NCBI GenBank assembly: GCA_903847585.1
Contig: CAINEC010000007.1
Span: forward strand, 72,112-121,325
Direction: 5' to 3'
Length of the DNA stretch: 49,214 bases
From: an uncultured Bacteroidota bacterium
GTDB taxonomy: Bacteria > Bacteroidota > Bacteroidia > AKYH767-A > OLB10
Notes under the pieces: generated by a model
Told to the model about the DNA's origin: nothing
Database searches by the model: none
What the model saw: only the letters and a program-made list of their open reading frames with translations
Part shown: piece by piece, positions 1 through 49,214 of the stretch
How the letters are laid out: each line of letters begins with the position of its first letter
How positions within the stretch are numbered: position 1 is the stretch's first letter
Made by a program: the position numbers and the translations under genes

Positions 1-791
1 TATTTTTCCTGATTTCTAAACTGATTTGCTTGTAGCTCTTGTCGCTCAGCTTTTTCTTCAAGGTAGTAACTATAGTTGCCTGTGTAAATCGTTATTTTTT
101 GATGTTCAATTTCTACAATTCTATTTACAATTTTATCAAGGAAATAACGGTCGTGGGATACGATAACTACTGTCCCTTCATATATCTTTAAATATTCTTC
201 CAGCCACTGAATCGATGGTAAGTCAAGGTGATTCGTAGGCTCATCGAGCAACAATAAATTAGGCTTTCGAAGTAATGTTTTTGCAAGCATAACTCGCATT
301 CTCCATCCACCCGAAAATTCTTTTAATGGTCTGGATAAATCCGCAGTAGTAAAACCTAAACCTTCTAAAATAGATTCGGCTTTATGTTGTAATGAATAAC
401 CATCGAGATTTTCATATTCTACTTGCGCTTTGTGTAGTCTATCAAGTATAGAGTCGGAGTAATCATGCTCTAACTCTTTCAAGCATTCTTCAATTTCGAG
501 ATGTAATTCATTAGCTCTTTCAAAAGCTTCCATGGCAACATCTAAAATCGACTTTTCAGATAGATAGCTTAATAAATCTTGGTTCAAGAATCCTAGTACC
601 AAATCATTTCTTTTCGAGATCGTTCCACCTGAAGGACTATATTCACCACTGATAACACGTAATAGGGTAGATTTACCTGTTCCGTTTGCTCCGATAAGTC
701 CAATTTTTTCATTGGGTTTAATATGCCAATTCAAATCGCTGTATAAAACGCGAGAACCAAATTCGAATAAAATATTTTGAAGTACTAACAC
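1..791 (-). CDS. ABC-F family ATP-binding protein, 3' end cut by window edge
   Basis: Partial gene; the first 263 codons are visible and the rest lies left of base 1. Reading the minus strand from a GTG at 791 gives one complete ATP-binding domain: Walker A GANGTGKST near residue 36, ABC signature FSGGWRMRV, and Walker B LLLLDEPTNHLD followed by the switch histidine region IVSHDRYFL. There are no membrane segments. The DEPTNHLD form and the start of a charged linker (YYLEEKAERQE) are typical of ABC-F proteins, soluble ATPases that act on the ribosome (EttA/Uup/YdiF type); the second ATPase domain should follow outside the window. An in-frame TAA lies 15 bases upstream of the GTG, so this start is nearly forced. 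It begins 4 bases after the stop of the head-GIN lipoprotein gene, so it is probably the third gene of that operon. The exact subfamily cannot be told from half a protein. Confidence 0.9.
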   Translation of the reverse strand, partial: MLVLQNILFEFGSRVLYSDLNWHIKPNEKIGLIGANGTGKSTLLRVISGEYSPSGGTISKRNDLVLGFLNQDLLSYLSEKSILDVAMEAFERANELHLEIEECLKELEHDYSDSILDRLHKAQVEYENLDGYSLQHKAESILEGLGFTTADLSRPLKEFSGGWRMRVMLAKTLLRKPNLLLLDEPTNHLDLPSIQWLEEYLKIYEGTVVIVSHDRYFLDKIVNRIVEIEHQKITIYTGNYSYYLEEKAERQELQANQFRNQEK

Positions 792-795
792 TTTG

Positions 796-1545
796 CTATA
801 ATGAGATTAATTTTCCTTGTCCAAATTCTTTTTTAACGATCGTCGTTGGATTGCCTTGATAATAAATATTTCCAGTTCCGAAGATGCTTGCATCGATTAA
901 CCGTTGAGCAGTTACATAAAAGTTGTTTGTACCTCTGTTTGTAACGAAAACGTAATCGGAGTGCAAATTTACACAATCTAACCTGCCATAACCCGCACCA
1001 TACAAATAAAAGTTGTCGACTTTACCAATTGCCGAAATATCAGCAGGACCATTATTGATATTCAAATGAGCTTCGGGTCCTTTTAACTTAAAATGAAACT
1101 GACCGGTACTGCTAAAACTATCGAAATAAAATCCATTGCAGTAAAGCGAATCCTCCAGATAAATATCTCCCGTTGCATCTTTTGCCATCAGATAGTTTAA
1201 AGATGGTGTCCATACTTCAACAACAATGCTTGTATTAAAATCTCTCACCCAGTTGCAGTTGTTTTTATTTCGAATTCTTAATATGCCATTATCATTGACG
1301 GTTGTGATTTCTGAAATTAAATTTTTTCCCGCAGTGATTTTTAATTTAGGGTTTGAGTCTATATGAATAACAAGATCAATATTGTTGTAAAGTTCTAATT
1401 GCTGAAAGCTTGAAATAGATCTGTATTCAGATACGATATCACCTGTCCCTTTCGCACAGTCGCAAATTTTTTCACAGCTTGTAAATGATAGTATAACAAG
1501 CAGCATAACTAAAAATTGTTTTCTATAAATGATATCCAATTCCAT
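796..1545 (-). CDS. Head-GIN domain (DUF2807-like) lipoprotein
   Basis: Predicted surface or periplasmic lipoprotein. From the ATG at 1545 the product is 249 residues: a basic n-region (YRKQ), a hydrophobic stretch and a lipobox-like FTSC with the cysteine at residue 24. The rest is beta-rich, with repeated short strands and the GTGNIYYQGNPT ending typical of the putative auto-transporter adhesin head-GIN domain of Bacteroidota. A longer reading from 1569 would put an acidic extension before the signal peptide; a shorter one from 1506 would leave almost no n-region, so 1545 is preferred. The start overlaps the end of the PagL-like gene by 23 bases, implying translational coupling. Function is unknown; members are usually extracytoplasmic and solvent-exposed. 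Confidence 0.8.
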   Translation of the reverse strand: MELDIIYRKQFLVMLLVILSFTSCEKICDCAKGTGDIVSEYRSISSFQQLELYNNIDLVIHIDSNPKLKITAGKNLISEITTVNDNGILRIRNKNNCNWVRDFNTSIVVEVWTPSLNYLMAKDATGDIYLEDSLYCNGFYFDSFSSTGQFHFKLKGPEAHLNINNGPADISAIGKVDNFYLYGAGYGRLDCVNLHSDYVFVTNRGTNNFYVTAQRLIDASIFGTGNIYYQGNPTTIVKKEFGQGKLISL

Positions 1546-2599
1546 ATTGAAAATAGTCTGCTCGCGCATAATGCGATTTTAAATTAAAACACACGAACCA
1601 GTGATCGTTTAAGTGATATCGGATAGACAAAGTGTTATAAATCCGTCCGTCAATTTCATGCGGATTGTATAGGTAATAACCAGTTTGTAAAATCCCTGTG
1701 CATTTACCTACTTTTAATCCGTATCCTACATGGATTCCACCTCTCAAAACACCATCAATACCATCAGTAATGACAGAGTCTTGTTTCAGAAATGCATTAT
1801 GCGATCCATCAAAAAAAGCATCTGTTCCAATGGTGAAAAGGGATTTCTTTTTTATTGGCCATAGGTAATCAGTTGTAAAAATTCCAACGCCGTATTTAGG
1901 ACTGTTTGGAGGATAGATTTGTTTTATTCCACCAGCAATTACGACTTCAAAAGCTTTCTCTCTATTAATACTCAAAGTGTCTTTTGTTGGATTACTAATA
2001 TCATTTAGATGATAAACTAATCCTACATTCAGCATGGCGAGATTAATACCCATATTCGGAACATTGCTTCCACCATTGCTATAATGAGTCAGATTAATGC
2101 CACTGGTAAACATTGATTTTTTACTTAATTGAATTTGATATTCAATGCCAGTGGTAATAGTTGCGTTGATATGAGAGCCTACTAATAGATTTTTATAATT
2201 ATCTGTAATGTTAAATGTTTTGGACACGTAGCCAAGACCTATTCCTAAATGCGTTTTAAAATAATTTGTTTTGTGGTTGAAAAGTTTGAATTTAACAAGT
2301 CCAAATAATCCTTGAGCAGATCCTAATTCCTCCGGATTTCCGAGATTAAAATACTGATATCCGAAGCCAATCTCAGGATAATTATACAGTTCTTCCCATC
2401 CTTTTTTTCTAGAAGATGTTTTCATAAAATCAAATTCTAAACTACGACAATGCTTTTGTAGTACATGTACTACAGAAGGGCGATGGGCCACAATAAAACC
2501 ATTTCCGATTTTAGCAGTGCAAGACCAATCCTTAACGGACTGACTATTACTGCTAATTGCTGCAAAAACCAGAACTGAAATAAATAAAAACCGCTTCAT
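1523..2599 (-). CDS. PagL-like acyloxyacyl hydrolase (lipid A deacylase family), outer membrane
   Basis: The 358-residue product starts with a clear signal peptide (MKRFLFISVLVFAAISSNSQ) and continues as alternating aromatic/glycine beta-strands expected of an outer-membrane barrel. The motif THYSNGGS at residues 171-178 holds H172 and S174 in the H-x-S-N arrangement of PagL-type lipid A 3-O-deacylases and the wider acyloxyacyl hydrolase family of Bacteroidota. By family it would remove an ester-linked acyl chain from lipid A. The length is about twice that of classical PagL (about 150-190 residues): residues 20-200 match the catalytic half, and residues 215-358 look like further barrel strands of unknown role. 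It is first in a minus-strand operon with the head-GIN lipoprotein and the ABC-F gene, and is divergent from mazG. The substrate is an inference from family. Confidence 0.75.
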   Translation of the reverse strand: MKRFLFISVLVFAAISSNSQSVKDWSCTAKIGNGFIVAHRPSVVHVLQKHCRSLEFDFMKTSSRKKGWEELYNYPEIGFGYQYFNLGNPEELGSAQGLFGLVKFKLFNHKTNYFKTHLGIGLGYVSKTFNITDNYKNLLVGSHINATITTGIEYQIQLSKKSMFTSGINLTHYSNGGSNVPNMGINLAMLNVGLVYHLNDISNPTKDTLSINREKAFEVVIAGGIKQIYPPNSPKYGVGIFTTDYLWPIKKKSLFTIGTDAFFDGSHNAFLKQDSVITDGIDGVLRGGIHVGYGLKVGKCTGILQTGYYLYNPHEIDGRIYNTLSIRYHLNDHWFVCFNLKSHYARADYFQYGIGYHL

Positions 2600-2611
2600 A
2601 GATTGAGAGAA

Positions 2612-2619
2612 CGAAATTA
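2612..2619 (-). promoter_or_regulatory. Possible -7 element for the PagL-like gene
   Basis: Minus-strand TAATTTCG matches the Bacteroidota -7 consensus TAnnTTTG at 7 of 8 positions and lies 12 bases before the ATG at 2599. No convincing -33 TTG was seen. Confidence 0.35.
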
Positions 2620-2638
2620 CAACTATTCAGTTAATTAT

Positions 2639-2646
2639 TACCTTTG
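2639..2646 (+). promoter_or_regulatory. -7 promoter element TACCTTTG of mazG
   Basis: Perfect TAnnTTTG. It is followed by exactly four bases (TCGC) and then ATG at 2651, so transcription would begin at or within a few bases of the start codon. It lies inside the longer open frame that begins at 2603, which argues against that upstream start. Confidence 0.65.
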
Positions 2647-2650
2647 TCGC

Positions 2651-3430
2651 ATGCATACAATGGAAGATAAAAAGGCAGCGTTTGAGAGGTTGTTAAATAT
2701 TATGGATGACCTTCGTTCGCAATGTCCGTGGGATAAGAAGCAGACGATGCAAACATTACGTCATCTTACCATTGAAGAGGTCTATGAGTTGACGGATGCA
2801 ATCATGGAAGATGATATTCAAGAGGTAAAGAAAGAATTAGGGGATATTATACTACACATGATTTTTTATGCAAAAATTGCGTCTGAAACCAACGACTTTG
2901 ATATTGCTGATGTCCTCAATGGAATTTGTGAAAAGTTAATTCATCGCCATCCTCATATTTATGGCGACGTAAAAGTTCAAGATGCGGCTGAAGTGAGTCA
3001 GAACTGGGAGAAGTTGAAGTTAAAAGAGGGGAATAAATCGGTTTTAGGAGGAGTGCCAACTTCATTACCTGCATTAATAAAGTCAATGCGTATTCAGGAA
3101 AAAGCGCGTGCAGTAGGTTTCGATTGGGAGAAAGATGAGCAGGTTTTCGAAAAAGTAGAGGAGGAGTTACACGAGTTTAAAGTTGAGGTTGACAAAGGTG
3201 ATCAGCAAAAAGCTGAAGATGAATTCGGCGATTTGTTGTTTGCGCTTGTAAACTACGCACGATTTAAAAATATTAATCCAGAAGAAGCATTGGAAAGAAC
3301 CAATAAAAAGTTCATTCGTCGTTTTCAGTTCATGGAAGAAAAATTAAAGGAAAACAATCTTTCTTTCGATCATTTATCATTGACTGAAATGGATGTATTC
3401 TGGAATCAGGCAAAACAAAATGGCCTATAG
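2651..3430 (+). CDS. mazG: Nucleoside triphosphate pyrophosphohydrolase MazG
   Basis: Hydrolyses (d)NTPs to the monophosphate plus pyrophosphate in the cytoplasm, cleaning the nucleotide pool. The 259-residue product has two MazG helical domains. The first has CPWDKKQT, then EEVYELTDAI and KKELGDIILHMI with the acidic magnesium ligands. The second has EEELHEFKVEV and AEDEFGDLLFALVNYAR. Length and the double-domain layout match E. coli MazG. The frame stays open upstream to 2603, but the TACCTTTG promoter element at 2639-2646 sits inside that extension and the conserved part begins just after 2651. ATG 2660 is the alternative start. No terminator separates it from the peroxiredoxin gene 49 bases downstream, so co-transcription is possible. 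Confidence 0.95.
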   Translation: MHTMEDKKAAFERLLNIMDDLRSQCPWDKKQTMQTLRHLTIEEVYELTDAIMEDDIQEVKKELGDIILHMIFYAKIASETNDFDIADVLNGICEKLIHRHPHIYGDVKVQDAAEVSQNWEKLKLKEGNKSVLGGVPTSLPALIKSMRIQEKARAVGFDWEKDEQVFEKVEEELHEFKVEVDKGDQQKAEDEFGDLLFALVNYARFKNINPEEALERTNKKFIRRFQFMEEKLKENNLSFDHLSLTEMDVFWNQAKQNGL

Positions 3431-3479
3431 GCTTGTTCAACTAACAATTAAACCAAATCATTAAAAAAAAATAAATCAA

Positions 3480-3947
3480 ATGCAATTAACAGTAGGATCA
3501 AAATTACCGGAATTCAAAATGTTTGATTCCGACAAACAGGAAATTACGAATGAAACAATCAGTGGAAAAGCAACATTGTTTTTGTTTTTTCCAGCAGCCT
3601 TTACAGGTGTATGTACAAATGAACTTTGTTCAGTAAGAGACGATATCGCTCTTTACAAAAATGCATCTGTGAATGTCATTGGTGTTTCTACAGATACACT
3701 TTTTACATTGGCTAAGTACAAAGAGGAGCAAGGACTTAATTTCACATTAGCATCTGACTATAACAAAACAGTATGTGCATCTTTTGGATCACAATACGAT
3801 GATTTTGTACTAGGAATGAAAGGGACCGCTCGTCGTTCAGCATTTTTAGCAGATAAAGATGGTGTTATTCAATATGCAGAAGTATTAGAAAGCGCTGGTG
3901 ATATTCCTAATTTCGAGGCAATCGCAAAGGCTATCGAAGCACTTTAA
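3480..3947 (+). CDS. Thiol peroxidase of the AhpC/TSA family, Bcp/PrxQ- or AhpE-like
   Basis: Reduces hydrogen peroxide or organic peroxides with thiol electrons in the cytoplasm. The 155-residue thioredoxin-fold protein carries the peroxiredoxin active site PAAFTGVC at residues 38-45: P38, T42 and peroxidatic C45, with the supporting arginine at R118/R119. A second cysteine at C50 gives the C-x4-C spacing used for the intramolecular disulfide in Bcp/PrxQ enzymes, so an atypical two-cysteine mechanism is plausible. The TGVC sequence also resembles AhpE, so the subtype is left open. A further cysteine is at 99. A strong terminator follows 20 bases after the stop. No promoter of the TAnnTTTG type is seen in the 49-base gap after mazG. 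Confidence 0.88.
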   Translation: MQLTVGSKLPEFKMFDSDKQEITNETISGKATLFLFFPAAFTGVCTNELCSVRDDIALYKNASVNVIGVSTDTLFTLAKYKEEQGLNFTLASDYNKTVCASFGSQYDDFVLGMKGTARRSAFLADKDGVIQYAEVLESAGDIPNFEAIAKAIEAL

Positions 3948-3967
3948 AAATAATTTGATAAAAGTAG

Positions 3968-3990
3968 AGGAGGGGTAACCCTCCTTTTTT
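3968..3990 (+). terminator. Intrinsic terminator after the peroxiredoxin gene
   Basis: Perfect 7-bp stem AGGAGGG/CCCTCCT (3968-3974 with 3979-3985) closed by a GTAA tetraloop and followed by six T. It ends the mazG-peroxiredoxin transcript. Confidence 0.9.
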
Positions 3991-3999
3991 ATTGTTTTT

Positions 4000-4007
4000 T
4001 ATATTTG
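4000..4007 (+). promoter_or_regulatory. -7 promoter element TATATTTG
   Basis: Perfect TAnnTTTG, 15 bases before the ATG at 4023 and just after the previous terminator. The TTG at 4005, which would extend the next gene, lies inside this element and is therefore an unlikely start. Confidence 0.6.
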
Positions 4008-4022
4008 AGAAAACTTTCAAAC

Positions 4023-5123
4023 ATGAAAAAAATTATTACCCTCGTAATCTGCTTAACATTTTCAGTTTATTCATTTAGTCAAATAACAATTGGTACTGGT
4101 GATTTTGCTGCTGCTGGCGATACTGTTCGATTAAGTGTAACTAATACAGTTCCTGCAAATACATCCTTGGCAACTAATGGTGCTAATGCTTTATGGGATT
4201 ACAGTGGATTAGTTCCCAATAGTCAGGAAGTCGATACTTCTTTAGCAGTAACCTCAACAGGTATAACTTACGCCATATTTTTTGCAAATCTACCCTTCAA
4301 TTCTAACAGAGCGAATATAGCAGCTAAAGGTGCAGATTTAGCAGGTGGTGGTGGCGCTGTTCCAATTACCGATGTGTATAATTATTTTTATAACTCTAAT
4401 AGCAATTACAAGCAAGTAGGATTTGGGGCTAATATTTCTGGGGTGGCAACTCCTGTTCCTTATACCAATAAAGATATTGTTTATTCTTTTCCTTGTAACT
4501 ATGGAAATATTGATTCATGCGATTCTGATTATTCTATCAATGTCCCTAGTCAAGGATATGCAGAAGGTCAACAGCATCGAGTAAATCATGTTGATGGTTG
4601 GGGAACTTTAATTACTCCTTTGGGGACTTTTAATACTATACGTGTAGTATCCGAATTGACTGGAAGTGATTCCATTTTCATTACTAATTTTGGATTTGGT
4701 TTTTCGTTTCCAAGAACAAAAACAAGAGAATATAAGTGGTTAACCACAAATGGAAAAATCCCTGTTTTGCAGATCAATGTGAATGTAAATGGACAAAACG
4801 AAACGGTTACTTCAGTACGCTACAAGGATATTTACAGAGATTTATCGGTTGGTTTATCTGACAATACGAAAGAATTAACAGCTAAAATATTCCCTAATCC
4901 TTCAACAGGAGATAAGGTGTTTATGGAGCTGGATAACTTAAACAACGGACAATGTGAGATTGCTGTTTATTCAGTAAATGGCACCTTGATTACAACGCTA
5001 TTGAAGAATGCAAATCAAGGTAAAATCGAATTGGATGAATTGCAAAATTTAGCTCCTGGTTATTATACCTTGAATGTAAGAGGGGAGCTTGGCCGCGCAT
5101 CACTGAATTGGCTGAAAAAATAA
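4023..5123 (+). CDS. Secreted protein with T9SS type A sorting domain
   Basis: Unrecognised exported protein, 366 residues from the ATG at 4023. The signal peptide is MKKIITLVICLTFSVYSFSQ. The central part (about residues 21-280) is beta-rich and rich in Asn, Ser, Thr and Gly, with no family I can name. The last 75 residues form a typical type A T9SS sorting domain: IFPNPSTGD, then strands ending in LAPGYYTLNVRGE and a basic LNWLKK terminus. It would cross the outer membrane by T9SS and be released or anchored to surface lipopolysaccharide. It is a single-gene unit with its own promoter; no hairpin terminator is seen between it and the tRNA downstream. Confidence 0.85.
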   Translation: MKKIITLVICLTFSVYSFSQITIGTGDFAAAGDTVRLSVTNTVPANTSLATNGANALWDYSGLVPNSQEVDTSLAVTSTGITYAIFFANLPFNSNRANIAAKGADLAGGGGAVPITDVYNYFYNSNSNYKQVGFGANISGVATPVPYTNKDIVYSFPCNYGNIDSCDSDYSINVPSQGYAEGQQHRVNHVDGWGTLITPLGTFNTIRVVSELTGSDSIFITNFGFGFSFPRTKTREYKWLTTNGKIPVLQINVNVNGQNETVTSVRYKDIYRDLSVGLSDNTKELTAKIFPNPSTGDKVFMELDNLNNGQCEIAVYSVNGTLITTLLKNANQGKIELDELQNLAPGYYTLNVRGELGRASLNWLKK

Positions 5124-5152
5124 AATGACTTTTATGGAACCTGCAAACTCAA

Positions 5153-5160
5153 TATATTTG
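5153..5160 (+). promoter_or_regulatory. -7 promoter element TATATTTG of tRNA-Leu
   Basis: Perfect TAnnTTTG 20 bases upstream of the first base of the mature tRNA, leaving a short 5' leader of about 15 bases. Confidence 0.6.
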
Positions 5161-5180
5161 CAGTCCCTAATAAAGTTTAT

Positions 5181-5265
5181 GGCCAGGTGGCGGAATTGGT
5201 AGACGCACCACTTTGAGGGGGTGGCGCTGCAAGGCGTACGAGTTCGAGTCTCGTTCTGGTCACCA
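5181..5265 (+). tRNA. tRNA-Leu, anticodon GAG
   Basis: An 85-base class II tRNA folded by eye. The acceptor stem GGCCAGG pairs with TCTGGTC (two G-U pairs). D arm GCG/CGC; anticodon stem CCACT/GGTGG with loop TTGAGGG, giving anticodon GAG for CTC/CTT; a long variable arm around CGCTGCAAGGCG; T arm ACGAG-TTCGAGT-CTCGT. The discriminator A and CCA end are encoded. The long variable arm, A discriminator and anticodon all agree on leucine. No integrase or direct repeat of the 3' end is seen nearby. Confidence 0.95.
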
Positions 5266-5339
5266 TACACTTAACAGGTTTTTCTGAGGTATTCTTTGGA
5301 ATAATATTTGCCAACGGCGCGCGACTTAAAAATAGCATT

Positions 5340-5873
5340 ATGAAAAACATTAAATTTCTATCAGGAGTATTAGTAATTGCATTTCTTGCTTCATGTTCTC
5401 CTAAAATTCCGTTTACACAAGCAGTAAGAGAAAAATACAAATTAACCAACCAAGAATTATCAAAGCTTCAGTTTTATATCTCCGATGAAGTGACTTTAAA
5501 AAATGGTTCTCCAACAGAAGTGGATAAAGCTGTTGAAGATGGAAAGTTGATTATCAAAACAAGCAAGAATGATGAGCTGGTAGTTATAAAAGCAAAAACT
5601 CCGGGAACAGTTGATGAAACAGTAGATATGTCAACAGTGAAAGTTGCATTCGAAGATGGCATGAACAAAGGAATAGTATTCATGAGTAAAGGAGATAAAA
5701 ACGGATACTATCGATTAGCAGCAATTCAAGATGGCGGTAGATATAAGATCAGTTATAATAATCAGGATTACTATTTATACTCTGGTGGTGGTGCAGTGCT
5801 TCTCTTCAAGAAGAAATCATTAAAAGATATTCAACAGACGGAGAAAGTAGCAAAAGGGAAAAGAGTTAATTAA
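5340..5873 (+). CDS. Small lipoprotein of unknown function
   Basis: The 177-residue product has a lipoprotein signal (MKNIKFLSGVLVIAFLASC, cysteine at 19), so it should be lipid-anchored in the periplasm or outer membrane. The mature part has a short helical KYKLTNQELSKLQFYISDEV segment and then a beta-rich domain with many lysines, ending in a charged tail. I do not recognise a characterised family. The first helix followed by LQFYISDEVTL is a pattern I associate with hypothetical lipoproteins common in Bacteroidota. It stands alone behind tRNA-Leu; TAATATTTG at 5302-5310 may be an imperfect promoter (one extra base). A strong terminator follows. Confidence 0.75.
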   Translation: MKNIKFLSGVLVIAFLASCSPKIPFTQAVREKYKLTNQELSKLQFYISDEVTLKNGSPTEVDKAVEDGKLIIKTSKNDELVVIKAKTPGTVDETVDMSTVKVAFEDGMNKGIVFMSKGDKNGYYRLAAIQDGGRYKISYNNQDYYLYSGGGAVLLFKKKSLKDIQQTEKVAKGKRVN

Positions 5874-5880
5874 AAATGTT

Positions 5881-5906
5881 AAGGGTGTCGCAAGACACCC
5901 TTTTTT
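5881..5906 (+). terminator. Intrinsic terminator with GCAA tetraloop
   Basis: Stem AAGGGTGTC/GACACCCTT (5881-5889 with 5894-5902), loop GCAA, then a run of T to 5906. It lies between the lipoprotein gene and the convergent eamA-type gene and may also serve the minus strand, where the following T tract is weaker. Confidence 0.92.
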
Positions 5907-5907
5907 A

Positions 5908-6813
5908 TTAGTCGTAATTATATTTTTCTTCCTCTAGTTTTTTATTGATGGCGGCGGATGTCTTAGTGTAGGCGTGCCACATCACAGTTAATAAAATAAT
6001 TCCAGTGCCTACATAAAAACTATAGCCAACAGCTTCGTTCTCGTGAAATAGAAAGATCGCTAAAATGATGCTATAAACGGGTTCGAGATTAAGTGATAAG
6101 TTCATGGTAAAAGCATCTAGCTTTTTTATCGCATGCATTGATAAGGTAAACGGGACAGTCGTGCAAAGTACAGCCAAGATGATTAAATAGATCCAATCGA
6201 TATTCGTTGGTATAACTAGTCCTGTATGATTAATTCCGAACCACAGTGGTAATGCAAAAGTCAATAGTATAAAACCGAAGAACAACTCGTAAAAGGTAAT
6301 TGTGGCCGGCTCTATTTTTTCTGAAACGTTTTTATTTAAAACCGTAAATAATGCTCCTAAGAATGCACTTATAATAGAGAGTAGTATTCCTTTCCAATAT
6401 AATTGATGGATGCTAAAAATGATTCCTATTCCTGCTATAACGCCAAGCCCCAATACAATTTCGATTTTGTTAATCTTTACTTTATTGATTACTGGATTTA
6501 TTAAGGCAGTAAACAATGCAATTGATGAAAAGCAACTTATTGCAATAGAAACATTCGAAGCTTTAATGGCTCCGTAAAATGTGATCCAATGTAGGGTGAT
6601 TAAAAAACTAATTCCTACCAGCCGAATAAATTCTTGTTTGCTGATTTTTAATGATGATTTGGATATCAAAACAAATAGGAGTGTAGAAATACTACTAATG
6701 CCCATTCTGTACCAAACAAGTAGGCCTTCATCCAACAAAATCAATTTACCAAGTATCGCAGTAAACCCCCAAAGTAAAATGGCGAGGTGAAGTTGCAGAT
6801 AGGCTTTTCTCAT
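5908..6813 (-). CDS. EamA/DMT-superfamily inner-membrane transporter
   Basis: The 301-residue integral membrane protein has about ten hydrophobic helices arranged as two EamA repeats, one in each half (around residues 8-135 and 145-280). It starts LHLAILLWGFTAILGKL, the usual first helix of these drug/metabolite transporters. The second half carries the LNLEPVYSIILAIFLFHE segment, matching the conserved proline/glutamate motif of the EamA repeat. The substrate cannot be inferred. It is last in the kdsC-ubiA-maf-eamA operon, with its ATG 3 bases after the maf stop, so it is expected to be co-expressed. The end is charged (KKLEEEKYNYD), consistent with a cytoplasmic tail. Confidence 0.9.
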   Translation of the reverse strand: MRKAYLQLHLAILLWGFTAILGKLILLDEGLLVWYRMGISSISTLLFVLISKSSLKISKQEFIRLVGISFLITLHWITFYGAIKASNVSIAISCFSSIALFTALINPVINKVKINKIEIVLGLGVIAGIGIIFSIHQLYWKGILLSIISAFLGALFTVLNKNVSEKIEPATITFYELFFGFILLTFALPLWFGINHTGLVIPTNIDWIYLIILAVLCTTVPFTLSMHAIKKLDAFTMNLSLNLEPVYSIILAIFLFHENEAVGYSFYVGTGIILLTVMWHAYTKTSAAINKKLEEEKYNYD

Positions 6814-6816
6814 TTA

Positions 6817-7404
6817 CTAAAACTTCAGTAATTGCTCGTAAAGCTCTTTTACCGGAAGTCCCATTACATTGTAATAAGAGCCTTGAATATATTCGATACC
6901 TGTCATGCCAATCCACTCTTGAATACCATAAGCACCCGCTTTATCCATCGGTTTAAATTGATGGACATAATATTCAATTTCTTCTGGTCGTAAGGATTTA
7001 AAACAAACTTCCGTTCTAACAAAAAACGATTCTGCTTTTTTATCTGACATAATTGCAACACCTGTTATTACCTGATGTTTTTTACCTGATAACATTTTTA
7101 ACATTTCAGATGCATCTTCTAACGAAGACGGCTTACCGATAACCTGATCGCCTAGTGCAACAATGGTATCAGCTGTAATAACGATAGCTCCATCCTTCGT
7201 CTCATTTTTAAAGGCCATTCCCTTTTTACGAGCTAGGAACATAACTAAGTCCTCAGGACGCATTGCCATGCCAACGTTTTCGTCGACATCTTTTACTATT
7301 ACTTCGAAGTCGATACCTAGCTCTGAAAACAATTGTTTTCTTCTAGGGGAATTCGAACCTAAGATTACTTTTAACGCTTTAAATTTTTCTGATAATGGAT
7401 TCAT
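6817..7404 (-). CDS. maf: Maf-like nucleotide pyrophosphatase
   Basis: Cytoplasmic house-cleaning enzyme of the Maf/HAM1-like fold that hydrolyses dTTP, UTP or modified pyrimidine nucleotides to monophosphates. The 195-residue length is standard. The N-terminal phosphate-binding motif LGSNSPRRKQLFSELG is at residues 16-31, followed by ADTIVALGDQVIGKP around residue 75 with the catalytic aspartate, and GKKHQVITGVAIM. The closing YYNVMGLPVKELYE segment is also family-typical. It begins 3 bases after the ubiA-type stop and is followed 3 bases later by the EamA gene. The dTTP/UTP subtype (YhdE) is likely but not proven. Confidence 0.93.
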   Translation of the reverse strand: MNPLSEKFKALKVILGSNSPRRKQLFSELGIDFEVIVKDVDENVGMAMRPEDLVMFLARKKGMAFKNETKDGAIVITADTIVALGDQVIGKPSSLEDASEMLKMLSGKKHQVITGVAIMSDKKAESFFVRTEVCFKSLRPEEIEYYVHQFKPMDKAGAYGIQEWIGMTGIEYIQGSYYNVMGLPVKELYEQLLKF

Positions 7405-7407
7405 TTT

Positions 7408-8376
7408 TTAGATAAATTGAGAACAATAAAATACAAGAATGGAAAATATACCTGCAGCCATAATTAGTTTGGCTATTTTGGAGCAATTAGTGAACGATTC
7501 TTTTTCGTCAGCTTTAACTAATAGGTAAGTTAAATAACCAACGGGTAGGGTAATGAATAAGAGTAAATAACTAAATACGATGTAGAATCCGGTTTTTAAA
7601 ATACCCTGCGATAGATAATTAACCGTTTCATACCAGGAGTATAGAGCAAATAATAATAAGCAACATAAAAATCCAGATAATACAACCACCAACCATTTAG
7701 TAGGTGCGCTGCCAATCATAATTGGTAACGTTTTGCATCCCACCACAGAGTCGCCTTTCATGTCTTCTATGTCTTTAATTATTTCTCTGATTAAAGTAAA
7801 GCAAGCTGCGAACACAGCGTATCCGGTAATGAATACCTTGATCTCATTATTTGCTAAAGCAGATGGTTCCACTATTAGCAATACAATCATGGTCATTCCT
7901 GTTAAAATACTGATGACAATATTGCCAATAAGTGCTACGCATTTGTACGTGTTTGAGTAGAAATAAAGTAGTCCAGCCGTAAACACATTGATAAATCCAA
8001 TGAGTTTAATATCATAAAGCATAGTTAGAATAAAGCCAATAATGACTCCCAAAAAAGTAATAAACGTATATAAGTTATTAGCGGTTTTTTCGTGGATTTT
8101 AACACCTACTATTCGTTTTTCTTTTTTATTGATACTGTCGCTTGCTACATCTTCAATATCATTAATGATATAACCTCCCGCTGCAATTAGAACAGTTGAT
8201 AAGGCAATAAGAAAGAATTGTAAATGATTAACTGCAATAGTCATTTCTGCAGCTTCTAGTCGCGGAAGTATATAGAAATAGCGTAATGCATATTGAACAA
8301 TAAATAGCATTACTAAATTAGGCCAACGCACTAATTTCAAAAAGTCGGACATAGAGAAGTTATTCGAAGTGGCCAT
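7408..8376 (-). CDS. UbiA-family prenyltransferase, geranylgeranylglycerol-phosphate type
   Basis: Polytopic membrane enzyme, 322 residues and about eight or nine hydrophobic helices. The two aspartate-rich metal/diphosphate motifs of the UbiA superfamily are present: NDIEDVASDSIN around residue 70 and REIIKDIEDMKGD around residue 195. Such enzymes move a prenyl group from its diphosphate onto an aromatic or glycerol-phosphate acceptor. In Bacteroidota this kdsC-ubiA-maf neighbourhood is usually annotated as geranylgeranylglycerol-phosphate geranylgeranyltransferase-like; the menaquinone enzyme MenA is the main alternative, and no men gene is nearby. The ATG at 8376 overlaps the kdsC end by 17 bases; ATG 8352 is an alternative. 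The acceptor is inferred from homologues, not seen. Confidence 0.85.
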   Translation of the reverse strand: MATSNNFSMSDFLKLVRWPNLVMLFIVQYALRYFYILPRLEAAEMTIAVNHLQFFLIALSTVLIAAGGYIINDIEDVASDSINKKEKRIVGVKIHEKTANNLYTFITFLGVIIGFILTMLYDIKLIGFINVFTAGLLYFYSNTYKCVALIGNIVISILTGMTMIVLLIVEPSALANNEIKVFITGYAVFAACFTLIREIIKDIEDMKGDSVVGCKTLPIMIGSAPTKWLVVVLSGFLCCLLLFALYSWYETVNYLSQGILKTGFYIVFSYLLLFITLPVGYLTYLLVKADEKESFTNCSKIAKLIMAAGIFSILVFYCSQFI

Positions 8377-8857
8377 GTAATCTTAGTGTTTGTTCAATAA
8401 CGTCACGCACAGCTCCTTTGCCACCACAATAATCGGAAATATAAATAGAAATAGCTTTTATTTGATGAACTGCATCATTAGGACAAGTAGCTACACCACA
8501 TTTTTTCATAACTTCTAAATCTGGTATGTCATCTCCCATATACAATACATCTTCGTAGGTTAGATGATGCTTAACTAATAATACCGAAAGCTGATCTAAT
8601 TTGTCTTTACAATTTAAATAGACTTCTTCAATTCCTAGATTCTTCAATCGTTGCTTAACACCTTCTGCATTACTGCCACTAATAACAAAGATGGGATAGT
8701 TCTTTAAAAATGCTTGTCGCAGAGCATAGCCATCTTTAATATTCATATTGCGAAGCATAGTGCCATCTTGTAAAATGTGTAATTGACCATCCGTTAAAAC
8801 GCCATCAATATCAAAAACAAAACACTTTACTTTCTGTAGTCGCTCTTTAAAATTCAT
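8360..8857 (-). CDS. KdsC-like HAD phosphatase
   Basis: Small cap-less HAD phosphatase, 165 residues, the size of KdsC (KDO-8-phosphate phosphatase, lipopolysaccharide core synthesis). The nucleophile motif FDIDGVLTDG has D16 and D18; VISGSNAEGV holds motif II; the lysine K84 region and MGDDIPDLEVM (D109, D110, D113) supply motif III/IV. It likely acts as a tetramer in the cytoplasm on KDO-8-P or a related sugar acid. It is the first gene of a four-gene minus-strand operon with a perfect promoter element ending 4 bases before its ATG, so it may be translated from a leaderless mRNA. N-acylneuraminate-9-phosphatase activity is a possible alternative. Confidence 0.88.
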   Translation of the reverse strand: MNFKERLQKVKCFVFDIDGVLTDGQLHILQDGTMLRNMNIKDGYALRQAFLKNYPIFVISGSNAEGVKQRLKNLGIEEVYLNCKDKLDQLSVLLVKHHLTYEDVLYMGDDIPDLEVMKKCGVATCPNDAVHQIKAISIYISDYCGGKGAVRDVIEQTLRLHGHFE

Positions 8858-8861
8858 ACTT

Positions 8862-8869
8862 CAAAGATA
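8862..8869 (-). promoter_or_regulatory. -7 promoter element TATCTTTG of the kdsC operon
   Basis: Perfect minus-strand TAnnTTTG followed by AAGT and ATG at 8857. This 4-base spacing is the same as at mazG, ruvX and bshA. It lies in the 22-base gap after the LtaS-like gene, so the kdsC operon can be started independently. Confidence 0.65.
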
Positions 8870-8879
8870 TTTATTTTGA

Positions 8880-10730
8880 TCAAAGATTAATGAAATAATT
8901 ATAAGCCGATTGGATAAATGATTTTCCATTTGTAATACTGGTGCTGTCGGGTTGATTAATCATAGGTATTACAGACTTATTACTGTAGCTTATCTTAAAT
9001 GTGGATTGATTGTTTTTCCAAACAAATCCATCGTCATAATTCATATAGCAAAAATCATTTCTGTTATAATTAAGCAGATTGTTACTTAAAGGCAACTCTA
9101 CTTCAAGGTTTAAGATGCTTTTAATTGTTGCTGCATAATCTTGTTGGTTTCCGATGTTGCTTATTCTTTTATTTTTAAAATCATCTTTTAATGCAGGACC
9201 GAAAATCAATAAAGGGATTTTAAATGCAGCAGGTGAGCTGTAATCATTATTGCGCGGTAGTATATGGCCGTGATCAGCAACTAAAATAAAGATGGTGTTA
9301 TTATACCATTTTTCCTTCTTTGCTTTTTCAAAGAATTTCTTCAAACAATAATCTGTATAATAAGCGGCATTTTTAAATTTGATTGATTCACTATTGCCTT
9401 TGAATTTATTCGCTATTGGAATTGAAAATGGCTCATGTGTACTTTGTGTTAAAATAGCAGAGTAGAATGGAGGCTTTAATTTATTTATTGTAGTAATTGA
9501 TTTATCAAATAAGACTTCATCGTAAACACCCCATTTGCTAGTCCATTGTTCTACAGGAAAAGACTCCTTGCCGAGTATAATATCAAATTTTGCTTGTGTT
9601 AAATAGGATTTCATATTGGCAAATTCGACTTCGCCACCGTAATTAAAAGAGGTTTGATATCCTTTGTTTTTTATCGCATGTGTGATAAAAGGAAGATGCA
9701 TTGACTTATCTGAATATTTAATCACACTGATGTTTGGCATTGCAGGGAATCCTGAAAATAAAGATGGAAACATTAAGTCGGTCCGCTTACCTGCTGCGTA
9801 AATATTTTCAAACATCAGACCTTCCTTTTCTAGTGAATTGAAAAAAGGAGTAACCCCTTTTTCTCCATCCAATGATTCTATGACATCTGCTGTCCAACTT
9901 TCTAAAATGATAGTTACAATATTGGGATTTGAAACCGTCGTAATAGTAAAAGTGCTATCGCTAGATGTGTTATATAATTCAACTCTGTTTTTTTGCGCTT
10001 CAGCATCTTCCATAAATCGATAAGCTTTACTATCGATATTTTGAGCTTTGTAAACACTATTGATTAAATACCAAAAAGGATTTACAGTTGCCAGGTTTGC
10101 ATTCTCATTTTTAGAAAACATACAAACGCTTTCATTTATGGGTATTTGTTGAATCCCACCTCGAATACTGATTGGTAAAATAGGCAACCATAAAAGTATC
10201 AAGTGCTTGTTTAATCTTAGTGGTTTTGAAAATTTTGGTTGGATTGTTTTACGATAAATTGAATTAATACCGATGCCTAATCCAATAACAAAAACAATAA
10301 ATAAAATAAGTTGAATGCTGCTTAGAGATGCGATTACTTCTTTCGGACTACTTAAGAAAGATACAGCTCTTGCATTAATAAGAGTTCCCCAGGCAAAATA
10401 AATAACCAGATTGGCTAATAAAATAATTGCGACGAGGGGTAAAATGATTATAAGAAATGCATTCTTGATTTTTAATAATAATGACCAATTACTGTATTGA
10501 TAAATTATCCAGATTAAAATGGGTAAAGCTGCAATATAGCTGATGGCTGCTAAGTCAAGACGTAATGCATAGATGAATAAGTATGGAATATCAATGACTT
10601 CTATGGATTTGTCTTTTAAAAATACAAGCGCAACAAATAATACTCTAAATAATATGAACGTCAATTCCAGAAATAGAATTAACCGAAAAGGGTAGGAGTT
10701 AAATATGTTTTTTATCGATTTGTTATTCAT
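8880..10730 (-). CDS. LtaS/MdoB-like sulfatase-fold membrane transferase
   Basis: The 616-residue inner-membrane protein has about five N-terminal hydrophobic helices (residues about 12-165) and then an extracytoplasmic alkaline-phosphatase/sulfatase-fold domain. Metal and catalytic residues of lipoteichoic-acid-synthase-like enzymes are visible: E277 in ILESWT, the catalytic threonine T317 in GKRTDLMFPS, and D486/H487 in VADHGHILPRN. Relatives move phosphoglycerol or phosphoethanolamine from lipids to envelope glycans. Since this is a Gram-negative lineage, lipoteichoic acid itself is not expected, so the substrate is unknown; modification of lipid A or a surface glycan is one guess. The start overlaps the upstream Cas4-like gene by 4 bases, and it ends the folP operon. 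Confidence 0.87.
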   Translation of the reverse strand: MNNKSIKNIFNSYPFRLILFLELTFILFRVLFVALVFLKDKSIEVIDIPYLFIYALRLDLAAISYIAALPILIWIIYQYSNWSLLLKIKNAFLIIILPLVAIILLANLVIYFAWGTLINARAVSFLSSPKEVIASLSSIQLILFIVFVIGLGIGINSIYRKTIQPKFSKPLRLNKHLILLWLPILPISIRGGIQQIPINESVCMFSKNENANLATVNPFWYLINSVYKAQNIDSKAYRFMEDAEAQKNRVELYNTSSDSTFTITTVSNPNIVTIILESWTADVIESLDGEKGVTPFFNSLEKEGLMFENIYAAGKRTDLMFPSLFSGFPAMPNISVIKYSDKSMHLPFITHAIKNKGYQTSFNYGGEVEFANMKSYLTQAKFDIILGKESFPVEQWTSKWGVYDEVLFDKSITTINKLKPPFYSAILTQSTHEPFSIPIANKFKGNSESIKFKNAAYYTDYCLKKFFEKAKKEKWYNNTIFILVADHGHILPRNNDYSSPAAFKIPLLIFGPALKDDFKNKRISNIGNQQDYAATIKSILNLEVELPLSNNLLNYNRNDFCYMNYDDGFVWKNNQSTFKISYSNKSVIPMINQPDSTSITNGKSFIQSAYNYFINL

Positions 10731-11437
10731 GAAAATAATCCTTCGTTAATTTCTTCTTGCGGTCGATTACAAAATCCGATGAATTCACAGGTGTATGGCG
10801 AATTGCAATGTTCTCCTGTCGGTATATTTGGAATGCTAGGCAAAGCCAGTGTTGTTTTTAAATCTTTTACTTTTTCTTCCGTATCTATGAGTTGCTCTTT
10901 ACAAAAACTGGTCACCTCTTCAAATTGAAATAAGTCTGTTGGAATGTCTTCCATTTTCATTTCAATTACTTCGAGTCTCGGATAATTTAAACAGGATAAA
11001 TGAAATTCCTTTATCGGTAATCCACTGCCGTTAATAACATAATATTGCAAAGCTGCATCGATGCGGTTTGTTGCTGAAATTTTCTGACTCGATTTGATCT
11101 CGTAAATTTTCCACTCATCACCATCTTTGATAATAATATCAGCCATTACGAGGATATTGTTAAACTCAAATGTTGCTTCGTAAAGAATAGTATGTCCTTG
11201 TTCAATTAGTTTTTTTGTCTCTACAACAAGTACATCACGACTTTTCGAAATCAGACTAACATCTAGTCCGCCTCTGAAAAGATGTTGCGCCATAGCTCCA
11301 ACGATATGTCCACCTTCATACTTTTTTCTTTGCTCTTCTGTGAGTGGATCTTTCTCTTTTTTATAGTACTTGTCGAGGTAAATATATTTATGGCATTGAT
11401 GCCCTTTAAGAAAAGTCGATTTAGTTAGTAATGCCAT
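10727..11437 (-). CDS. PD-(D/E)XK nuclease-fold protein, DUF2779 N-terminal/Cas4-like, with four cysteines
   Basis: The 236-residue soluble protein looks like a RecB/Cas4-type nuclease domain. It has L-T-KSTFLKGHQC at the start (C15), EATFEF (E87), VMADIII (D100), a YEIKSS motif giving E113 and K115, and a downstream AALQYYV (Q131, Y132). Three more cysteines, C211, C217 and C223, lie in HCNSPYTCEFIGFC near the end. One cysteine before and three after the nuclease core is the pattern that binds a 4Fe-4S cluster in Cas4 and AddB. The sequence resembles the N-terminal half of DUF2779 proteins, which usually continue with another domain; here it stops. The start overlaps the folP end by 17 bases. 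No CRISPR array or cas gene is in the window, so a CRISPR role is not supported. Confidence 0.75.
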   Translation of the reverse strand: MALLTKSTFLKGHQCHKYIYLDKYYKKEKDPLTEEQRKKYEGGHIVGAMAQHLFRGGLDVSLISKSRDVLVVETKKLIEQGHTILYEATFEFNNILVMADIIIKDGDEWKIYEIKSSQKISATNRIDAALQYYVINGSGLPIKEFHLSCLNYPRLEVIEMKMEDIPTDLFQFEEVTSFCKEQLIDTEEKVKDLKTTLALPSIPNIPTGEHCNSPYTCEFIGFCNRPQEEINEGLFS

Positions 11438-12272
11438 TATATCGCTTATACAATTGAATTGTTTGAACTGCTTCTTTTACATCATGAACTCTCAAGATAC
11501 TTGCACCATTCATTAAGCTAATCATGTTTAATGCGGTAGTTCCGTTTAGAGATTCGTCTGCCGTTATTCCAAGCGATTTATAAATCATCGATTTTCTGGA
11601 TAGTCCAGCAAGTACAGGTACATTAAGGTTTTTAAAAATGTTTAGGTTTTTTAAAAGTACAAAATTCTGGTCGATATTCTTTGCAAAGCCAAATCCCGGA
11701 TCGATGATAATATCGTTAACACCACGGTTTTTCAATTCAATAATTTTTGATTGAAAATATTTATAAGCCTCGACAACTAAATTATCATAGGTTGCTAAAT
11801 TTTTCATGTTTTCAGGACTTCCCTTCATATGCATCAGAATGTAGGGTACTTTTAATTCTTCTACAATCGTAAACATGTTCTTATCTAATGAACCTCCTGA
11901 AATATCGTTTATTATTTGCGCTCCTGCATATACTGCTTCCTGCGCAACAATTGAATTATACGTGTCGATTGAAATAACTGCATCTGGAAAATGCTTTATT
12001 GCACTTTTAATAAACGGGATGGTCCTCGATAATTCCTCGTCTGTGCTAAGTGTATTTGCTCCTGGTCGTGATGACGCTCCGCCAATATCAATAATCATCG
12101 CTCCTTCATCTAACATTTGCTCAAACCGTTTGATAAAGGCTAATTCTTCATTAAATTTGCCACCGTCATAGAAGGAATCGGGAGTAGTGTTCAGAATGCC
12201 CATCGCAATAGGATGCTCTAAACTGATAAGTTTGTTTCCACAGTTAATGCTGTTAGCAAGATTCCCCTTCAT
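11421..12272 (-). CDS. folP: Dihydropteroate synthase
   Basis: Condenses p-aminobenzoate with dihydropterin pyrophosphate in folate synthesis; the sulfonamide target. The 283-residue TIM barrel has the standard motifs: MGILNTTPDSFYDGG at residues 24-38, DIGGASSRPGA around residue 63, SIDTYNS, INDISGG, MHMKGSPENM and DPGFGFAKN. The C-terminal RVHDVKEAVQT segment is also typical. Length is normal. It is first in a three-gene minus-strand unit with the Cas4-like gene and the LtaS-like gene, and divergent from the DUF1599 gene with a 51-base gap. No perfect TAnnTTTG is seen for it. Confidence 0.96.
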   Translation of the reverse strand: MKGNLANSINCGNKLISLEHPIAMGILNTTPDSFYDGGKFNEELAFIKRFEQMLDEGAMIIDIGGASSRPGANTLSTDEELSRTIPFIKSAIKHFPDAVISIDTYNSIVAQEAVYAGAQIINDISGGSLDKNMFTIVEELKVPYILMHMKGSPENMKNLATYDNLVVEAYKYFQSKIIELKNRGVNDIIIDPGFGFAKNIDQNFVLLKNLNIFKNLNVPVLAGLSRKSMIYKSLGITADESLNGTTALNMISLMNGASILRVHDVKEAVQTIQLYKRYNGITN

Positions 12273-12323
12273 GTGATAAGTTTTAACTACTGATTATTGA
12301 TATTTGTATAGAATTAAAGAATT

Positions 12324-12869
12324 ATGTCTGAATTAACATCCCTGCAATACGACAAAGCTATTTCTCGCTGTAAAGATATTTATATTGCCAAAATGAAGGA
12401 CTATGGCAGCGCATGGAGAATTTTACGCGCCACTTCATTGACGGATCAAATTCAAATCAAGGCTAACCGCATCAGAAGTATTGAGACGAAAGGTGAGCAA
12501 AAAGTCACAGAGGGGATTGATAGTGAGTTTATCGGAATTATCAATTATTCCATAATGGCACTTATTCAAATTGAATTGGGGACTGATGATACTTCAGAAT
12601 TAGAATATCAAAGAGCCGTTTCTTTATACGATTCAAAGATTTCAGAAGTGAAAAATTTAATGCTGAATAAAAATCATGATTATGGCGAGGCTTGGAGAGA
12701 AATGCGTGTTAGTTCTATGACTGATTTAATCTTGATGAAATTAAAACGAATTAAGCAGATTGAAGATAATCAAGGTGCCACATTAATTAGTGAAGGTGTT
12801 GATGCCAATTATCAAGACATAATTAATTACGCTGTTTTTGCGTTGATTAAGCTTGATGAATCAAAATAA
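12324..12869 (+). CDS. Tandem DUF1599 (nucleotide-modification-associated) protein
   Basis: The 181-residue protein is made of two similar halves. Residues about 12-90 contain KDIYIAKMKDYGSAWR, SLTDQIQIKANRIRSIE and GIINYSIMALIQIE. Residues about 105-180 repeat this as KNLMLNKNHDYGEAWR, SMTDLILMKLKRIKQIE and DIINYAVFALIKLD. This is the DUF1599 module, also called nucleotide modification associated domain 1, in its usual double form in Bacteroidota. The molecular function is not known; the helical acidic character recalls all-alpha NTP-binding folds, but that is speculation. It heads a plus-strand unit with the BT_3928-type gene (16-base gap) and the permease. GATATTTG at 12299-12306 is a 7/8 promoter match. 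Confidence 0.85.
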   Translation: MSELTSLQYDKAISRCKDIYIAKMKDYGSAWRILRATSLTDQIQIKANRIRSIETKGEQKVTEGIDSEFIGIINYSIMALIQIELGTDDTSELEYQRAVSLYDSKISEVKNLMLNKNHDYGEAWREMRVSSMTDLILMKLKRIKQIEDNQGATLISEGVDANYQDIINYAVFALIKLDESK

Positions 12870-12885
12870 ACTAAATTTTATTGCT

Positions 12886-13968
12886 ATGAATAAACAAAAC
12901 ATTTCCCTTGTCATTCGATTTTTGATTTTTGTATTGTTTGTGTTTTCTGCTGTTGCTAAAATGTTTCCTATCTGGGCATTTGAAAAGCAATTGGTCGATT
13001 TAGGTTTAATGTCATGGTGTTGGGCACCCTATTTTTCGAGAGCGTTAATTGCTTTAGAACTTGCCTTAGGTGTAATGATCATTCAGCCACATTATCTAAA
13101 ACGCATCGTTATTCCTGCTACTATCGGATTGTTAGTGGTGTTTTGTGCACATCTTACTATCGAAATGGTAAAGCATGGTGCTATGAATGGTAATTGTGGT
13201 TGCTTCGGACAATTATTGCCAATGACACCGTTGGAGGCATTTATAAAAAATGTGGTGACTATTGTTTTATTGATGTTTGTTTACAAAAACACTACAGATG
13301 ATAAAAAGTCTAAAGACCGATTCAGTGTATTATTAGTGATTTGGTTGATATGTACACTACTGATGTATGTTTTATTTCCGTTTTGTCCTTGTGCAAAAGC
13401 GACAAACAATCCATTACCTGCTGTTGAAGTAGAAGAAATAGTAGATGATGCTTCTGCGGTTACTAATACAGGTAAGGATGTGTTAGGTGCATTGCCAGGT
13501 GATACAGTGAAAGCTACAATTGATACACTGAAAAAAGATACAGCTACTGTTGATCCAGGTCCTGCGAAAGTTAAATCACGATTTAATGATTATGCCATTT
13601 TTGGAGATAAGAAAGTGAACATCGATAATGGTAAGAAAATAGTATGCTTCTTCGCTGCTGGTTGCGATCATTGTCAGAATACAGCTAAGACGTTAGTAAA
13701 GCTTTCAAAGAATCCTGGATTTCCTAAGGTTTATATTTTCTTTATGGATGAAGAGACATTTAAAATTCCAGAGTTCTTTCAGTATGCAGGTGCGCAATTA
13801 CCATATCGAGTTTTAGATATTCCAACTTTTTGGACTGTTTTAGGTGATGGTGGTTCTACTCCAGGCGTGTTTTATATGTGGAATGGAAACATCGTAAAAA
13901 ACTGGGTGGGTATTGATGAAAAAGCATTTAAAGAAAGCGATTTGCTTCAGGTGTTAAACAAGAAATGA
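12886..13968 (+). CDS. BT_3928-type membrane protein: MauE/DoxX-like domain plus thioredoxin-like domain
   Basis: The product is 360 residues from the ATG at 12886; an in-frame ATG at 12853 overlaps the previous gene and only adds a hydrophilic stretch. Residues 1-170 hold four or five membrane helices with the CGCFG motif of MauE/DoxX-like quinone-linked redox proteins. A Ser/Thr/Asp-rich linker follows. Residues about 235-360 look like a thioredoxin-like domain with FFAAGCDHCQNT, a CxxC redox pair. It probably passes electrons across the membrane to periplasmic thiols, similar in principle to VKOR or DsbD systems; this is inference. It sits between the DUF1599 gene and a permease gene that starts inside its stop codon (ATGA overlap). 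Confidence 0.85.
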   Translation: MNKQNISLVIRFLIFVLFVFSAVAKMFPIWAFEKQLVDLGLMSWCWAPYFSRALIALELALGVMIIQPHYLKRIVIPATIGLLVVFCAHLTIEMVKHGAMNGNCGCFGQLLPMTPLEAFIKNVVTIVLLMFVYKNTTDDKKSKDRFSVLLVIWLICTLLMYVLFPFCPCAKATNNPLPAVEVEEIVDDASAVTNTGKDVLGALPGDTVKATIDTLKKDTATVDPGPAKVKSRFNDYAIFGDKKVNIDNGKKIVCFFAAGCDHCQNTAKTLVKLSKNPGFPKVYIFFMDEETFKIPEFFQYAGAQLPYRVLDIPTFWTVLGDGGSTPGVFYMWNGNIVKNWVGIDEKAFKESDLLQVLNKK

Positions 13969-15041
13969 TAAAACTAATCTTAAAGAGAACTACGAGTGGA
14001 CTTCTAATTATTTTTGGAGTTGTCACCGTAGTTTTCTTTTTGTTTAATATTTTGCCTGCTGATCCAGGTCGTTTGATGTTAGGTCAGCGTTCAGATGTTG
14101 CTTCACTCGAAGCAATTAATAAACAGCTTGGACTTGATTTACCAATATCAAAAAGATATTTGCTGTACTTAAATGATATTTCTCCTGTATCAATTAATAA
14201 TTTAAATGATTCTACAAGTAGGGTATATGCCAGTAGTGAGAAGTATGGTGACTTTCTTAAAGTTTTAACGATAAGTCAAAAGTCGTTAATAATTAAAAAG
14301 CCCTATTTAAGCCGTTCCTACCAATCGCAGGAGTTAGTGAGTATTATTTTAATGGATGCATTGCCTGGTACTGCTGTATTATCTGTTGTAGCCTTATTTA
14401 TTGCTGCTTGCATTGGAATTATTCTCGGTGTATGGTCAGCAACGCGATACCAGCAATGGCCCGATTATTTAAATTTAATAATCAGTATTCTTGGTATGTC
14501 AGTGCCCTCATTTTTTGCAGGTATATTAATAGCCTGGTTTTTCGGATTTGTATTGAGTGATTGGACAGGCTTAAGTATGACTGGAAGCCTCTATGAAATT
14601 GATCCGTTTGAAGGAGAAATTTTAAATCTGAAGAATATCATTTTGCCAGCATTTACATTGGGTATTCGTCCGTTAGCGGTAATCGTTCAGCTTACGCGAA
14701 GCTCTATGTTGGATGCTATCAGTACCGACTATGTGCGAACAGCTAAAGCAAAGGGATTGTCCTATCGAAGTGTATTATATAAACATGCCCTTCGTAATGC
14801 ATTAAATCCTGTGATAACAGCCATATCAGGTTGGTTTGGTTCGTTGCTGGCAGGAGCAGTATTTATAGAATATATTTTTGGTTGGAAAGGGGTAGGGAAA
14901 GTAACGGTGGATGCGTTAGAGCATTATGATTTTCCAGTAGTAATGGGTGCTGTTATTATGGTCTCTGTCTTCTTTGTTTTGATTAATTGGCTGGTCGATT
15001 TACTCTATGCTTTTTTAGATCCGCGAGTGCGTGTAGAGTAG
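13965..15041 (+). CDS. DppB/OppB-type ABC transporter permease, solitary
   Basis: The 358-residue inner-membrane permease of the peptide/nickel (DppB) type has an N-terminal helix (LLIIFGVVTVVFFLFNILPADP), a roughly 90-residue periplasmic stretch and then five helices. The EAA loop contacting the ATPase is clear: VRTAKAKGLSYRSVLYKHALRNA around residue 255. The C-terminal LVDLLYAFLDPRVR is the usual end. By family it forms half of a dipeptide- or oligopeptide-transport channel with DppC, but no DppC, binding protein or ATPase gene is near. It overlaps the BT_3928-type gene by 4 bases, so translation is coupled. The partner genes must be elsewhere. Confidence 0.92.
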   Translation: MIKLILKRTTSGLLIIFGVVTVVFFLFNILPADPGRLMLGQRSDVASLEAINKQLGLDLPISKRYLLYLNDISPVSINNLNDSTSRVYASSEKYGDFLKVLTISQKSLIIKKPYLSRSYQSQELVSIILMDALPGTAVLSVVALFIAACIGIILGVWSATRYQQWPDYLNLIISILGMSVPSFFAGILIAWFFGFVLSDWTGLSMTGSLYEIDPFEGEILNLKNIILPAFTLGIRPLAVIVQLTRSSMLDAISTDYVRTAKAKGLSYRSVLYKHALRNALNPVITAISGWFGSLLAGAVFIEYIFGWKGVGKVTVDALEHYDFPVVMGAVIMVSVFFVLINWLVDLLYAFLDPRVRVE

Positions 15042-15110
15042 TTAAAGTTTTTAACATCAAATTAACGCATAACTCCTTTTAGACTATTGATTTTTCATAG
15101 TCGAATGGAC

Positions 15111-15118
15111 TAATATTG
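15111..15118 (+). promoter_or_regulatory. Possible promoter of the Bat operon
   Basis: TAATATTG matches TAnnTTTG at 7 of 8 positions. A TTG at 15087-15089 lies 21 bases upstream, a fitting -33 spacing, and is part of a small inverted repeat (15082-15087 with 15097-15102). The ATG follows at 15146. Confidence 0.4.
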
Positions 15119-15145
15119 TGTCTCGAAATTTTAACTGAAAAATTT

Positions 15146-16129
15146 ATGGATATTCGTGAGATTAACGAAAAGATTCAACAAGAAAGTGCTTTCATTGAAT
15201 TGTTGAATTTAGAGTTAGGTAAAGTAATCGTTGGGCAGAAATACATGCTCGATCGACTTTTAATAGGATTACTTTCTAACGGACACTTACTCTTAGAAGG
15301 TGTTCCCGGACTTGCAAAAACCTTAGCTATTAAATCGCTTTCTTCAGCTATTCAAGCTAAGTTTAGTCGCTTGCAATTTACTCCTGATTTGTTGCCTGCC
15401 GATTTAGTAGGTACTATGATTTATAATCAAAAGCAAGAACAGTTCACAGTTCGTAAAGGGCCATTATTCGCGAACTTTATTTTGGCCGATGAAATTAATC
15501 GTGCTCCTGCTAAAGTGCAAAGTGCTTTACTAGAAGCTATGCAAGAGCGTCAAGTGACTATTGGTGATGAGACGTTTAAATTACCAGAACCATTTTTAGT
15601 ACTTGCAACGCAAAATCCAATTGAGCAAGAAGGAACGTATCCATTGCCTGAAGCGCAGTTAGATCGTTTCATGTTAAAGGTGGTAATTAAATATCCAACG
15701 AAAGAAGAAGAGAAATTAATTATTCGTCAAAATATCGCTCAGGAATTTCCTAAAATAAACCCGATCATTCAAGCAGAAACTATCGTGAAGGCACGCAATG
15801 CTGTACGCGATGTATACATGGATGAAAAAATTGAAAAGTATATTTTAGATATCGTTTTCGCTACACGTTTTCCGAAGGAAAGCAACCTGCGAAAGCTAGA
15901 AAGTATGATTAGTTATGGAGGTTCTCCTCGTGCGAGTATCAACTTAGCATTAGCAGCGAAAGCCTATGCATTTATTAAGCGCAGAGGTTATGTAATTCCA
16001 GAAGATGTTCGTGCTATTTGTCATGATGTAATGCGTCATCGTATCGGATTAACATACGAAGCGGAAGCAGAGAATATCACGACTGATGATGTGATCAACG
16101 AAGTATTAAATATTGTTGAAGTTCCTTAA
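15146..16129 (+). CDS. MoxR family AAA+ ATPase of the Bat operon
   Basis: Cytoplasmic AAA+ ATPase thought to act as a chaperone for von Willebrand factor A proteins encoded beside it. The product is 327 residues from ATG 15146; a frame to 15116 would begin before or within the presumed promoter. Motifs: Walker A EGVPGLAKT, Walker B FILADEINRAP, sensor 1 LATQNP, arginine-finger region LPEAQLDRFML and sensor 2 GGSPRASINLALAAKA. It opens a six-gene operon (moxR, DUF58, batD-like, batA, batB, batC), the same order as the aerotolerance operons of Bacteroides. The next gene starts 9 bases after its stop. Confidence 0.94.
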   Translation: MDIREINEKIQQESAFIELLNLELGKVIVGQKYMLDRLLIGLLSNGHLLLEGVPGLAKTLAIKSLSSAIQAKFSRLQFTPDLLPADLVGTMIYNQKQEQFTVRKGPLFANFILADEINRAPAKVQSALLEAMQERQVTIGDETFKLPEPFLVLATQNPIEQEGTYPLPEAQLDRFMLKVVIKYPTKEEEKLIIRQNIAQEFPKINPIIQAETIVKARNAVRDVYMDEKIEKYILDIVFATRFPKESNLRKLESMISYGGSPRASINLALAAKAYAFIKRRGYVIPEDVRAICHDVMRHRIGLTYEAEAENITTDDVINEVLNIVEVP

Positions 16130-16138
16130 GATTTATAA

Positions 16139-17002
16139 ATGGATTCTGCTGAGCTATTAAAACGCGTTCGTAAAATCGAAATTAAAACGAAGGGATTATC
16201 CTCTCAGATTTTTTCTGGAGAGTATCACTCTGCGTTTAAAGGACGTGGTATGGCGTTTAGCGAAGTTCGTGAGTACGTAGAAGGTGATGATGTAAGAAAT
16301 ATCGACTGGAACGTTACTGCTCGATTCGGAAATCCGTATGTGAAAGTTTTTGAAGAGGAACGTGAGCTTACTGTAATGTTATTGGTGGATGTGAGTGAAT
16401 CAGGAATGTTTGGTAGCACTGCCATGCTCAAGCGTGAATTAATAACAGAGTTAACGGCTACAATTGCTTTCTCTGCAATTCAGAACAATGATAAAGCCGG
16501 TGTAATTTTCTTCTCTGATAAAATTGAAAAGTACATTCCTCCTAAGAAAGGGAAATCGCATATTTTAAGAATTATTCGTGAGCTGATTAATTTCAAGCCT
16601 GAGTCAAAAGGAACGGATATTAGTCTTGCTTTAAAGTATCTGAATAATATGATTAAAAAGCGCTGTATTGCTTTTGTGATTTCTGATTTTATGGATTCAG
16701 GATTTGATGATGCCATTAAAGTGGCTTCAAAGAAACATGACCTTGCCGCACTTCGCATTGTGGATCCTCGTGAAGAAGAAATGCCTGATGTAGGCTTAGT
16801 GCGATTTAAAGATGCTGAAACTGGATTTGTTTCTGTGATGGATACTTCGGATGCAAATGTTCGAAATAATTACCGTTTGTACTTTCAACAATCAGCACGC
16901 TTAACGAGTGAGTTACTGAATAAATCAGGTGTTGATCATGTCGCAATCCGTACTGATCAATCGTATGTAAAACCATTAATGAATTTATTTAAGCAGCGAT
17001 GA
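16139..17002 (+). CDS. DUF58 domain protein (vWA-like) of the Bat operon
   Basis: The 287-residue cytoplasmic protein contains the DUF58 signature (SEVREYVEGDDVRNIDWNVT around residue 41) followed by VKVFEEERELTVMLLVDVSESG, a vWA-like fold with a DVSES MIDAS-type motif near residue 83. DUF58 proteins are invariably paired with MoxR ATPases. They are thought to help assemble or activate membrane vWA proteins. The stop overlaps the next start by 4 bases (ATGA). No signal peptide or membrane helix is seen. Confidence 0.92.
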   Translation: MDSAELLKRVRKIEIKTKGLSSQIFSGEYHSAFKGRGMAFSEVREYVEGDDVRNIDWNVTARFGNPYVKVFEEERELTVMLLVDVSESGMFGSTAMLKRELITELTATIAFSAIQNNDKAGVIFFSDKIEKYIPPKKGKSHILRIIRELINFKPESKGTDISLALKYLNNMIKKRCIAFVISDFMDSGFDDAIKVASKKHDLAALRIVDPREEEMPDVGLVRFKDAETGFVSVMDTSDANVRNNYRLYFQQSARLTSELLNKSGVDHVAIRTDQSYVKPLMNLFKQR

Positions 17003-17964
17003 AGCAACTGATAAAAAATCTTTTTTTGATTGCATGTCTAACGCTATTAAGTAATTTGACTCATGCACAAGGTGTTGTAGCTACTGCTAAGCTCGATACT
17101 AATATTGTGGTAGTTGGACAGCCTTTCGTTTTAGAACTTTCAATCACGCAACCAAAAGATATAAAAATCGATTGGCCTTATTTCTCTGATAGTATCGGAA
17201 TGTTAGAGGTGGTAAAGAATGAAGGTTTAGATACTATTCCTGTTGAAGATAATACCATGTTATTGCGAAGTCAGAAAGTAACACTGATGGCTTTTGATAC
17301 AGGAATTTTTGTGATACCCGGATTTACCATCGATTATAAAGTAAGAAACACAACGGCTAAAGTTTATACCGATCCATTATCAGTAAAAGTTTTTTTAATG
17401 CCGGTTGATACTACCAAGGCGATAAAAGATATTCATCCTATTCAAGATGTTCCTTATGATTGGATGTTTATTGGCTTAGTTGCATTAGGAGTTATTGCAT
17501 TAGCCATTATTGTTTGGTTGATTGTTCGCTATTTGAAAAAAGCAAAACACCTCGACGATGCCGCAAAAGTAATTGTTGCACCAAAGCAATCTGCCTATAA
17601 GATTGCGATGGAAAGTTTTGATCAATTAAAGAAGAAAGAGATTTGGCAGCAAGGTGATGTTAAACTGTATTATTCTGAATTAACAGAGATTGTTCGTGCA
17701 TATATTCAAAATCGTTGGATGATTCCAGCATTAGAATTTACTTCTGATGAGATTTTAGAACATGCATTTATAAAACAGATTGATGCTGCAGAGAATGATA
17801 AATTAGTATATCTATTACGTCTGGCCGATTTAGTAAAATTTGCCAAAGCCGTTCCGCATATGTCAGAACATGAATTAAGTTTTACTAATGCTGTTCACTT
17901 TGTTGAGGCAACAACACCTGCTGCTGAGAAATTAATGTCGAATCAAAAAGGAGGGGAAGCATGA
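16999..17964 (+). CDS. BatD-like membrane protein of the Bat operon
   Basis: The 321-residue protein has a signal peptide (residues 1-24, ending THAQ), a periplasmic beta-rich domain to about residue 145, one membrane helix (MFIGLVALGVIALAIIVWLIV) and a cytoplasmic helical domain (YKIAMESFDQLKKKEIWQ, then YSELTEIVRAYIQNRW). This layout and the gene position fit the short BatD-like or DUF4381-like proteins found between DUF58 and batA genes in Bacteroidota. Full-length BatD is longer and usually follows batC. The helical C-terminal half may interact with MoxR or the vWA proteins. It overlaps both neighbours by 4 bases. Confidence 0.75.
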   Translation: MKQLIKNLFLIACLTLLSNLTHAQGVVATAKLDTNIVVVGQPFVLELSITQPKDIKIDWPYFSDSIGMLEVVKNEGLDTIPVEDNTMLLRSQKVTLMAFDTGIFVIPGFTIDYKVRNTTAKVYTDPLSVKVFLMPVDTTKAIKDIHPIQDVPYDWMFIGLVALGVIALAIIVWLIVRYLKKAKHLDDAAKVIVAPKQSAYKIAMESFDQLKKKEIWQQGDVKLYYSELTEIVRAYIQNRWMIPALEFTSDEILEHAFIKQIDAAENDKLVYLLRLADLVKFAKAVPHMSEHELSFTNAVHFVEATTPAAEKLMSNQKGGEA

Positions 17965-18968
17965 GTTGGTGGCAAGAGCATTTTTATCAATTTAAAAATC
18001 CTGAATGGTTTTGGTTTTTATTCATAATTCCCATATTAACTATTTACTTCTGGAAGTTCAAGCGATTTAAAGCGCCAACAATTCAGATTAGTAGCACAGA
18101 TTCTTTCGCTCGAATTCCTCCAACATGGAAGAGTAGAATTATTAATCTGCCATTGTTTTGTCGTTTGTTCGCATTTGTGTTTTTATTAATTGCTTTAGCT
18201 CGTCCACAATCTTCTTCCAGCTCTTCTAATGTTACTACGGAAGGTATTTCGATTGTCATTGCATTGGATATTTCTGCGAGTATGCTTGCAGAGGATTTTA
18301 AACCTAATCGTATCGAATCAGCAAAGAAAGTAGCGCAGCAATTTATTGATGGCCGTCCGAATGATTTAATAGGTTTAGTAATTTTTTCCGGAGAAAGTTT
18401 TACGCAATGTCCAATCACTTCTGATCATTCTGTCCTTCGTAATGTATTAAAAGATGTTCAGCCAGGTATGCTGGTAGATGGTACTGCCATCGGAGAGGGA
18501 TTAGCAACAGCAATTAGTCGTGTGAAGGATGCTAAAACAAAAAGTAAAGTAGTGGTTTTAATTACGGATGGTGTAAATAATTCAGGAGCAATTCCGCCTT
18601 CAACAGCTGGAGAAATTGCTAAAGCCTTTGATGTGCGCGTGTATTCAATTGGTGTTGGAACAAAAGGTATGGCGCCATATCCTTTTAAAACTCCATTCGG
18701 AATTCAATATCAAAATATGGAAGTCCAAATTGATGAAGCACTTTTAACGCAGGTAGCACAAAATACCGACGGTAAATACTTTAGAGCCACAGGAAATAAA
18801 GCTCTTGAAAATGTGTTTCGCGAAATTGACCGACTTGAAAAATCAAAAATTGAAGTGACAGAGTTCAATCGTTATACCGAAGAATATTTGCCATTTGCAT
18901 TAATTGCATTTGCACTTATCTTCTGTGAATTAATTCTTCGTTATACCTTATTGAAAAGTTTACCATAG
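17961..18968 (+). CDS. batA: vWA domain membrane protein BatA
   Basis: The 335-residue inner-membrane protein has helices near residues 15-31, 65-80 and the C-terminus (about 307-327), with a von Willebrand factor A domain between. The MIDAS metal site is complete: D103, S105 and S107 in LDISASM, a threonine in DGTAIGEG and aspartate in LITDGVNNSG. It is called BatA from its place before a second vWA protein and batC. Bat proteins support oxygen tolerance or envelope integrity in Bacteroides and Leptospira, but the biochemical role is unsettled. Spacing to batB is 2 bases. Confidence 0.9.
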   Translation: MSWWQEHFYQFKNPEWFWFLFIIPILTIYFWKFKRFKAPTIQISSTDSFARIPPTWKSRIINLPLFCRLFAFVFLLIALARPQSSSSSSNVTTEGISIVIALDISASMLAEDFKPNRIESAKKVAQQFIDGRPNDLIGLVIFSGESFTQCPITSDHSVLRNVLKDVQPGMLVDGTAIGEGLATAISRVKDAKTKSKVVVLITDGVNNSGAIPPSTAGEIAKAFDVRVYSIGVGTKGMAPYPFKTPFGIQYQNMEVQIDEALLTQVAQNTDGKYFRATGNKALENVFREIDRLEKSKIEVTEFNRYTEEYLPFALIAFALIFCELILRYTLLKSLP

Positions 18969-18970
18969 CC

Positions 18971-20020
18971 ATGTTTCGATTTCAAAACCCTGAGATGATT
19001 TATCTTTTCGTTACAGCATTACTGTTAGTAGTGTTGTTCTGGATGTTCATTCGCTGGAAGAAAAAAGCGTTAGCTCGTTTTGGTAAAATGGAAATCATCA
19101 ACAATCTGTTTCCAGAAGTTAGCCTTACACGTCCTACCTTGAAATTCTGGATTAGATGGGTTGCTTTTATTTCATTAATTATCGGTTTATGCGGACCATT
19201 AATCGGATCAAAGTTAGAAGAAGTAAAGCGTAAAGGTTCAGATATTATTATTTGTTTAGATGTTTCAAATAGTATGCTTGCTGAGGATTTAATGCCTAAT
19301 CGATTAGAGCGTGCTAAGCAGGCAATAAGTCGATTGATAGATAAGCTAGAAGGTGATCGAGTTGGTATTATTGTTTTTGCTGGTGATGCCTATACGCAAT
19401 TGCCAATCACCACAGATTACGGTGCAGCAAAATTATTTCTGTCTCAAATAAATACGGATATCGTTCCTACACAAGGAACTGCTATTGGTGCTGCCATCGA
19501 TCTTGCAACGACTTCTTTTACAGATACAATAAAGAAGAACAGTGCAATAGTGATTATTACGGATGGAGAAAATCACGAAGATGATGCAATTGAAGCAGCG
19601 AAGTCGGCCAGTGAACAAGGTGTAAAAGTTTATACTATTGGAATGGGCTCGGAGCAGGGTACTCCAATTCCGATTTATAGTAATGGGGCCAAGGTGGGTT
19701 ATCGTCAGGATAACTCAGGACAAACCATCATGACAAAGTTGAATAGTGTGATGCTTGAGGATATTGCTGAAGCAGGGAAGGGAAAGTTTATTCACGCTAC
19801 CAATAGTGATGATGGATTATCAATCGTGTTAAAAGAATTAAGTGCTTTGGATAAAAAAGAATTCAAAGCCAAAATGTATACAAGTTTTGAAAACCAATTT
19901 CAGTTCTTTCTTGCAATCGCATTGTTTTTATTTATCATTGATTTTATCATTGGAGAGAACAAGAGTAAAGTAGTTGCAAAATGGAATTTATTTGGAGAAA
20001 ATAAAAAGCAGGACTTATGA
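18971..20020 (+). CDS. batB: vWA domain membrane protein BatB
   Basis: The 349-residue paralogue of the preceding gene has the same layout: helices near residues 10-27 and 62-80, a vWA domain and a C-terminal helix (FFLAIALFLFIIDFIIG). The MIDAS residues are D97, S99 and S101 in LDVSNSM, with TAIGAAID and IITDGENHED completing the metal site. The LAEDLMPNRLERAK segment after the MIDAS is shared almost exactly with BatA (LAEDFKPNRIESAK), so the two arose by duplication and probably form a complex. It overlaps batC by 4 bases. Confidence 0.9.
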   Translation: MFRFQNPEMIYLFVTALLLVVLFWMFIRWKKKALARFGKMEIINNLFPEVSLTRPTLKFWIRWVAFISLIIGLCGPLIGSKLEEVKRKGSDIIICLDVSNSMLAEDLMPNRLERAKQAISRLIDKLEGDRVGIIVFAGDAYTQLPITTDYGAAKLFLSQINTDIVPTQGTAIGAAIDLATTSFTDTIKKNSAIVIITDGENHEDDAIEAAKSASEQGVKVYTIGMGSEQGTPIPIYSNGAKVGYRQDNSGQTIMTKLNSVMLEDIAEAGKGKFIHATNSDDGLSIVLKELSALDKKEFKAKMYTSFENQFQFFLAIALFLFIIDFIIGENKSKVVAKWNLFGENKKQDL

Positions 20021-20712
20021 GAATTATTGTTTGTTTGATTTTCGTTTCAATGCATTTATGGTCGCAGGCACAAAATGCTAATTCTACTATTCGTCGTGGT
20101 AATGGTGCTTATAACAATAAAAAGTTCAAAGATGCAGAGATCGATTATAAGTCGGCTGTATCTTCCGACCCTAAAAGTTTTGCTGGAAATTACAATTTAG
20201 GTAATGCCTATTATAAGCAAGATAATATGGAAGAGGCAGGCAAGCAATACATGCAGTCTGCTGGAACAACTAAAGATGCTATTGAGCAATCGAAGGCTTA
20301 TTATAATCTTGGTAATACTTATTTAAAAGCCGAAAAGTATCAGGAAAGTATCGATGCTTATAAAATGGCCTTACGGCAAAATCCAAATGATGAAGATGCT
20401 CGTTATAATTTAGCGTATGCTTTAACAAAATTGAAAGCGCAACAAAACAAAAATAATAAGCAGGGTAAAAATCAGGATCAGAAAAAAGATCAGCAACAAC
20501 AACAACAACAACAACAAAATAAAAATCAAGATCAGAAAAAAGATCAGCAACAGCAACAACAACAACAACAGAAGCAGCAAGCACAGCCTAAAATTTCTAA
20601 AGAAGAAGCTGAACGTATGTTACAAGCATTAAAGAATCAAGAGCAGAAGTTGCAAAAGAAAAATGCTAAGAAGTTTGATGCAACAGGTGGAAAACCTGAA
20701 AAAGAGTGGTAA
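20017..20712 (+). CDS. batC: TPR protein BatC with poly-glutamine tail
   Basis: The 231-residue protein has a signal peptide (ending LWSQAQ) and three or so tetratricopeptide repeats (residues about 22-140: NYNLGNAYYKQDNMEEAGKQ, AYYNLGNTYLKAEKYQESI, DARYNLAYALTKLKAQ). These are followed by a low-complexity tail of Gln, Lys, Asn and Asp, then a short KISKEEAERMLQALKNQEQK helix that is a common end of BatC-like proteins. It probably scaffolds BatA and BatB in the periplasm. It is the last gene of the operon; no batD or batE follows, since the convergent aroK gene ends 3 bases later. No terminator hairpin is seen. Confidence 0.88.
   Translation: MRIIVCLIFVSMHLWSQAQNANSTIRRGNGAYNNKKFKDAEIDYKSAVSSDPKSFAGNYNLGNAYYKQDNMEEAGKQYMQSAGTTKDAIEQSKAYYNLGNTYLKAEKYQESIDAYKMALRQNPNDEDARYNLAYALTKLKAQQNKNNKQGKNQDQKKDQQQQQQQQQNKNQDQKKDQQQQQQQQQKQQAQPKISKEEAERMLQALKNQEQKLQKKNAKKFDATGGKPEKEW
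20467..20574 (+). repeat. Two 54-bp tandem copies with CAA/CAG runs inside batC
   Basis: The unit encodes KNQDQKKDQ plus a run of glutamines, period 18 codons, starting at 20467 and 20521. The copies differ at few bases and contain eight or more consecutive Gln codons each, so the tract is a likely site of length variation. Confidence 0.85.
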
Positions 20713-20715
20713 GTG

Positions 20716-21231
20716 CTATAATGCTTTTAAAATTTTATCTAAAGCTTCAGTATCCTTATTTGAGTTTTCAATGGTGATATGCGCACGCTGATAATCCTTT
20801 TTGCGCTCTTCTAACATTATCTTGATTCTTCGAATTGATTTTTCGTATTCTTTCGAATCACTGAAAAGAGGTCTTGGTGTATCACTATTCTGAATTCGAG
20901 TTCCTAATTCTTCTTCAGTAACTTTAAGGTAAATGACTGTCCCTTGTTTTAGCATGAAATCCATATTATCATGAAAGCAAGGAGTACCGCCGCCGCAGGC
21001 AATGACTGTTTTAGGAAAAAACATGGTTTTCGTCAATACTTTGTTTTCTATTTTACGAAATGTTATTTCTCCCTTTTTTTCAAAAATGGTACTAATAGAA
21101 ATACCTTCGCTCTGCTCAATCAATTCATCAATATCAAAAAAGTCATAGTTTAACTTTTCAGCAAGTTGTTTACCTAACGTCGTCTTGCCAGCGCCAGAAA
21201 AACCAACCAGAAAAATTTTATCGCGATTCAT
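20716..21231 (-). CDS. aroK: Shikimate kinase
   Basis: Phosphorylates shikimate at the 3-hydroxyl on the way to chorismate. The 171-residue P-loop kinase has Walker A GFSGAGKTT at residues 10-18, the shikimate-binding DIDELIEQ around residue 34, and the CGGGTPC loop near residue 79. The LID arginine region RPLFSD follows near residue 119. Length and motifs fit AroK/AroL. It is last in the ruvX-def-aroK operon, 3 bases after the def stop, and convergent with batC. Confidence 0.95.
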   Translation of the reverse strand: MNRDKIFLVGFSGAGKTTLGKQLAEKLNYDFFDIDELIEQSEGISISTIFEKKGEITFRKIENKVLTKTMFFPKTVIACGGGTPCFHDNMDFMLKQGTVIYLKVTEEELGTRIQNSDTPRPLFSDSKEYEKSIRRIKIMLEERKKDYQRAHITIENSNKDTEALDKILKAL

Positions 21232-21234
21232 TGA

Positions 21235-21792
21235 TTACTTCTTGTAAAAACGCATCTTATAATCAGCATCAGTACGGCCTTTCATAATATCGTTCAAACG
21301 TCCTTTCAATAATTGCTTTTTAATCGGAGTAAGTCTATCCGTCATCAAAATTCCTTCAATATGATCGTATTCGTGCTGGATGATTCTCGCGCGCATGCCT
21401 GTATAAGATTCTGTATGCTCCACAAAGTTCTCATCCATATAACGAACTGTTATATTCGGATTTCTATCTACGTCTTCACGAATTCCTGGAATGCTTAAAC
21501 ATCCTTCAGAACATTTCCATTTTTTACCCTCTTCTTCTAAAAGCTGAGCATTGATAAAAACCTGCTTGAACCCATCAAGGTCACGCTCATCATTTTCATA
21601 GGGCGTAGCATCTACCACAAAAAGGCGGATAGAAAGTCCTACTTGTGGTGCGGCTAATCCGATTCCGTTACTGCGGCGCATGGTGTCAAACATGTTTTGA
21701 ATAATCTCATTTAGCTTCGGATAATCGGCTGAAATTGGTTCTGCTACTTTTCTTAAAATCGGGTCTCCGTATGCAACGATAGGGTAAATCAT
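21235..21792 (-). CDS. def: Peptide deformylase
   Basis: Removes the formyl group from the N-terminal methionine of new proteins. The 185-residue metalloenzyme has all three active-site motifs: GIGLAAPQVG at residues 43-52, EGCLSIPG with the metal-binding cysteine around residue 97, and QHEYDHIEG with the two histidines and catalytic glutamate near residue 140. Start and length are standard for type I enzymes. It lies between ruvX (9-base gap) and aroK (3-base gap) on the same strand. No neighbouring formyltransferase gene is present. Confidence 0.97.
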   Translation of the reverse strand: MIYPIVAYGDPILRKVAEPISADYPKLNEIIQNMFDTMRRSNGIGLAAPQVGLSIRLFVVDATPYENDERDLDGFKQVFINAQLLEEEGKKWKCSEGCLSIPGIREDVDRNPNITVRYMDENFVEHTESYTGMRARIIQHEYDHIEGILMTDRLTPIKKQLLKGRLNDIMKGRTDADYKMRFYKK

Positions 21793-21801
21793 AATCTTTT
21801 A

Positions 21802-22215
21802 TTAAGCAATTGTATTTAAATAATCTTGTAAAATAATCGTGGCACTTACCTTATCTATCAGTGACTTATCTTGTCGCTTCATCTTCGGTAGCCCCATGGT
21901 CAAAACACTTTTCTCTGCAATTTTAGAGGTGAAGCGTTCATCCATTCGAACTATTTTAATGGTCGGAATTTCTTTTTTTAATTTGTTTACAAACTGATTG
22001 GTCAGGTGGGTGGTCTCCGACATTTGGCCATTCAAGCGACGAGGATCACCGATGACGATACTTTCCACTTCTTCCTTTGCCAAATAGCCTTTTAGAAAGT
22101 CTACCAGCAAATGGGTTGCGATTGTATCCAACGGACTTGCAACAATTTTTAAGGGGTCCGTTACAGCCAATCCTGTTCTCTTGCTTCCATAATCAATGGC
22201 CATAATTCTTCCCAT
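21802..22215 (-). CDS. ruvX: Putative Holliday junction resolvase / pre-16S rRNA nuclease YqgF
   Basis: The 137-residue RNase-H-fold protein of the YqgF/RuvX family is an essential nuclease tied to 16S rRNA 5' end maturation, with older annotation as a junction resolvase. Motifs: AIDYGSKRTGLAVTD at residues 5-19 with the first catalytic aspartate, VIGDPRRLNG, VRMDERFTS, and a C-terminal DKVSATIILQDYL with the final aspartate. Size is normal. A perfect TACCTTTG lies 4 bases upstream of its ATG on the minus strand, so the mRNA may be leaderless. It heads the ruvX-def-aroK operon and is divergent from dapD. Confidence 0.95.
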   Translation of the reverse strand: MGRIMAIDYGSKRTGLAVTDPLKIVASPLDTIATHLLVDFLKGYLAKEEVESIVIGDPRRLNGQMSETTHLTNQFVNKLKKEIPTIKIVRMDERFTSKIAEKSVLTMGLPKMKRQDKSLIDKVSATIILQDYLNTIA

Positions 22216-22219
22216 GTTG

Positions 22220-22227
22220 CAAAGGTA
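22220..22227 (-). promoter_or_regulatory. -7 promoter element TACCTTTG of ruvX
   Basis: Perfect minus-strand TAnnTTTG, then CAAC and ATG at 22215. It is back to back with the dapD element 20 bases away. Confidence 0.65.
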
Positions 22228-22247
22228 ATAAGTTCTGTTCTTATTTA

Positions 22248-22255
22248 TAACTTTG
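22248..22255 (+). promoter_or_regulatory. -7 promoter element TAACTTTG of dapD
   Basis: Perfect plus-strand TAnnTTTG, 23 bases before the ATG at 22279. This leaves a short leader, unlike the ruvX element. Confidence 0.6.
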
Positions 22256-22278
22256 CGCCACTTTACTAATCAAGACAA

Positions 22279-23094
22279 ATGAAAGAAATACAAGCGATAA
22301 TTGAGAAGACTTGGGAGAACCGTGATCTACTTCAGCAACAGGAAACGCAAGATGCGGTAAAAAGTGTGGTTGCCTTATTGAACGAAGGAAAAATTCGAGT
22401 GGCAGAGCCTGTTCAGGATGGATGGCAGGTAAACGATTGGATTAAGAAAGCAGTTATTATGTATTTCCCAATCATGAAAATGGAAACCATTGAAGTTGGT
22501 CCTTTTGAATTTCATGATAAAATACCTCTTAAAAATAATTACGCTGCCCAAGGAGTACGTGTTGTTCCTCATGCAATAGCTCGTTACGGAAGTTATTTAT
22601 CGCCGGGTGTTATTATGATGCCCTCTTATGTAAACATAGGTGCTTACGTTGATGCAGGTACGATGGTCGATACTTGGGCTACTGTGGGCTCATGTGCTCA
22701 GATAGGTAAGAATGTTCATCTAAGTGGTGGTGTGGGTATAGGCGGGGTGTTAGAACCGGTACAGGCAGCGCCGGTAATTATTGAAGATGGATGTTTTCTA
22801 GGTTCACGATCAATAGTTGTTGAAGGAGTTCGTGTAGAGAAAGAAGCAGTTTTAGGTGCTAACGTGGTACTTACGATGTCGACAAAGATTATTGATGTCT
22901 CAGGAGATGCGCCTATCGAATATAAGGGTGTTGTTCCTTCTCGATCTGTTGTTATTCCTGGTTCTTATACAAAGCAATTTCCTGCAGGAGAATATCAAGT
23001 ACCTTGTGCATTAATTATTGGAAAAAGAAAGGAAAGTACTGATCAGAAAACTTCCTTGAATGATGCTTTAAGAGATTTTCAGGTTGCTGTTTAA
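22279..23094 (+). CDS. dapD: Tetrahydrodipicolinate N-succinyltransferase
   Basis: Transfers a succinyl group from succinyl-CoA to tetrahydrodipicolinate in the lysine and meso-diaminopimelate pathway, feeding peptidoglycan. The 271-residue length equals the family norm. The N-terminal helical domain is followed by the left-handed beta-helix with hexapeptide repeats (GAYVDAGTMVDTWATVGSCA, then IGKNVHLSGGVGIGGVLEP). The QAAPVIIEDGCFLGSRS segment is also DapD-specific. It is divergent from ruvX and has its own promoter. Its presence implies the succinylase branch of lysine synthesis. Confidence 0.97.
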   Translation: MKEIQAIIEKTWENRDLLQQQETQDAVKSVVALLNEGKIRVAEPVQDGWQVNDWIKKAVIMYFPIMKMETIEVGPFEFHDKIPLKNNYAAQGVRVVPHAIARYGSYLSPGVIMMPSYVNIGAYVDAGTMVDTWATVGSCAQIGKNVHLSGGVGIGGVLEPVQAAPVIIEDGCFLGSRSIVVEGVRVEKEAVLGANVVLTMSTKIIDVSGDAPIEYKGVVPSRSVVIPGSYTKQFPAGEYQVPCALIIGKRKESTDQKTSLNDALRDFQVAV

Positions 23095-23167
23095 TGTTTA
23101 AAAACCTGTTAATCATTCCAACTTACTATTTCATTTTTTATTTTAATCTATTTCTATTTTTACAATT

Positions 23168-23896
23168 ATGATGAAAGCAATGTTATTTATCGATGGCGGT
23201 TGGTTATACCATGTACGTCCATATCTTTTGAGCCTTTGTGAAGCTACCGATTTCGAATTAGACTATCGTGCTTTACCTAAATTAGTGAAAGAGCAACTTG
23301 GACTTGCTGCTGATGTGCAGGTAGATATGATGCGTACTTATTACTTCGGAACAATTGCGATAAATAAACCAGGTCATGACAACTTGCGCGAGCGTCAGTT
23401 TTATGAGATGTTGGCGAAGCGTTGCAACTATAATACTGAAATTTACGAGTATGACTTCAAGAATAAAGAGGTAGCTGCTCGCAGAGAAAATTGTTTAGAG
23501 GTTGGCTTAGCTACAACAGCATTGTCAATTGCCTATCAAAATGCATCATTTGATGTAGCTTGTATTCTTGCAGGCGACATCGATTATCAACCATTGATTA
23601 AACAGCTTCGCTCAATGGGCAAGCGTGTAGTGTTGGTTGATGTAAAAGGTAACAATGGCTTTTATCCTGTTCATCCTCGATTATTAGAAGAAATTAATCT
23701 TTTCGATTATCCTCCAATTCATCTTGATGATCATATCAATAAACTTCACTACCAACGAACAGAATCAATGCGTCAATGTGATAGTTGTGGAAGAGAAGAA
23801 GCAACAACATTTACGAGCGATTGGTTTTACTGCAAAAATTGTAGAGAAGAATACAAACAATTACGATCAAAACAATTGATAGAAGGAGAACAATAA
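23168..23896 (+). CDS. NYN-domain (LabA/DUF88-like) putative RNase with zinc ribbon
   Basis: The 242-residue cytoplasmic protein has a PIN-like NYN domain: FIDGGWLYHVRPYL near residue 7 with the first aspartate, the VGLATTALSIAY region, and CILAGDIDYQPLIKQLRSMG with the aspartate pair near residue 140, then KRVVLVDV. These acidic residues form a metal-dependent RNase site in the family. The C-terminal 45 residues add a treble CxxC pair, CDSCGREE and YCKNCREE, a zinc ribbon likely to bind RNA or protein. A second ATG overlaps the first (M1-M2). It stands between dapD and the GH3 fusion with no clear operon partner. The RNA target is unknown. Confidence 0.85.
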   Translation: MMKAMLFIDGGWLYHVRPYLLSLCEATDFELDYRALPKLVKEQLGLAADVQVDMMRTYYFGTIAINKPGHDNLRERQFYEMLAKRCNYNTEIYEYDFKNKEVAARRENCLEVGLATTALSIAYQNASFDVACILAGDIDYQPLIKQLRSMGKRVVLVDVKGNNGFYPVHPRLLEEINLFDYPPIHLDDHINKLHYQRTESMRQCDSCGREEATTFTSDWFYCKNCREEYKQLRSKQLIEGEQ

Positions 23897-23950
23897 ATTC
23901 TAATGAATTAAGTTTTCTTTTCAATATTTAAATAGTTAACACGCCTTACA

Positions 23951-26887
23951 TTGAGGATTCGATATTTTATTTTGCTTTTACTGATTTGGTCAGTTAATGT
24001 TATTTATGCTCAAAATATAAAATACACTCCTGCTTATTATTCCGCTGATGGCGCACATTGGGCAGATTCCGTGCTTGCAACAATGTCGACTGATGAAAAA
24101 GTAGGACAGCTTTTTATGATTAATGTCTTTTCTAACCGAGATGCTGGCTATGAGAAAGATATTGCAGAGAAAGTATCAAAGTATAAATTAGGTGGAATAA
24201 TTTTCTTTAAAGGAACTCCTTATCGTCAGGCTGTTCTGACCAATAATCTTCAAGCTAAAGCAAAAATACCATTGATGATTGGAATTGATGGCGAATGGGG
24301 ATTGCAAATGCGGTTAGACAGTACCGTTAGATATCCACGACAAATGACACTTGCTGCATCTGGTAATCCATACCTGGCAAATGTGATGGGGAAGGCGATA
24401 GCTCAAAACTGTAAACGACTAGGTATTCAAATTAATTTTGCACCATCCGTTGATATTAATACAAACCCTTCAAATCCTATTATTTGCAATCGTTCTTTTG
24501 GTGAACGTCGTGAAGAGGTAACAAAATTTGGACTGGAATACATGTTGGGCATGCAGTCAGAACATGTATTAGCTTGCGCAAAGCATTTCCCAGGACATGG
24601 TAATACAAGTACCGATTCACATTATGTTTTACCATTGGTAACTGCCGATTCTTTACAACTTGATTCGGTAGAGCTTTATCCTTTTCGTCAACTTATTAAA
24701 AAGGGAGTTGCTTCGGTGATGGTGGCTCATTTGTATGTTCCTGCATTAGATTCAACTGGTAAAAAAGCATGTAGCCTATCACCATTAGTAGTAGATAGTT
24801 TATTAAAAGGCAAGGAAGGATTTAACGGATTAGTTTTTACCGATGCATTAAATATGAAAGGGGTAGCTGATTATTTCGAGCCAGGTGAATTAGAATTAAA
24901 AGCATTCCTTGCTGGTAATGACGTGTTGTTATATTCTGATAATATCGATAAAGGTATTGAAAGAATTAGCAGCGCAGTTGCTGATAGCACTATTGCTGAG
25001 TCAGATTTAAATAATCGCGTTCGTAAAATTTTAATGGCTAAGTACTGGACAGGACTTAACAATTATGCCCCTATTAATCTAACGAACTTAACAGAGGATT
25101 TAAATAACACAAGTTCGGAATACACGTCATATGCCTTATATGAAAACGCAGTAACACTTTTGAAAAACAACAATCATATTATTCCAATTCGAATTCATGA
25201 GAATCAAAAAATAGCCTCTATCGTTTTAAATGATACCATCAACAATGTGTTTCAATCTGAATTGTTGAAGTATGCAAAAGTCGATTGTTTCGCATTTCAG
25301 CGCGATGTATCAAGTCGTGAGTTGGATAAGCTTATCACTAAGTTAAAAGATTATGATCGTGTAATTGTAAGTGTTCATAATACAACTATTCATGCTCCTA
25401 AAAACTATAATTTATCTTCGGATGTATTAGAGGCTGTAGAGAAATTAAATAGTCAGCATAATACCATTTTATGTGTTTTCGGTAATGCCTATGTGTTATC
25501 TAAATTAAAAAAGACGGATCATGTAAAAGTGCTCATTGAAGGATTTGAGGATACCTATTACCCTGTACAATTAACGGCTCAGAAAATATTTGGAGCGTCT
25601 TCTTTTAATGGACATCTTTCAGTTTCTATTGAGGATAATGTTTGTATTGGTGATGGAATTAAATCAGCCACAAATGATGTTTATAGTTATACTTATCCTG
25701 AGGCCTTGAATGTTAATTCGTCGAAATTTAATTCGATTGATTCTATTATCAATAGTGCAATTAAAAGTAAGGTGACTCCTGGATGTCAGATATTGTTTGC
25801 TGTAGGTAATAAAGTGGTGTTCGATAAATCATACGGGTATTTCACTTACGATAGTACGCATGCAGTTACCAATAGTGATTTGTATGATATTGCATCAATA
25901 ACCAAGGTGGCTTCAACAAGTTTGTGCGCAATGCATTTGTATGAGAAAAACAAATTAGATCTCGATGCGAAAGCAAGTAAATATCTAACAGAACTTAAGA
26001 ATACAAACAAAAAGGATATTACCATCCGTCAGTTAATGATGCATGAAGCAGGCTTACAACCTTTCATCGCATTTTGGAAAAGTACAGAGCGTGAATACGG
26101 TTTAGACTCTTGTATTTACAAGAAGGAAAAGTCGGAAGGATTTTCATCTAAGGTTGCGGATAGTTTATACATCAACGATAATTATAAATCAGAAATGTGG
26201 AAGCAGATCATTGAGTCCGAAGTGAAAGCCCCTGGCAATATGGTGTATTCCGATTTAAGCATGATTATTTTACAGAAAGTCATTGAACATATCAGTGGAG
26301 TTTCGATTGATGAATATGTAACGAATAATTTTTACAAGCCAATGGGCTTATGGAAAATGCAATTTAATCCTTACGAAAAAACGGATATCAATACAATCGC
26401 TCCAACAGAAGATGATAAGTTATTCCGCAAATGCGTTGTGCGTGGTACCGTGCATGATCCAGGTGCGGCGATGATGGGTGGTGTAGCAGGTCATGCAGGT
26501 TTGTTTTCTAATGCAGAGTCACTAGCTATTATTTTCAAGATGTTAATGAATGGTGGATCGTATGATGGAAAGCGTTATCTGAAAAAAGAAACAATACATT
26601 TGTTCACTACGCAAGCAGCACCTAATACCAGTAATCGTAGAGGGTTGATTTTCGATAAAGCGGAAATGAATAAAGAAAAGTCGAGTCCGGCAGCGAGAAG
26701 TGCTTCAGAAATGACATTCGGACATACAGGATTTACAGGTACGTGTGTATGGGCCGATCCGAAGAACGATTTCTTGTTTGTGTTTCTTTCAAACAGGGTT
26801 TATCCAGATGCTGAAAATACGATGCTAGCAAAGAAGAATGTCCGAACGGATATTATGGAGATTTTCTACAAAGCATTTTCAAAGTAG
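23951..26887 (+). CDS. Glycoside hydrolase family 3 (NagZ-like) fused to a beta-lactamase-like serine hydrolase
   Basis: The 978-residue exported protein probably starts at TTG 23951, the codon that gives a full signal peptide (RIRYFILLLLIWSVNVIYAQ). The N-terminal half is a GH3 domain with the NagZ-type loop KHFPGHGNTSTDSH at residues 211-224 and nucleophile D298 in FTDALNMKG. This suggests an exo-beta-N-acetylglucosaminidase acting on peptidoglycan fragments. The C-terminal third (from about residue 590) is a class C beta-lactamase/penicillin-binding-like domain: SITK at 649-652, YSD at 766-768 and HTG at 925-927. Both active sites look complete. The fusion is known in Bacteroidota and probably trims muropeptide sugar and peptide in the periplasm. 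The substrate is inferred. Confidence 0.9.
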   Translation: MRIRYFILLLLIWSVNVIYAQNIKYTPAYYSADGAHWADSVLATMSTDEKVGQLFMINVFSNRDAGYEKDIAEKVSKYKLGGIIFFKGTPYRQAVLTNNLQAKAKIPLMIGIDGEWGLQMRLDSTVRYPRQMTLAASGNPYLANVMGKAIAQNCKRLGIQINFAPSVDINTNPSNPIICNRSFGERREEVTKFGLEYMLGMQSEHVLACAKHFPGHGNTSTDSHYVLPLVTADSLQLDSVELYPFRQLIKKGVASVMVAHLYVPALDSTGKKACSLSPLVVDSLLKGKEGFNGLVFTDALNMKGVADYFEPGELELKAFLAGNDVLLYSDNIDKGIERISSAVADSTIAESDLNNRVRKILMAKYWTGLNNYAPINLTNLTEDLNNTSSEYTSYALYENAVTLLKNNNHIIPIRIHENQKIASIVLNDTINNVFQSELLKYAKVDCFAFQRDVSSRELDKLITKLKDYDRVIVSVHNTTIHAPKNYNLSSDVLEAVEKLNSQHNTILCVFGNAYVLSKLKKTDHVKVLIEGFEDTYYPVQLTAQKIFGASSFNGHLSVSIEDNVCIGDGIKSATNDVYSYTYPEALNVNSSKFNSIDSIINSAIKSKVTPGCQILFAVGNKVVFDKSYGYFTYDSTHAVTNSDLYDIASITKVASTSLCAMHLYEKNKLDLDAKASKYLTELKNTNKKDITIRQLMMHEAGLQPFIAFWKSTEREYGLDSCIYKKEKSEGFSSKVADSLYINDNYKSEMWKQIIESEVKAPGNMVYSDLSMIILQKVIEHISGVSIDEYVTNNFYKPMGLWKMQFNPYEKTDINTIAPTEDDKLFRKCVVRGTVHDPGAAMMGGVAGHAGLFSNAESLAIIFKMLMNGGSYDGKRYLKKETIHLFTTQAAPNTSNRRGLIFDKAEMNKEKSSPAARSASEMTFGHTGFTGTCVWADPKNDFLFVFLSNRVYPDAENTMLAKKNVRTDIMEIFYKAFSK

Positions 26888-26937
26888 AAGAAACATTTGT
26901 CACTTTTTATTGTTGACATTTTTCTCACTTAATTATT

Positions 26938-26945
26938 TAACTTTG
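26938..26945 (+). promoter_or_regulatory. Promoter of bshA: TAACTTTG with -33 TTG
   Basis: Perfect TAnnTTTG with a TTG at 26913-26915 about 22 bases upstream. Exactly four bases (TTTT) separate it from the ATG at 26950, so the transcript would be leaderless or nearly so. Confidence 0.7.
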
Positions 26946-26949
26946 TTTT

Positions 26950-28083
26950 ATGAATATAGGCATTGTTTGTTATCCAACTTTTGGTGGTAGTGGAGTAGTC
27001 GCTACTGAATTGGGTAAGGCCCTCGCAGAAAAAGGTCATCAGATTCATTTTATTACGTATAGTCAGCCTGTTCGATTAGATGGATTTAAAGAGAATATTT
27101 TTTATCACGAAGTTACTGCAACACCTTATGCACTCTTCGATTATATTCCATATGAATCTGCGCTAACAAGCAAATTAGTCGATGTAGCACTACATGAAAA
27201 GTTAGACATTCTTCACGTACATTATGCGATCCCGCACGCATCTGTAGCTTATATGGCGCAGCAGATCTTAAAAACACATGGTTTGTATTTGCCGATCGTA
27301 ACAACGCTCCACGGTACCGATATAACCCTTGTTGGTAAGGATTCGAGTTATGAGCCTGTTGTAACATTCGCTATTAATCATTCTGATGGTGTTACTGCGG
27401 TTTCTGAAAGTTTGAAACGTGATACCTATGCTAATTTTAAAATTAGTAAAGACATTGAAGTTATTCCAAACTTCATTGACTTAAAACGATTTGCTAAGTC
27501 AAGAAAGGATCATTTTAGAAAAGCAATTACTCCTGATAATGAAAAACTAATTGTTCATACTTCTAACTTTAGAAAAGTTAAAAGGGTGCAAGATGTAGTG
27601 GGAGTTTTTGACAGAGTTCGCTCAAAGATTCCTGCTAAGTTAATCATGATTGGTGATGGTCCTGAGCGACATAAAATTGAAGAACTTACTCGTGAGAAAG
27701 GATTTTATAATGATGTCCGCTTTTTAGGAAAGCAGGAAATGGTAGAAGAGGTGTTATCTATTGCTGATCTGTTTGTGATGCCTTCGGAAACGGAAAGTTT
27801 CGGATTAGCTGCCCTCGAAGCCATGGCTTGTCAGGTTCCTGTTATTTCATCAAATTCGGGTGGTATGCCAGAGCTAAACATTAATGGTGTGACAGGTTAT
27901 ATGAGTAACGTTGGTGATGTTGATGATATGGCTGCGAATGCACTTGCTATTTTAACTGATGATAAAAAATTAGCAGAGTTCAGACAAGCTGCATTGAAAC
28001 AAGCTAAGGCTTTCGATATTCATCATATTATGCCGTTTTATGAAAGGTATTATCAGCAAATCATTGATGCATCGAAAAATTAG
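26950..28083 (+). CDS. bshA: N-acetyl-alpha-D-glucosaminyl L-malate synthase BshA
   Basis: First enzyme of bacillithiol synthesis: joins GlcNAc from UDP-GlcNAc to L-malate. The 377-residue GT4-type glycosyltransferase begins MNIGIVCYPTFGGSGVVATE, the conserved BshA N-terminus, which fixes the start. Other signs are LHGTDITLVG, AVSESLKRDTY, the nucleotide-binding HTSNFRKVKRVQDVV stretch and the acidic ESFGLAALEAMACQVPV motif near the end. The other bacillithiol genes, bshB and bshC, are not in the window. The downstream secreted-protein gene starts inside its last codons. Confidence 0.96.
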   Translation: MNIGIVCYPTFGGSGVVATELGKALAEKGHQIHFITYSQPVRLDGFKENIFYHEVTATPYALFDYIPYESALTSKLVDVALHEKLDILHVHYAIPHASVAYMAQQILKTHGLYLPIVTTLHGTDITLVGKDSSYEPVVTFAINHSDGVTAVSESLKRDTYANFKISKDIEVIPNFIDLKRFAKSRKDHFRKAITPDNEKLIVHTSNFRKVKRVQDVVGVFDRVRSKIPAKLIMIGDGPERHKIEELTREKGFYNDVRFLGKQEMVEEVLSIADLFVMPSETESFGLAALEAMACQVPVISSNSGGMPELNINGVTGYMSNVGDVDDMAANALAILTDDKKLAEFRQAALKQAKAFDIHHIMPFYERYYQQIIDASKN

Positions 28084-28873
28084 TATTGTCTTTTTATTTT
28101 TAATGCTGATTAATTCATTTGCTTTTAGTCAGCGAAGAAATAACTCTTCATTAAGTCTTGATACGACTTGTGTTTTTGAAAATGATCCTGTTTTAGTTGA
28201 ACTAGACATCGATAGCGATGAGTTAATAGAATCAGATAATAAATCGTTTACTATTTTTTCTATTGATTCAATTCAATTTACATCGCTTATGAGTAAAGCA
28301 GAATTTTTCGTTGATACAACAACTAATTATTCAGCAATAAATGTTGTATCCGATTCTGAACTTATAATCAAGGGTAATATTTTTTACTATTTATTTTCTT
28401 CGAAAGAAATCGAAGGTGAACAGGAAAATCTTGAAGGTGATACAACAATTATTAATGGCGTGTTACCTTCTTACTGGGGAATGATTCCTAAATTAAATTT
28501 AGCAATTGTAAGTGCTGTAGATATTAACGGATCCTATTCAACTACCAATTTAATTGATATGAATTCTGGTGATATGATACAGGATTTATCCTCTTATGAT
28601 GAAGGGAGTAATGGTTATTTGCCAAATAAATCAACCAATTATATTATTAGTTATTCAAGTGCGTTTTACGAGGAAAAAGAATCTGAAGTAATCATTATAA
28701 AAGTGGTGAAAAACAAGAAGTCTTATTGTCTCGACTTATCAACCGTAATCAACTTGAAGAGGCAATATATTGAATCGCTTTCGTGGATTTCTAAAAACTC
28801 TTTTTGTTTTTCTTCTATTAAAAATTATGAAGGCCTTGAGCAACATAATTTCTATCAGGTAGTTTTAAAATAA
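28067..28873 (+). CDS. Secreted protein of unknown function
   Basis: The product is 268 residues from the ATG at 28067, chosen because it gives the signal peptide MHRKISIVFLFLMLINSFAFSQ; an ATG at 28040 would add nine residues. The mature protein is acidic and serine-rich, with short beta-strands and no motif I recognise. It is neither a lipoprotein nor a T9SS cargo by its ends. It overlaps bshA by 17 bases, so it is likely co-translated, but a link to bacillithiol is not evident. It ends one base before the convergent SUI1 gene. Confidence 0.7.
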   Translation: MHRKISIVFLFLMLINSFAFSQRRNNSSLSLDTTCVFENDPVLVELDIDSDELIESDNKSFTIFSIDSIQFTSLMSKAEFFVDTTTNYSAINVVSDSELIIKGNIFYYLFSSKEIEGEQENLEGDTTIINGVLPSYWGMIPKLNLAIVSAVDINGSYSTTNLIDMNSGDMIQDLSSYDEGSNGYLPNKSTNYIISYSSAFYEEKESEVIIIKVVKNKKSYCLDLSTVINLKRQYIESLSWISKNSFCFSSIKNYEGLEQHNFYQVVLK

Positions 28874-28874
28874 A

Positions 28875-29213
28875 TTACCCACCAGCTTTCTTTGCTTGAT
28901 ATCCGTTTTGAATAAGCAATGCAAGCACTTTTTCTCTGTGATCACCTTGAATCAAAACTTCTCCATCTTTCGCTGTTCCGCCAACACCACATTTGCTTTT
29001 AAGCATTTTGCCAAGCGACTCTAAATCATCATCAGAACCAATGAATCCTTTTACAACTGTCACCATTTTTCCACCGCCTTTTCGTTCTAACCAGATTTTT
29101 AATAATTGCTGTTGCGGTGGTAAGGTTTCTTGATTATTATTATCTTCCTGATATTGAAAATTTGGATTGGTAGAATAAACTAATCCTGATTTGCCTTTAT
29201 TCTTATTCGACAT
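28875..29213 (-). CDS. SUI1/eIF1-like translation initiation factor (YciH family)
   Basis: The 112-residue cytoplasmic protein has the SUI1 domain in its last 75 residues: [37 protein letters not shown] and [18 protein letters not shown]. These correspond to the RNA-facing beta-sheet and helix of eIF1 and E. coli YciH. The N-terminal 35 residues ([16 protein letters not shown], then a Gln/Asn-rich stretch) are common in bacterial members. The bacterial family may influence start-codon choice in translation initiation, though its exact role is unclear. It ends a minus-strand unit, 5 bases after the TonB-dependent receptor stop. Confidence 0.92.
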
Positions 29214-29218
29214 ACGAT

Positions 29219-31765
29219 TTAAAATTTAGCCTGCAATTTCAAGTTCAGTAATCGTGAGGTTAAGTAATTTGGTATTCCATACTGTCGTCCTGTAACATCG
29301 GTAATCCATGTGTATGAAATAGTATTGCTTACCTGCAATAAATTGAAAACTTCTAAACTTAAGGATAGCGATTTTAATTTGCTGATTAATTTCAAGCGGC
29401 TGGTATTCGGTTTATCTTCATCTATTAAGATCTTCGAAAAACCAATATCAACTCTTCGATAGGTTGGTGCTCTTAAAACATCTTTGTAACGATCGTTTCC
29501 CGGAGGGCCAAATGGTAATCCAGTTCCAAATACTAACGTCATGTGCATACGAACAGTTGGATTTTTTGGTAGATAGTCCTGAAAGAACAAACTAAAAGTT
29601 ACACGCTGATCAGTAGGGCGGGGAATATTTCCTGGTGTTACAAACTGACTGTCTACAGCAATGTTGTTGTAAGTATAACCAGGAACAATTAAATCGCCTT
29701 CAGAATTATAGTATTTGTAATAGCCATCATCATTTAAATCTTCTTCCGTTTTTAAGAATGACAATGAAGCCCAACTTTCTATACCACTTACAAATTCTCC
29801 ATTCACCCTTAAGTCTAACCCTGTCGCATATCCGTCGGCATTGTTTTTTGCTAAATATCGAATACGCGTATTGTCTAGTTTATACGGATTTAAGTTGCTC
29901 ATTTTTTTATAATAAGCTTCAGCCGTTAATTTAAATTCACGTCCCCACGATAAAAATTGATAGTCGCCACCAACAATAAAATGAATGGATTGCTGCGCCT
30001 TAACATCAGGATTGATTTTTCCATCCAGCCCTCTTAGTTCTCTATAGAAAGGAGGTTGATAATACACTCCTGTAGCAGCTCTTAGTTTTAAGTACTTATT
30101 GCCTTTAGGTCGGTATTCAATCGATGCTCTCGGACTAATATTTAATTCTTGATTAAAATCCCAATAGGTAGCACGAACACCTGCAAGCAATGTAAAGCTG
30201 CTATCTAACTGCCACGTACTATTTAAAAATCCGCTAAATCGATTAGAGTTTAAATCGATTTTATTTTTAACCACGTTGTTCAATACAATCTGTTGGGTGA
30301 AATCAACGGAGTCACCTGGATTGTCTTGCGGATGAACAATTGAAAAATCGGCGGAGTCACGATATTGCCATTCGTCAATATTGTCACTTATTTCTTCATG
30401 CTGCGCTTTTACTCCCCACTTAAAGTTATACTTCGACTGAACATACGTTCCTTTATGTTCAAAGCTGGTAACACTTGCTTGTAATTCATTTCTTGCATGG
30501 TCCAGAAATGCACCGATTCCTCTGTTAAAGGCAACGTTACCAAAGTTGGAGGATCCTAAATCTTTATCTAACTCATCAATGAAATATTCACCAAGTATAT
30601 CAAAGAATTCTTTTTCCTTCGTGATAAACCCTGCTCCAATAAATTTCAAATTTAAATGGTCATTTACACGATGGTTTAATGTCAATGCGCTTTGCGAAGT
30701 AGAGTAGGCGTTTTGTTCTTGTCCTCCGAAGTAAACAGTAAACTTTAGTGCTTCATTAATATTACCAAATTCAGTTTCACGTGTTGTTGGAATTACTCGA
30801 TAATCATTAATAGAAATATTCCCTAAGAAGGATAGGGAGGTGCGGTCTGTGAATTTATAATTGAATAAAGATTGTAAATCGGTAAACGATGGCCGATATT
30901 CTCCGCGAGTGTCTAAGTTCTTTAGCAAAAATTGGTTCGACTTCTGACGGAAGCCCGATAGCCAGGTAAACTTTTCATTTTTTGAAATTCCTTCAAGATG
31001 AAATCCAGCACCTAAAAAACTCACATAAGCAGAACCTGCAAAGCTTTCAGGTTTTCGATATTCAATATCAAGTACTGAAGATAGTTTATCGCTGTACGTT
31101 GCGTTAAACCCTCCAGAACTAAAATTGATATTGGCAATCAAGTCGGAGTTGATAAAGCTCAACCCTTCTTGTTGTCCGCTGCGCGTTAAAAATGGACGAT
31201 AGATTTCTACATCATTTACATAAACTAGGTTTTCATCAAACGAACCACCACGAACAGAATAAGTAGATGAAAGTTCATTGTTCGATACAACACCAGGGAA
31301 TGTTTTTAGCGAGCCCTCAAAGTTCCCACTCGCGCTTGGCATTAATTCTAAGGTCTTAGGTTGAATAGGGGTCATTAATAAATCCCTGCTTTTTTCTCCA
31401 GATACATTTACTGGTCCCAACATTTTTACAGTTGATTGAAGTTGAACATTCAGTTCTTTTATTTCTCCCGGTGTTAACTTGAGGGTGAATTTCTGCGGAG
31501 CAAACCCTAAAAAACTATATACAACAGTTAGTTCTTTGTAAGGAGTAACTTTTAATTCATAACGACCGCGAGTATCCGTAATTGTTCCGTTTGATTCTCC
31601 TAGTATAGATACATTACAGGCCTCGATTGGCTTACGCAAGGAGTCGCTAACAAAACCTTTAATAATCCCATCTTGCCCATTGACATTACTAGCTAATAAT
31701 GTCAGAAGGCTAATGAAGAAAACTCTGAGAAAGGATAACTGGCGAATCATTCTATTAATCATCAA
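29219..31765 (-). CDS. TonB-dependent receptor with N-terminal carboxypeptidase-regulatory-like domain
   Basis: The 848-residue outer-membrane protein has a signal peptide (best from the ATG at 31750, though ATGs at 31765 and 31762 are also open), then a carboxypeptidase-D regulatory-like beta domain ([20 protein letters not shown] to about residue 115). A TonB plug follows ([38 protein letters not shown]), then a 22-strand type barrel ending in LKLQAKF with a C-terminal aromatic. It imports a ligand driven by TonB. No SusD-like gene accompanies it, so glycan import is not indicated and the substrate is open. It follows and overlaps another regulatory-domain protein gene by 11 bases. Confidence 0.92.
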
Positions 31766-32414
31766 TCTTAGGTTCGTCTTTCTTTTTCAGGCTACCATCT
31801 TTCCAGGCTTTGATAAATGCTGCCCAGGCAATTGGATTGAATAAATTGTTTTGAGGATATTGTCCAGCGCTATAGAGCTTGGATTGTTTTTGCTGCAACT
31901 GATATTGGTAATTAATAGCACCATCATAAGCCACTGTTTCCTGGATAGTTTTAATCTCCGCAAGCTGTAAATTCTTTTCAGCTCTTTTTAAATCATCATC
32001 AGGAATTTTAAGTTCTAAGAAAGCTCTTTTGAACTCTTCTTTTGATGGCCATGGGTAAACAACTGCTTCTTTCAATAAGATAGTATCACGATTCATGACT
32101 TGAATCAGTGAATAGCGATCTTCTTTTAAAGTATCTGGAATAATAAATAATACTGGCTTGTATCCGATATAATGAAAATCGATAGTGTCGCCTTTCTTTG
32201 CAACGAAAGAAAAGAAGCCATAGAAATCAGTTATAGTTCCTCTCCCTGACTTGTGAATTGTCACAGCAGCGTAAGGAATTGGTTGTAATGAATCGCTACT
32301 GACAACTACTCCTGAAAATTGAATCAGCGGATTTTTTTGTTCTGCTTTTTTTTGTGCCATTCCTAAGACTGGAAAAGCCATTAAAAAAAGAAAGTAAAAG
32401 GTGTGTTTTTTCAT
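31755..32414 (-). CDS. Carboxypeptidase-regulatory-like domain protein, exported
   Basis: The product is 219 residues from ATG 32414, chosen for the signal peptide MKKHTFYFLFLMAFPVLGMAQ; an ATG at 32432 would add six residues. Residues about 35-115 form a single regulatory-like beta-sandwich (QFSGVVVSSDSLQPIPYAAV, GTITDFYGFFSFVAKKGDTI, FHYIGYKPV) like the one at the head of TonB-dependent receptors. The rest is charged and helical with a Gln-rich NYQYQLQQKQ segment. It probably acts in the periplasm or at the outer membrane, perhaps with the receptor encoded right behind it. No enzyme motif is seen. Confidence 0.8.
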   Translation of the reverse strand: MKKHTFYFLFLMAFPVLGMAQKKAEQKNPLIQFSGVVVSSDSLQPIPYAAVTIHKSGRGTITDFYGFFSFVAKKGDTIDFHYIGYKPVLFIIPDTLKEDRYSLIQVMNRDTILLKEAVVYPWPSKEEFKRAFLELKIPDDDLKRAEKNLQLAEIKTIQETVAYDGAINYQYQLQQKQSKLYSAGQYPQNNLFNPIAWAAFIKAWKDGSLKKKDEPKIDD

Positions 32415-32419
32415 TACAA

Positions 32420-32427
32420 CGAAGGTA
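32420..32427 (-). promoter_or_regulatory. Weak -7 element upstream of the regulatory-domain gene
   Basis: Minus-strand TACCTTCG matches TAnnTTTG at 7 of 8 positions and ends 5 bases before the ATG at 32414. Confidence 0.35.
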
Positions 32428-32541
32428 TTCAAATTATCAAAACAAAAACGCTAATCAGTGTGTTTTATTGAGTGAAAAGATGATTTATGCAAAGTATTTT
32501 AATAATCGTTAAAATATTATTCTTTATGACTCGTTTGAAAG

Positions 32542-32606
32542 CTGTTGCAACTTTAGCAGATGGTTACGCACTAACTGATAGTCAATAGTTGCAGTGGAGT
32601 TTTTTA
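32542..32606 (+). promoter_or_regulatory. Possible hairpin plus U-tract in the rpoD leader
   Basis: CTGTTGCAACT (32542-32552) can pair with AGTTGCAGTGG (32587-32597), 11 bp including three G-U pairs, with a smaller GTTA/TAAC hairpin in its loop. Six T follow at about 32600-32606. It resembles an attenuator upstream of rpoD, but the long loop and wobble pairs make it tentative. Confidence 0.3.
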
Positions 32607-32639
32607 CAGAACAATTCTAACCCTTAACATACCCTTACC

Positions 32640-33503
32640 ATGAGACAACTAAAAATTACCCAATCCATCACCAACAGGGAAAGTGCTAGTTTAGAAAAGT
32701 ACCTTCACGACATTAGTAAAGAGCAAATGGTAACTCCACAAGAGGAGGTTGAGTTAGCTCAGAAAATCAGAAGTGGGGATGCTGATGCACTTAATCGTTT
32801 GACAAGAGCTAATTTACGTTTTGTAGTTTCTGTTGCCAAACAATATCAAAATCAAGGACTCGGATTACCCGATCTTATTAATGAAGGTAATTTGGGTTTA
32901 ATTAAAGCGGCTCAGCGATTTGATGAAACCAAAGGATTTAAGTTTATTTCTTATGCAGTTTGGTGGATTCGTCAGAGTATTTTACAAGCTATTGCTGAGC
33001 AATCTCGTTTAGTTCGTTTGCCCTTAAATCAGATAGGGACACTAAATAAAGTTCGTAAGTCATTTTCAAAATTAGAACAAGATTTTCAGCGAGAGCCAAG
33101 CGCAGAAGAATTAGCACAGGTTTTAAATTTTTCAACTAATCATATAAATGATGTAATGCGAGTTTCGGCAAGGCCAGTATCATTTGATGCACCCCTTGAT
33201 AGTAGTGAAGATAGTAGTACCTTATTAGATATATTAGATGGAAACGATTCTGTAAATACAGATACTGTGATGATGCAGGAGTCGATGACAGAAGATATTA
33301 ATCGTTATTTGAGTGTGCTATCACCTAAAGAAGTTCAGATTGTAAAAATGTTCTTCGGTATCGGACATACACATAATATGTCGCTGGATGAGATCAGTAT
33401 TAAAGTACAATTGACTAGAGAGCGTGTTCGCCAGATTAAGGAAGGTGCTCTTCGAAAACTAAAGAGTAATAGAAGTAACAAGTTTTTGAAATCATATTTG
33501 TAA
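32640..33503 (+). CDS. rpoD: Primary sigma factor RpoD/SigA, short Bacteroidota form
   Basis: The 287-residue sigma-70 lacks the long region 1.1 of E. coli RpoD, as is normal for the housekeeping sigma of Bacteroidota. Region 1.2 is SLEKYLHDISKEQMVTPQEE. Region 2 includes DLINEGNLGLIKAAQRFDE and YAVWWIRQSILQAI (the -10 recognition helix). Region 3 spans residues about 130-200. Region 4 ends with MSLDEISIKVQLTRERVRQI and a basic tail. This factor should recognise the -33 TTG/-7 TAnnTTTG promoters found throughout this window. It is monocistronic: a 200-base leader precedes it and a perfect terminator follows. Confidence 0.96.
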   Translation: MRQLKITQSITNRESASLEKYLHDISKEQMVTPQEEVELAQKIRSGDADALNRLTRANLRFVVSVAKQYQNQGLGLPDLINEGNLGLIKAAQRFDETKGFKFISYAVWWIRQSILQAIAEQSRLVRLPLNQIGTLNKVRKSFSKLEQDFQREPSAEELAQVLNFSTNHINDVMRVSARPVSFDAPLDSSEDSSTLLDILDGNDSVNTDTVMMQESMTEDINRYLSVLSPKEVQIVKMFFGIGHTHNMSLDEISIKVQLTRERVRQIKEGALRKLKSNRSNKFLKSYL

Positions 33504-33509
33504 AAAGTT

Positions 33510-33532
33510 AAGGGACGCAAGTCCCTTTTTTT
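33510..33532 (+). terminator. Intrinsic terminator of rpoD, GCAA tetraloop
   Basis: Perfect 7-bp stem AAGGGAC/GTCCCTT (33510-33516 with 33521-33527) around GCAA, then a T run to 33532. Confidence 0.92.
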
Positions 33533-33615
33533 GTGGAATAATAAATTTTAGCAACTCTTTTTAAGCAGCTATATATTAATATTGCAATTCTTACGTTTTA
33601 GATTTAAATCAAAAT

Positions 33616-34341
33616 ATGAAAACAATAACATGTTCGTTGGTATTCCTCTTATTAGTCATTTCCGCATCTGCGCAAAATTTTAACGATTTAAAAAAGAAAG
33701 CAGAAAAGAAACTTACATTGCCATCAACTCCTAAAGGTTTTACTGAAGAAGAAGCAGGTAAAGCTCTTAAAGAAGCCTTAAGTAAAGGAGCTGTGAATGG
33801 ATCAGCAACTGTATCGAAATTGGATGGCTATTTCGGCAATCCTAAAATCAAAATCCCTTTTCCTCCAGATGCAAAGAAGATTGAAGATAAATTACGTGGC
33901 ATTGGTCTGAATAAAGAATGTGATGATGTTATTTTGTCTGTTAATCGCGCTGCTGAAGATGCAGGTTCATCTGCAAAAGACATTTTTACCAAAGTGATTT
34001 CGGAAATGACCATTTCTGATGCGATTAATATTGTGAAGGGGGCTGATAATGCCGGAACAGAATATTTGAAAGCGAAATCGAGAGCGATGTTGGTTGAGGC
34101 CTTCAAGCCAATCATAAAAGCTTCATTAGATAAAGTAGGAGCTACCAAAAACTGGGAGTTGGTCATCACGAAGTATAATAAAATACCATTCGTTGAAAAG
34201 GTGAATCCCGATTTAGTGCAATACGCAACAGAAAAAGCCATTGACGGATTATTCGTAAAGGTAGCCGAGGAAGAGCTGCAAATCAGAAAAGACCCTATTG
34301 CTCGCACAAGCGATTTATTGAAGAAGGTGTTTGGTGGATAA
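33616..34341 (+). CDS. DUF4197 family exported protein
   Basis: The 241-residue protein has a signal peptide (MKTITCSLVFLLLVISASAQ) and a helical body. The family pattern is visible: EEAGKALKEALSKGAVNGSA, KIKIPFPPDAKKIEDKLRGIG, the SAKDIFTKVISEMTISDAINIVKG block, and near the end YATEKAIDGLFVKVAEEE with IRKDPIARTSDLLKKVFG. DUF4197 proteins are widespread in Proteobacteria and Bacteroidota, are periplasmic or lipoproteins, and have no known function. TACGTTTT at 33592-33599 is a 7/8 promoter match. A long hairpin terminator follows. Confidence 0.9.
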   Translation: MKTITCSLVFLLLVISASAQNFNDLKKKAEKKLTLPSTPKGFTEEEAGKALKEALSKGAVNGSATVSKLDGYFGNPKIKIPFPPDAKKIEDKLRGIGLNKECDDVILSVNRAAEDAGSSAKDIFTKVISEMTISDAINIVKGADNAGTEYLKAKSRAMLVEAFKPIIKASLDKVGATKNWELVITKYNKIPFVEKVNPDLVQYATEKAIDGLFVKVAEEELQIRKDPIARTSDLLKKVFGG

Positions 34342-34361
34342 ATTATTTACAAAACAATCTT

Positions 34362-34400
34362 AAAGTCCTAAGAATTATTCTTGGGACTTTTCTTTTTTGT
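34362..34400 (+). terminator. Intrinsic terminator of the DUF4197 gene
   Basis: A 13-bp stem AAAGTCCTAAGAA/TTCTTGGGACTTT with one T-G pair, loop TTA (34375-34377), followed by TCTTTTTT. Confidence 0.9.
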
Positions 34401-34429
34401 TCTGAATTCTAAATCATCGGTATTAATCT

Positions 34430-34437
34430 TATTTTTG
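34430..34437 (+). promoter_or_regulatory. -7 promoter element TATTTTTG
   Basis: Perfect TAnnTTTG, 14 bases before the ATG at 34452 and behind the previous terminator. It likely drives the two-gene surface-protein unit. Confidence 0.6.
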
Positions 34438-34451
34438 AAAAAAAATATCAA

Positions 34452-34868
34452 ATGCGATTTCTGCTAATAATGCTACTCGGTTGTTTTATATCTATCAAAG
34501 GATATGGTCAAACAGCCAATTTAAATTATGCTAAACATCCTTATTGGATAACAATGATGGATGACTCTACCGCCAATTATTTTGAAGCACAAAAGGCTTA
34601 TGATGCATTTTGGAAAGGTAAGGTTATTCCGTTGGAAGAAGAGGAGACCTTAGGAATGAAAGGAGCTGTAGCCAACGAAGAAAAAGAAAAGGGTTCTTGG
34701 TTAGAACGTCTGTTTCGTCGCGATAAAGACCGAAAATATGAGCACTATCGACTCGATTGTAAACGCTTTGAACATTGGAAAATGATGATGCTTCCTTTCG
34801 TACAAGAAGATGGTTCGATACTCTATCCACAGCAACAATTAAAATTATGGAAGGAGGCAAGACCATGA
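34452..34868 (+). CDS. Small exported protein paired with a BNR/PKD T9SS protein
   Basis: The 138-residue protein has a signal peptide ending in KGYGQ. The mature part is tryptophan- and tyrosine-rich, helical and strongly charged: NYFEAQKAYDAFWKGK, an EEEE patch, GSWLERLFRRDKDR and HYRLDCKRFEHWKMM. It has a single mature-part cysteine and no T9SS domain. I have no named family, but the same pattern (a short FEAQKAYDxFWK protein before a giant BNR-repeat protein) is one I associate with Bacteroidota. The stop overlaps the next start (ATGA), so the two products are likely made in step and may interact during export. Function unknown. Confidence 0.75.
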   Translation: MRFLLIMLLGCFISIKGYGQTANLNYAKHPYWITMMDDSTANYFEAQKAYDAFWKGKVIPLEEEETLGMKGAVANEEKEKGSWLERLFRRDKDRKYEHYRLDCKRFEHWKMMMLPFVQEDGSILYPQQQLKLWKEARP

Positions 34869-37800
34869 GAAAAATACTTTCTATCATAATAATTTTATTG
34901 TCATTTAGTCATCAGATAAATGCACAAATTGCGGGTAACTGGACGTGTAAGGGACCGATTGCTTTTCCAACAAATGCAAGCGGACAAATACATGGAATAG
35001 GTCGTTGTACACAAATCAAATTTCATCCTGTCGATTCTTCAGTTATGTACACAACAACTGCATCGGGTGGGTTGTATAAGAGTAACAACAATGGAACTTC
35101 ATGGAATGTGATGGGAACGGATATGCTTCCAAACGCGCAGTGTGCTTCCGTATGTATCGATTATACGAATGATAGTGTAATTTACCTTGGTACAGGCGAT
35201 CCTAATTATTATGGAACGAGTTACGGTATTTACAAGACAGTTAATGCAGGTGGCACGTGGACATTAATGAATTCATCAATTGGTAATCGAATGGCCGTTG
35301 AAATATTGATGGATCCTAATGATCATCACATTTTAATTGCTGCTACCAATAGTGGTATCTGGAAAACGAATGACGGAGGACAGACTTGGGTTTGTAAGCG
35401 AATTGGTGGTCAATTCACAGATATGGTTTGGAAAGCTAACGCAGGGACCAGTACTTTGTACGCCGCTACGTTCGATGCCGTTTTTCGCTCTGATGATAGA
35501 GGTGATACATGGTTTCAAATTACCAATGGATTAACACCTCCTGGCTCAAATGGAGGTCAGGGTATACGCCTTGGCGTTAGTCCTGCAGATTCAAACATCG
35601 TTTACGTTGCTATGAATTGCGACGAAGGAACTATTTTCAAATCTACAGATGGTGGAAATTCATTTACGACTGTTTACCATAATCCAAGTCAGAGTTTAAC
35701 AGGTTACGATGCTAATGGTGGTGGCCAAGGGAATTATAATTTTACATGTGGTGTAGATCCTGACGATCCGAATACGGTTTATATTGCTTCGCATGTTGTT
35801 TGGAAATCGACTGACGGAGGTATCACTTGGACACAATTAACGCAATGGTGGGCGAATCTTCATACCGATATGCATCATATTCTCGTGAACCCTTATAATC
35901 ATAGTCAGCTATGGGAAGCGAATGACGGAGGTGTTTGGTTGAGTACGAATGGAGGAAGTTTTTGGACACCGAAGAGTGATGGAATTATTTCGACAGAAAT
36001 CTATCATGCTGGTCAGAGTAAAACGAGAGAAGATTTGATTAGCATCGGAACTCAAGATAATGGAGAGTTGTTTCATTCATTAACTACGTGGAAGTGTAAT
36101 CGCGGTGGTGATTGGGGTGCACGATGTGATTTTGATTATACCCATAATAATTATGTTTATTACCTGAGCGAAAATCAACGACGACGATTAGTTCCCAATG
36201 GTGGTGGCGTTTCAATCAATCTTCCAGTTAAATGTGATGGGAATACTAGAATATCTTTTTGTCCTTCTGATACGAATGTGGCCTATGCAGGTCGTGATAC
36301 ATTATGTGTTTCAACGAATATTTATAATGGATCAATTACGTGGAGTATTGTTTCTGATTTAGGACATACTATTCGTGGAATTAAAGTAAATCCTTTGAAT
36401 GCGAATGTGGTTTATGTGGTGACTGATAATGCAAGAGTTTATCGTATTGAAGATGCAAAGTCGGGCAATCCGCAGATATCCATTTTTACATTGCCATATG
36501 CAACTAATGTTGCGGCATCAATTGAGGTTGTGAAAAGCGATACCAATATTATCTATGTAACTTGCAATTCGAGGATTTATCGATCTGCAGATAGAGGTCA
36601 AACCTGGACGAATTACACCAGTAATTACCCAGGATTAAACTTGATTAATGTAGTGAATGATTATTATAGCTCAAATGAAGCAATTTATATTGCCAATGCG
36701 GCTGGTGTTTATTATCGCGATTCGAGTATGAGTAATTGGTTGAATTATTCAGGCGGACTTCCAACAATTGCGCAGATTAGAGATTTAATAATTTATAATG
36801 ATGGTACCGGATTATCAAAGTTAAGAGTAGCTTATTATGGAAAGGGAGTATGGGAATCATCTTTAAACAAGAATGATATACCTGTTGCAGATTTTATGTC
36901 GGATAAAAAATCAATCTGTGAAAACAATCAGATACAATTTACAAACTTAAGCACCGGAGCTTTATCAGTTCAATGGTATTTCCAAGGTGGCAATCCTGCT
37001 TCTTCAACCGCACAAAATCCAAACGTGACGTATTCGCAACCTGGAGATTATTTAGTTTCCTTATTGGTGAATGGAAGTTCAGGCAGTAATACAGTAGTTC
37101 GTCAAGGTTATATACATGTCTCTGCTGCTCATGCACTGTCATTGAATGAAGGATTTGAGAATAATTTCTCTTACGATTGGAGCTTGACGGATGATGGGGA
37201 AGATGGAATTAAATGGAACTTGAGTAGTAACGCAGGTGCCTATGGGCAAAGTTTAAATTCAGTTTATTTTGATAATTATAGTTATGATGTAAATGGTAGA
37301 CGCGATGAATTGATAACGCCTCGATTTAAAACTGCAGGAATAGCTGATGCACTTCTTAAGTTTGATGTTGCTTACGCTCGATATAGTCCTGATTATTACG
37401 ATACGTTAGCAGTCATGGTATCAACAGATTGTGGCGCAAGTTTCACGCAAGTTTATGCTCGCGGATATACTGATCTGGCAACATCTGGAGATACAACTGG
37501 TTTTTATGTTCCAGGTAGTAATCAATGGAGAATGGATTCTGTATCACTTACGCCATTCCTAAATCAAAATGAAATAATAATTGCATTTCAAAACAGAGGA
37601 CATTATGGCAATTGTGTTTACCTTGATAATATCAGAGTTGATGCAGTCAGTATAGCTAGTCCGGTAGCGAACGCTACTGCATTTAATAAACAAGTTTGTA
37701 GTGGGGAGAGTATTACGTTTGTGGATCAGTCATCAGGGGCTCCTACTAGTCGTTTATGGTATTTTGCGGGTGGTGTTCCATCAACCTCTAATTTGCAGAA

Positions 37801-38395
37801 TCCTGTTGTGGTTTATAATTCGCCGGGCGTATATCCTGTAGCGTTAGTAGTAAACAATTCAAATGGAACAGACTCTATCTATTATAATTCATTCGTCGAA
37901 GTATTGAGTCCTGCTAATTCATTTAACATATCCATTTATGTGGATTCGTTAGTTGCACCTCAAGTCGGCTTAGGTTATCAATGGTATTATAATAATGCCC
38001 TTATTCCTGGAGCAAATTCAATGGTGCTTAAGAATTTTTTACCAGGGTTATATGCGGTTGCTGTTACAGATTCCAACGGATGCGTAAATTATTCTACGAC
38101 TGCAGCGGTTGTGATAGGTCTTCAAGAACAAATCTCTGAGTCATTAAACATGGAGGTGTATCCTAATCCTGCAAAAGACCAAACAACAATCAAGTTGAAT
38201 TCATCTTTAGCGGGCAATGCTAACGTGATAATTACCGATTTAAATGGTAAAAGTGTATTCGAGAAGGTTGTTAATGTGAAAAAAGGAATTCAGGAATTTA
38301 CAATTGATTGCAATCAATTCAATTCAGGAATATACCTTGTTACTTTGCAAAGCCAAGAAATGATTAGCAGCAAAAAATTAATGATCATTCATTAA
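34865..38395 (+). CDS. Large BNR/VPS10-like and PKD-domain surface protein, T9SS type A
   Basis: The product is 1176 residues from ATG 34865, which gives the signal peptide MRKILSIIIILLSFSHQINA; a frame to 34775 is open but hydrophilic. The N-terminal 660 residues form beta-propeller-like BNR repeats with Asp-box motifs (KTNDGGQTW, SDDRGDTW, STDGGNSF, STDGGITW, SADRGQTW). Then come a PKD domain (CENNQIQFTNLSTG), a MAM/choice-of-anchor-J-like module (GFENNFSYDW to YLDNIRVDA), a second PKD domain (CSGESITFVDQSSG) and a short Ig-like piece. A T9SS type A sorting domain (VYPNPAKDQ to KLMIIH) ends it. Likely a surface or released adhesin or hydrolase; no glycosidase catalytic motif was seen. Its stop codon overlaps that of the convergent gene. 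Confidence 0.9.
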   Translation: MRKILSIIIILLSFSHQINAQIAGNWTCKGPIAFPTNASGQIHGIGRCTQIKFHPVDSSVMYTTTASGGLYKSNNNGTSWNVMGTDMLPNAQCASVCIDYTNDSVIYLGTGDPNYYGTSYGIYKTVNAGGTWTLMNSSIGNRMAVEILMDPNDHHILIAATNSGIWKTNDGGQTWVCKRIGGQFTDMVWKANAGTSTLYAATFDAVFRSDDRGDTWFQITNGLTPPGSNGGQGIRLGVSPADSNIVYVAMNCDEGTIFKSTDGGNSFTTVYHNPSQSLTGYDANGGGQGNYNFTCGVDPDDPNTVYIASHVVWKSTDGGITWTQLTQWWANLHTDMHHILVNPYNHSQLWEANDGGVWLSTNGGSFWTPKSDGIISTEIYHAGQSKTREDLISIGTQDNGELFHSLTTWKCNRGGDWGARCDFDYTHNNYVYYLSENQRRRLVPNGGGVSINLPVKCDGNTRISFCPSDTNVAYAGRDTLCVSTNIYNGSITWSIVSDLGHTIRGIKVNPLNANVVYVVTDNARVYRIEDAKSGNPQISIFTLPYATNVAASIEVVKSDTNIIYVTCNSRIYRSADRGQTWTNYTSNYPGLNLINVVNDYYSSNEAIYIANAAGVYYRDSSMSNWLNYSGGLPTIAQIRDLIIYNDGTGLSKLRVAYYGKGVWESSLNKNDIPVADFMSDKKSICENNQIQFTNLSTGALSVQWYFQGGNPASSTAQNPNVTYSQPGDYLVSLLVNGSSGSNTVVRQGYIHVSAAHALSLNEGFENNFSYDWSLTDDGEDGIKWNLSSNAGAYGQSLNSVYFDNYSYDVNGRRDELITPRFKTAGIADALLKFDVAYARYSPDYYDTLAVMVSTDCGASFTQVYARGYTDLATSGDTTGFYVPGSNQWRMDSVSLTPFLNQNEIIIAFQNRGHYGNCVYLDNIRVDAVSIASPVANATAFNKQVCSGESITFVDQSSGAPTSRLWYFAGGVPSTSNLQNPVVVYNSPGVYPVALVVNNSNGTDSIYYNSFVEVLSPANSFNISIYVDSLVAPQVGLGYQWYYNNALIPGANSMVLKNFLPGLYAVAVTDSNGCVNYSTTAAVVIGLQEQISESLNMEVYPNPAKDQTTIKLNSSLAGNANVIITDLNGKSVFEKVVNVKKGIQEFTIDCNQFNSGIYLVTLQSQEMISSKKLMIIH

Positions 38396-41300
38396 TGCAC
38401 TAATTGTAATTTCTTTGTCGTGCTTCCATTATTACTGATGAAACGTAAGATGTAAAATCCATCAGCATAATTAGCTGTTGAAATTACTTTGCTTGTTTCA
38501 TTATTAACCTCGAAGTTGTCAATTGTTTTACCACTGGCATCGATTAATTCAATAGCATTAGTATTAGCTGGGAATATTAATTGACAATTATTGTTTGCAG
38601 GGTTAGGGAATAGAATGAAATCTGTTTTGTTATCGTTTTCATTTAAACCAACCACACCTTGTAAGGTAATATCATCTAATGAAATTCCTGGAGCTGTTAA
38701 ATTAATATCACTTTTAAACACAAACTTCAATTGAAGGATATTCGCACCCGTTAGATTGCTGAAGGAATAACTGCAGTTTTTCCATCCATTTGAAAGGCCC
38801 GTCCAACCGATATTATTTCCAAACAGGGTCGTGTTATACCAATTGGTTGCATTGGGATCGTTAATACTTCCAAGAACTTCCCAATTGCCGCCATCTAATG
38901 AGTACTCTAAATAAGTTCCATCTGCGGCATATTCAGTAGCGTAGTTCAACCAGAAATCAATATTCACTTTAGTGTAATTAGATATTACAAATAGTGGTGA
39001 GTATAAACTTGCATACGCCACATTAAAGTAAGGCGTGCTTAAGTTTATATCCCAGCAATTAATTCCAGAGTGTGAGAAATTTGTTGGATTTATACTAGGG
39101 CTTCCTAATTCCCATTGAGTATAATTAGTATAAGAGCTATCAAACCAACCTTGATCACCATTTTCAAAATCGTAGGAGTAGGTGAGATAGGCGGTAACGA
39201 TGGCGAATGAATTTAATTGAATAGTATCATTACTTTGTATAGCATCTAAAGGCCAATCAATATATGCTGTTAAAAGAATAGTTCCTCCCACAGGAGTAAA
39301 TGATGGTAATGTCACTATGGTTGTTGAGTCTTTGGGTAAATTACCTGACCAGTTGTAATTGAACGGTACTCCGTTGTTGTTAGTATACTTAATTGAAAGA
39401 TTGGTAAGTGGATATCCTCCTTGATTTTGCAACACTACTTGAACGGGAGTCGGGATTCCTTGACCAATATTATTTTGCGGCGATGCGAATGCAATTAAAG
39501 CAGCATCATGTTCTGGTATGGCGTAAAAAAACAAGGTGACACTGTTATTTTGTTGTTCCATATCAAATGGCCAATTGATATAAATGGTGAGCACATTCCA
39601 TCCAGCGACTGGAGTAAAATTAGGAAGTGTAACAAGTGTAGTGGAGTCGAGGGGTAAATTACCACTCCAATTTTGATTTACTACTTGTCCATTGTTAAGC
39701 TGATATTGAATGGAAAGGTTAGTGATGTTTATGACACCTTGATTTTGCAAATACACACTAAGTGGGTAGCCATATCCAGCAAGTAAGGTGTCATAAGTTG
39801 CTGCGGTTAATAAGGCTCCGTCATATTGAGCTGCTTGTTTAATACTGAAATCATCAATCGAAACTCCATCTACTTGTAAGCTATTGTCAGATGTAAATGC
39901 ATAACGGAATTGCACAGATGGCTGATTCGCGAAAGCATCTAATTTATATGTTGATTCTTTCCAACTTAATGAATTGCCATCCCATCCCGGTAGCTGAGAA
40001 GAATTAAGTGATGCATTGGTATACCAATTTGTTCCATTCGGATCTCCTAAAAATCCTAGCGTTCCCCATCCAAAACCATAATTAATATCCATTCTTAATC
40101 CATCCCATCCTGCCTCTGTATTCCGGTTTTGCCAAAAGCTTAATTTGGGATGTACTGAATTAGATAAATCAAAAACCGGTGTATATAAAAACGCATTTGC
40201 TAATGGGCTATAGGGTGATGTTAAGTTAATGTCCCACGCATTGTTTCCTGAGTGTGTTCCGAATGTTGTGTTATAGTTCGGATATCCTAATTCCCAAATA
40301 GAACCAGGCGATGCAGAATTGTCAGCATACCAATTTGAGTTTCCTGATTCAAAATCGGTAGAATAATTTAAACTGATTGGTGAAGTTCCATTAACAACTG
40401 TACAAGATGTATCATTGCTCGTATTTATATCACCGAACAATTGGCAATAGCCACATAAATTATTTATAGGTTGAAGAACAGTAAAGCCAGGAAGTAAATA
40501 TCCTGCTGTTGCTCCGGGATTCAAATTTACTCCGTTAATTGTGGTTGAATAATACACTGTGCCATTAAGTTTATAGCCCAATATAAAACTATTAATTACT
40601 GTGGACCCTAAATTACTTACTGTTATTCCAATATTACCTGTATTAAAACCAATTGGAAATGCATTGGTCGATGTATTTGTAGAAACAGTTCTCAAATCAA
40701 CAACACCAATATTTGATAAATAAAAATCATCAATGGAAACTCCATTTTTGTTGATGAAATTATCACTATGCATCACAAAACGAAATTGCAGATTACCAAC
40801 AAATCCATAGCTAGCTAAATTGTATTCCGCACTTACCCACGCATTACTGTAGCCTGTCCAGCAAGGAGAACCAAAAGAAATTACACTCGTTGTATTATAC
40901 CAATTTACTCCGTTAGGGTCGTTGTAAGTCCCAAGGATATTCCACGTTAATCCGTTATCGTTAGTATATTCAACATGCATCCCGTCATAATTAGCTTCCA
41001 CCTCGTATCGTAATTTAAATTTCAATTGAGTGAAAGGAGTAGCTGATGTATATACTGGGGAATATAAATAGGCTTGCGCACTGTCACCATAATCGGAAGT
41101 TAAATTAACATCCCAACAACTATTGCCAGAGTAAGCTCCAACAAATGCTGCAAAATTTGGATAACCTAATTGCCATTTTGTAACGGTATCTAATGAAGTA
41201 GCTGTCCATCCAAGGCTTCCACTATCAAAATTTTCAAAAACAGGATAAGTTGTAGATAGCGTTAAATTACTACAAAGAGAGTCATTAGAAAATTCATAGT

Positions 41301-42180
41301 CGTTTCTTCCTCTCGCAAAAACACAGATAGAATTAACGGTTGTGGGAATGTATGCAGTTCCAATTGTGATTGTATCGGTAGCACCTGCTGCAATTGTCCT
41401 TGCTGCAATTGACGTGGTTGTAACTCCATTTAAAACATATCCAACAATAAAAGAGTCGAGTGGAATGTTAGAGTTGTTTTTTACTTGAATTTTAATTGGC
41501 GAATTGCTTCCGGTATTTGTTGGATTTAAAATGGCGATTGATTGCATATCATTTAATACCCGATTACTTTGGGTAAGACTAATCTGGTCAATTAAAATAC
41601 CTGGTTGACTACTTCCAAAAATATAGGAGTTAAAAACGAATCTTACTTTAATACTATCGATATGTCCCAGGTAGTTAAGGTGTATTCCGGACTGCTTCCA
41701 TCCGCCTGATGTACCAGTAAATCCAGGTTGTGTAGTTGCATAAACCGAAGTAGTATTGTACCAATTATCTGCGTAGAGTCCATTCGTTAAACGCTGCCAG
41801 GAAGTTCCATTGGTAGAATACTCCAAGTGAAAACCATCAAATCCGAAAGGCAAATATCTAAATTGACTAAACGATAAGTAGGGGTCGCTCAAGTTGCTTA
41901 TTTGCATCATAGGGGACGTTAAATAAGCGATGCTATTACCGCGATAGCCTGAGTCTAAATCTGTACCCCAACAGCTTGGAGCAGTTAAAGCTGGCTGAAA
42001 TCCCGATGCTGATGGCGTTCCTCTTTCCCAGGAGGTTCCACTTTGTGTGTAAGAAACCCATCCTTCATTGGTCCCTGAATCAAAATTGTAGAGATAGGAT
42101 TGAGCCTTAGCGGTAAAAGAGGCAGCGATTATAATTATTAAAATAGAAATTTGCTTTCGAAGTAATCGGGTAATTTTCAT
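38392..42180 (-). CDS. Giant T9SS type A protein with four choice-of-anchor-J-like modules
   Basis: The 1262-residue exported protein has a signal peptide (residues 1-27). Four homologous modules of about 170 residues begin near bases 42095, 41245, 40372 and 39180. Each starts with a FDSG/FESG/FENG-x-x-W pattern, has W-x-x-G-x-P, then WDxNL or equivalent, LYSP/YTP and a closing DDF/DDI strand, as in MAM-like anchor-J domains. CARDB-like Ig linkers fill the gaps, with one after modules 1 and 2 and two after module 3 (NWSGNLP-DSTT twice). The sorting domain is LFPNPANNN to KLQLVH. It probably forms a long extracellular fibre or adhesin. Ligand unknown. Confidence 0.9.
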   Translation of the reverse strand: MKITRLLRKQISILIIIIAASFTAKAQSYLYNFDSGTNEGWVSYTQSGTSWERGTPSASGFQPALTAPSCWGTDLDSGYRGNSIAYLTSPMMQISNLSDPYLSFSQFRYLPFGFDGFHLEYSTNGTSWQRLTNGLYADNWYNTTSVYATTQPGFTGTSGGWKQSGIHLNYLGHIDSIKVRFVFNSYIFGSSQPGILIDQISLTQSNRVLNDMQSIAILNPTNTGSNSPIKIQVKNNSNIPLDSFIVGYVLNGVTTTSIAARTIAAGATDTITIGTAYIPTTVNSICVFARGRNDYEFSNDSLCSNLTLSTTYPVFENFDSGSLGWTATSLDTVTKWQLGYPNFAAFVGAYSGNSCWDVNLTSDYGDSAQAYLYSPVYTSATPFTQLKFKLRYEVEANYDGMHVEYTNDNGLTWNILGTYNDPNGVNWYNTTSVISFGSPCWTGYSNAWVSAEYNLASYGFVGNLQFRFVMHSDNFINKNGVSIDDFYLSNIGVVDLRTVSTNTSTNAFPIGFNTGNIGITVSNLGSTVINSFILGYKLNGTVYYSTTINGVNLNPGATAGYLLPGFTVLQPINNLCGYCQLFGDINTSNDTSCTVVNGTSPISLNYSTDFESGNSNWYADNSASPGSIWELGYPNYNTTFGTHSGNNAWDINLTSPYSPLANAFLYTPVFDLSNSVHPKLSFWQNRNTEAGWDGLRMDINYGFGWGTLGFLGDPNGTNWYTNASLNSSQLPGWDGNSLSWKESTYKLDAFANQPSVQFRYAFTSDNSLQVDGVSIDDFSIKQAAQYDGALLTAATYDTLLAGYGYPLSVYLQNQGVINITNLSIQYQLNNGQVVNQNWSGNLPLDSTTLVTLPNFTPVAGWNVLTIYINWPFDMEQQNNSVTLFFYAIPEHDAALIAFASPQNNIGQGIPTPVQVVLQNQGGYPLTNLSIKYTNNNGVPFNYNWSGNLPKDSTTIVTLPSFTPVGGTILLTAYIDWPLDAIQSNDTIQLNSFAIVTAYLTYSYDFENGDQGWFDSSYTNYTQWELGSPSINPTNFSHSGINCWDINLSTPYFNVAYASLYSPLFVISNYTKVNIDFWLNYATEYAADGTYLEYSLDGGNWEVLGSINDPNATNWYNTTLFGNNIGWTGLSNGWKNCSYSFSNLTGANILQLKFVFKSDINLTAPGISLDDITLQGVVGLNENDNKTDFILFPNPANNNCQLIFPANTNAIELIDASGKTIDNFEVNNETSKVISTANYADGFYILRFISNNGSTTKKLQLVH

Positions 42181-42343
42181 TGTAAAGGTCTTGCGTTGAA
42201 GTCACTAAATTAAGGAACAAAATTGACATCTCGCTATATAGATGCATACACTCATTTTTAAAACTGGTTAACTATTTAATAGCCATACTTTGGTAATTCA
42301 AAAATTATTGTTTTATTTGTATTACGCATTAACCTAAAACACT

Positions 42344-43723
42344 ATGAAAAAACTATTACTAGTTCTAGTTGCTTGCTTAACCTTTGCAACGAGTTCATTT
42401 GCTTCTCACATGATGGGAGGACAAATTACTATTTCGCATAATAGCGGAATGGATTATCATTTGAAGTACACAGCTTATCGCGATATGACAGGTATTCCTA
42501 TCGGGACAGTAGCAACAATTTATTTTGTTGACTCTACGAGTGGAGCTAATTTCACTTTAACTATTCCTTATGATTCATTGGTAACGGTATTAGTACCAGG
42601 AGTTGAGGAGTATGTTTATGAGACGGATGTTACTTTCCCAAATACGGGAAATTGGGCAATTCACTACGAAGAGTGTTGCCGTAATGCAGCTATCTTGAAT
42701 ATGATGTTGCCAGCTGGAGAATCTCACTATTTCTACACTAATTTCATGGTAGATACTTTGAATTCTTCACCTGTATTTTTAAATCCTCCAATTGTTTTAG
42801 CTCAGGACAGTGTTCCTTTCTACTACAATCCATTACCATTCGATGCAGATGGTGATTCTATCGCATGGTCATTGGATATTCCATTATCTAGTAATGGCAC
42901 ACCAGTAGCAGGTTATACATTACCTCCATCTGATTCATTATTTCCATTCAACATGGATCCTTTAACAGGTGAAATCACATTTTTACCAAATACATTAGGT
43001 AACTTCCAGGTTTCACTTCGTGTGAAAGAATACAGAAATGGCGTTCAGATTGGCGAGATTACTCGTGACATGCAAATAATTGTTGTTCCAAGTTCAAACC
43101 GCCCTGCTAACGTAAGTGTAAATTCAAACACGTTCCCTTACAATTCTAAAAACTATACGATTGCTCCAGGAGCACCGTTTAATATGACGGTTTCAGTAAT
43201 TGATATTGATGGACAGAATTTACGTTTATCAGGTGCTGGTGAACCATTCTTATTAGCAAACAATCCGGCTGTATTTACTCCAATTAATGCTGCTGCTTGC
43301 GCTGGTGGAACATTATCATGGACACCAACAGCTGCTCAAGCTAGAACAGCTCCTTATGTAATTGGTATTCGTGTTTCTGAAGATTTTAACGGACAAGTAT
43401 TCCAATCTGACTTATCAGTTTCATTAAGAGTCGGTAATTCAGCAGGATTGGGTTCAATAAATGCAAATTCAGCTTTCACTTTATCTCCAAACCCATCAAA
43501 AGGAGCATTCAACTTACAATTCACAACAACAACTTCAGAGTCAGTTAGAGTAAGCGTAATGACTGTAACTGGTAAAGTAGTTAGTTCATTTGTAAACTCT
43601 CAAATTGTAAATGGAGTTAATGTTATCATGGTTAACGATCTTGGATTATCAAAAGGTATTTACATGGTTCAATTAGAACAAAACAATCAGAAAATCGGAG
43701 TTCAACGTTTAGTGGTTGAATAA
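42344..43723 (+). CDS. T9SS type A surface protein of the ASHMMGG type
   Basis: The 459-residue exported protein has a signal peptide ending at SSFA followed by SHMMGGQITISH, a mature N-terminus shared with many Bacteroidota surface proteins that begin (A)SHxxGGxL/I and contain an ECCRN motif; here EECCRNAAI is near residue 110. Beta-sandwich modules with cadherin-like or He-PIG-like features follow (DADGDSIAWSLDIP, MDPLTGEITFLPNTLGNF, IDIDGQNLRLSGAGEP). The type A sorting domain is LSPNPSKGA to QRLVVE. Its codon use is noticeably regular (AAC, ACA, GTA rich), which could mean high expression. A strong terminator follows. Role probably in surface structure or gliding; unproven. Confidence 0.88.
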   Translation: MKKLLLVLVACLTFATSSFASHMMGGQITISHNSGMDYHLKYTAYRDMTGIPIGTVATIYFVDSTSGANFTLTIPYDSLVTVLVPGVEEYVYETDVTFPNTGNWAIHYEECCRNAAILNMMLPAGESHYFYTNFMVDTLNSSPVFLNPPIVLAQDSVPFYYNPLPFDADGDSIAWSLDIPLSSNGTPVAGYTLPPSDSLFPFNMDPLTGEITFLPNTLGNFQVSLRVKEYRNGVQIGEITRDMQIIVVPSSNRPANVSVNSNTFPYNSKNYTIAPGAPFNMTVSVIDIDGQNLRLSGAGEPFLLANNPAVFTPINAAACAGGTLSWTPTAAQARTAPYVIGIRVSEDFNGQVFQSDLSVSLRVGNSAGLGSINANSAFTLSPNPSKGAFNLQFTTTTSESVRVSVMTVTGKVVSSFVNSQIVNGVNVIMVNDLGLSKGIYMVQLEQNNQKIGVQRLVVE

Positions 43724-43743
43724 TTGATTCTTTATAAAATAAG

Positions 43744-43774
43744 AAAGGGAGCTTTTATAAGGCTCCCTTTTTTT
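43744..43774 (+). terminator. Intrinsic terminator after the ASHMMGG-type gene
   Basis: Stem AAAGGGAGC/GCTCCCTTT (43744-43752 with 43762-43770) with a 9-base loop, then T to 43774. Confidence 0.92.
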
Positions 43775-44290
43775 ATTGCCATATTGGATTGACTAATGTT
43801 TTTCTGTTTTGATTTACAAATTTTTATTTATCGACATCCATTGCTTATTTATCATTATTGTTTAATGGTTAAGAACACGATAAATGCGTATTGGTAAATA
43901 TTCGATTGAGTAAGCAATAGAAGTTGAATTTGAAAAATACGTCTAAAGGTTATTATTACTGCATTTCATTATCGACAAAAATGGTAGTTTTTTCTCTTTT
44001 ATAACTAAGTAGAATCTTCTAGGCATTAGCTGATTAAACTTTGAGGCTTTTTCAATTAGTAAATTGGAATTGATGTATTGAATAACTTAGTAATGATCTA
44101 TTCAGATGGCCTGAAATAAAGTAATCATTTCTCAAATTAAATTAGTTGTAAATTATGGTCAAATCAAGAATAGTAAATGGAATTGGAGTATTTCCGCAAG
44201 TGAAAGAAGTATGTTGCTAATTCTGTATTAATTTGAAGTTTGATTTGTCTATGTATTGAAGATTGGCATATAGGTTTGGAAGATTTAATC
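43775..44290. other. Gene-free AT-rich stretch
   Basis: About 515 bases between two terminators. I see no convincing coding frame, RNA gene, repeat or promoter here. It is the longest gene-free stretch in the window and could be a decayed gene, but no similarity to its neighbours is evident. Confidence 0.6.
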
Positions 44291-44321
44291 AAAAAAAAAT
44301 CCCCGCCATAAGCGGGGATTT
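44291..44321 (-). terminator. Intrinsic terminator of the Ig/PKD T9SS gene
   Basis: On the minus strand, stem AAATCCCCGC/GCGGGGATTT (pairing 44312-44321 with 44297-44306), loop TTATG, followed by a run of T. It lies 20 bases after the stop at 44342. Confidence 0.92.
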
Positions 44322-44341
44322 AAATTCAAAATAAATTGAAA

Positions 44342-46231
44342 TTATTTTACAATCTGCATTACACCAGTTTCAGAAGCTGTAAGTACTTTAACAGAATAAA
44401 TTCCATTAGCGAACTGACTAAAATTGATTGTTTCATTGAACTTATTTCCATTAGCAGAAGAAACTTGCTTAGAATATACAACTTGTCCGATTGCATTAAC
44501 AATAGTAATGATTGCAGTTGCTTCATTAGATGCAAACTGAACTGTTGCCATATTAGATACTGGGTTTGGGAAGATGTTCATTCCGATTGCAGCTGCATTG
44601 TTTTCTAATCCTGTTAATTGAACAGTGATTGTTTTTACAATTGTATCTGCACCACAAACACCGTTTGAAACGATAAGTGTTACGTTATAAGTTCCAGAAG
44701 CAGAATAGCTATAAGTTGGATTTTGAGAGAAGGAAGCGTTGCCATCACCAAATAACCATAACCAACTGATGGCTCCATTTGAACTATCAGAGAAAGCTAC
44801 CACTTGATTATTGGCAGTATATCCGAAGTTAGGATTTACACCAGGAACAGTGTTAACAGTAATACTATTGGTAGAAGTACATCCAGCTTGATTTGTAGCA
44901 GTTACTGTGTAAGTTGTAGGACCATTAACAGTTACGATTGTATTATTTCCAGTAGCTCCTGTGCTCCAAGAGTATTGGGTTCCAAATCCACCACCGCCAC
45001 CACCTTGCGTGAAGGCGCGTAATAAAGTTGTGTCGCCATCACAAACAGTTGTTCTATTTGCGAATAAATTAAAATTAGGGGCATTTGAAATGTTAACTGT
45101 AACGTTGCGTGTTCCTGTACATCCAAATGCATCAGTTCCAGTAATTGTGTAAGTAGTTGGAGCAGTTGGTGTAGCATCTACTGTACTTCCTGTTGTTGTA
45201 TTTAATCCTGTTGCAGGTGACCAAGTATACGTATCAGCACCAGTTGCAGTAATTGTAACTGTATTTCCTGCGCAAACAGTAATTGGACTTGTTGGAGTAG
45301 TGGTAACAGTCGGATTTGGGTTAGGATTAACAGTAATTGTATAGTATGCACTATCTGTTAGTCCTGATGCCGTACAACCAACATAACAACGGAAATAAGT
45401 AGTTGATGTTAATGTTCCAGAGTTAATAGAACTTGTAGTTCCAAATGCTGTCCAAGGACCATTAACAGAATCTGTTGTTGATTCCCATTGGTAGGTAATA
45501 CCTGCAAATCCTGAAGATCCTCCACTAATAGTTAGGTCCGCTGATCCACTTCCTCCACAAATCAAAGATGCTGTAGATGATATAGAGCCTGCTGATGGTT
45601 GCCCACTGCATTGTGTTGGATATTCATCCCATTGAACATCATCAACAAACATATTACTTCCTCCCTGGCTAGTACCATTTAGGATAATATAGTTCGTGTT
45701 TGTATTGAAGTTTGCGGGAATATTAAAAGTGTATAAATACCATCCGTTAGCTAAAACGTTATTAGGTAAATTATAATAACGGCTACGCGCTACCGCTCCT
45801 AAACGTGTTGCACCTGCAACCGATGGAGAAGTGTTTACCATTACAGTAATACTGTCGCCTGCTGTTGATAAACTGTCACGGTACATATACATACTGAAAG
45901 TAGGGGTAGCTCCATTTGTTTGAGAATAATCAATTACTGGAGTAATCAAAGCTTGTTGAGTACCTGTTTGTGTTAAGGTGATTGAAAATCTCGCCATTGC
46001 AGCACCTGTGTGAGGCATAATTAATGTGGAGTTTCCACTTGGGCCGTTTGTTCTTCTAACCCAAATTGGATTTCCAATAATAGGATCTAATGACCATCCA
46101 GCAGGTTGGAAGGTAGTACCATCAAAACTTTCTGTTTTGATTACTTGTGCTTTTGAATCGTCGCTGACAAATGATGTCATAATTGCAATGAATACAAATA
46201 GCTTTACTAAATTTTGTAAAGGTGTTTTCAT
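44342..46231 (-). CDS. T9SS type A protein with MAM-like, Ig-like and PKD domains
   Basis: The 629-residue exported protein has a hydrophobic N-terminal signal (LVKLFVFIAIMTSFVSDDSKAQ). Domains in order: a MAM/choice-of-anchor-J-like module (ESFDGTTFQPAGW to MFVDDVQWDE, residues about 30-205), three Ig-like modules with paired cysteines (CGGSGSADLTISGG, CAGNTVTITATGADTYTW, CDGDTTLLRAF), and a PKD domain (FSDSSNGAISWLWLFGDGN). A sorting domain (IFPNPVSNM to MQIVK) ends it. A six-glycine run at the third Ig module is notable. It is a single-gene unit with a good terminator. Likely a surface adhesin or stalk-forming protein. Confidence 0.9.
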   Translation of the reverse strand: MKTPLQNLVKLFVFIAIMTSFVSDDSKAQVIKTESFDGTTFQPAGWSLDPIIGNPIWVRRTNGPSGNSTLIMPHTGAAMARFSITLTQTGTQQALITPVIDYSQTNGATPTFSMYMYRDSLSTAGDSITVMVNTSPSVAGATRLGAVARSRYYNLPNNVLANGWYLYTFNIPANFNTNTNYIILNGTSQGGSNMFVDDVQWDEYPTQCSGQPSAGSISSTASLICGGSGSADLTISGGSSGFAGITYQWESTTDSVNGPWTAFGTTSSINSGTLTSTTYFRCYVGCTASGLTDSAYYTITVNPNPNPTVTTTPTSPITVCAGNTVTITATGADTYTWSPATGLNTTTGSTVDATPTAPTTYTITGTDAFGCTGTRNVTVNISNAPNFNLFANRTTVCDGDTTLLRAFTQGGGGGGFGTQYSWSTGATGNNTIVTVNGPTTYTVTATNQAGCTSTNSITVNTVPGVNPNFGYTANNQVVAFSDSSNGAISWLWLFGDGNASFSQNPTYSYSASGTYNVTLIVSNGVCGADTIVKTITVQLTGLENNAAAIGMNIFPNPVSNMATVQFASNEATAIITIVNAIGQVVYSKQVSSANGNKFNETINFSQFANGIYSVKVLTASETGVMQIVK

Positions 46232-46388
46232 GATTGATTTTAGATATTCATTTTATAGATGTGAAATTAGCAAAAAGTCAATATTATAATTTATTATTTA
46301 TTATTTATGGCTATTATCTAAAATTTATCTGATTAGGGAAAATTAGTGTTCAAATAAGCAAATTGATTAGATAGAAAAGGTAGAATAC

Positions 46389-46418
46389 AAAAAAGCCACT
46401 CTTAAGAGTGGCTTTTTT
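46389..46418 (-). terminator. Bidirectional terminator of the CYQ-repeat gene
   Basis: Perfect palindrome AAAAAAGCCACTC-TTAA-GAGTGGCTTTTTT, 13 bp, with a T run on either strand. It lies 20 bases after the minus-strand stop at 46439. Confidence 0.92.
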
Positions 46419-46438
46419 GTCAATATTTAAATCTGATT

Positions 46439-49214
46439 TTAATGAATAACTTCGACTCTTTTAAGTTCAATCCCTTCATCAGTGATTGTTCTTATTAAGT
46501 AAATGCCATCATCGTAAGATGATAAATCTAAAATTCGCTCATTACCGAAAGTAGAAATAATCGATCCTTGCAAATTCAAAATCTCAATTTTTTCTATTGA
46601 TTTTGATGTTTCAATATTTAAAATGCCATTTGTTGGATTAGGATAGATTTTAGTTGTTGAATTTACAACATTGTCAATTATTCTACTAGTAGAACATGAG
46701 TTAACATATTTTATTCTAAAGCCGCTTGATCCACAATCATTGTTTGCTTTCACCAATATCTTTCCTCTTACAGTACCAGCAATAACTTGAATACTTGTGG
46801 TTCCTTGTCCAGAAATAATTGTCCATCCTGCTGGTTTTTGCCATGTGTAAGATGTAGCACCTGGGACAGGTAAAATACTATAGGTTACAATTTGATTTGG
46901 TGTAGTATTATAAGGTCCTGTAATTGTACCTGGCTTATCAGGGTAAAGCGTAATTGAAAGACATCTTGCTGGGCTTGATAAACAACCGTTAGAAGCTGAA
47001 ACAGTAATTTGTGGGCCTGTACAAGTATTGCAAGAACCTAAAGTCGAACCAAAGTTTACAATAATTGAATTCGTGCCTTGTCCACTAACAATTGTTGCAC
47101 CCGAAGGAACCACCCAGTTATATGTTAAACCAATAACATTCGTAACTGAATAAACGACATTTTGCATGTTGCATAAGTTATTTGTTGGTCCTGAAATAAT
47201 AGATGGCGTAGCTGGCGCATTACCACTAGGTGCTATAGTAAGTGATAGCACATAGTCTTGGCAATTTGAATTGTAGTAATAGTTACCTGATTGTGTATAG
47301 GTTTGTCCATTAATGTTCCAAGTGTAGCTGGTGCATGCTGACGCATTAGTAGTAATAGGTGGGTTTGGAGTTCCAGTAACATCCCAAGAGCATGTTGAAG
47401 TATTAAAGTTCGCAGTTTGGTAACAAGCTAATGTTGGCTGAGCAGGTTGCGATCCAGTTACTACCCAAGAACAAGATGTATTGTTAAATGTTGCAGTTTG
47501 ATAACATGCTAATGTCGGTTGAGCTGGTTGAGTACCACTCACAATCCAACGACAATAAGTATTGCTAAAATAAGCAGTTTGATAACAAGCTAATGTTGGC
47601 TTAGGAGGCTTACATCCGGTAACTACCCAAGAGCAAGTAGTATTATTAAATGTTGCAGACTGATAACAAGCCAAAGTTGGCTGAGTCGGTTGTGAACCAG
47701 TAACCACCCAAGAACAAGAGGTGTTGTTGAACGAAGCTGTTTGATAACAAGCTAAAGTCGGTTGTGCAGGCTGAGAACCCGTTACCACCCAAGAACAAGA
47801 AGTGTTATTAAACGAAGCTGTTTGATAACAAGCTAATGTTGGTTGTGTAGGTTGTGAACCTGAAACATCCCAGGAGCATGTATTAGTATTAAAGTTTGCA
47901 GTTTGGTAACAAGCTAATGTTGGTTGTGTAGGTTGTGAACCTGAAACATCCCAAGAGCATGTAGTCGTATTAAAGTTTGCTGTTTGGTAACAAGCCAATG
48001 TTGGTTGTATAGGTTGAGAACCAGTTACCATCCAAGAACAAGAGGTGTTGTTGAACGTAGCTGTTTGATAACAAGCTAAAGTCGGTTGTGTAGGCTGAGA
48101 ACCCGTTACCACCCAAGAACAAGAAGTATTATTGAATGATGCAGATTGATAACATGTTAGCGTTGGTTGAATTGGTTGAGTACCAGTCACAATCCAACGA
48201 CAATAGGTATTGCTAAAATAAGCTGTTTGATAACAAGCTAATGTTGGCTTAGGAGGTTTGCATCCAGTAATAACCCATTGACAAGTAGTATTATTAAATG
48301 TAGCAGATTGATAACAAGCTAAAGTAGGTTGTGCAGGTTGTGATCCGGTTACATCCCATGAACATGTCGTTGTATTAAAGTTTGCTGTTTGATAACAAGC
48401 TAAGCTTGGTTGTGTAGGTTGTGAACCTGTAACATCCCAAGAGCATGTATTAGTGTTAAAGTTTGCAGATTGGTAACAAGCTAAGCTTGGTTGTGTAGGC
48501 TGTGTTCCAGTTACATCCCATGAACATGTTGTAGTATTAAAGTTGGCAGTTTGATAACAAGCTAAACTTGGTTGAGCAGGTTGTGATCCTGATACATCCC
48601 AAGAGCAAGTTGTCGTATTAAAGTTGGCAGTTTGATAACAAGCTAAGCTTGGTTGTGTAGGTTGTGAACCTGTAACATCCCAAGAGCATGTATTAGTATT
48701 AAAGTTTGCAGATTGGTAACAAGCTAAGCTTGGTTGTGCAGGCTGTGTTCCTGTTACATCCCATGAACATGTTGTAGTATTAAAGTTGGCAGTTTGATAA
48801 CAAGCTAAACTTGGTTGAGCAGGTTGTGACCCAGTTACAATCCACGAACATGATGTATTGTTAAATGTTGCAGATTGATAACATGCTAGCGTCGGTTGAG
48901 TTGGTTGAGTACCACTCACAATCCAACGACAATAGGTATTGCTAAAATATGCTGTTTGATAACACGCTAATGTTGGCTTAGGAGGCTTGCATCCAGTAAT
49001 AACCCATTGACAAGTAGCATTATTAAATGTAGCTGATTGGTAACAAGCTAAACTTGGTTGCGCAGGTTGTGATCCTGTAACATCCCATTGGCATGTTGTT
49101 CCGTTGAAGTTTGCAGATTGATAACAAGCTAAATTTGGTTGCAATGGTTGTGATCCTGTAACATCCCATGAACATGTCGTTGTATTAAAATTTGCAGTTT
49201 GATAACAAACTAAA
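46439..49214 (-). CDS. T9SS type A protein with a long CYQ-repeat array, 5' end beyond the window
   Basis: Partial gene: the frame runs unbroken to base 49214, so the true start lies outside; the TTG at 49144 is merely a codon inside the repeats. The visible part is about 925 residues. The first 615 or so are 23 copies of a 27-residue repeat (consensus QPTLACYQTANFNTTTCSWD followed by VTGSQPT) with two cysteines and two conserved aromatics each. Then follow a module with SYTWNINGQTYTQSGNYYY, two PKD-like modules (NLCNMQNVVYSVTN, TPNQIVTYSILPVPGATSYTW) and a T9SS type A sorting domain (IYPNPTNGI to RVEVIH). By composition it is a secreted, disulfide-rich fibrous or adhesive protein. Function not known. 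Confidence 0.9.
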   Translation of the reverse strand, partial: LVCYQTANFNTTTCSWDVTGSQPLQPNLACYQSANFNGTTCQWDVTGSQPAQPSLACYQSATFNNATCQWVITGCKPPKPTLACYQTAYFSNTYCRWIVSGTQPTQPTLACYQSATFNNTSCSWIVTGSQPAQPSLACYQTANFNTTTCSWDVTGTQPAQPSLACYQSANFNTNTCSWDVTGSQPTQPSLACYQTANFNTTTCSWDVSGSQPAQPSLACYQTANFNTTTCSWDVTGTQPTQPSLACYQSANFNTNTCSWDVTGSQPTQPSLACYQTANFNTTTCSWDVTGSQPAQPTLACYQSATFNNTTCQWVITGCKPPKPTLACYQTAYFSNTYCRWIVTGTQPIQPTLTCYQSASFNNTSCSWVVTGSQPTQPTLACYQTATFNNTSCSWMVTGSQPIQPTLACYQTANFNTTTCSWDVSGSQPTQPTLACYQTANFNTNTCSWDVSGSQPTQPTLACYQTASFNNTSCSWVVTGSQPAQPTLACYQTASFNNTSCSWVVTGSQPTQPTLACYQSATFNNTTCSWVVTGCKPPKPTLACYQTAYFSNTYCRWIVSGTQPAQPTLACYQTATFNNTSCSWVVTGSQPAQPTLACYQTANFNTSTCSWDVTGTPNPPITTNASACTSYTWNINGQTYTQSGNYYYNSNCQDYVLSLTIAPSGNAPATPSIISGPTNNLCNMQNVVYSVTNVIGLTYNWVVPSGATIVSGQGTNSIIVNFGSTLGSCNTCTGPQITVSASNGCLSSPARCLSITLYPDKPGTITGPYNTTPNQIVTYSILPVPGATSYTWQKPAGWTIISGQGTTSIQVIAGTVRGKILVKANNDCGSSGFRIKYVNSCSTSRIIDNVVNSTTKIYPNPTNGILNIETSKSIEKIEILNLQGSIISTFGNERILDLSSYDDGIYLIRTITDEGIELKRVEVIH
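47365..49214 (-). repeat. 81-bp tandem coding repeat array, about 23 units
   Basis: The unit is 81 bases (27 codons), with no indels between units. Three places carry a variant pair (GCKPP ending followed by a KPTLACYQTAYFSNTYCRW unit): near 48980-49060, 48250-48330 and 47600-47680. They are nine and eight units apart, so a higher-order block of about 650-730 bases has been duplicated. A three-unit block (243 bases) is also repeated (units 5-7 and 8-10 counting from 49141 downwards). The array continues past the window edge. Confidence 0.95.

Follow-up and report, generated by a model that had tools for sequence, protein, structure and literature searches.

Proteins in which a Cas4-like nuclease half is fused to a DUF2779 half (UU173, or Cas4-DUF2779; NF045869, with PF11074 and a DUF83-like part) seem to be uncharacterised, judging from the passages of the literature that deal with DUF2779. 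In a 2014 classification, DUF2779 is placed among the presumed 3′–5′ exonucleases, with a DUF83 partner (PMC3985635). In Mycoplasma bovis, a DUF2779 transposon mutant was one of six that were growth-deficient in cell culture and normal in axenic medium, other mutants of that six including those of RecD, HolA, and NrnA (PMC7373297). No shortened or exonuclease-dead form is described in the DUF2779 passages of these two papers, and the term DUF2779 is absent from the main text of a Cas4 survey, based on a term count (PMC5704561). For Cas4 itself, 5′-to-3′ exonuclease activity is reported for a CRISPR-associated archaeal enzyme (PMC12538437), and the survey mentions disagreement over polarity for another Cas4 (PMC5704561).

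Here, a stand-alone Cas4-like gene is described from a 49,214-nucleotide stretch of an uncultured Bacteroidota genome, the whole of which is referred to as the window. The encoded protein is homologous to the N-terminal half of the Cas4-DUF2779 proteins and has the same invariant residues, but is without any DUF2779 half. Both the kinship and the missing downstream part had been proposed in a first-pass annotation of the sequence, and both stood up to comparison. PF11074 has no match at E≤1 in the genome, a search in which 0 of 14 control genomes pass the cut-off either and all 59 intact relatives match. It is proposed, with a probability of roughly 0.7, that this is the Cas4-like half of a Cas4-DUF2779 protein, the exonuclease half of which was inactivated and, in most carriers, deleted, and that it trims chromosomal DNA ends.

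The stand-alone gene and its nuclease core

The gene (10727–11437, minus strand) is an open frame with an ATG start and a 236 aa product, and its assignment as a Cas4-like PD-(D/E)XK nuclease is based on the translation, weak family matches, and the predicted structure. Upstream, it overlaps folP (dihydropteroate synthase; 11421–12272, minus strand; PF00809, E 7e-72) by 17 bases. Downstream, it overlaps by 4 bases a sulfatase-fold gene (8880–10730, minus strand; PF00884) that is LtaS-like, with an NCBIfam LtaS score of 77 bits (cut-off 970). Both overlaps had been reported in the first-pass annotation and were reproduced from the coordinates. Divergent from folP is a DUF1599 gene (nucleotide modification associated domain 1; 12324–12869, plus strand; PF07659, E 2e-61). 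There is a single copy of the Cas4-like gene in the genome, an assembly of 2,989,298 bases in 203 contigs (99.0 % complete, 4.3 % contaminated). Homologues are present in 27 of the 61 genomes searched, this one included, as open frames of two sizes, 244–285 or 475–547 aa, therefore 10727–11437 is not a chance open reading frame.

Family models recognise the protein weakly. It scores 18 bits with Cas_Cas4 (PF01930), below the gathering cut-off of 22.7, and 23.7 bits with UU173 (NF045869), against a cut-off of 225. A full-size Bizionia protein, at 66.1 bits, is likewise under the NF045869 cut-off and the model is therefore too narrow to judge Bacteroidota. At E≤0.01, PF01930 recognises 27 of 59 full-size relatives with an intact exonuclease half and 13 of 24 with a dead one. 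The best match to the PADLOC Cas4 models has an E of 9e-5. A search of solved structures by sequence returned one chance-level match, and there was no match in viral contigs, in a scan that reaches close relatives only. Among the best 80 of 326 matches, the named relatives nearest to it come from metagenome assemblies of Bacteroidota. Homologues in Flavobacteriaceae include those of Bizionia arctica and Hyunsoonleella jejuensis.

The first-pass annotation had called for a structural comparison with Cas4. The model of the 236 aa protein (pLDDT 94.7) has type I-C Cas4, SSO0001, and Pcal_0546 as its best Foldseek rows (E 6e-5 to 1e-4; TM by query 0.31–0.47), and matches to Cas4 chains overall are modest (E 6e-5 to 6e-4; TM by query 0.31–0.52). 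With a second aligner, the best match is a Cas4/Cas1 fusion (Z 13.2, 194 residues, 4.0 Å), followed by SSO0001 (Z 12.6), with AdnA at 10.4 and the Argonaute-associated Cas4 ACE1 at 9.6. Human EXO5, an iron-sulfur single-strand exonuclease with a role in repair, shares the fold (Z 10.7, 179 residues) at 11 % identity. Cap-snatching endonucleases are found among the weak Foldseek rows, and PD-(D/E)XK enzymes include RNases. However, a role in RNA processing or RNA-end trimming is very unlikely, as the structures that the model matches best belong to DNA nucleases or to the nuclease parts of DNA-processing machines and the partner domain of the full-size relatives is of the polymerase-proofreading type.

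In an alignment of 114 nuclease halves, including that of the window protein, K6, C15, E87, D100, E113, K115, Q131, C211, C217, and C223 are invariant. This alignment is without the far member L027, which keeps the same residues in a smaller alignment, and without 66 further loci. Aside from the four closest, the 113 aligned relatives, both short and full-size, are 29–45 % identical to the window protein. On the minus strand, the codon for C15 is at 11393–11395, that for E87 at 11177–11179, the core from D100 to E113-x-K115 at 11093–11140, Q131 at 11045–11047, and the run from C211 to C223 at 10769–10807. The residues named in the first-pass annotation (C15, D100, E113, K115, Q131, Y132, C211, C217, and C223) are all at the correct positions in the translation, and the RecB/Cas4-type core that it recognised is upheld by the invariance of the catalytic residues and by the predicted Cas4-type fold. 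Homologues lacking the cysteines or catalytic residues, which it had considered contrary to a nuclease, were not found among the 114 sequences.

It is probable, from their conservation, that C15, C211, C217, and C223 ligate an iron-sulfur cluster. The spacing of the last three in the window protein is C-x5-C-x5-C, whereas that of Cas4 and AddB is C-x2-C-x5-C. The Cas4/AddB-like pattern reported earlier is therefore retained as to the four cysteines, but not as to their spacing. The solo-Cas4 proteins (SSO0001, Pcal_0546) have in common with the window protein the fold, the catalytic residues, the four cysteines, and a non-CRISPR setting, but the window protein differs from them in its x5/x5 spacing, in belonging to a different sequence family by its PF01930 score, and in its apparent origin from a fusion protein that lost a domain.

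The Cas4-like gene is under purifying selection among genus-mates, somewhat less constrained than its neighbours. The dN/dS is 0.038–0.124 (YN00) and 0.058–0.130 (NG86) for six of ten pairs, the four pairs not computed all involving the window's own gene, and is 0.046–0.090 for folP and 0.023–0.060 for DUF1599 by both methods; these values are rough, with some dS above 1. That the short gene might be a decaying remnant without function is suggested by the loss of half of the ancestral protein and by relatives without the gene, but is hardly credible given the dN/dS of 0.04–0.13, the invariant active-site residues, and the absence of internal stops in all 17 copies from the family.

Intact, dead, and short forms of the exonuclease half

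The long relatives are Cas4-DUF2779 proteins, PF11074 matching at E≤0.01 in 59 of 59 intact and 19 of 24 dead rows. In a model of one intact full-size relative, L012 (pLDDT 94.3), residues 1–231 match Cas4 (Z 13.4), and for residues 292–496 the matches are to exonuclease domains from family-B polymerases (Z up to 15.6), the best being that of polymerase alpha. The match to the polymerases comes from the second aligner; in the 50 Foldseek rows shown for L012 they are absent, Cas4 and MGME1 coming first and then low-probability RNase-H-like rows (spliceosome and integrase entries). The DUF2779 half is thus predicted to have a polymerase-B-type 3′–5′ exonuclease fold, in agreement with where passages of the 2014 classification place DUF2779 (PMC3985635).

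Exonuclease states were mapped on alignment columns D299, E301, and D476 across 226 loci, redundant loci included, of which 144 are intact, 25 dead, 45 short, seven end-cut, and five partial. D299, E301, Y472, and D476 are invariant in the 59 intact rows, partly by choice, the rows having been selected by DxE and C..D motifs. The mean pairwise identity of these rows is 54 % in both halves. In the 24 dead rows it is 54 % in the nuclease half and 20 % in the exonuclease half, supporting the Cas4-like half as the selected core of the protein.

In the family to which the window belongs, 17 of the 24 genomes carry the gene, these 24 being all that the search returned; among those with a completeness of 90 % or more and a contamination of 5 % or less, it is present in 13 of 19. 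With seven of the 24 genomes missing it, the gene is probably dispensable. Short forms account for 15 of the 17 carriers, including the window protein, which ends 13 residues past its last cysteine. The other two, G008 and G013, are full-size with a dead exonuclease, one having lost all three of the catalytic acids checked and the other two of three. An intact exonuclease half is found in none of the 17.

A neighbouring clade of 21–22 proteins retains the dead exonuclease domain; all 22 of its rows come from the best 80 of 326 genome-contig matches by similarity to the query, a selection that is not representative. Of 395 class genomes drawn evenly, 121 have a match, and the 111 near-complete loci (excluding fragments and one further match in G416) are 95 intact, 11 short, one dead, one partial, and three cut. 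Dead forms are therefore rare in this draw. The 11 short loci are divided between family groups f1 (five), f18 (three), and f49, f24, and f39 (one each), those of f24 (L152) and f39 (L151) being distant, with N-terminal extensions in open frame. L127 appears to be interrupted rather than short. Polymerase alpha, which the DUF2779 half matches best in structure, has likewise retained its proofreading domain, there as part of a polymerase, after loss of activity, so that an inactive exonuclease domain is kept both there and in the dead clade.

The 15 short forms of the family group together in three quick trees, with support of 97* (with two added long-branch rows), 96* (without L027, L127, L133, L151, L152, contig-cut rows, duplicates, and intact rows more than 68 % alike), and 98*. 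A set of 37 rows with no intact member, made up of the 15 short forms, 21 dead rows (15 with Bacteroidales in the title), and a lone dead row, L142, has support of 89, which is not starred. L148 is placed within the dead clade by one tree and left unplaced by the other; L017 and L118, which retain one of the three catalytic positions, are scored as dead. Neither a clade of the short forms of the family with L017 and L013, the dead full-size forms from G013 and G008 (p-AU 0.82), nor a single clade of the set's 19 short forms (p-AU 0.91) is rejected, and both constrained clades have a likelihood above that of the free quick tree, the deep branching being weak. The tree is therefore no proof of how many losses there were, nor of an order of inactivation and then loss. 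Several independent losses were considered on minimum-change counts of 4 and 3, but were set aside because the single short-form clade is not rejected. The simplest reading is that the exonuclease half was inactivated and then deleted within the family, and it is helped by position, the gene of G013 (full-size, dead) and that of G014 (short) both lying between folP and kdsA.

The short protein ends close to the point of transition to the DUF2779 half in full-size relatives. Here there is a G-L-F (residues 233–235; 10733–10741, minus strand) in a low-confidence tail, the last six residues of the model having a mean pLDDT of 57. In 12 of the 15 short family members, [GS]-L-F is at the end or within three residues of it and the rest of the tail is variable. 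Bacterial sliding-clamp binding peptides end in L-F. The [GS]-L-F may therefore be a docking motif, or may be what is left of the S-V-F found after the last cysteine of full-size forms. It is conceivable, but quite unlikely, that a docking tail replaced the exonuclease half, which would make this an end-trimming nuclease tethered to the replisome, with 3′–5′ activity supplied in trans by the stand-alone polymerase-B-like exonuclease PF10108. This exonuclease is present in 312 of the 395 class genomes, including that of the window. Trans-complementation by it as the cause of the loss was rejected, since those 312 include carriers of the intact form and its presence does not discriminate.

Gene neighbourhoods and genome context

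The link to folP appears to be local and is probably incidental. The Cas4-like gene is adjacent to folP in ten of the 17 family carriers, folP is elsewhere in six, and in one it was not found; the linkage, for which a conservation check had been suggested, is therefore conserved in part. In G007 (L179), in which the Cas4-like gene was not found, folP directly overlaps the LtaS-like gene, and in its genus-mate G020 the Cas4-like gene lies between the two. Functional coupling to folate synthesis, as the first-pass annotation had implied, has in its favour the 17-base overlap, the ten adjacent carriers, and FolA- or FolD-like genes nearby in other clades. It is nevertheless highly improbable, with folP elsewhere or not found in the remaining carriers and running directly into the LtaS-like gene where the Cas4-like gene is missing. 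The neighbours in the family include folP, the LtaS-like gene, kdsA, and other genes.

Two further patterns were seen around these genes. At 18 of 22 family folP loci, folP and DUF1599 (11421–12869 in the window) lie next to each other in divergent orientation, with or without the Cas4-like gene. FolA- and FolD-like genes recur near Cas4-like relatives in other clades; for example, in L077, L082, L083, and L090 a FolA-like gene is directly upstream on the same strand.

Neighbourhoods were surveyed at 94 loci, 80 of them the best 80 of 326 matches. In the dead clade, a DnaB-family gene is one or two places downstream in 16 of 21 loci, and PF10108 is one or two places upstream in 14 of those 16 and in one contig-cut locus, one member of each neighbour group having been identified by Pfam. 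The gene order of PF10108 3′–5′ exonuclease, Cas4-like with dead DUF2779, and DnaB is seen in L104, L107, L109, and others, mostly in Bacteroidales-titled genomes.

CRISPR-associated Cas4 has cas1/cas2 neighbours or an array. In the window genome, 99 % complete, there is no match to Cas1 at E≤1, for which the control was positive in 10 of 14 genomes, and there is no CRISPR-like repeat array within the window. These results agree with the lack of a CRISPR array reported in the first-pass annotation, and a role in CRISPR adaptation was discarded. At 47372–49153 there are 22 head-to-tail 81-base units (27 codons) without spacers, 65–88 % identical to the reference copy, which are probably part of a repeat-rich protein and not CRISPR. 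ACE1 has an Argonaute partner, but no Piwi/Argonaute match at E≤1 was found in the window genome (control positive in 2 of 14), and an Argonaute partnership was likewise discarded.

The protein might instead serve in innate defence, as a nuclease that acts on incoming DNA, like the plasmid-limiting Cas4-like nuclease of Synechococcus elongatus, passages on which describe the plasmid effect (PMC10653904). This is supported by the PADLOC matches, the patchy presence in 17 of 24 family genomes, and the structural likeness to ACE1. The far stand-alone relative L152 (3635–4564) lies among genes that by eye look like helicase and AlkB genes, possibly a defence or repair island. A defence role is nevertheless unlikely: in the genus of the window the neighbours are ordinary (folP, the LtaS-like gene, and others), there is neither a Piwi nor a Cas1 match in the genome, and the neighbouring dead clade adjoins DnaB and an exonuclease. 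In addition, the dN/dS is like that of an ordinary conserved gene, pairwise values leaving room for local positive selection. The earlier suggestion of repair or defence outside CRISPR thus gains on the side of repair, for which the neighbours of the dead clade suggest replication or repair, and has little evidence on the side of defence.

Proposed role

Most likely, the window protein would be a chromosomal iron-sulfur exonuclease of single-stranded DNA, acting in repair or replication. In the proposed sequence of events, the exonuclease half would have lost its catalytic residues before being deleted. In the remaining half, the four cysteines would hold a 4Fe-4S cluster, and E87, D100, E113, K115, and Q131 would coordinate metal and cleave single-stranded DNA starting at an end, the most likely direction being 5′ to 3′, as reported for Cas4. 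The trimming of DNA ends by this enzyme would serve repair or replication of the chromosome, not CRISPR adaptation. This view of chromosomal DNA-end processing draws on passages describing the M. bovis mutants (PMC7373297) and the polarity reported for Cas4 (PMC12538437); the role in repair would rest partly on the neighbours of another clade, that with the dead exonuclease.

The comparison shows which half of the Cas4-DUF2779 protein is kept by selection, the Cas4-like half being retained without change in proteins whose exonuclease half is decayed or missing. The stand-alone 236 aa form is therefore a minimal, tractable protein for the roles of Cas4-like nucleases outside CRISPR, and the DnaB and exonuclease neighbourhood of the dead clade gives a concrete direction as to function.

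Follow-up and report, generated by a model that had tools for sequence, protein, structure and literature searches.

The Periscope Proteins SasG, Rib and Sgo_0707 use sortase anchors. They are made of tandem, similar units with an N-terminal head and a C-terminal anchor, and their copy number changes by recombination (PMC8201768). A survey of fibrillar adhesin-like proteins built a range of Pfam families as stalk domains, and PKD_6 (PF19408) falls within that range (PMC8286594). In gliding Bacteroidota, SprB-type adhesins are giant, repetitive surface proteins exported by the T9SS. The array protein described here resembles all three. Its head and anchor are separated by tandem units that closely resemble one another, an order taken from a sister gene, and we propose that its copy number likewise changes by recombination, compared here at the species level. 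Whereas the named Periscope Proteins use larger folded domains, this protein is built of units of 27 residues with two cysteines, and it ends in a T9SS tail. As in the fibrillar adhesin-like proteins, the array adjoins PKD_6, but its unit, called CYQ here, is not in Pfam. Export by the T9SS and a giant, repetitive surface protein are shared with the SprB-type adhesins, and in one protein (locus L044) SprB repeats (PF13573) and an array of the variant CYE type occur together, but the SprB repeat itself differs, and a gliding phenotype is not known for the window organism. We favor, with a probability of about 0.68, the reading that the CYQ unit is an undescribed stalk module, probably disulfide-stabilised, of T9SS-exported fibrillar surface proteins whose length is altered by unequal recombination.

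The window, a 49,214-nucleotide stretch (G000:C7:72112-121325), runs to the last base of the 121,325-base contig C7, so the array gene abuts the very end of that contig. According to the ORF list and translation, the C-terminal part of the array protein occupies 924 codons on the minus strand (46439..49213), and this frame has no closed 5' end, since the contig ends at window base 49214. In order, it encodes 23 CYQ units, an SYTW-type element, a pair of PKD_6 domains and the T9SS sorting tail; the copy number is a lower bound. The sorting tail (Por_Secre_tail, 46460..46648, minus strand) scores 43.2 bits with PF18962 (cut-off 27) and 37 bits with TIGR04183 (cut-off 23), and the better of the two PKD_6 stretches lies at 46718..46942 on the same strand (E 2.4e-40 for the protein). 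Judged by 138 T9SS sorting tails and by nine genes of the PorP family that score above cut-off, the secretion system is present in the genome. Five T9SS-tail genes stand in a row at window positions 38156-49213, with frames of ~1207, 1269, 461, 636 and 924 codons. The SYTW-type element (SYTWxxNGQTYTxSGxY...CQDYxLxLTI), which also has two cysteines, flanks most arrays in the genus of the window organism and has no Pfam match in protein P0001 (residues ~605-650).

The array itself comprises 23 tandem units on the minus strand (47372 (approx.)..49207), spaced at exactly 27 residues and recovered by TRF with a period of 81 and scores of 1508 and 1275, far above chance. Unit 1 starts at 49207 and unit 23 at 47425, the latter being repeat-like for residues 1-18 before it diverges. 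The unit consensus is CY[EQ]TATFNxTTCxW[DV]VTGTQPxxPTLA, and C1, C12, W14, G18, P21 and P24 are invariant across all 22 complete units. Between units, the median dN is ~0.16 against a dS of ~1.1, with synonymous sites near saturation and the protein conserved; the repeat is therefore old as a protein feature, and purifying selection maintains it. Three units on the minus strand contain a GCKPPKP motif with a third cysteine at position 19, namely unit 3 (48965..49045), unit 12 (48236..48316) and unit 20 (47588..47668). Each is followed directly by an AYFSNTYCRW partner on the same strand: unit 4 (48884..48964), unit 13 (48155-48235) and unit 21 (47507-47587). The first-pass annotation had described a T9SS protein with at least 23 in-frame 27-residue repeats, two invariant cysteines, a conserved tryptophan and three-cysteine GCKPP units recurring after nine and then eight units, and on each of these points it was correct. 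Elsewhere in the window, a tandem repeat of 54-bp period that contains a CAA-rich run lies at 20466-20570, within the plus-strand frame 20017-20712.

The whole array gene is found within one contig in a sister species (CAMBYJ010000010.1; G002:C10, locus L047), where a signal-like N-terminal segment is followed by a large head, 22 units, two PKD_6 domains and a T9SS tail. The tails of the two species are 89% identical, and the downstream neighbor of the sister gene is the orthologue (87% identity) of the gene downstream in the window, a 629-residue PKD/T9SS-tail protein (44342..46231, minus strand). Given the intact sister gene and the shared neighbor, the assembly has almost certainly divided one gene, of which the window holds the C-terminal portion and whose array counts at least 28 units. 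A head 88% identical to that of the sister is present once in the genome of the window organism, at the end of contig C1 together with five units. By sequence comparison, this is almost certainly the missing front half of the window gene; it lies at G000:C1:18725-21468, encodes a head of ~770 residues and the first five units, and starts with a stretch, MKKNILHSELIKKVFLLITIGFISIQGFSQ, that is hydrophobic as judged by eye and is a candidate signal peptide. No joining overlap was found between the ends of C1 and C7, and the join of the two contigs rests on orthology. At the species level, the unit count is thus 22 in the sister and at least 28 in the window organism.

Copied blocks are visible within the window array. 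A 215-nt block, equal to 2.65 units, occurs on the minus strand at 48615..48829 (units 5.7-8.3) and again three units further on at 48372..48586 (units 8.7-11.3) with 97.7% identity, and its score was matched in 0.3% of unit-order shuffles. A 207-nt block that includes the GCKPP pair occurs on the same strand at 48869..49075 (units 2.6-5.2) and, with a nine-unit lag and 93.7% identity, at 48140..48346 (units 11.6-14.2). The three-unit duplication that the first-pass annotation had noticed corresponds to the first of these blocks, and its proposal that the array grew by crossing-over of blocks is supported, as block duplication, by both copied blocks, the sister comparison and the nearest-unit analysis. 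Its higher-order period fared worse: mean unit identity by lag in the window array was highest at lag 9 (p=0.018 for lag 9 taken alone), and a strict period was not significant over the maximum of all lags (p=0.21).

Mean unit identity is ~74% inside the window array and 69% against the sister array, and the unit most similar to a given window unit lies in the same gene in 21 of 22 cases. Window units 20, 21, 22 and 23 match sister units 19-22 at 78, 91, 94 and 90%, and the remaining rows scatter. By these identities, the interior units have turned over independently in both species, with only the last four still corresponding. The three AYFSN units of the window are all closest to sister unit 20 (90-93%, versus 75-78% for sister unit 12), which fits multiplication of the window pairs from one ancestral pair.

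Structure prediction, which the first-pass annotation had suggested for three to six units, gave a row of hairpins in both AlphaFold2 runs. With six units, a hairpin appeared in every unit and one of five models was confident; with three units and an alignment of 48 more diverse rows, the best model reached a pLDDT of 97.2 and a pTM of 0.70, and four of five models had a pLDDT of at least 95. Strands were predicted at unit residues 4-8 and 13-17 in both runs, and in the three-unit model, the linkers were modeled as confidently as the strands. The array is thus predicted to be an ordered row of beta-hairpins with ordered linkers, and AlphaFold2 can be overconfident or wrong on repeats, as documented in a study that covers perfect repeats and beta-solenoids (PMC11795689). 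Mutual information gave a signal mostly in the linker, with cross-strand pairs ranking from 16 to 227, so covariation for the hairpin register is weak; W7 and Y14 co-occur in 4 of 13 Y14 units, from three loci. Of the disulfide-pinned solenoid or stalk that had been proposed initially, the stalk-like repeat is supported by both runs, whereas the disulfides we infer from the conserved cysteines. Solitary units that keep both cysteines favor pairing within one unit. Against a C1-C12 clamp inside the unit, the predicted strand positions do not obviously make these two residues neighbors, and two terminal units that lack C1 yet keep C12 fit poorly with simple within-unit pairing. Pairing between units, suggested by those terminal units, was considered and is countered by the solitary complete ones.

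Repeats of this type recur in Bacteroidota, and we found neither a family model nor a published description that matches their sequence. A scan of other genomes, another follow-up proposed at the outset, covered one genome per species and returned 212 stretches encoding relatives. The repeat was present in 17 of 396 genomes sampled from the class. Nearly all of the 77 loci that we fetched are labeled Bacteroidota. A CYE array in a MAG labeled Bacteriovorax (L108; JAURXW010000533.1) is probably on a misbinned Bacteroidota contig. Among 1,007 units collected with a pattern that required both cysteines, C1 and C12, conservation was high at W14 (99%), G18 (99%), P24 (100%), F7 (96%), P21 (95%) and N8 (94%), and the spacing was 27 or sometimes 28 residues. 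A profile search that did not require the two cysteines turned up few further cases, and several of these sit in frames rich in errors. Arrays range from 1 to ~103 units and adjoin domains as varied as SprB, PKD_5, M14 peptidase and HYR; this placement beside unrelated domains is as expected for a modular spacer.

Several loci have peculiarities of their own. At L136 (7304-15954 of G356:C1, a one-contig genome), an 84-bp unit is repeated ~103 times with 99% identity and with parts in another frame; either the array was homogenised recently and changed frame, or the assembly or sequencing is in error. Several arrays on one chromosome (CP058707.1; L074, L080, L083, L087, L093, L097) are interrupted by frame changes that are probably sequencing errors of the long-read assembly. 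At L070, HYR-like domains end in strands (TATDVDGNTAICTFDV; ORF residues 1171 and 1467) that resemble the CYE unit and continue directly into arrays. From this resemblance, the terminal hairpin of the HYR domain is a possible origin of the repeat; a comparison of HYR with the unit profile gave a probability of 2.9% using only two HYR sequences, and the look-alike ends occur at one locus.

Searches of Pfam, NCBIfam and the PDB returned no family that fits the unit, and literature text searches with the motif and related terms found neither a description nor functional data for the repeat, nor an experiment on any protein that carries it. In the PDB sequence search, made with the protein and with the profile, nothing relevant appeared; an odorant-binding protein came closest (E 0.4). 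The AlphaFold2 models likewise had no significant match in structure searches (Foldseek best E 0.044 for six units and 1.2 for three; VIA Z 2.7). The top structural matches, the Entamoeba Gal/GalNAc lectin heavy chain and beta-microseminoprotein, are cysteine-rich beta proteins. Both were insignificant (Foldseek E ~0.04-1.2, VIA Z at most 2.7) with no sign of common origin with the unit, and this lack of a structural match is no proof of a new fold.

Two observations that would have overturned the initial interpretation, an assembly artefact and a match to a characterised domain, were checked directly. Five contig ends of the window's genome fall inside arrays of this kind, and two of them, the start of C162 and the end of C130 (L056, L058), have an exact 125-bp overlap within a CYE array, as might be expected if the array were an artefact or a collapsed repeat. 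Those two ends, given their shared sequence, probably belong to one gene, and contig C155 ends in a third array. The window units differ from one another, at the mean identity and dS given above, and keep the frame throughout, and because a single contig spans the sister array and similar arrays occur in isolates and in one-contig genomes, we regard the array as real and an artefact as scarcely credible; copy number alone is doubtful. The whole protein does exceed the gathering cut-offs of two families, with 37.7 bits for DUF285 and 41.5 bits for fn3_4, as would a diverged representative of a known family such as BspA-like DUF285 (PF03382) repeats or an fn3 domain. Isolated short arrays either lose both matches or score 66 unrelated families at similarly weak levels. 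DUF285 was absent from two array segments and appeared in 5 of 48 three-unit segments, with a best E of 0.002 among those 66 families. With its period of 27, two cysteines per unit, a predicted row of hairpins and an insignificant unit-profile comparison, membership of such a family is very improbable.

A more serious competitor, though still unlikely, is that the units do the binding themselves, to glycans, metal or other cells, and are multiplied to raise avidity instead of forming a passive stalk. The aromatic residues Y2, F7 and W14 are conserved, and stalk and adhesive roles may overlap (PMC8286594), but the conserved residues would equally be needed to hold a tiny two-stranded fold, and both the range of copy number, from 1 to ~103, and the combination with unrelated domains speak against binding as the main role. 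It is also conceivable that the extra cysteine of the GCKPP units, placed 8-9 units apart, cross-links neighboring stalks into covalent fibres or a sheath. The cysteine count is odd in 3 of 23 window units, and two units of the sister gene, eight apart, likewise have three cysteines, one of them with its extra cysteine at position 13. Only 7 of the 1,007 units are of this kind and 5 of those 7 belong to the window-sister gene pair; their rarity elsewhere, the varying position of the extra cysteine and the resemblance of the three window copies to block duplicates of one ancestral pair make such cross-linking a long shot. We hold equally little expectation for a bolder reading, in which the unit represents a separate structural class: a disulfide-clamped, ordered hairpin of minimal size, 27 residues, that forms rigid rods of up to ~100 units, with regularly spaced third cysteines stapling neighboring rods into covalent fibres in this genus.

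Under the stalk reading that we prefer, the region would code for part of a fibrillar surface protein exported by the T9SS, namely its array, its PKD-like domains and its sorting tail. Each 27-residue unit would fold as a small beta-hairpin, probably with a C1-C12 disulfide clamp inside the unit, and would be joined to the next by an ordered linker, short and rich in proline. Together these hairpins would form a stalk that keeps the N-terminal head off the outer membrane, to which the chain would be anchored through its C-terminal T9SS signal. Unequal recombination between near-identical blocks would then change the number of units, so that stalk length may differ among lineages. The combination of a T9SS tail, PKD_6, a modular array and a head at the opposite end fits a head-presenting stalk. 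The stalk role, the anchoring and an adhesive function of the head are what we infer from this arrangement; Pfam recognised no adhesive domain in the head of the complete sister protein, and divergent heads can be missed by such searches.

The CYQ unit is a very small repeat with a confidently predicted fold, and arrays of it break assemblies at their own sites. A family model for the repeat would annotate many unnamed T9SS proteins. The arrays also offer a natural test of whether recombination tunes stalk length in Bacteroidota, as it does in the periscope proteins of other bacteria.
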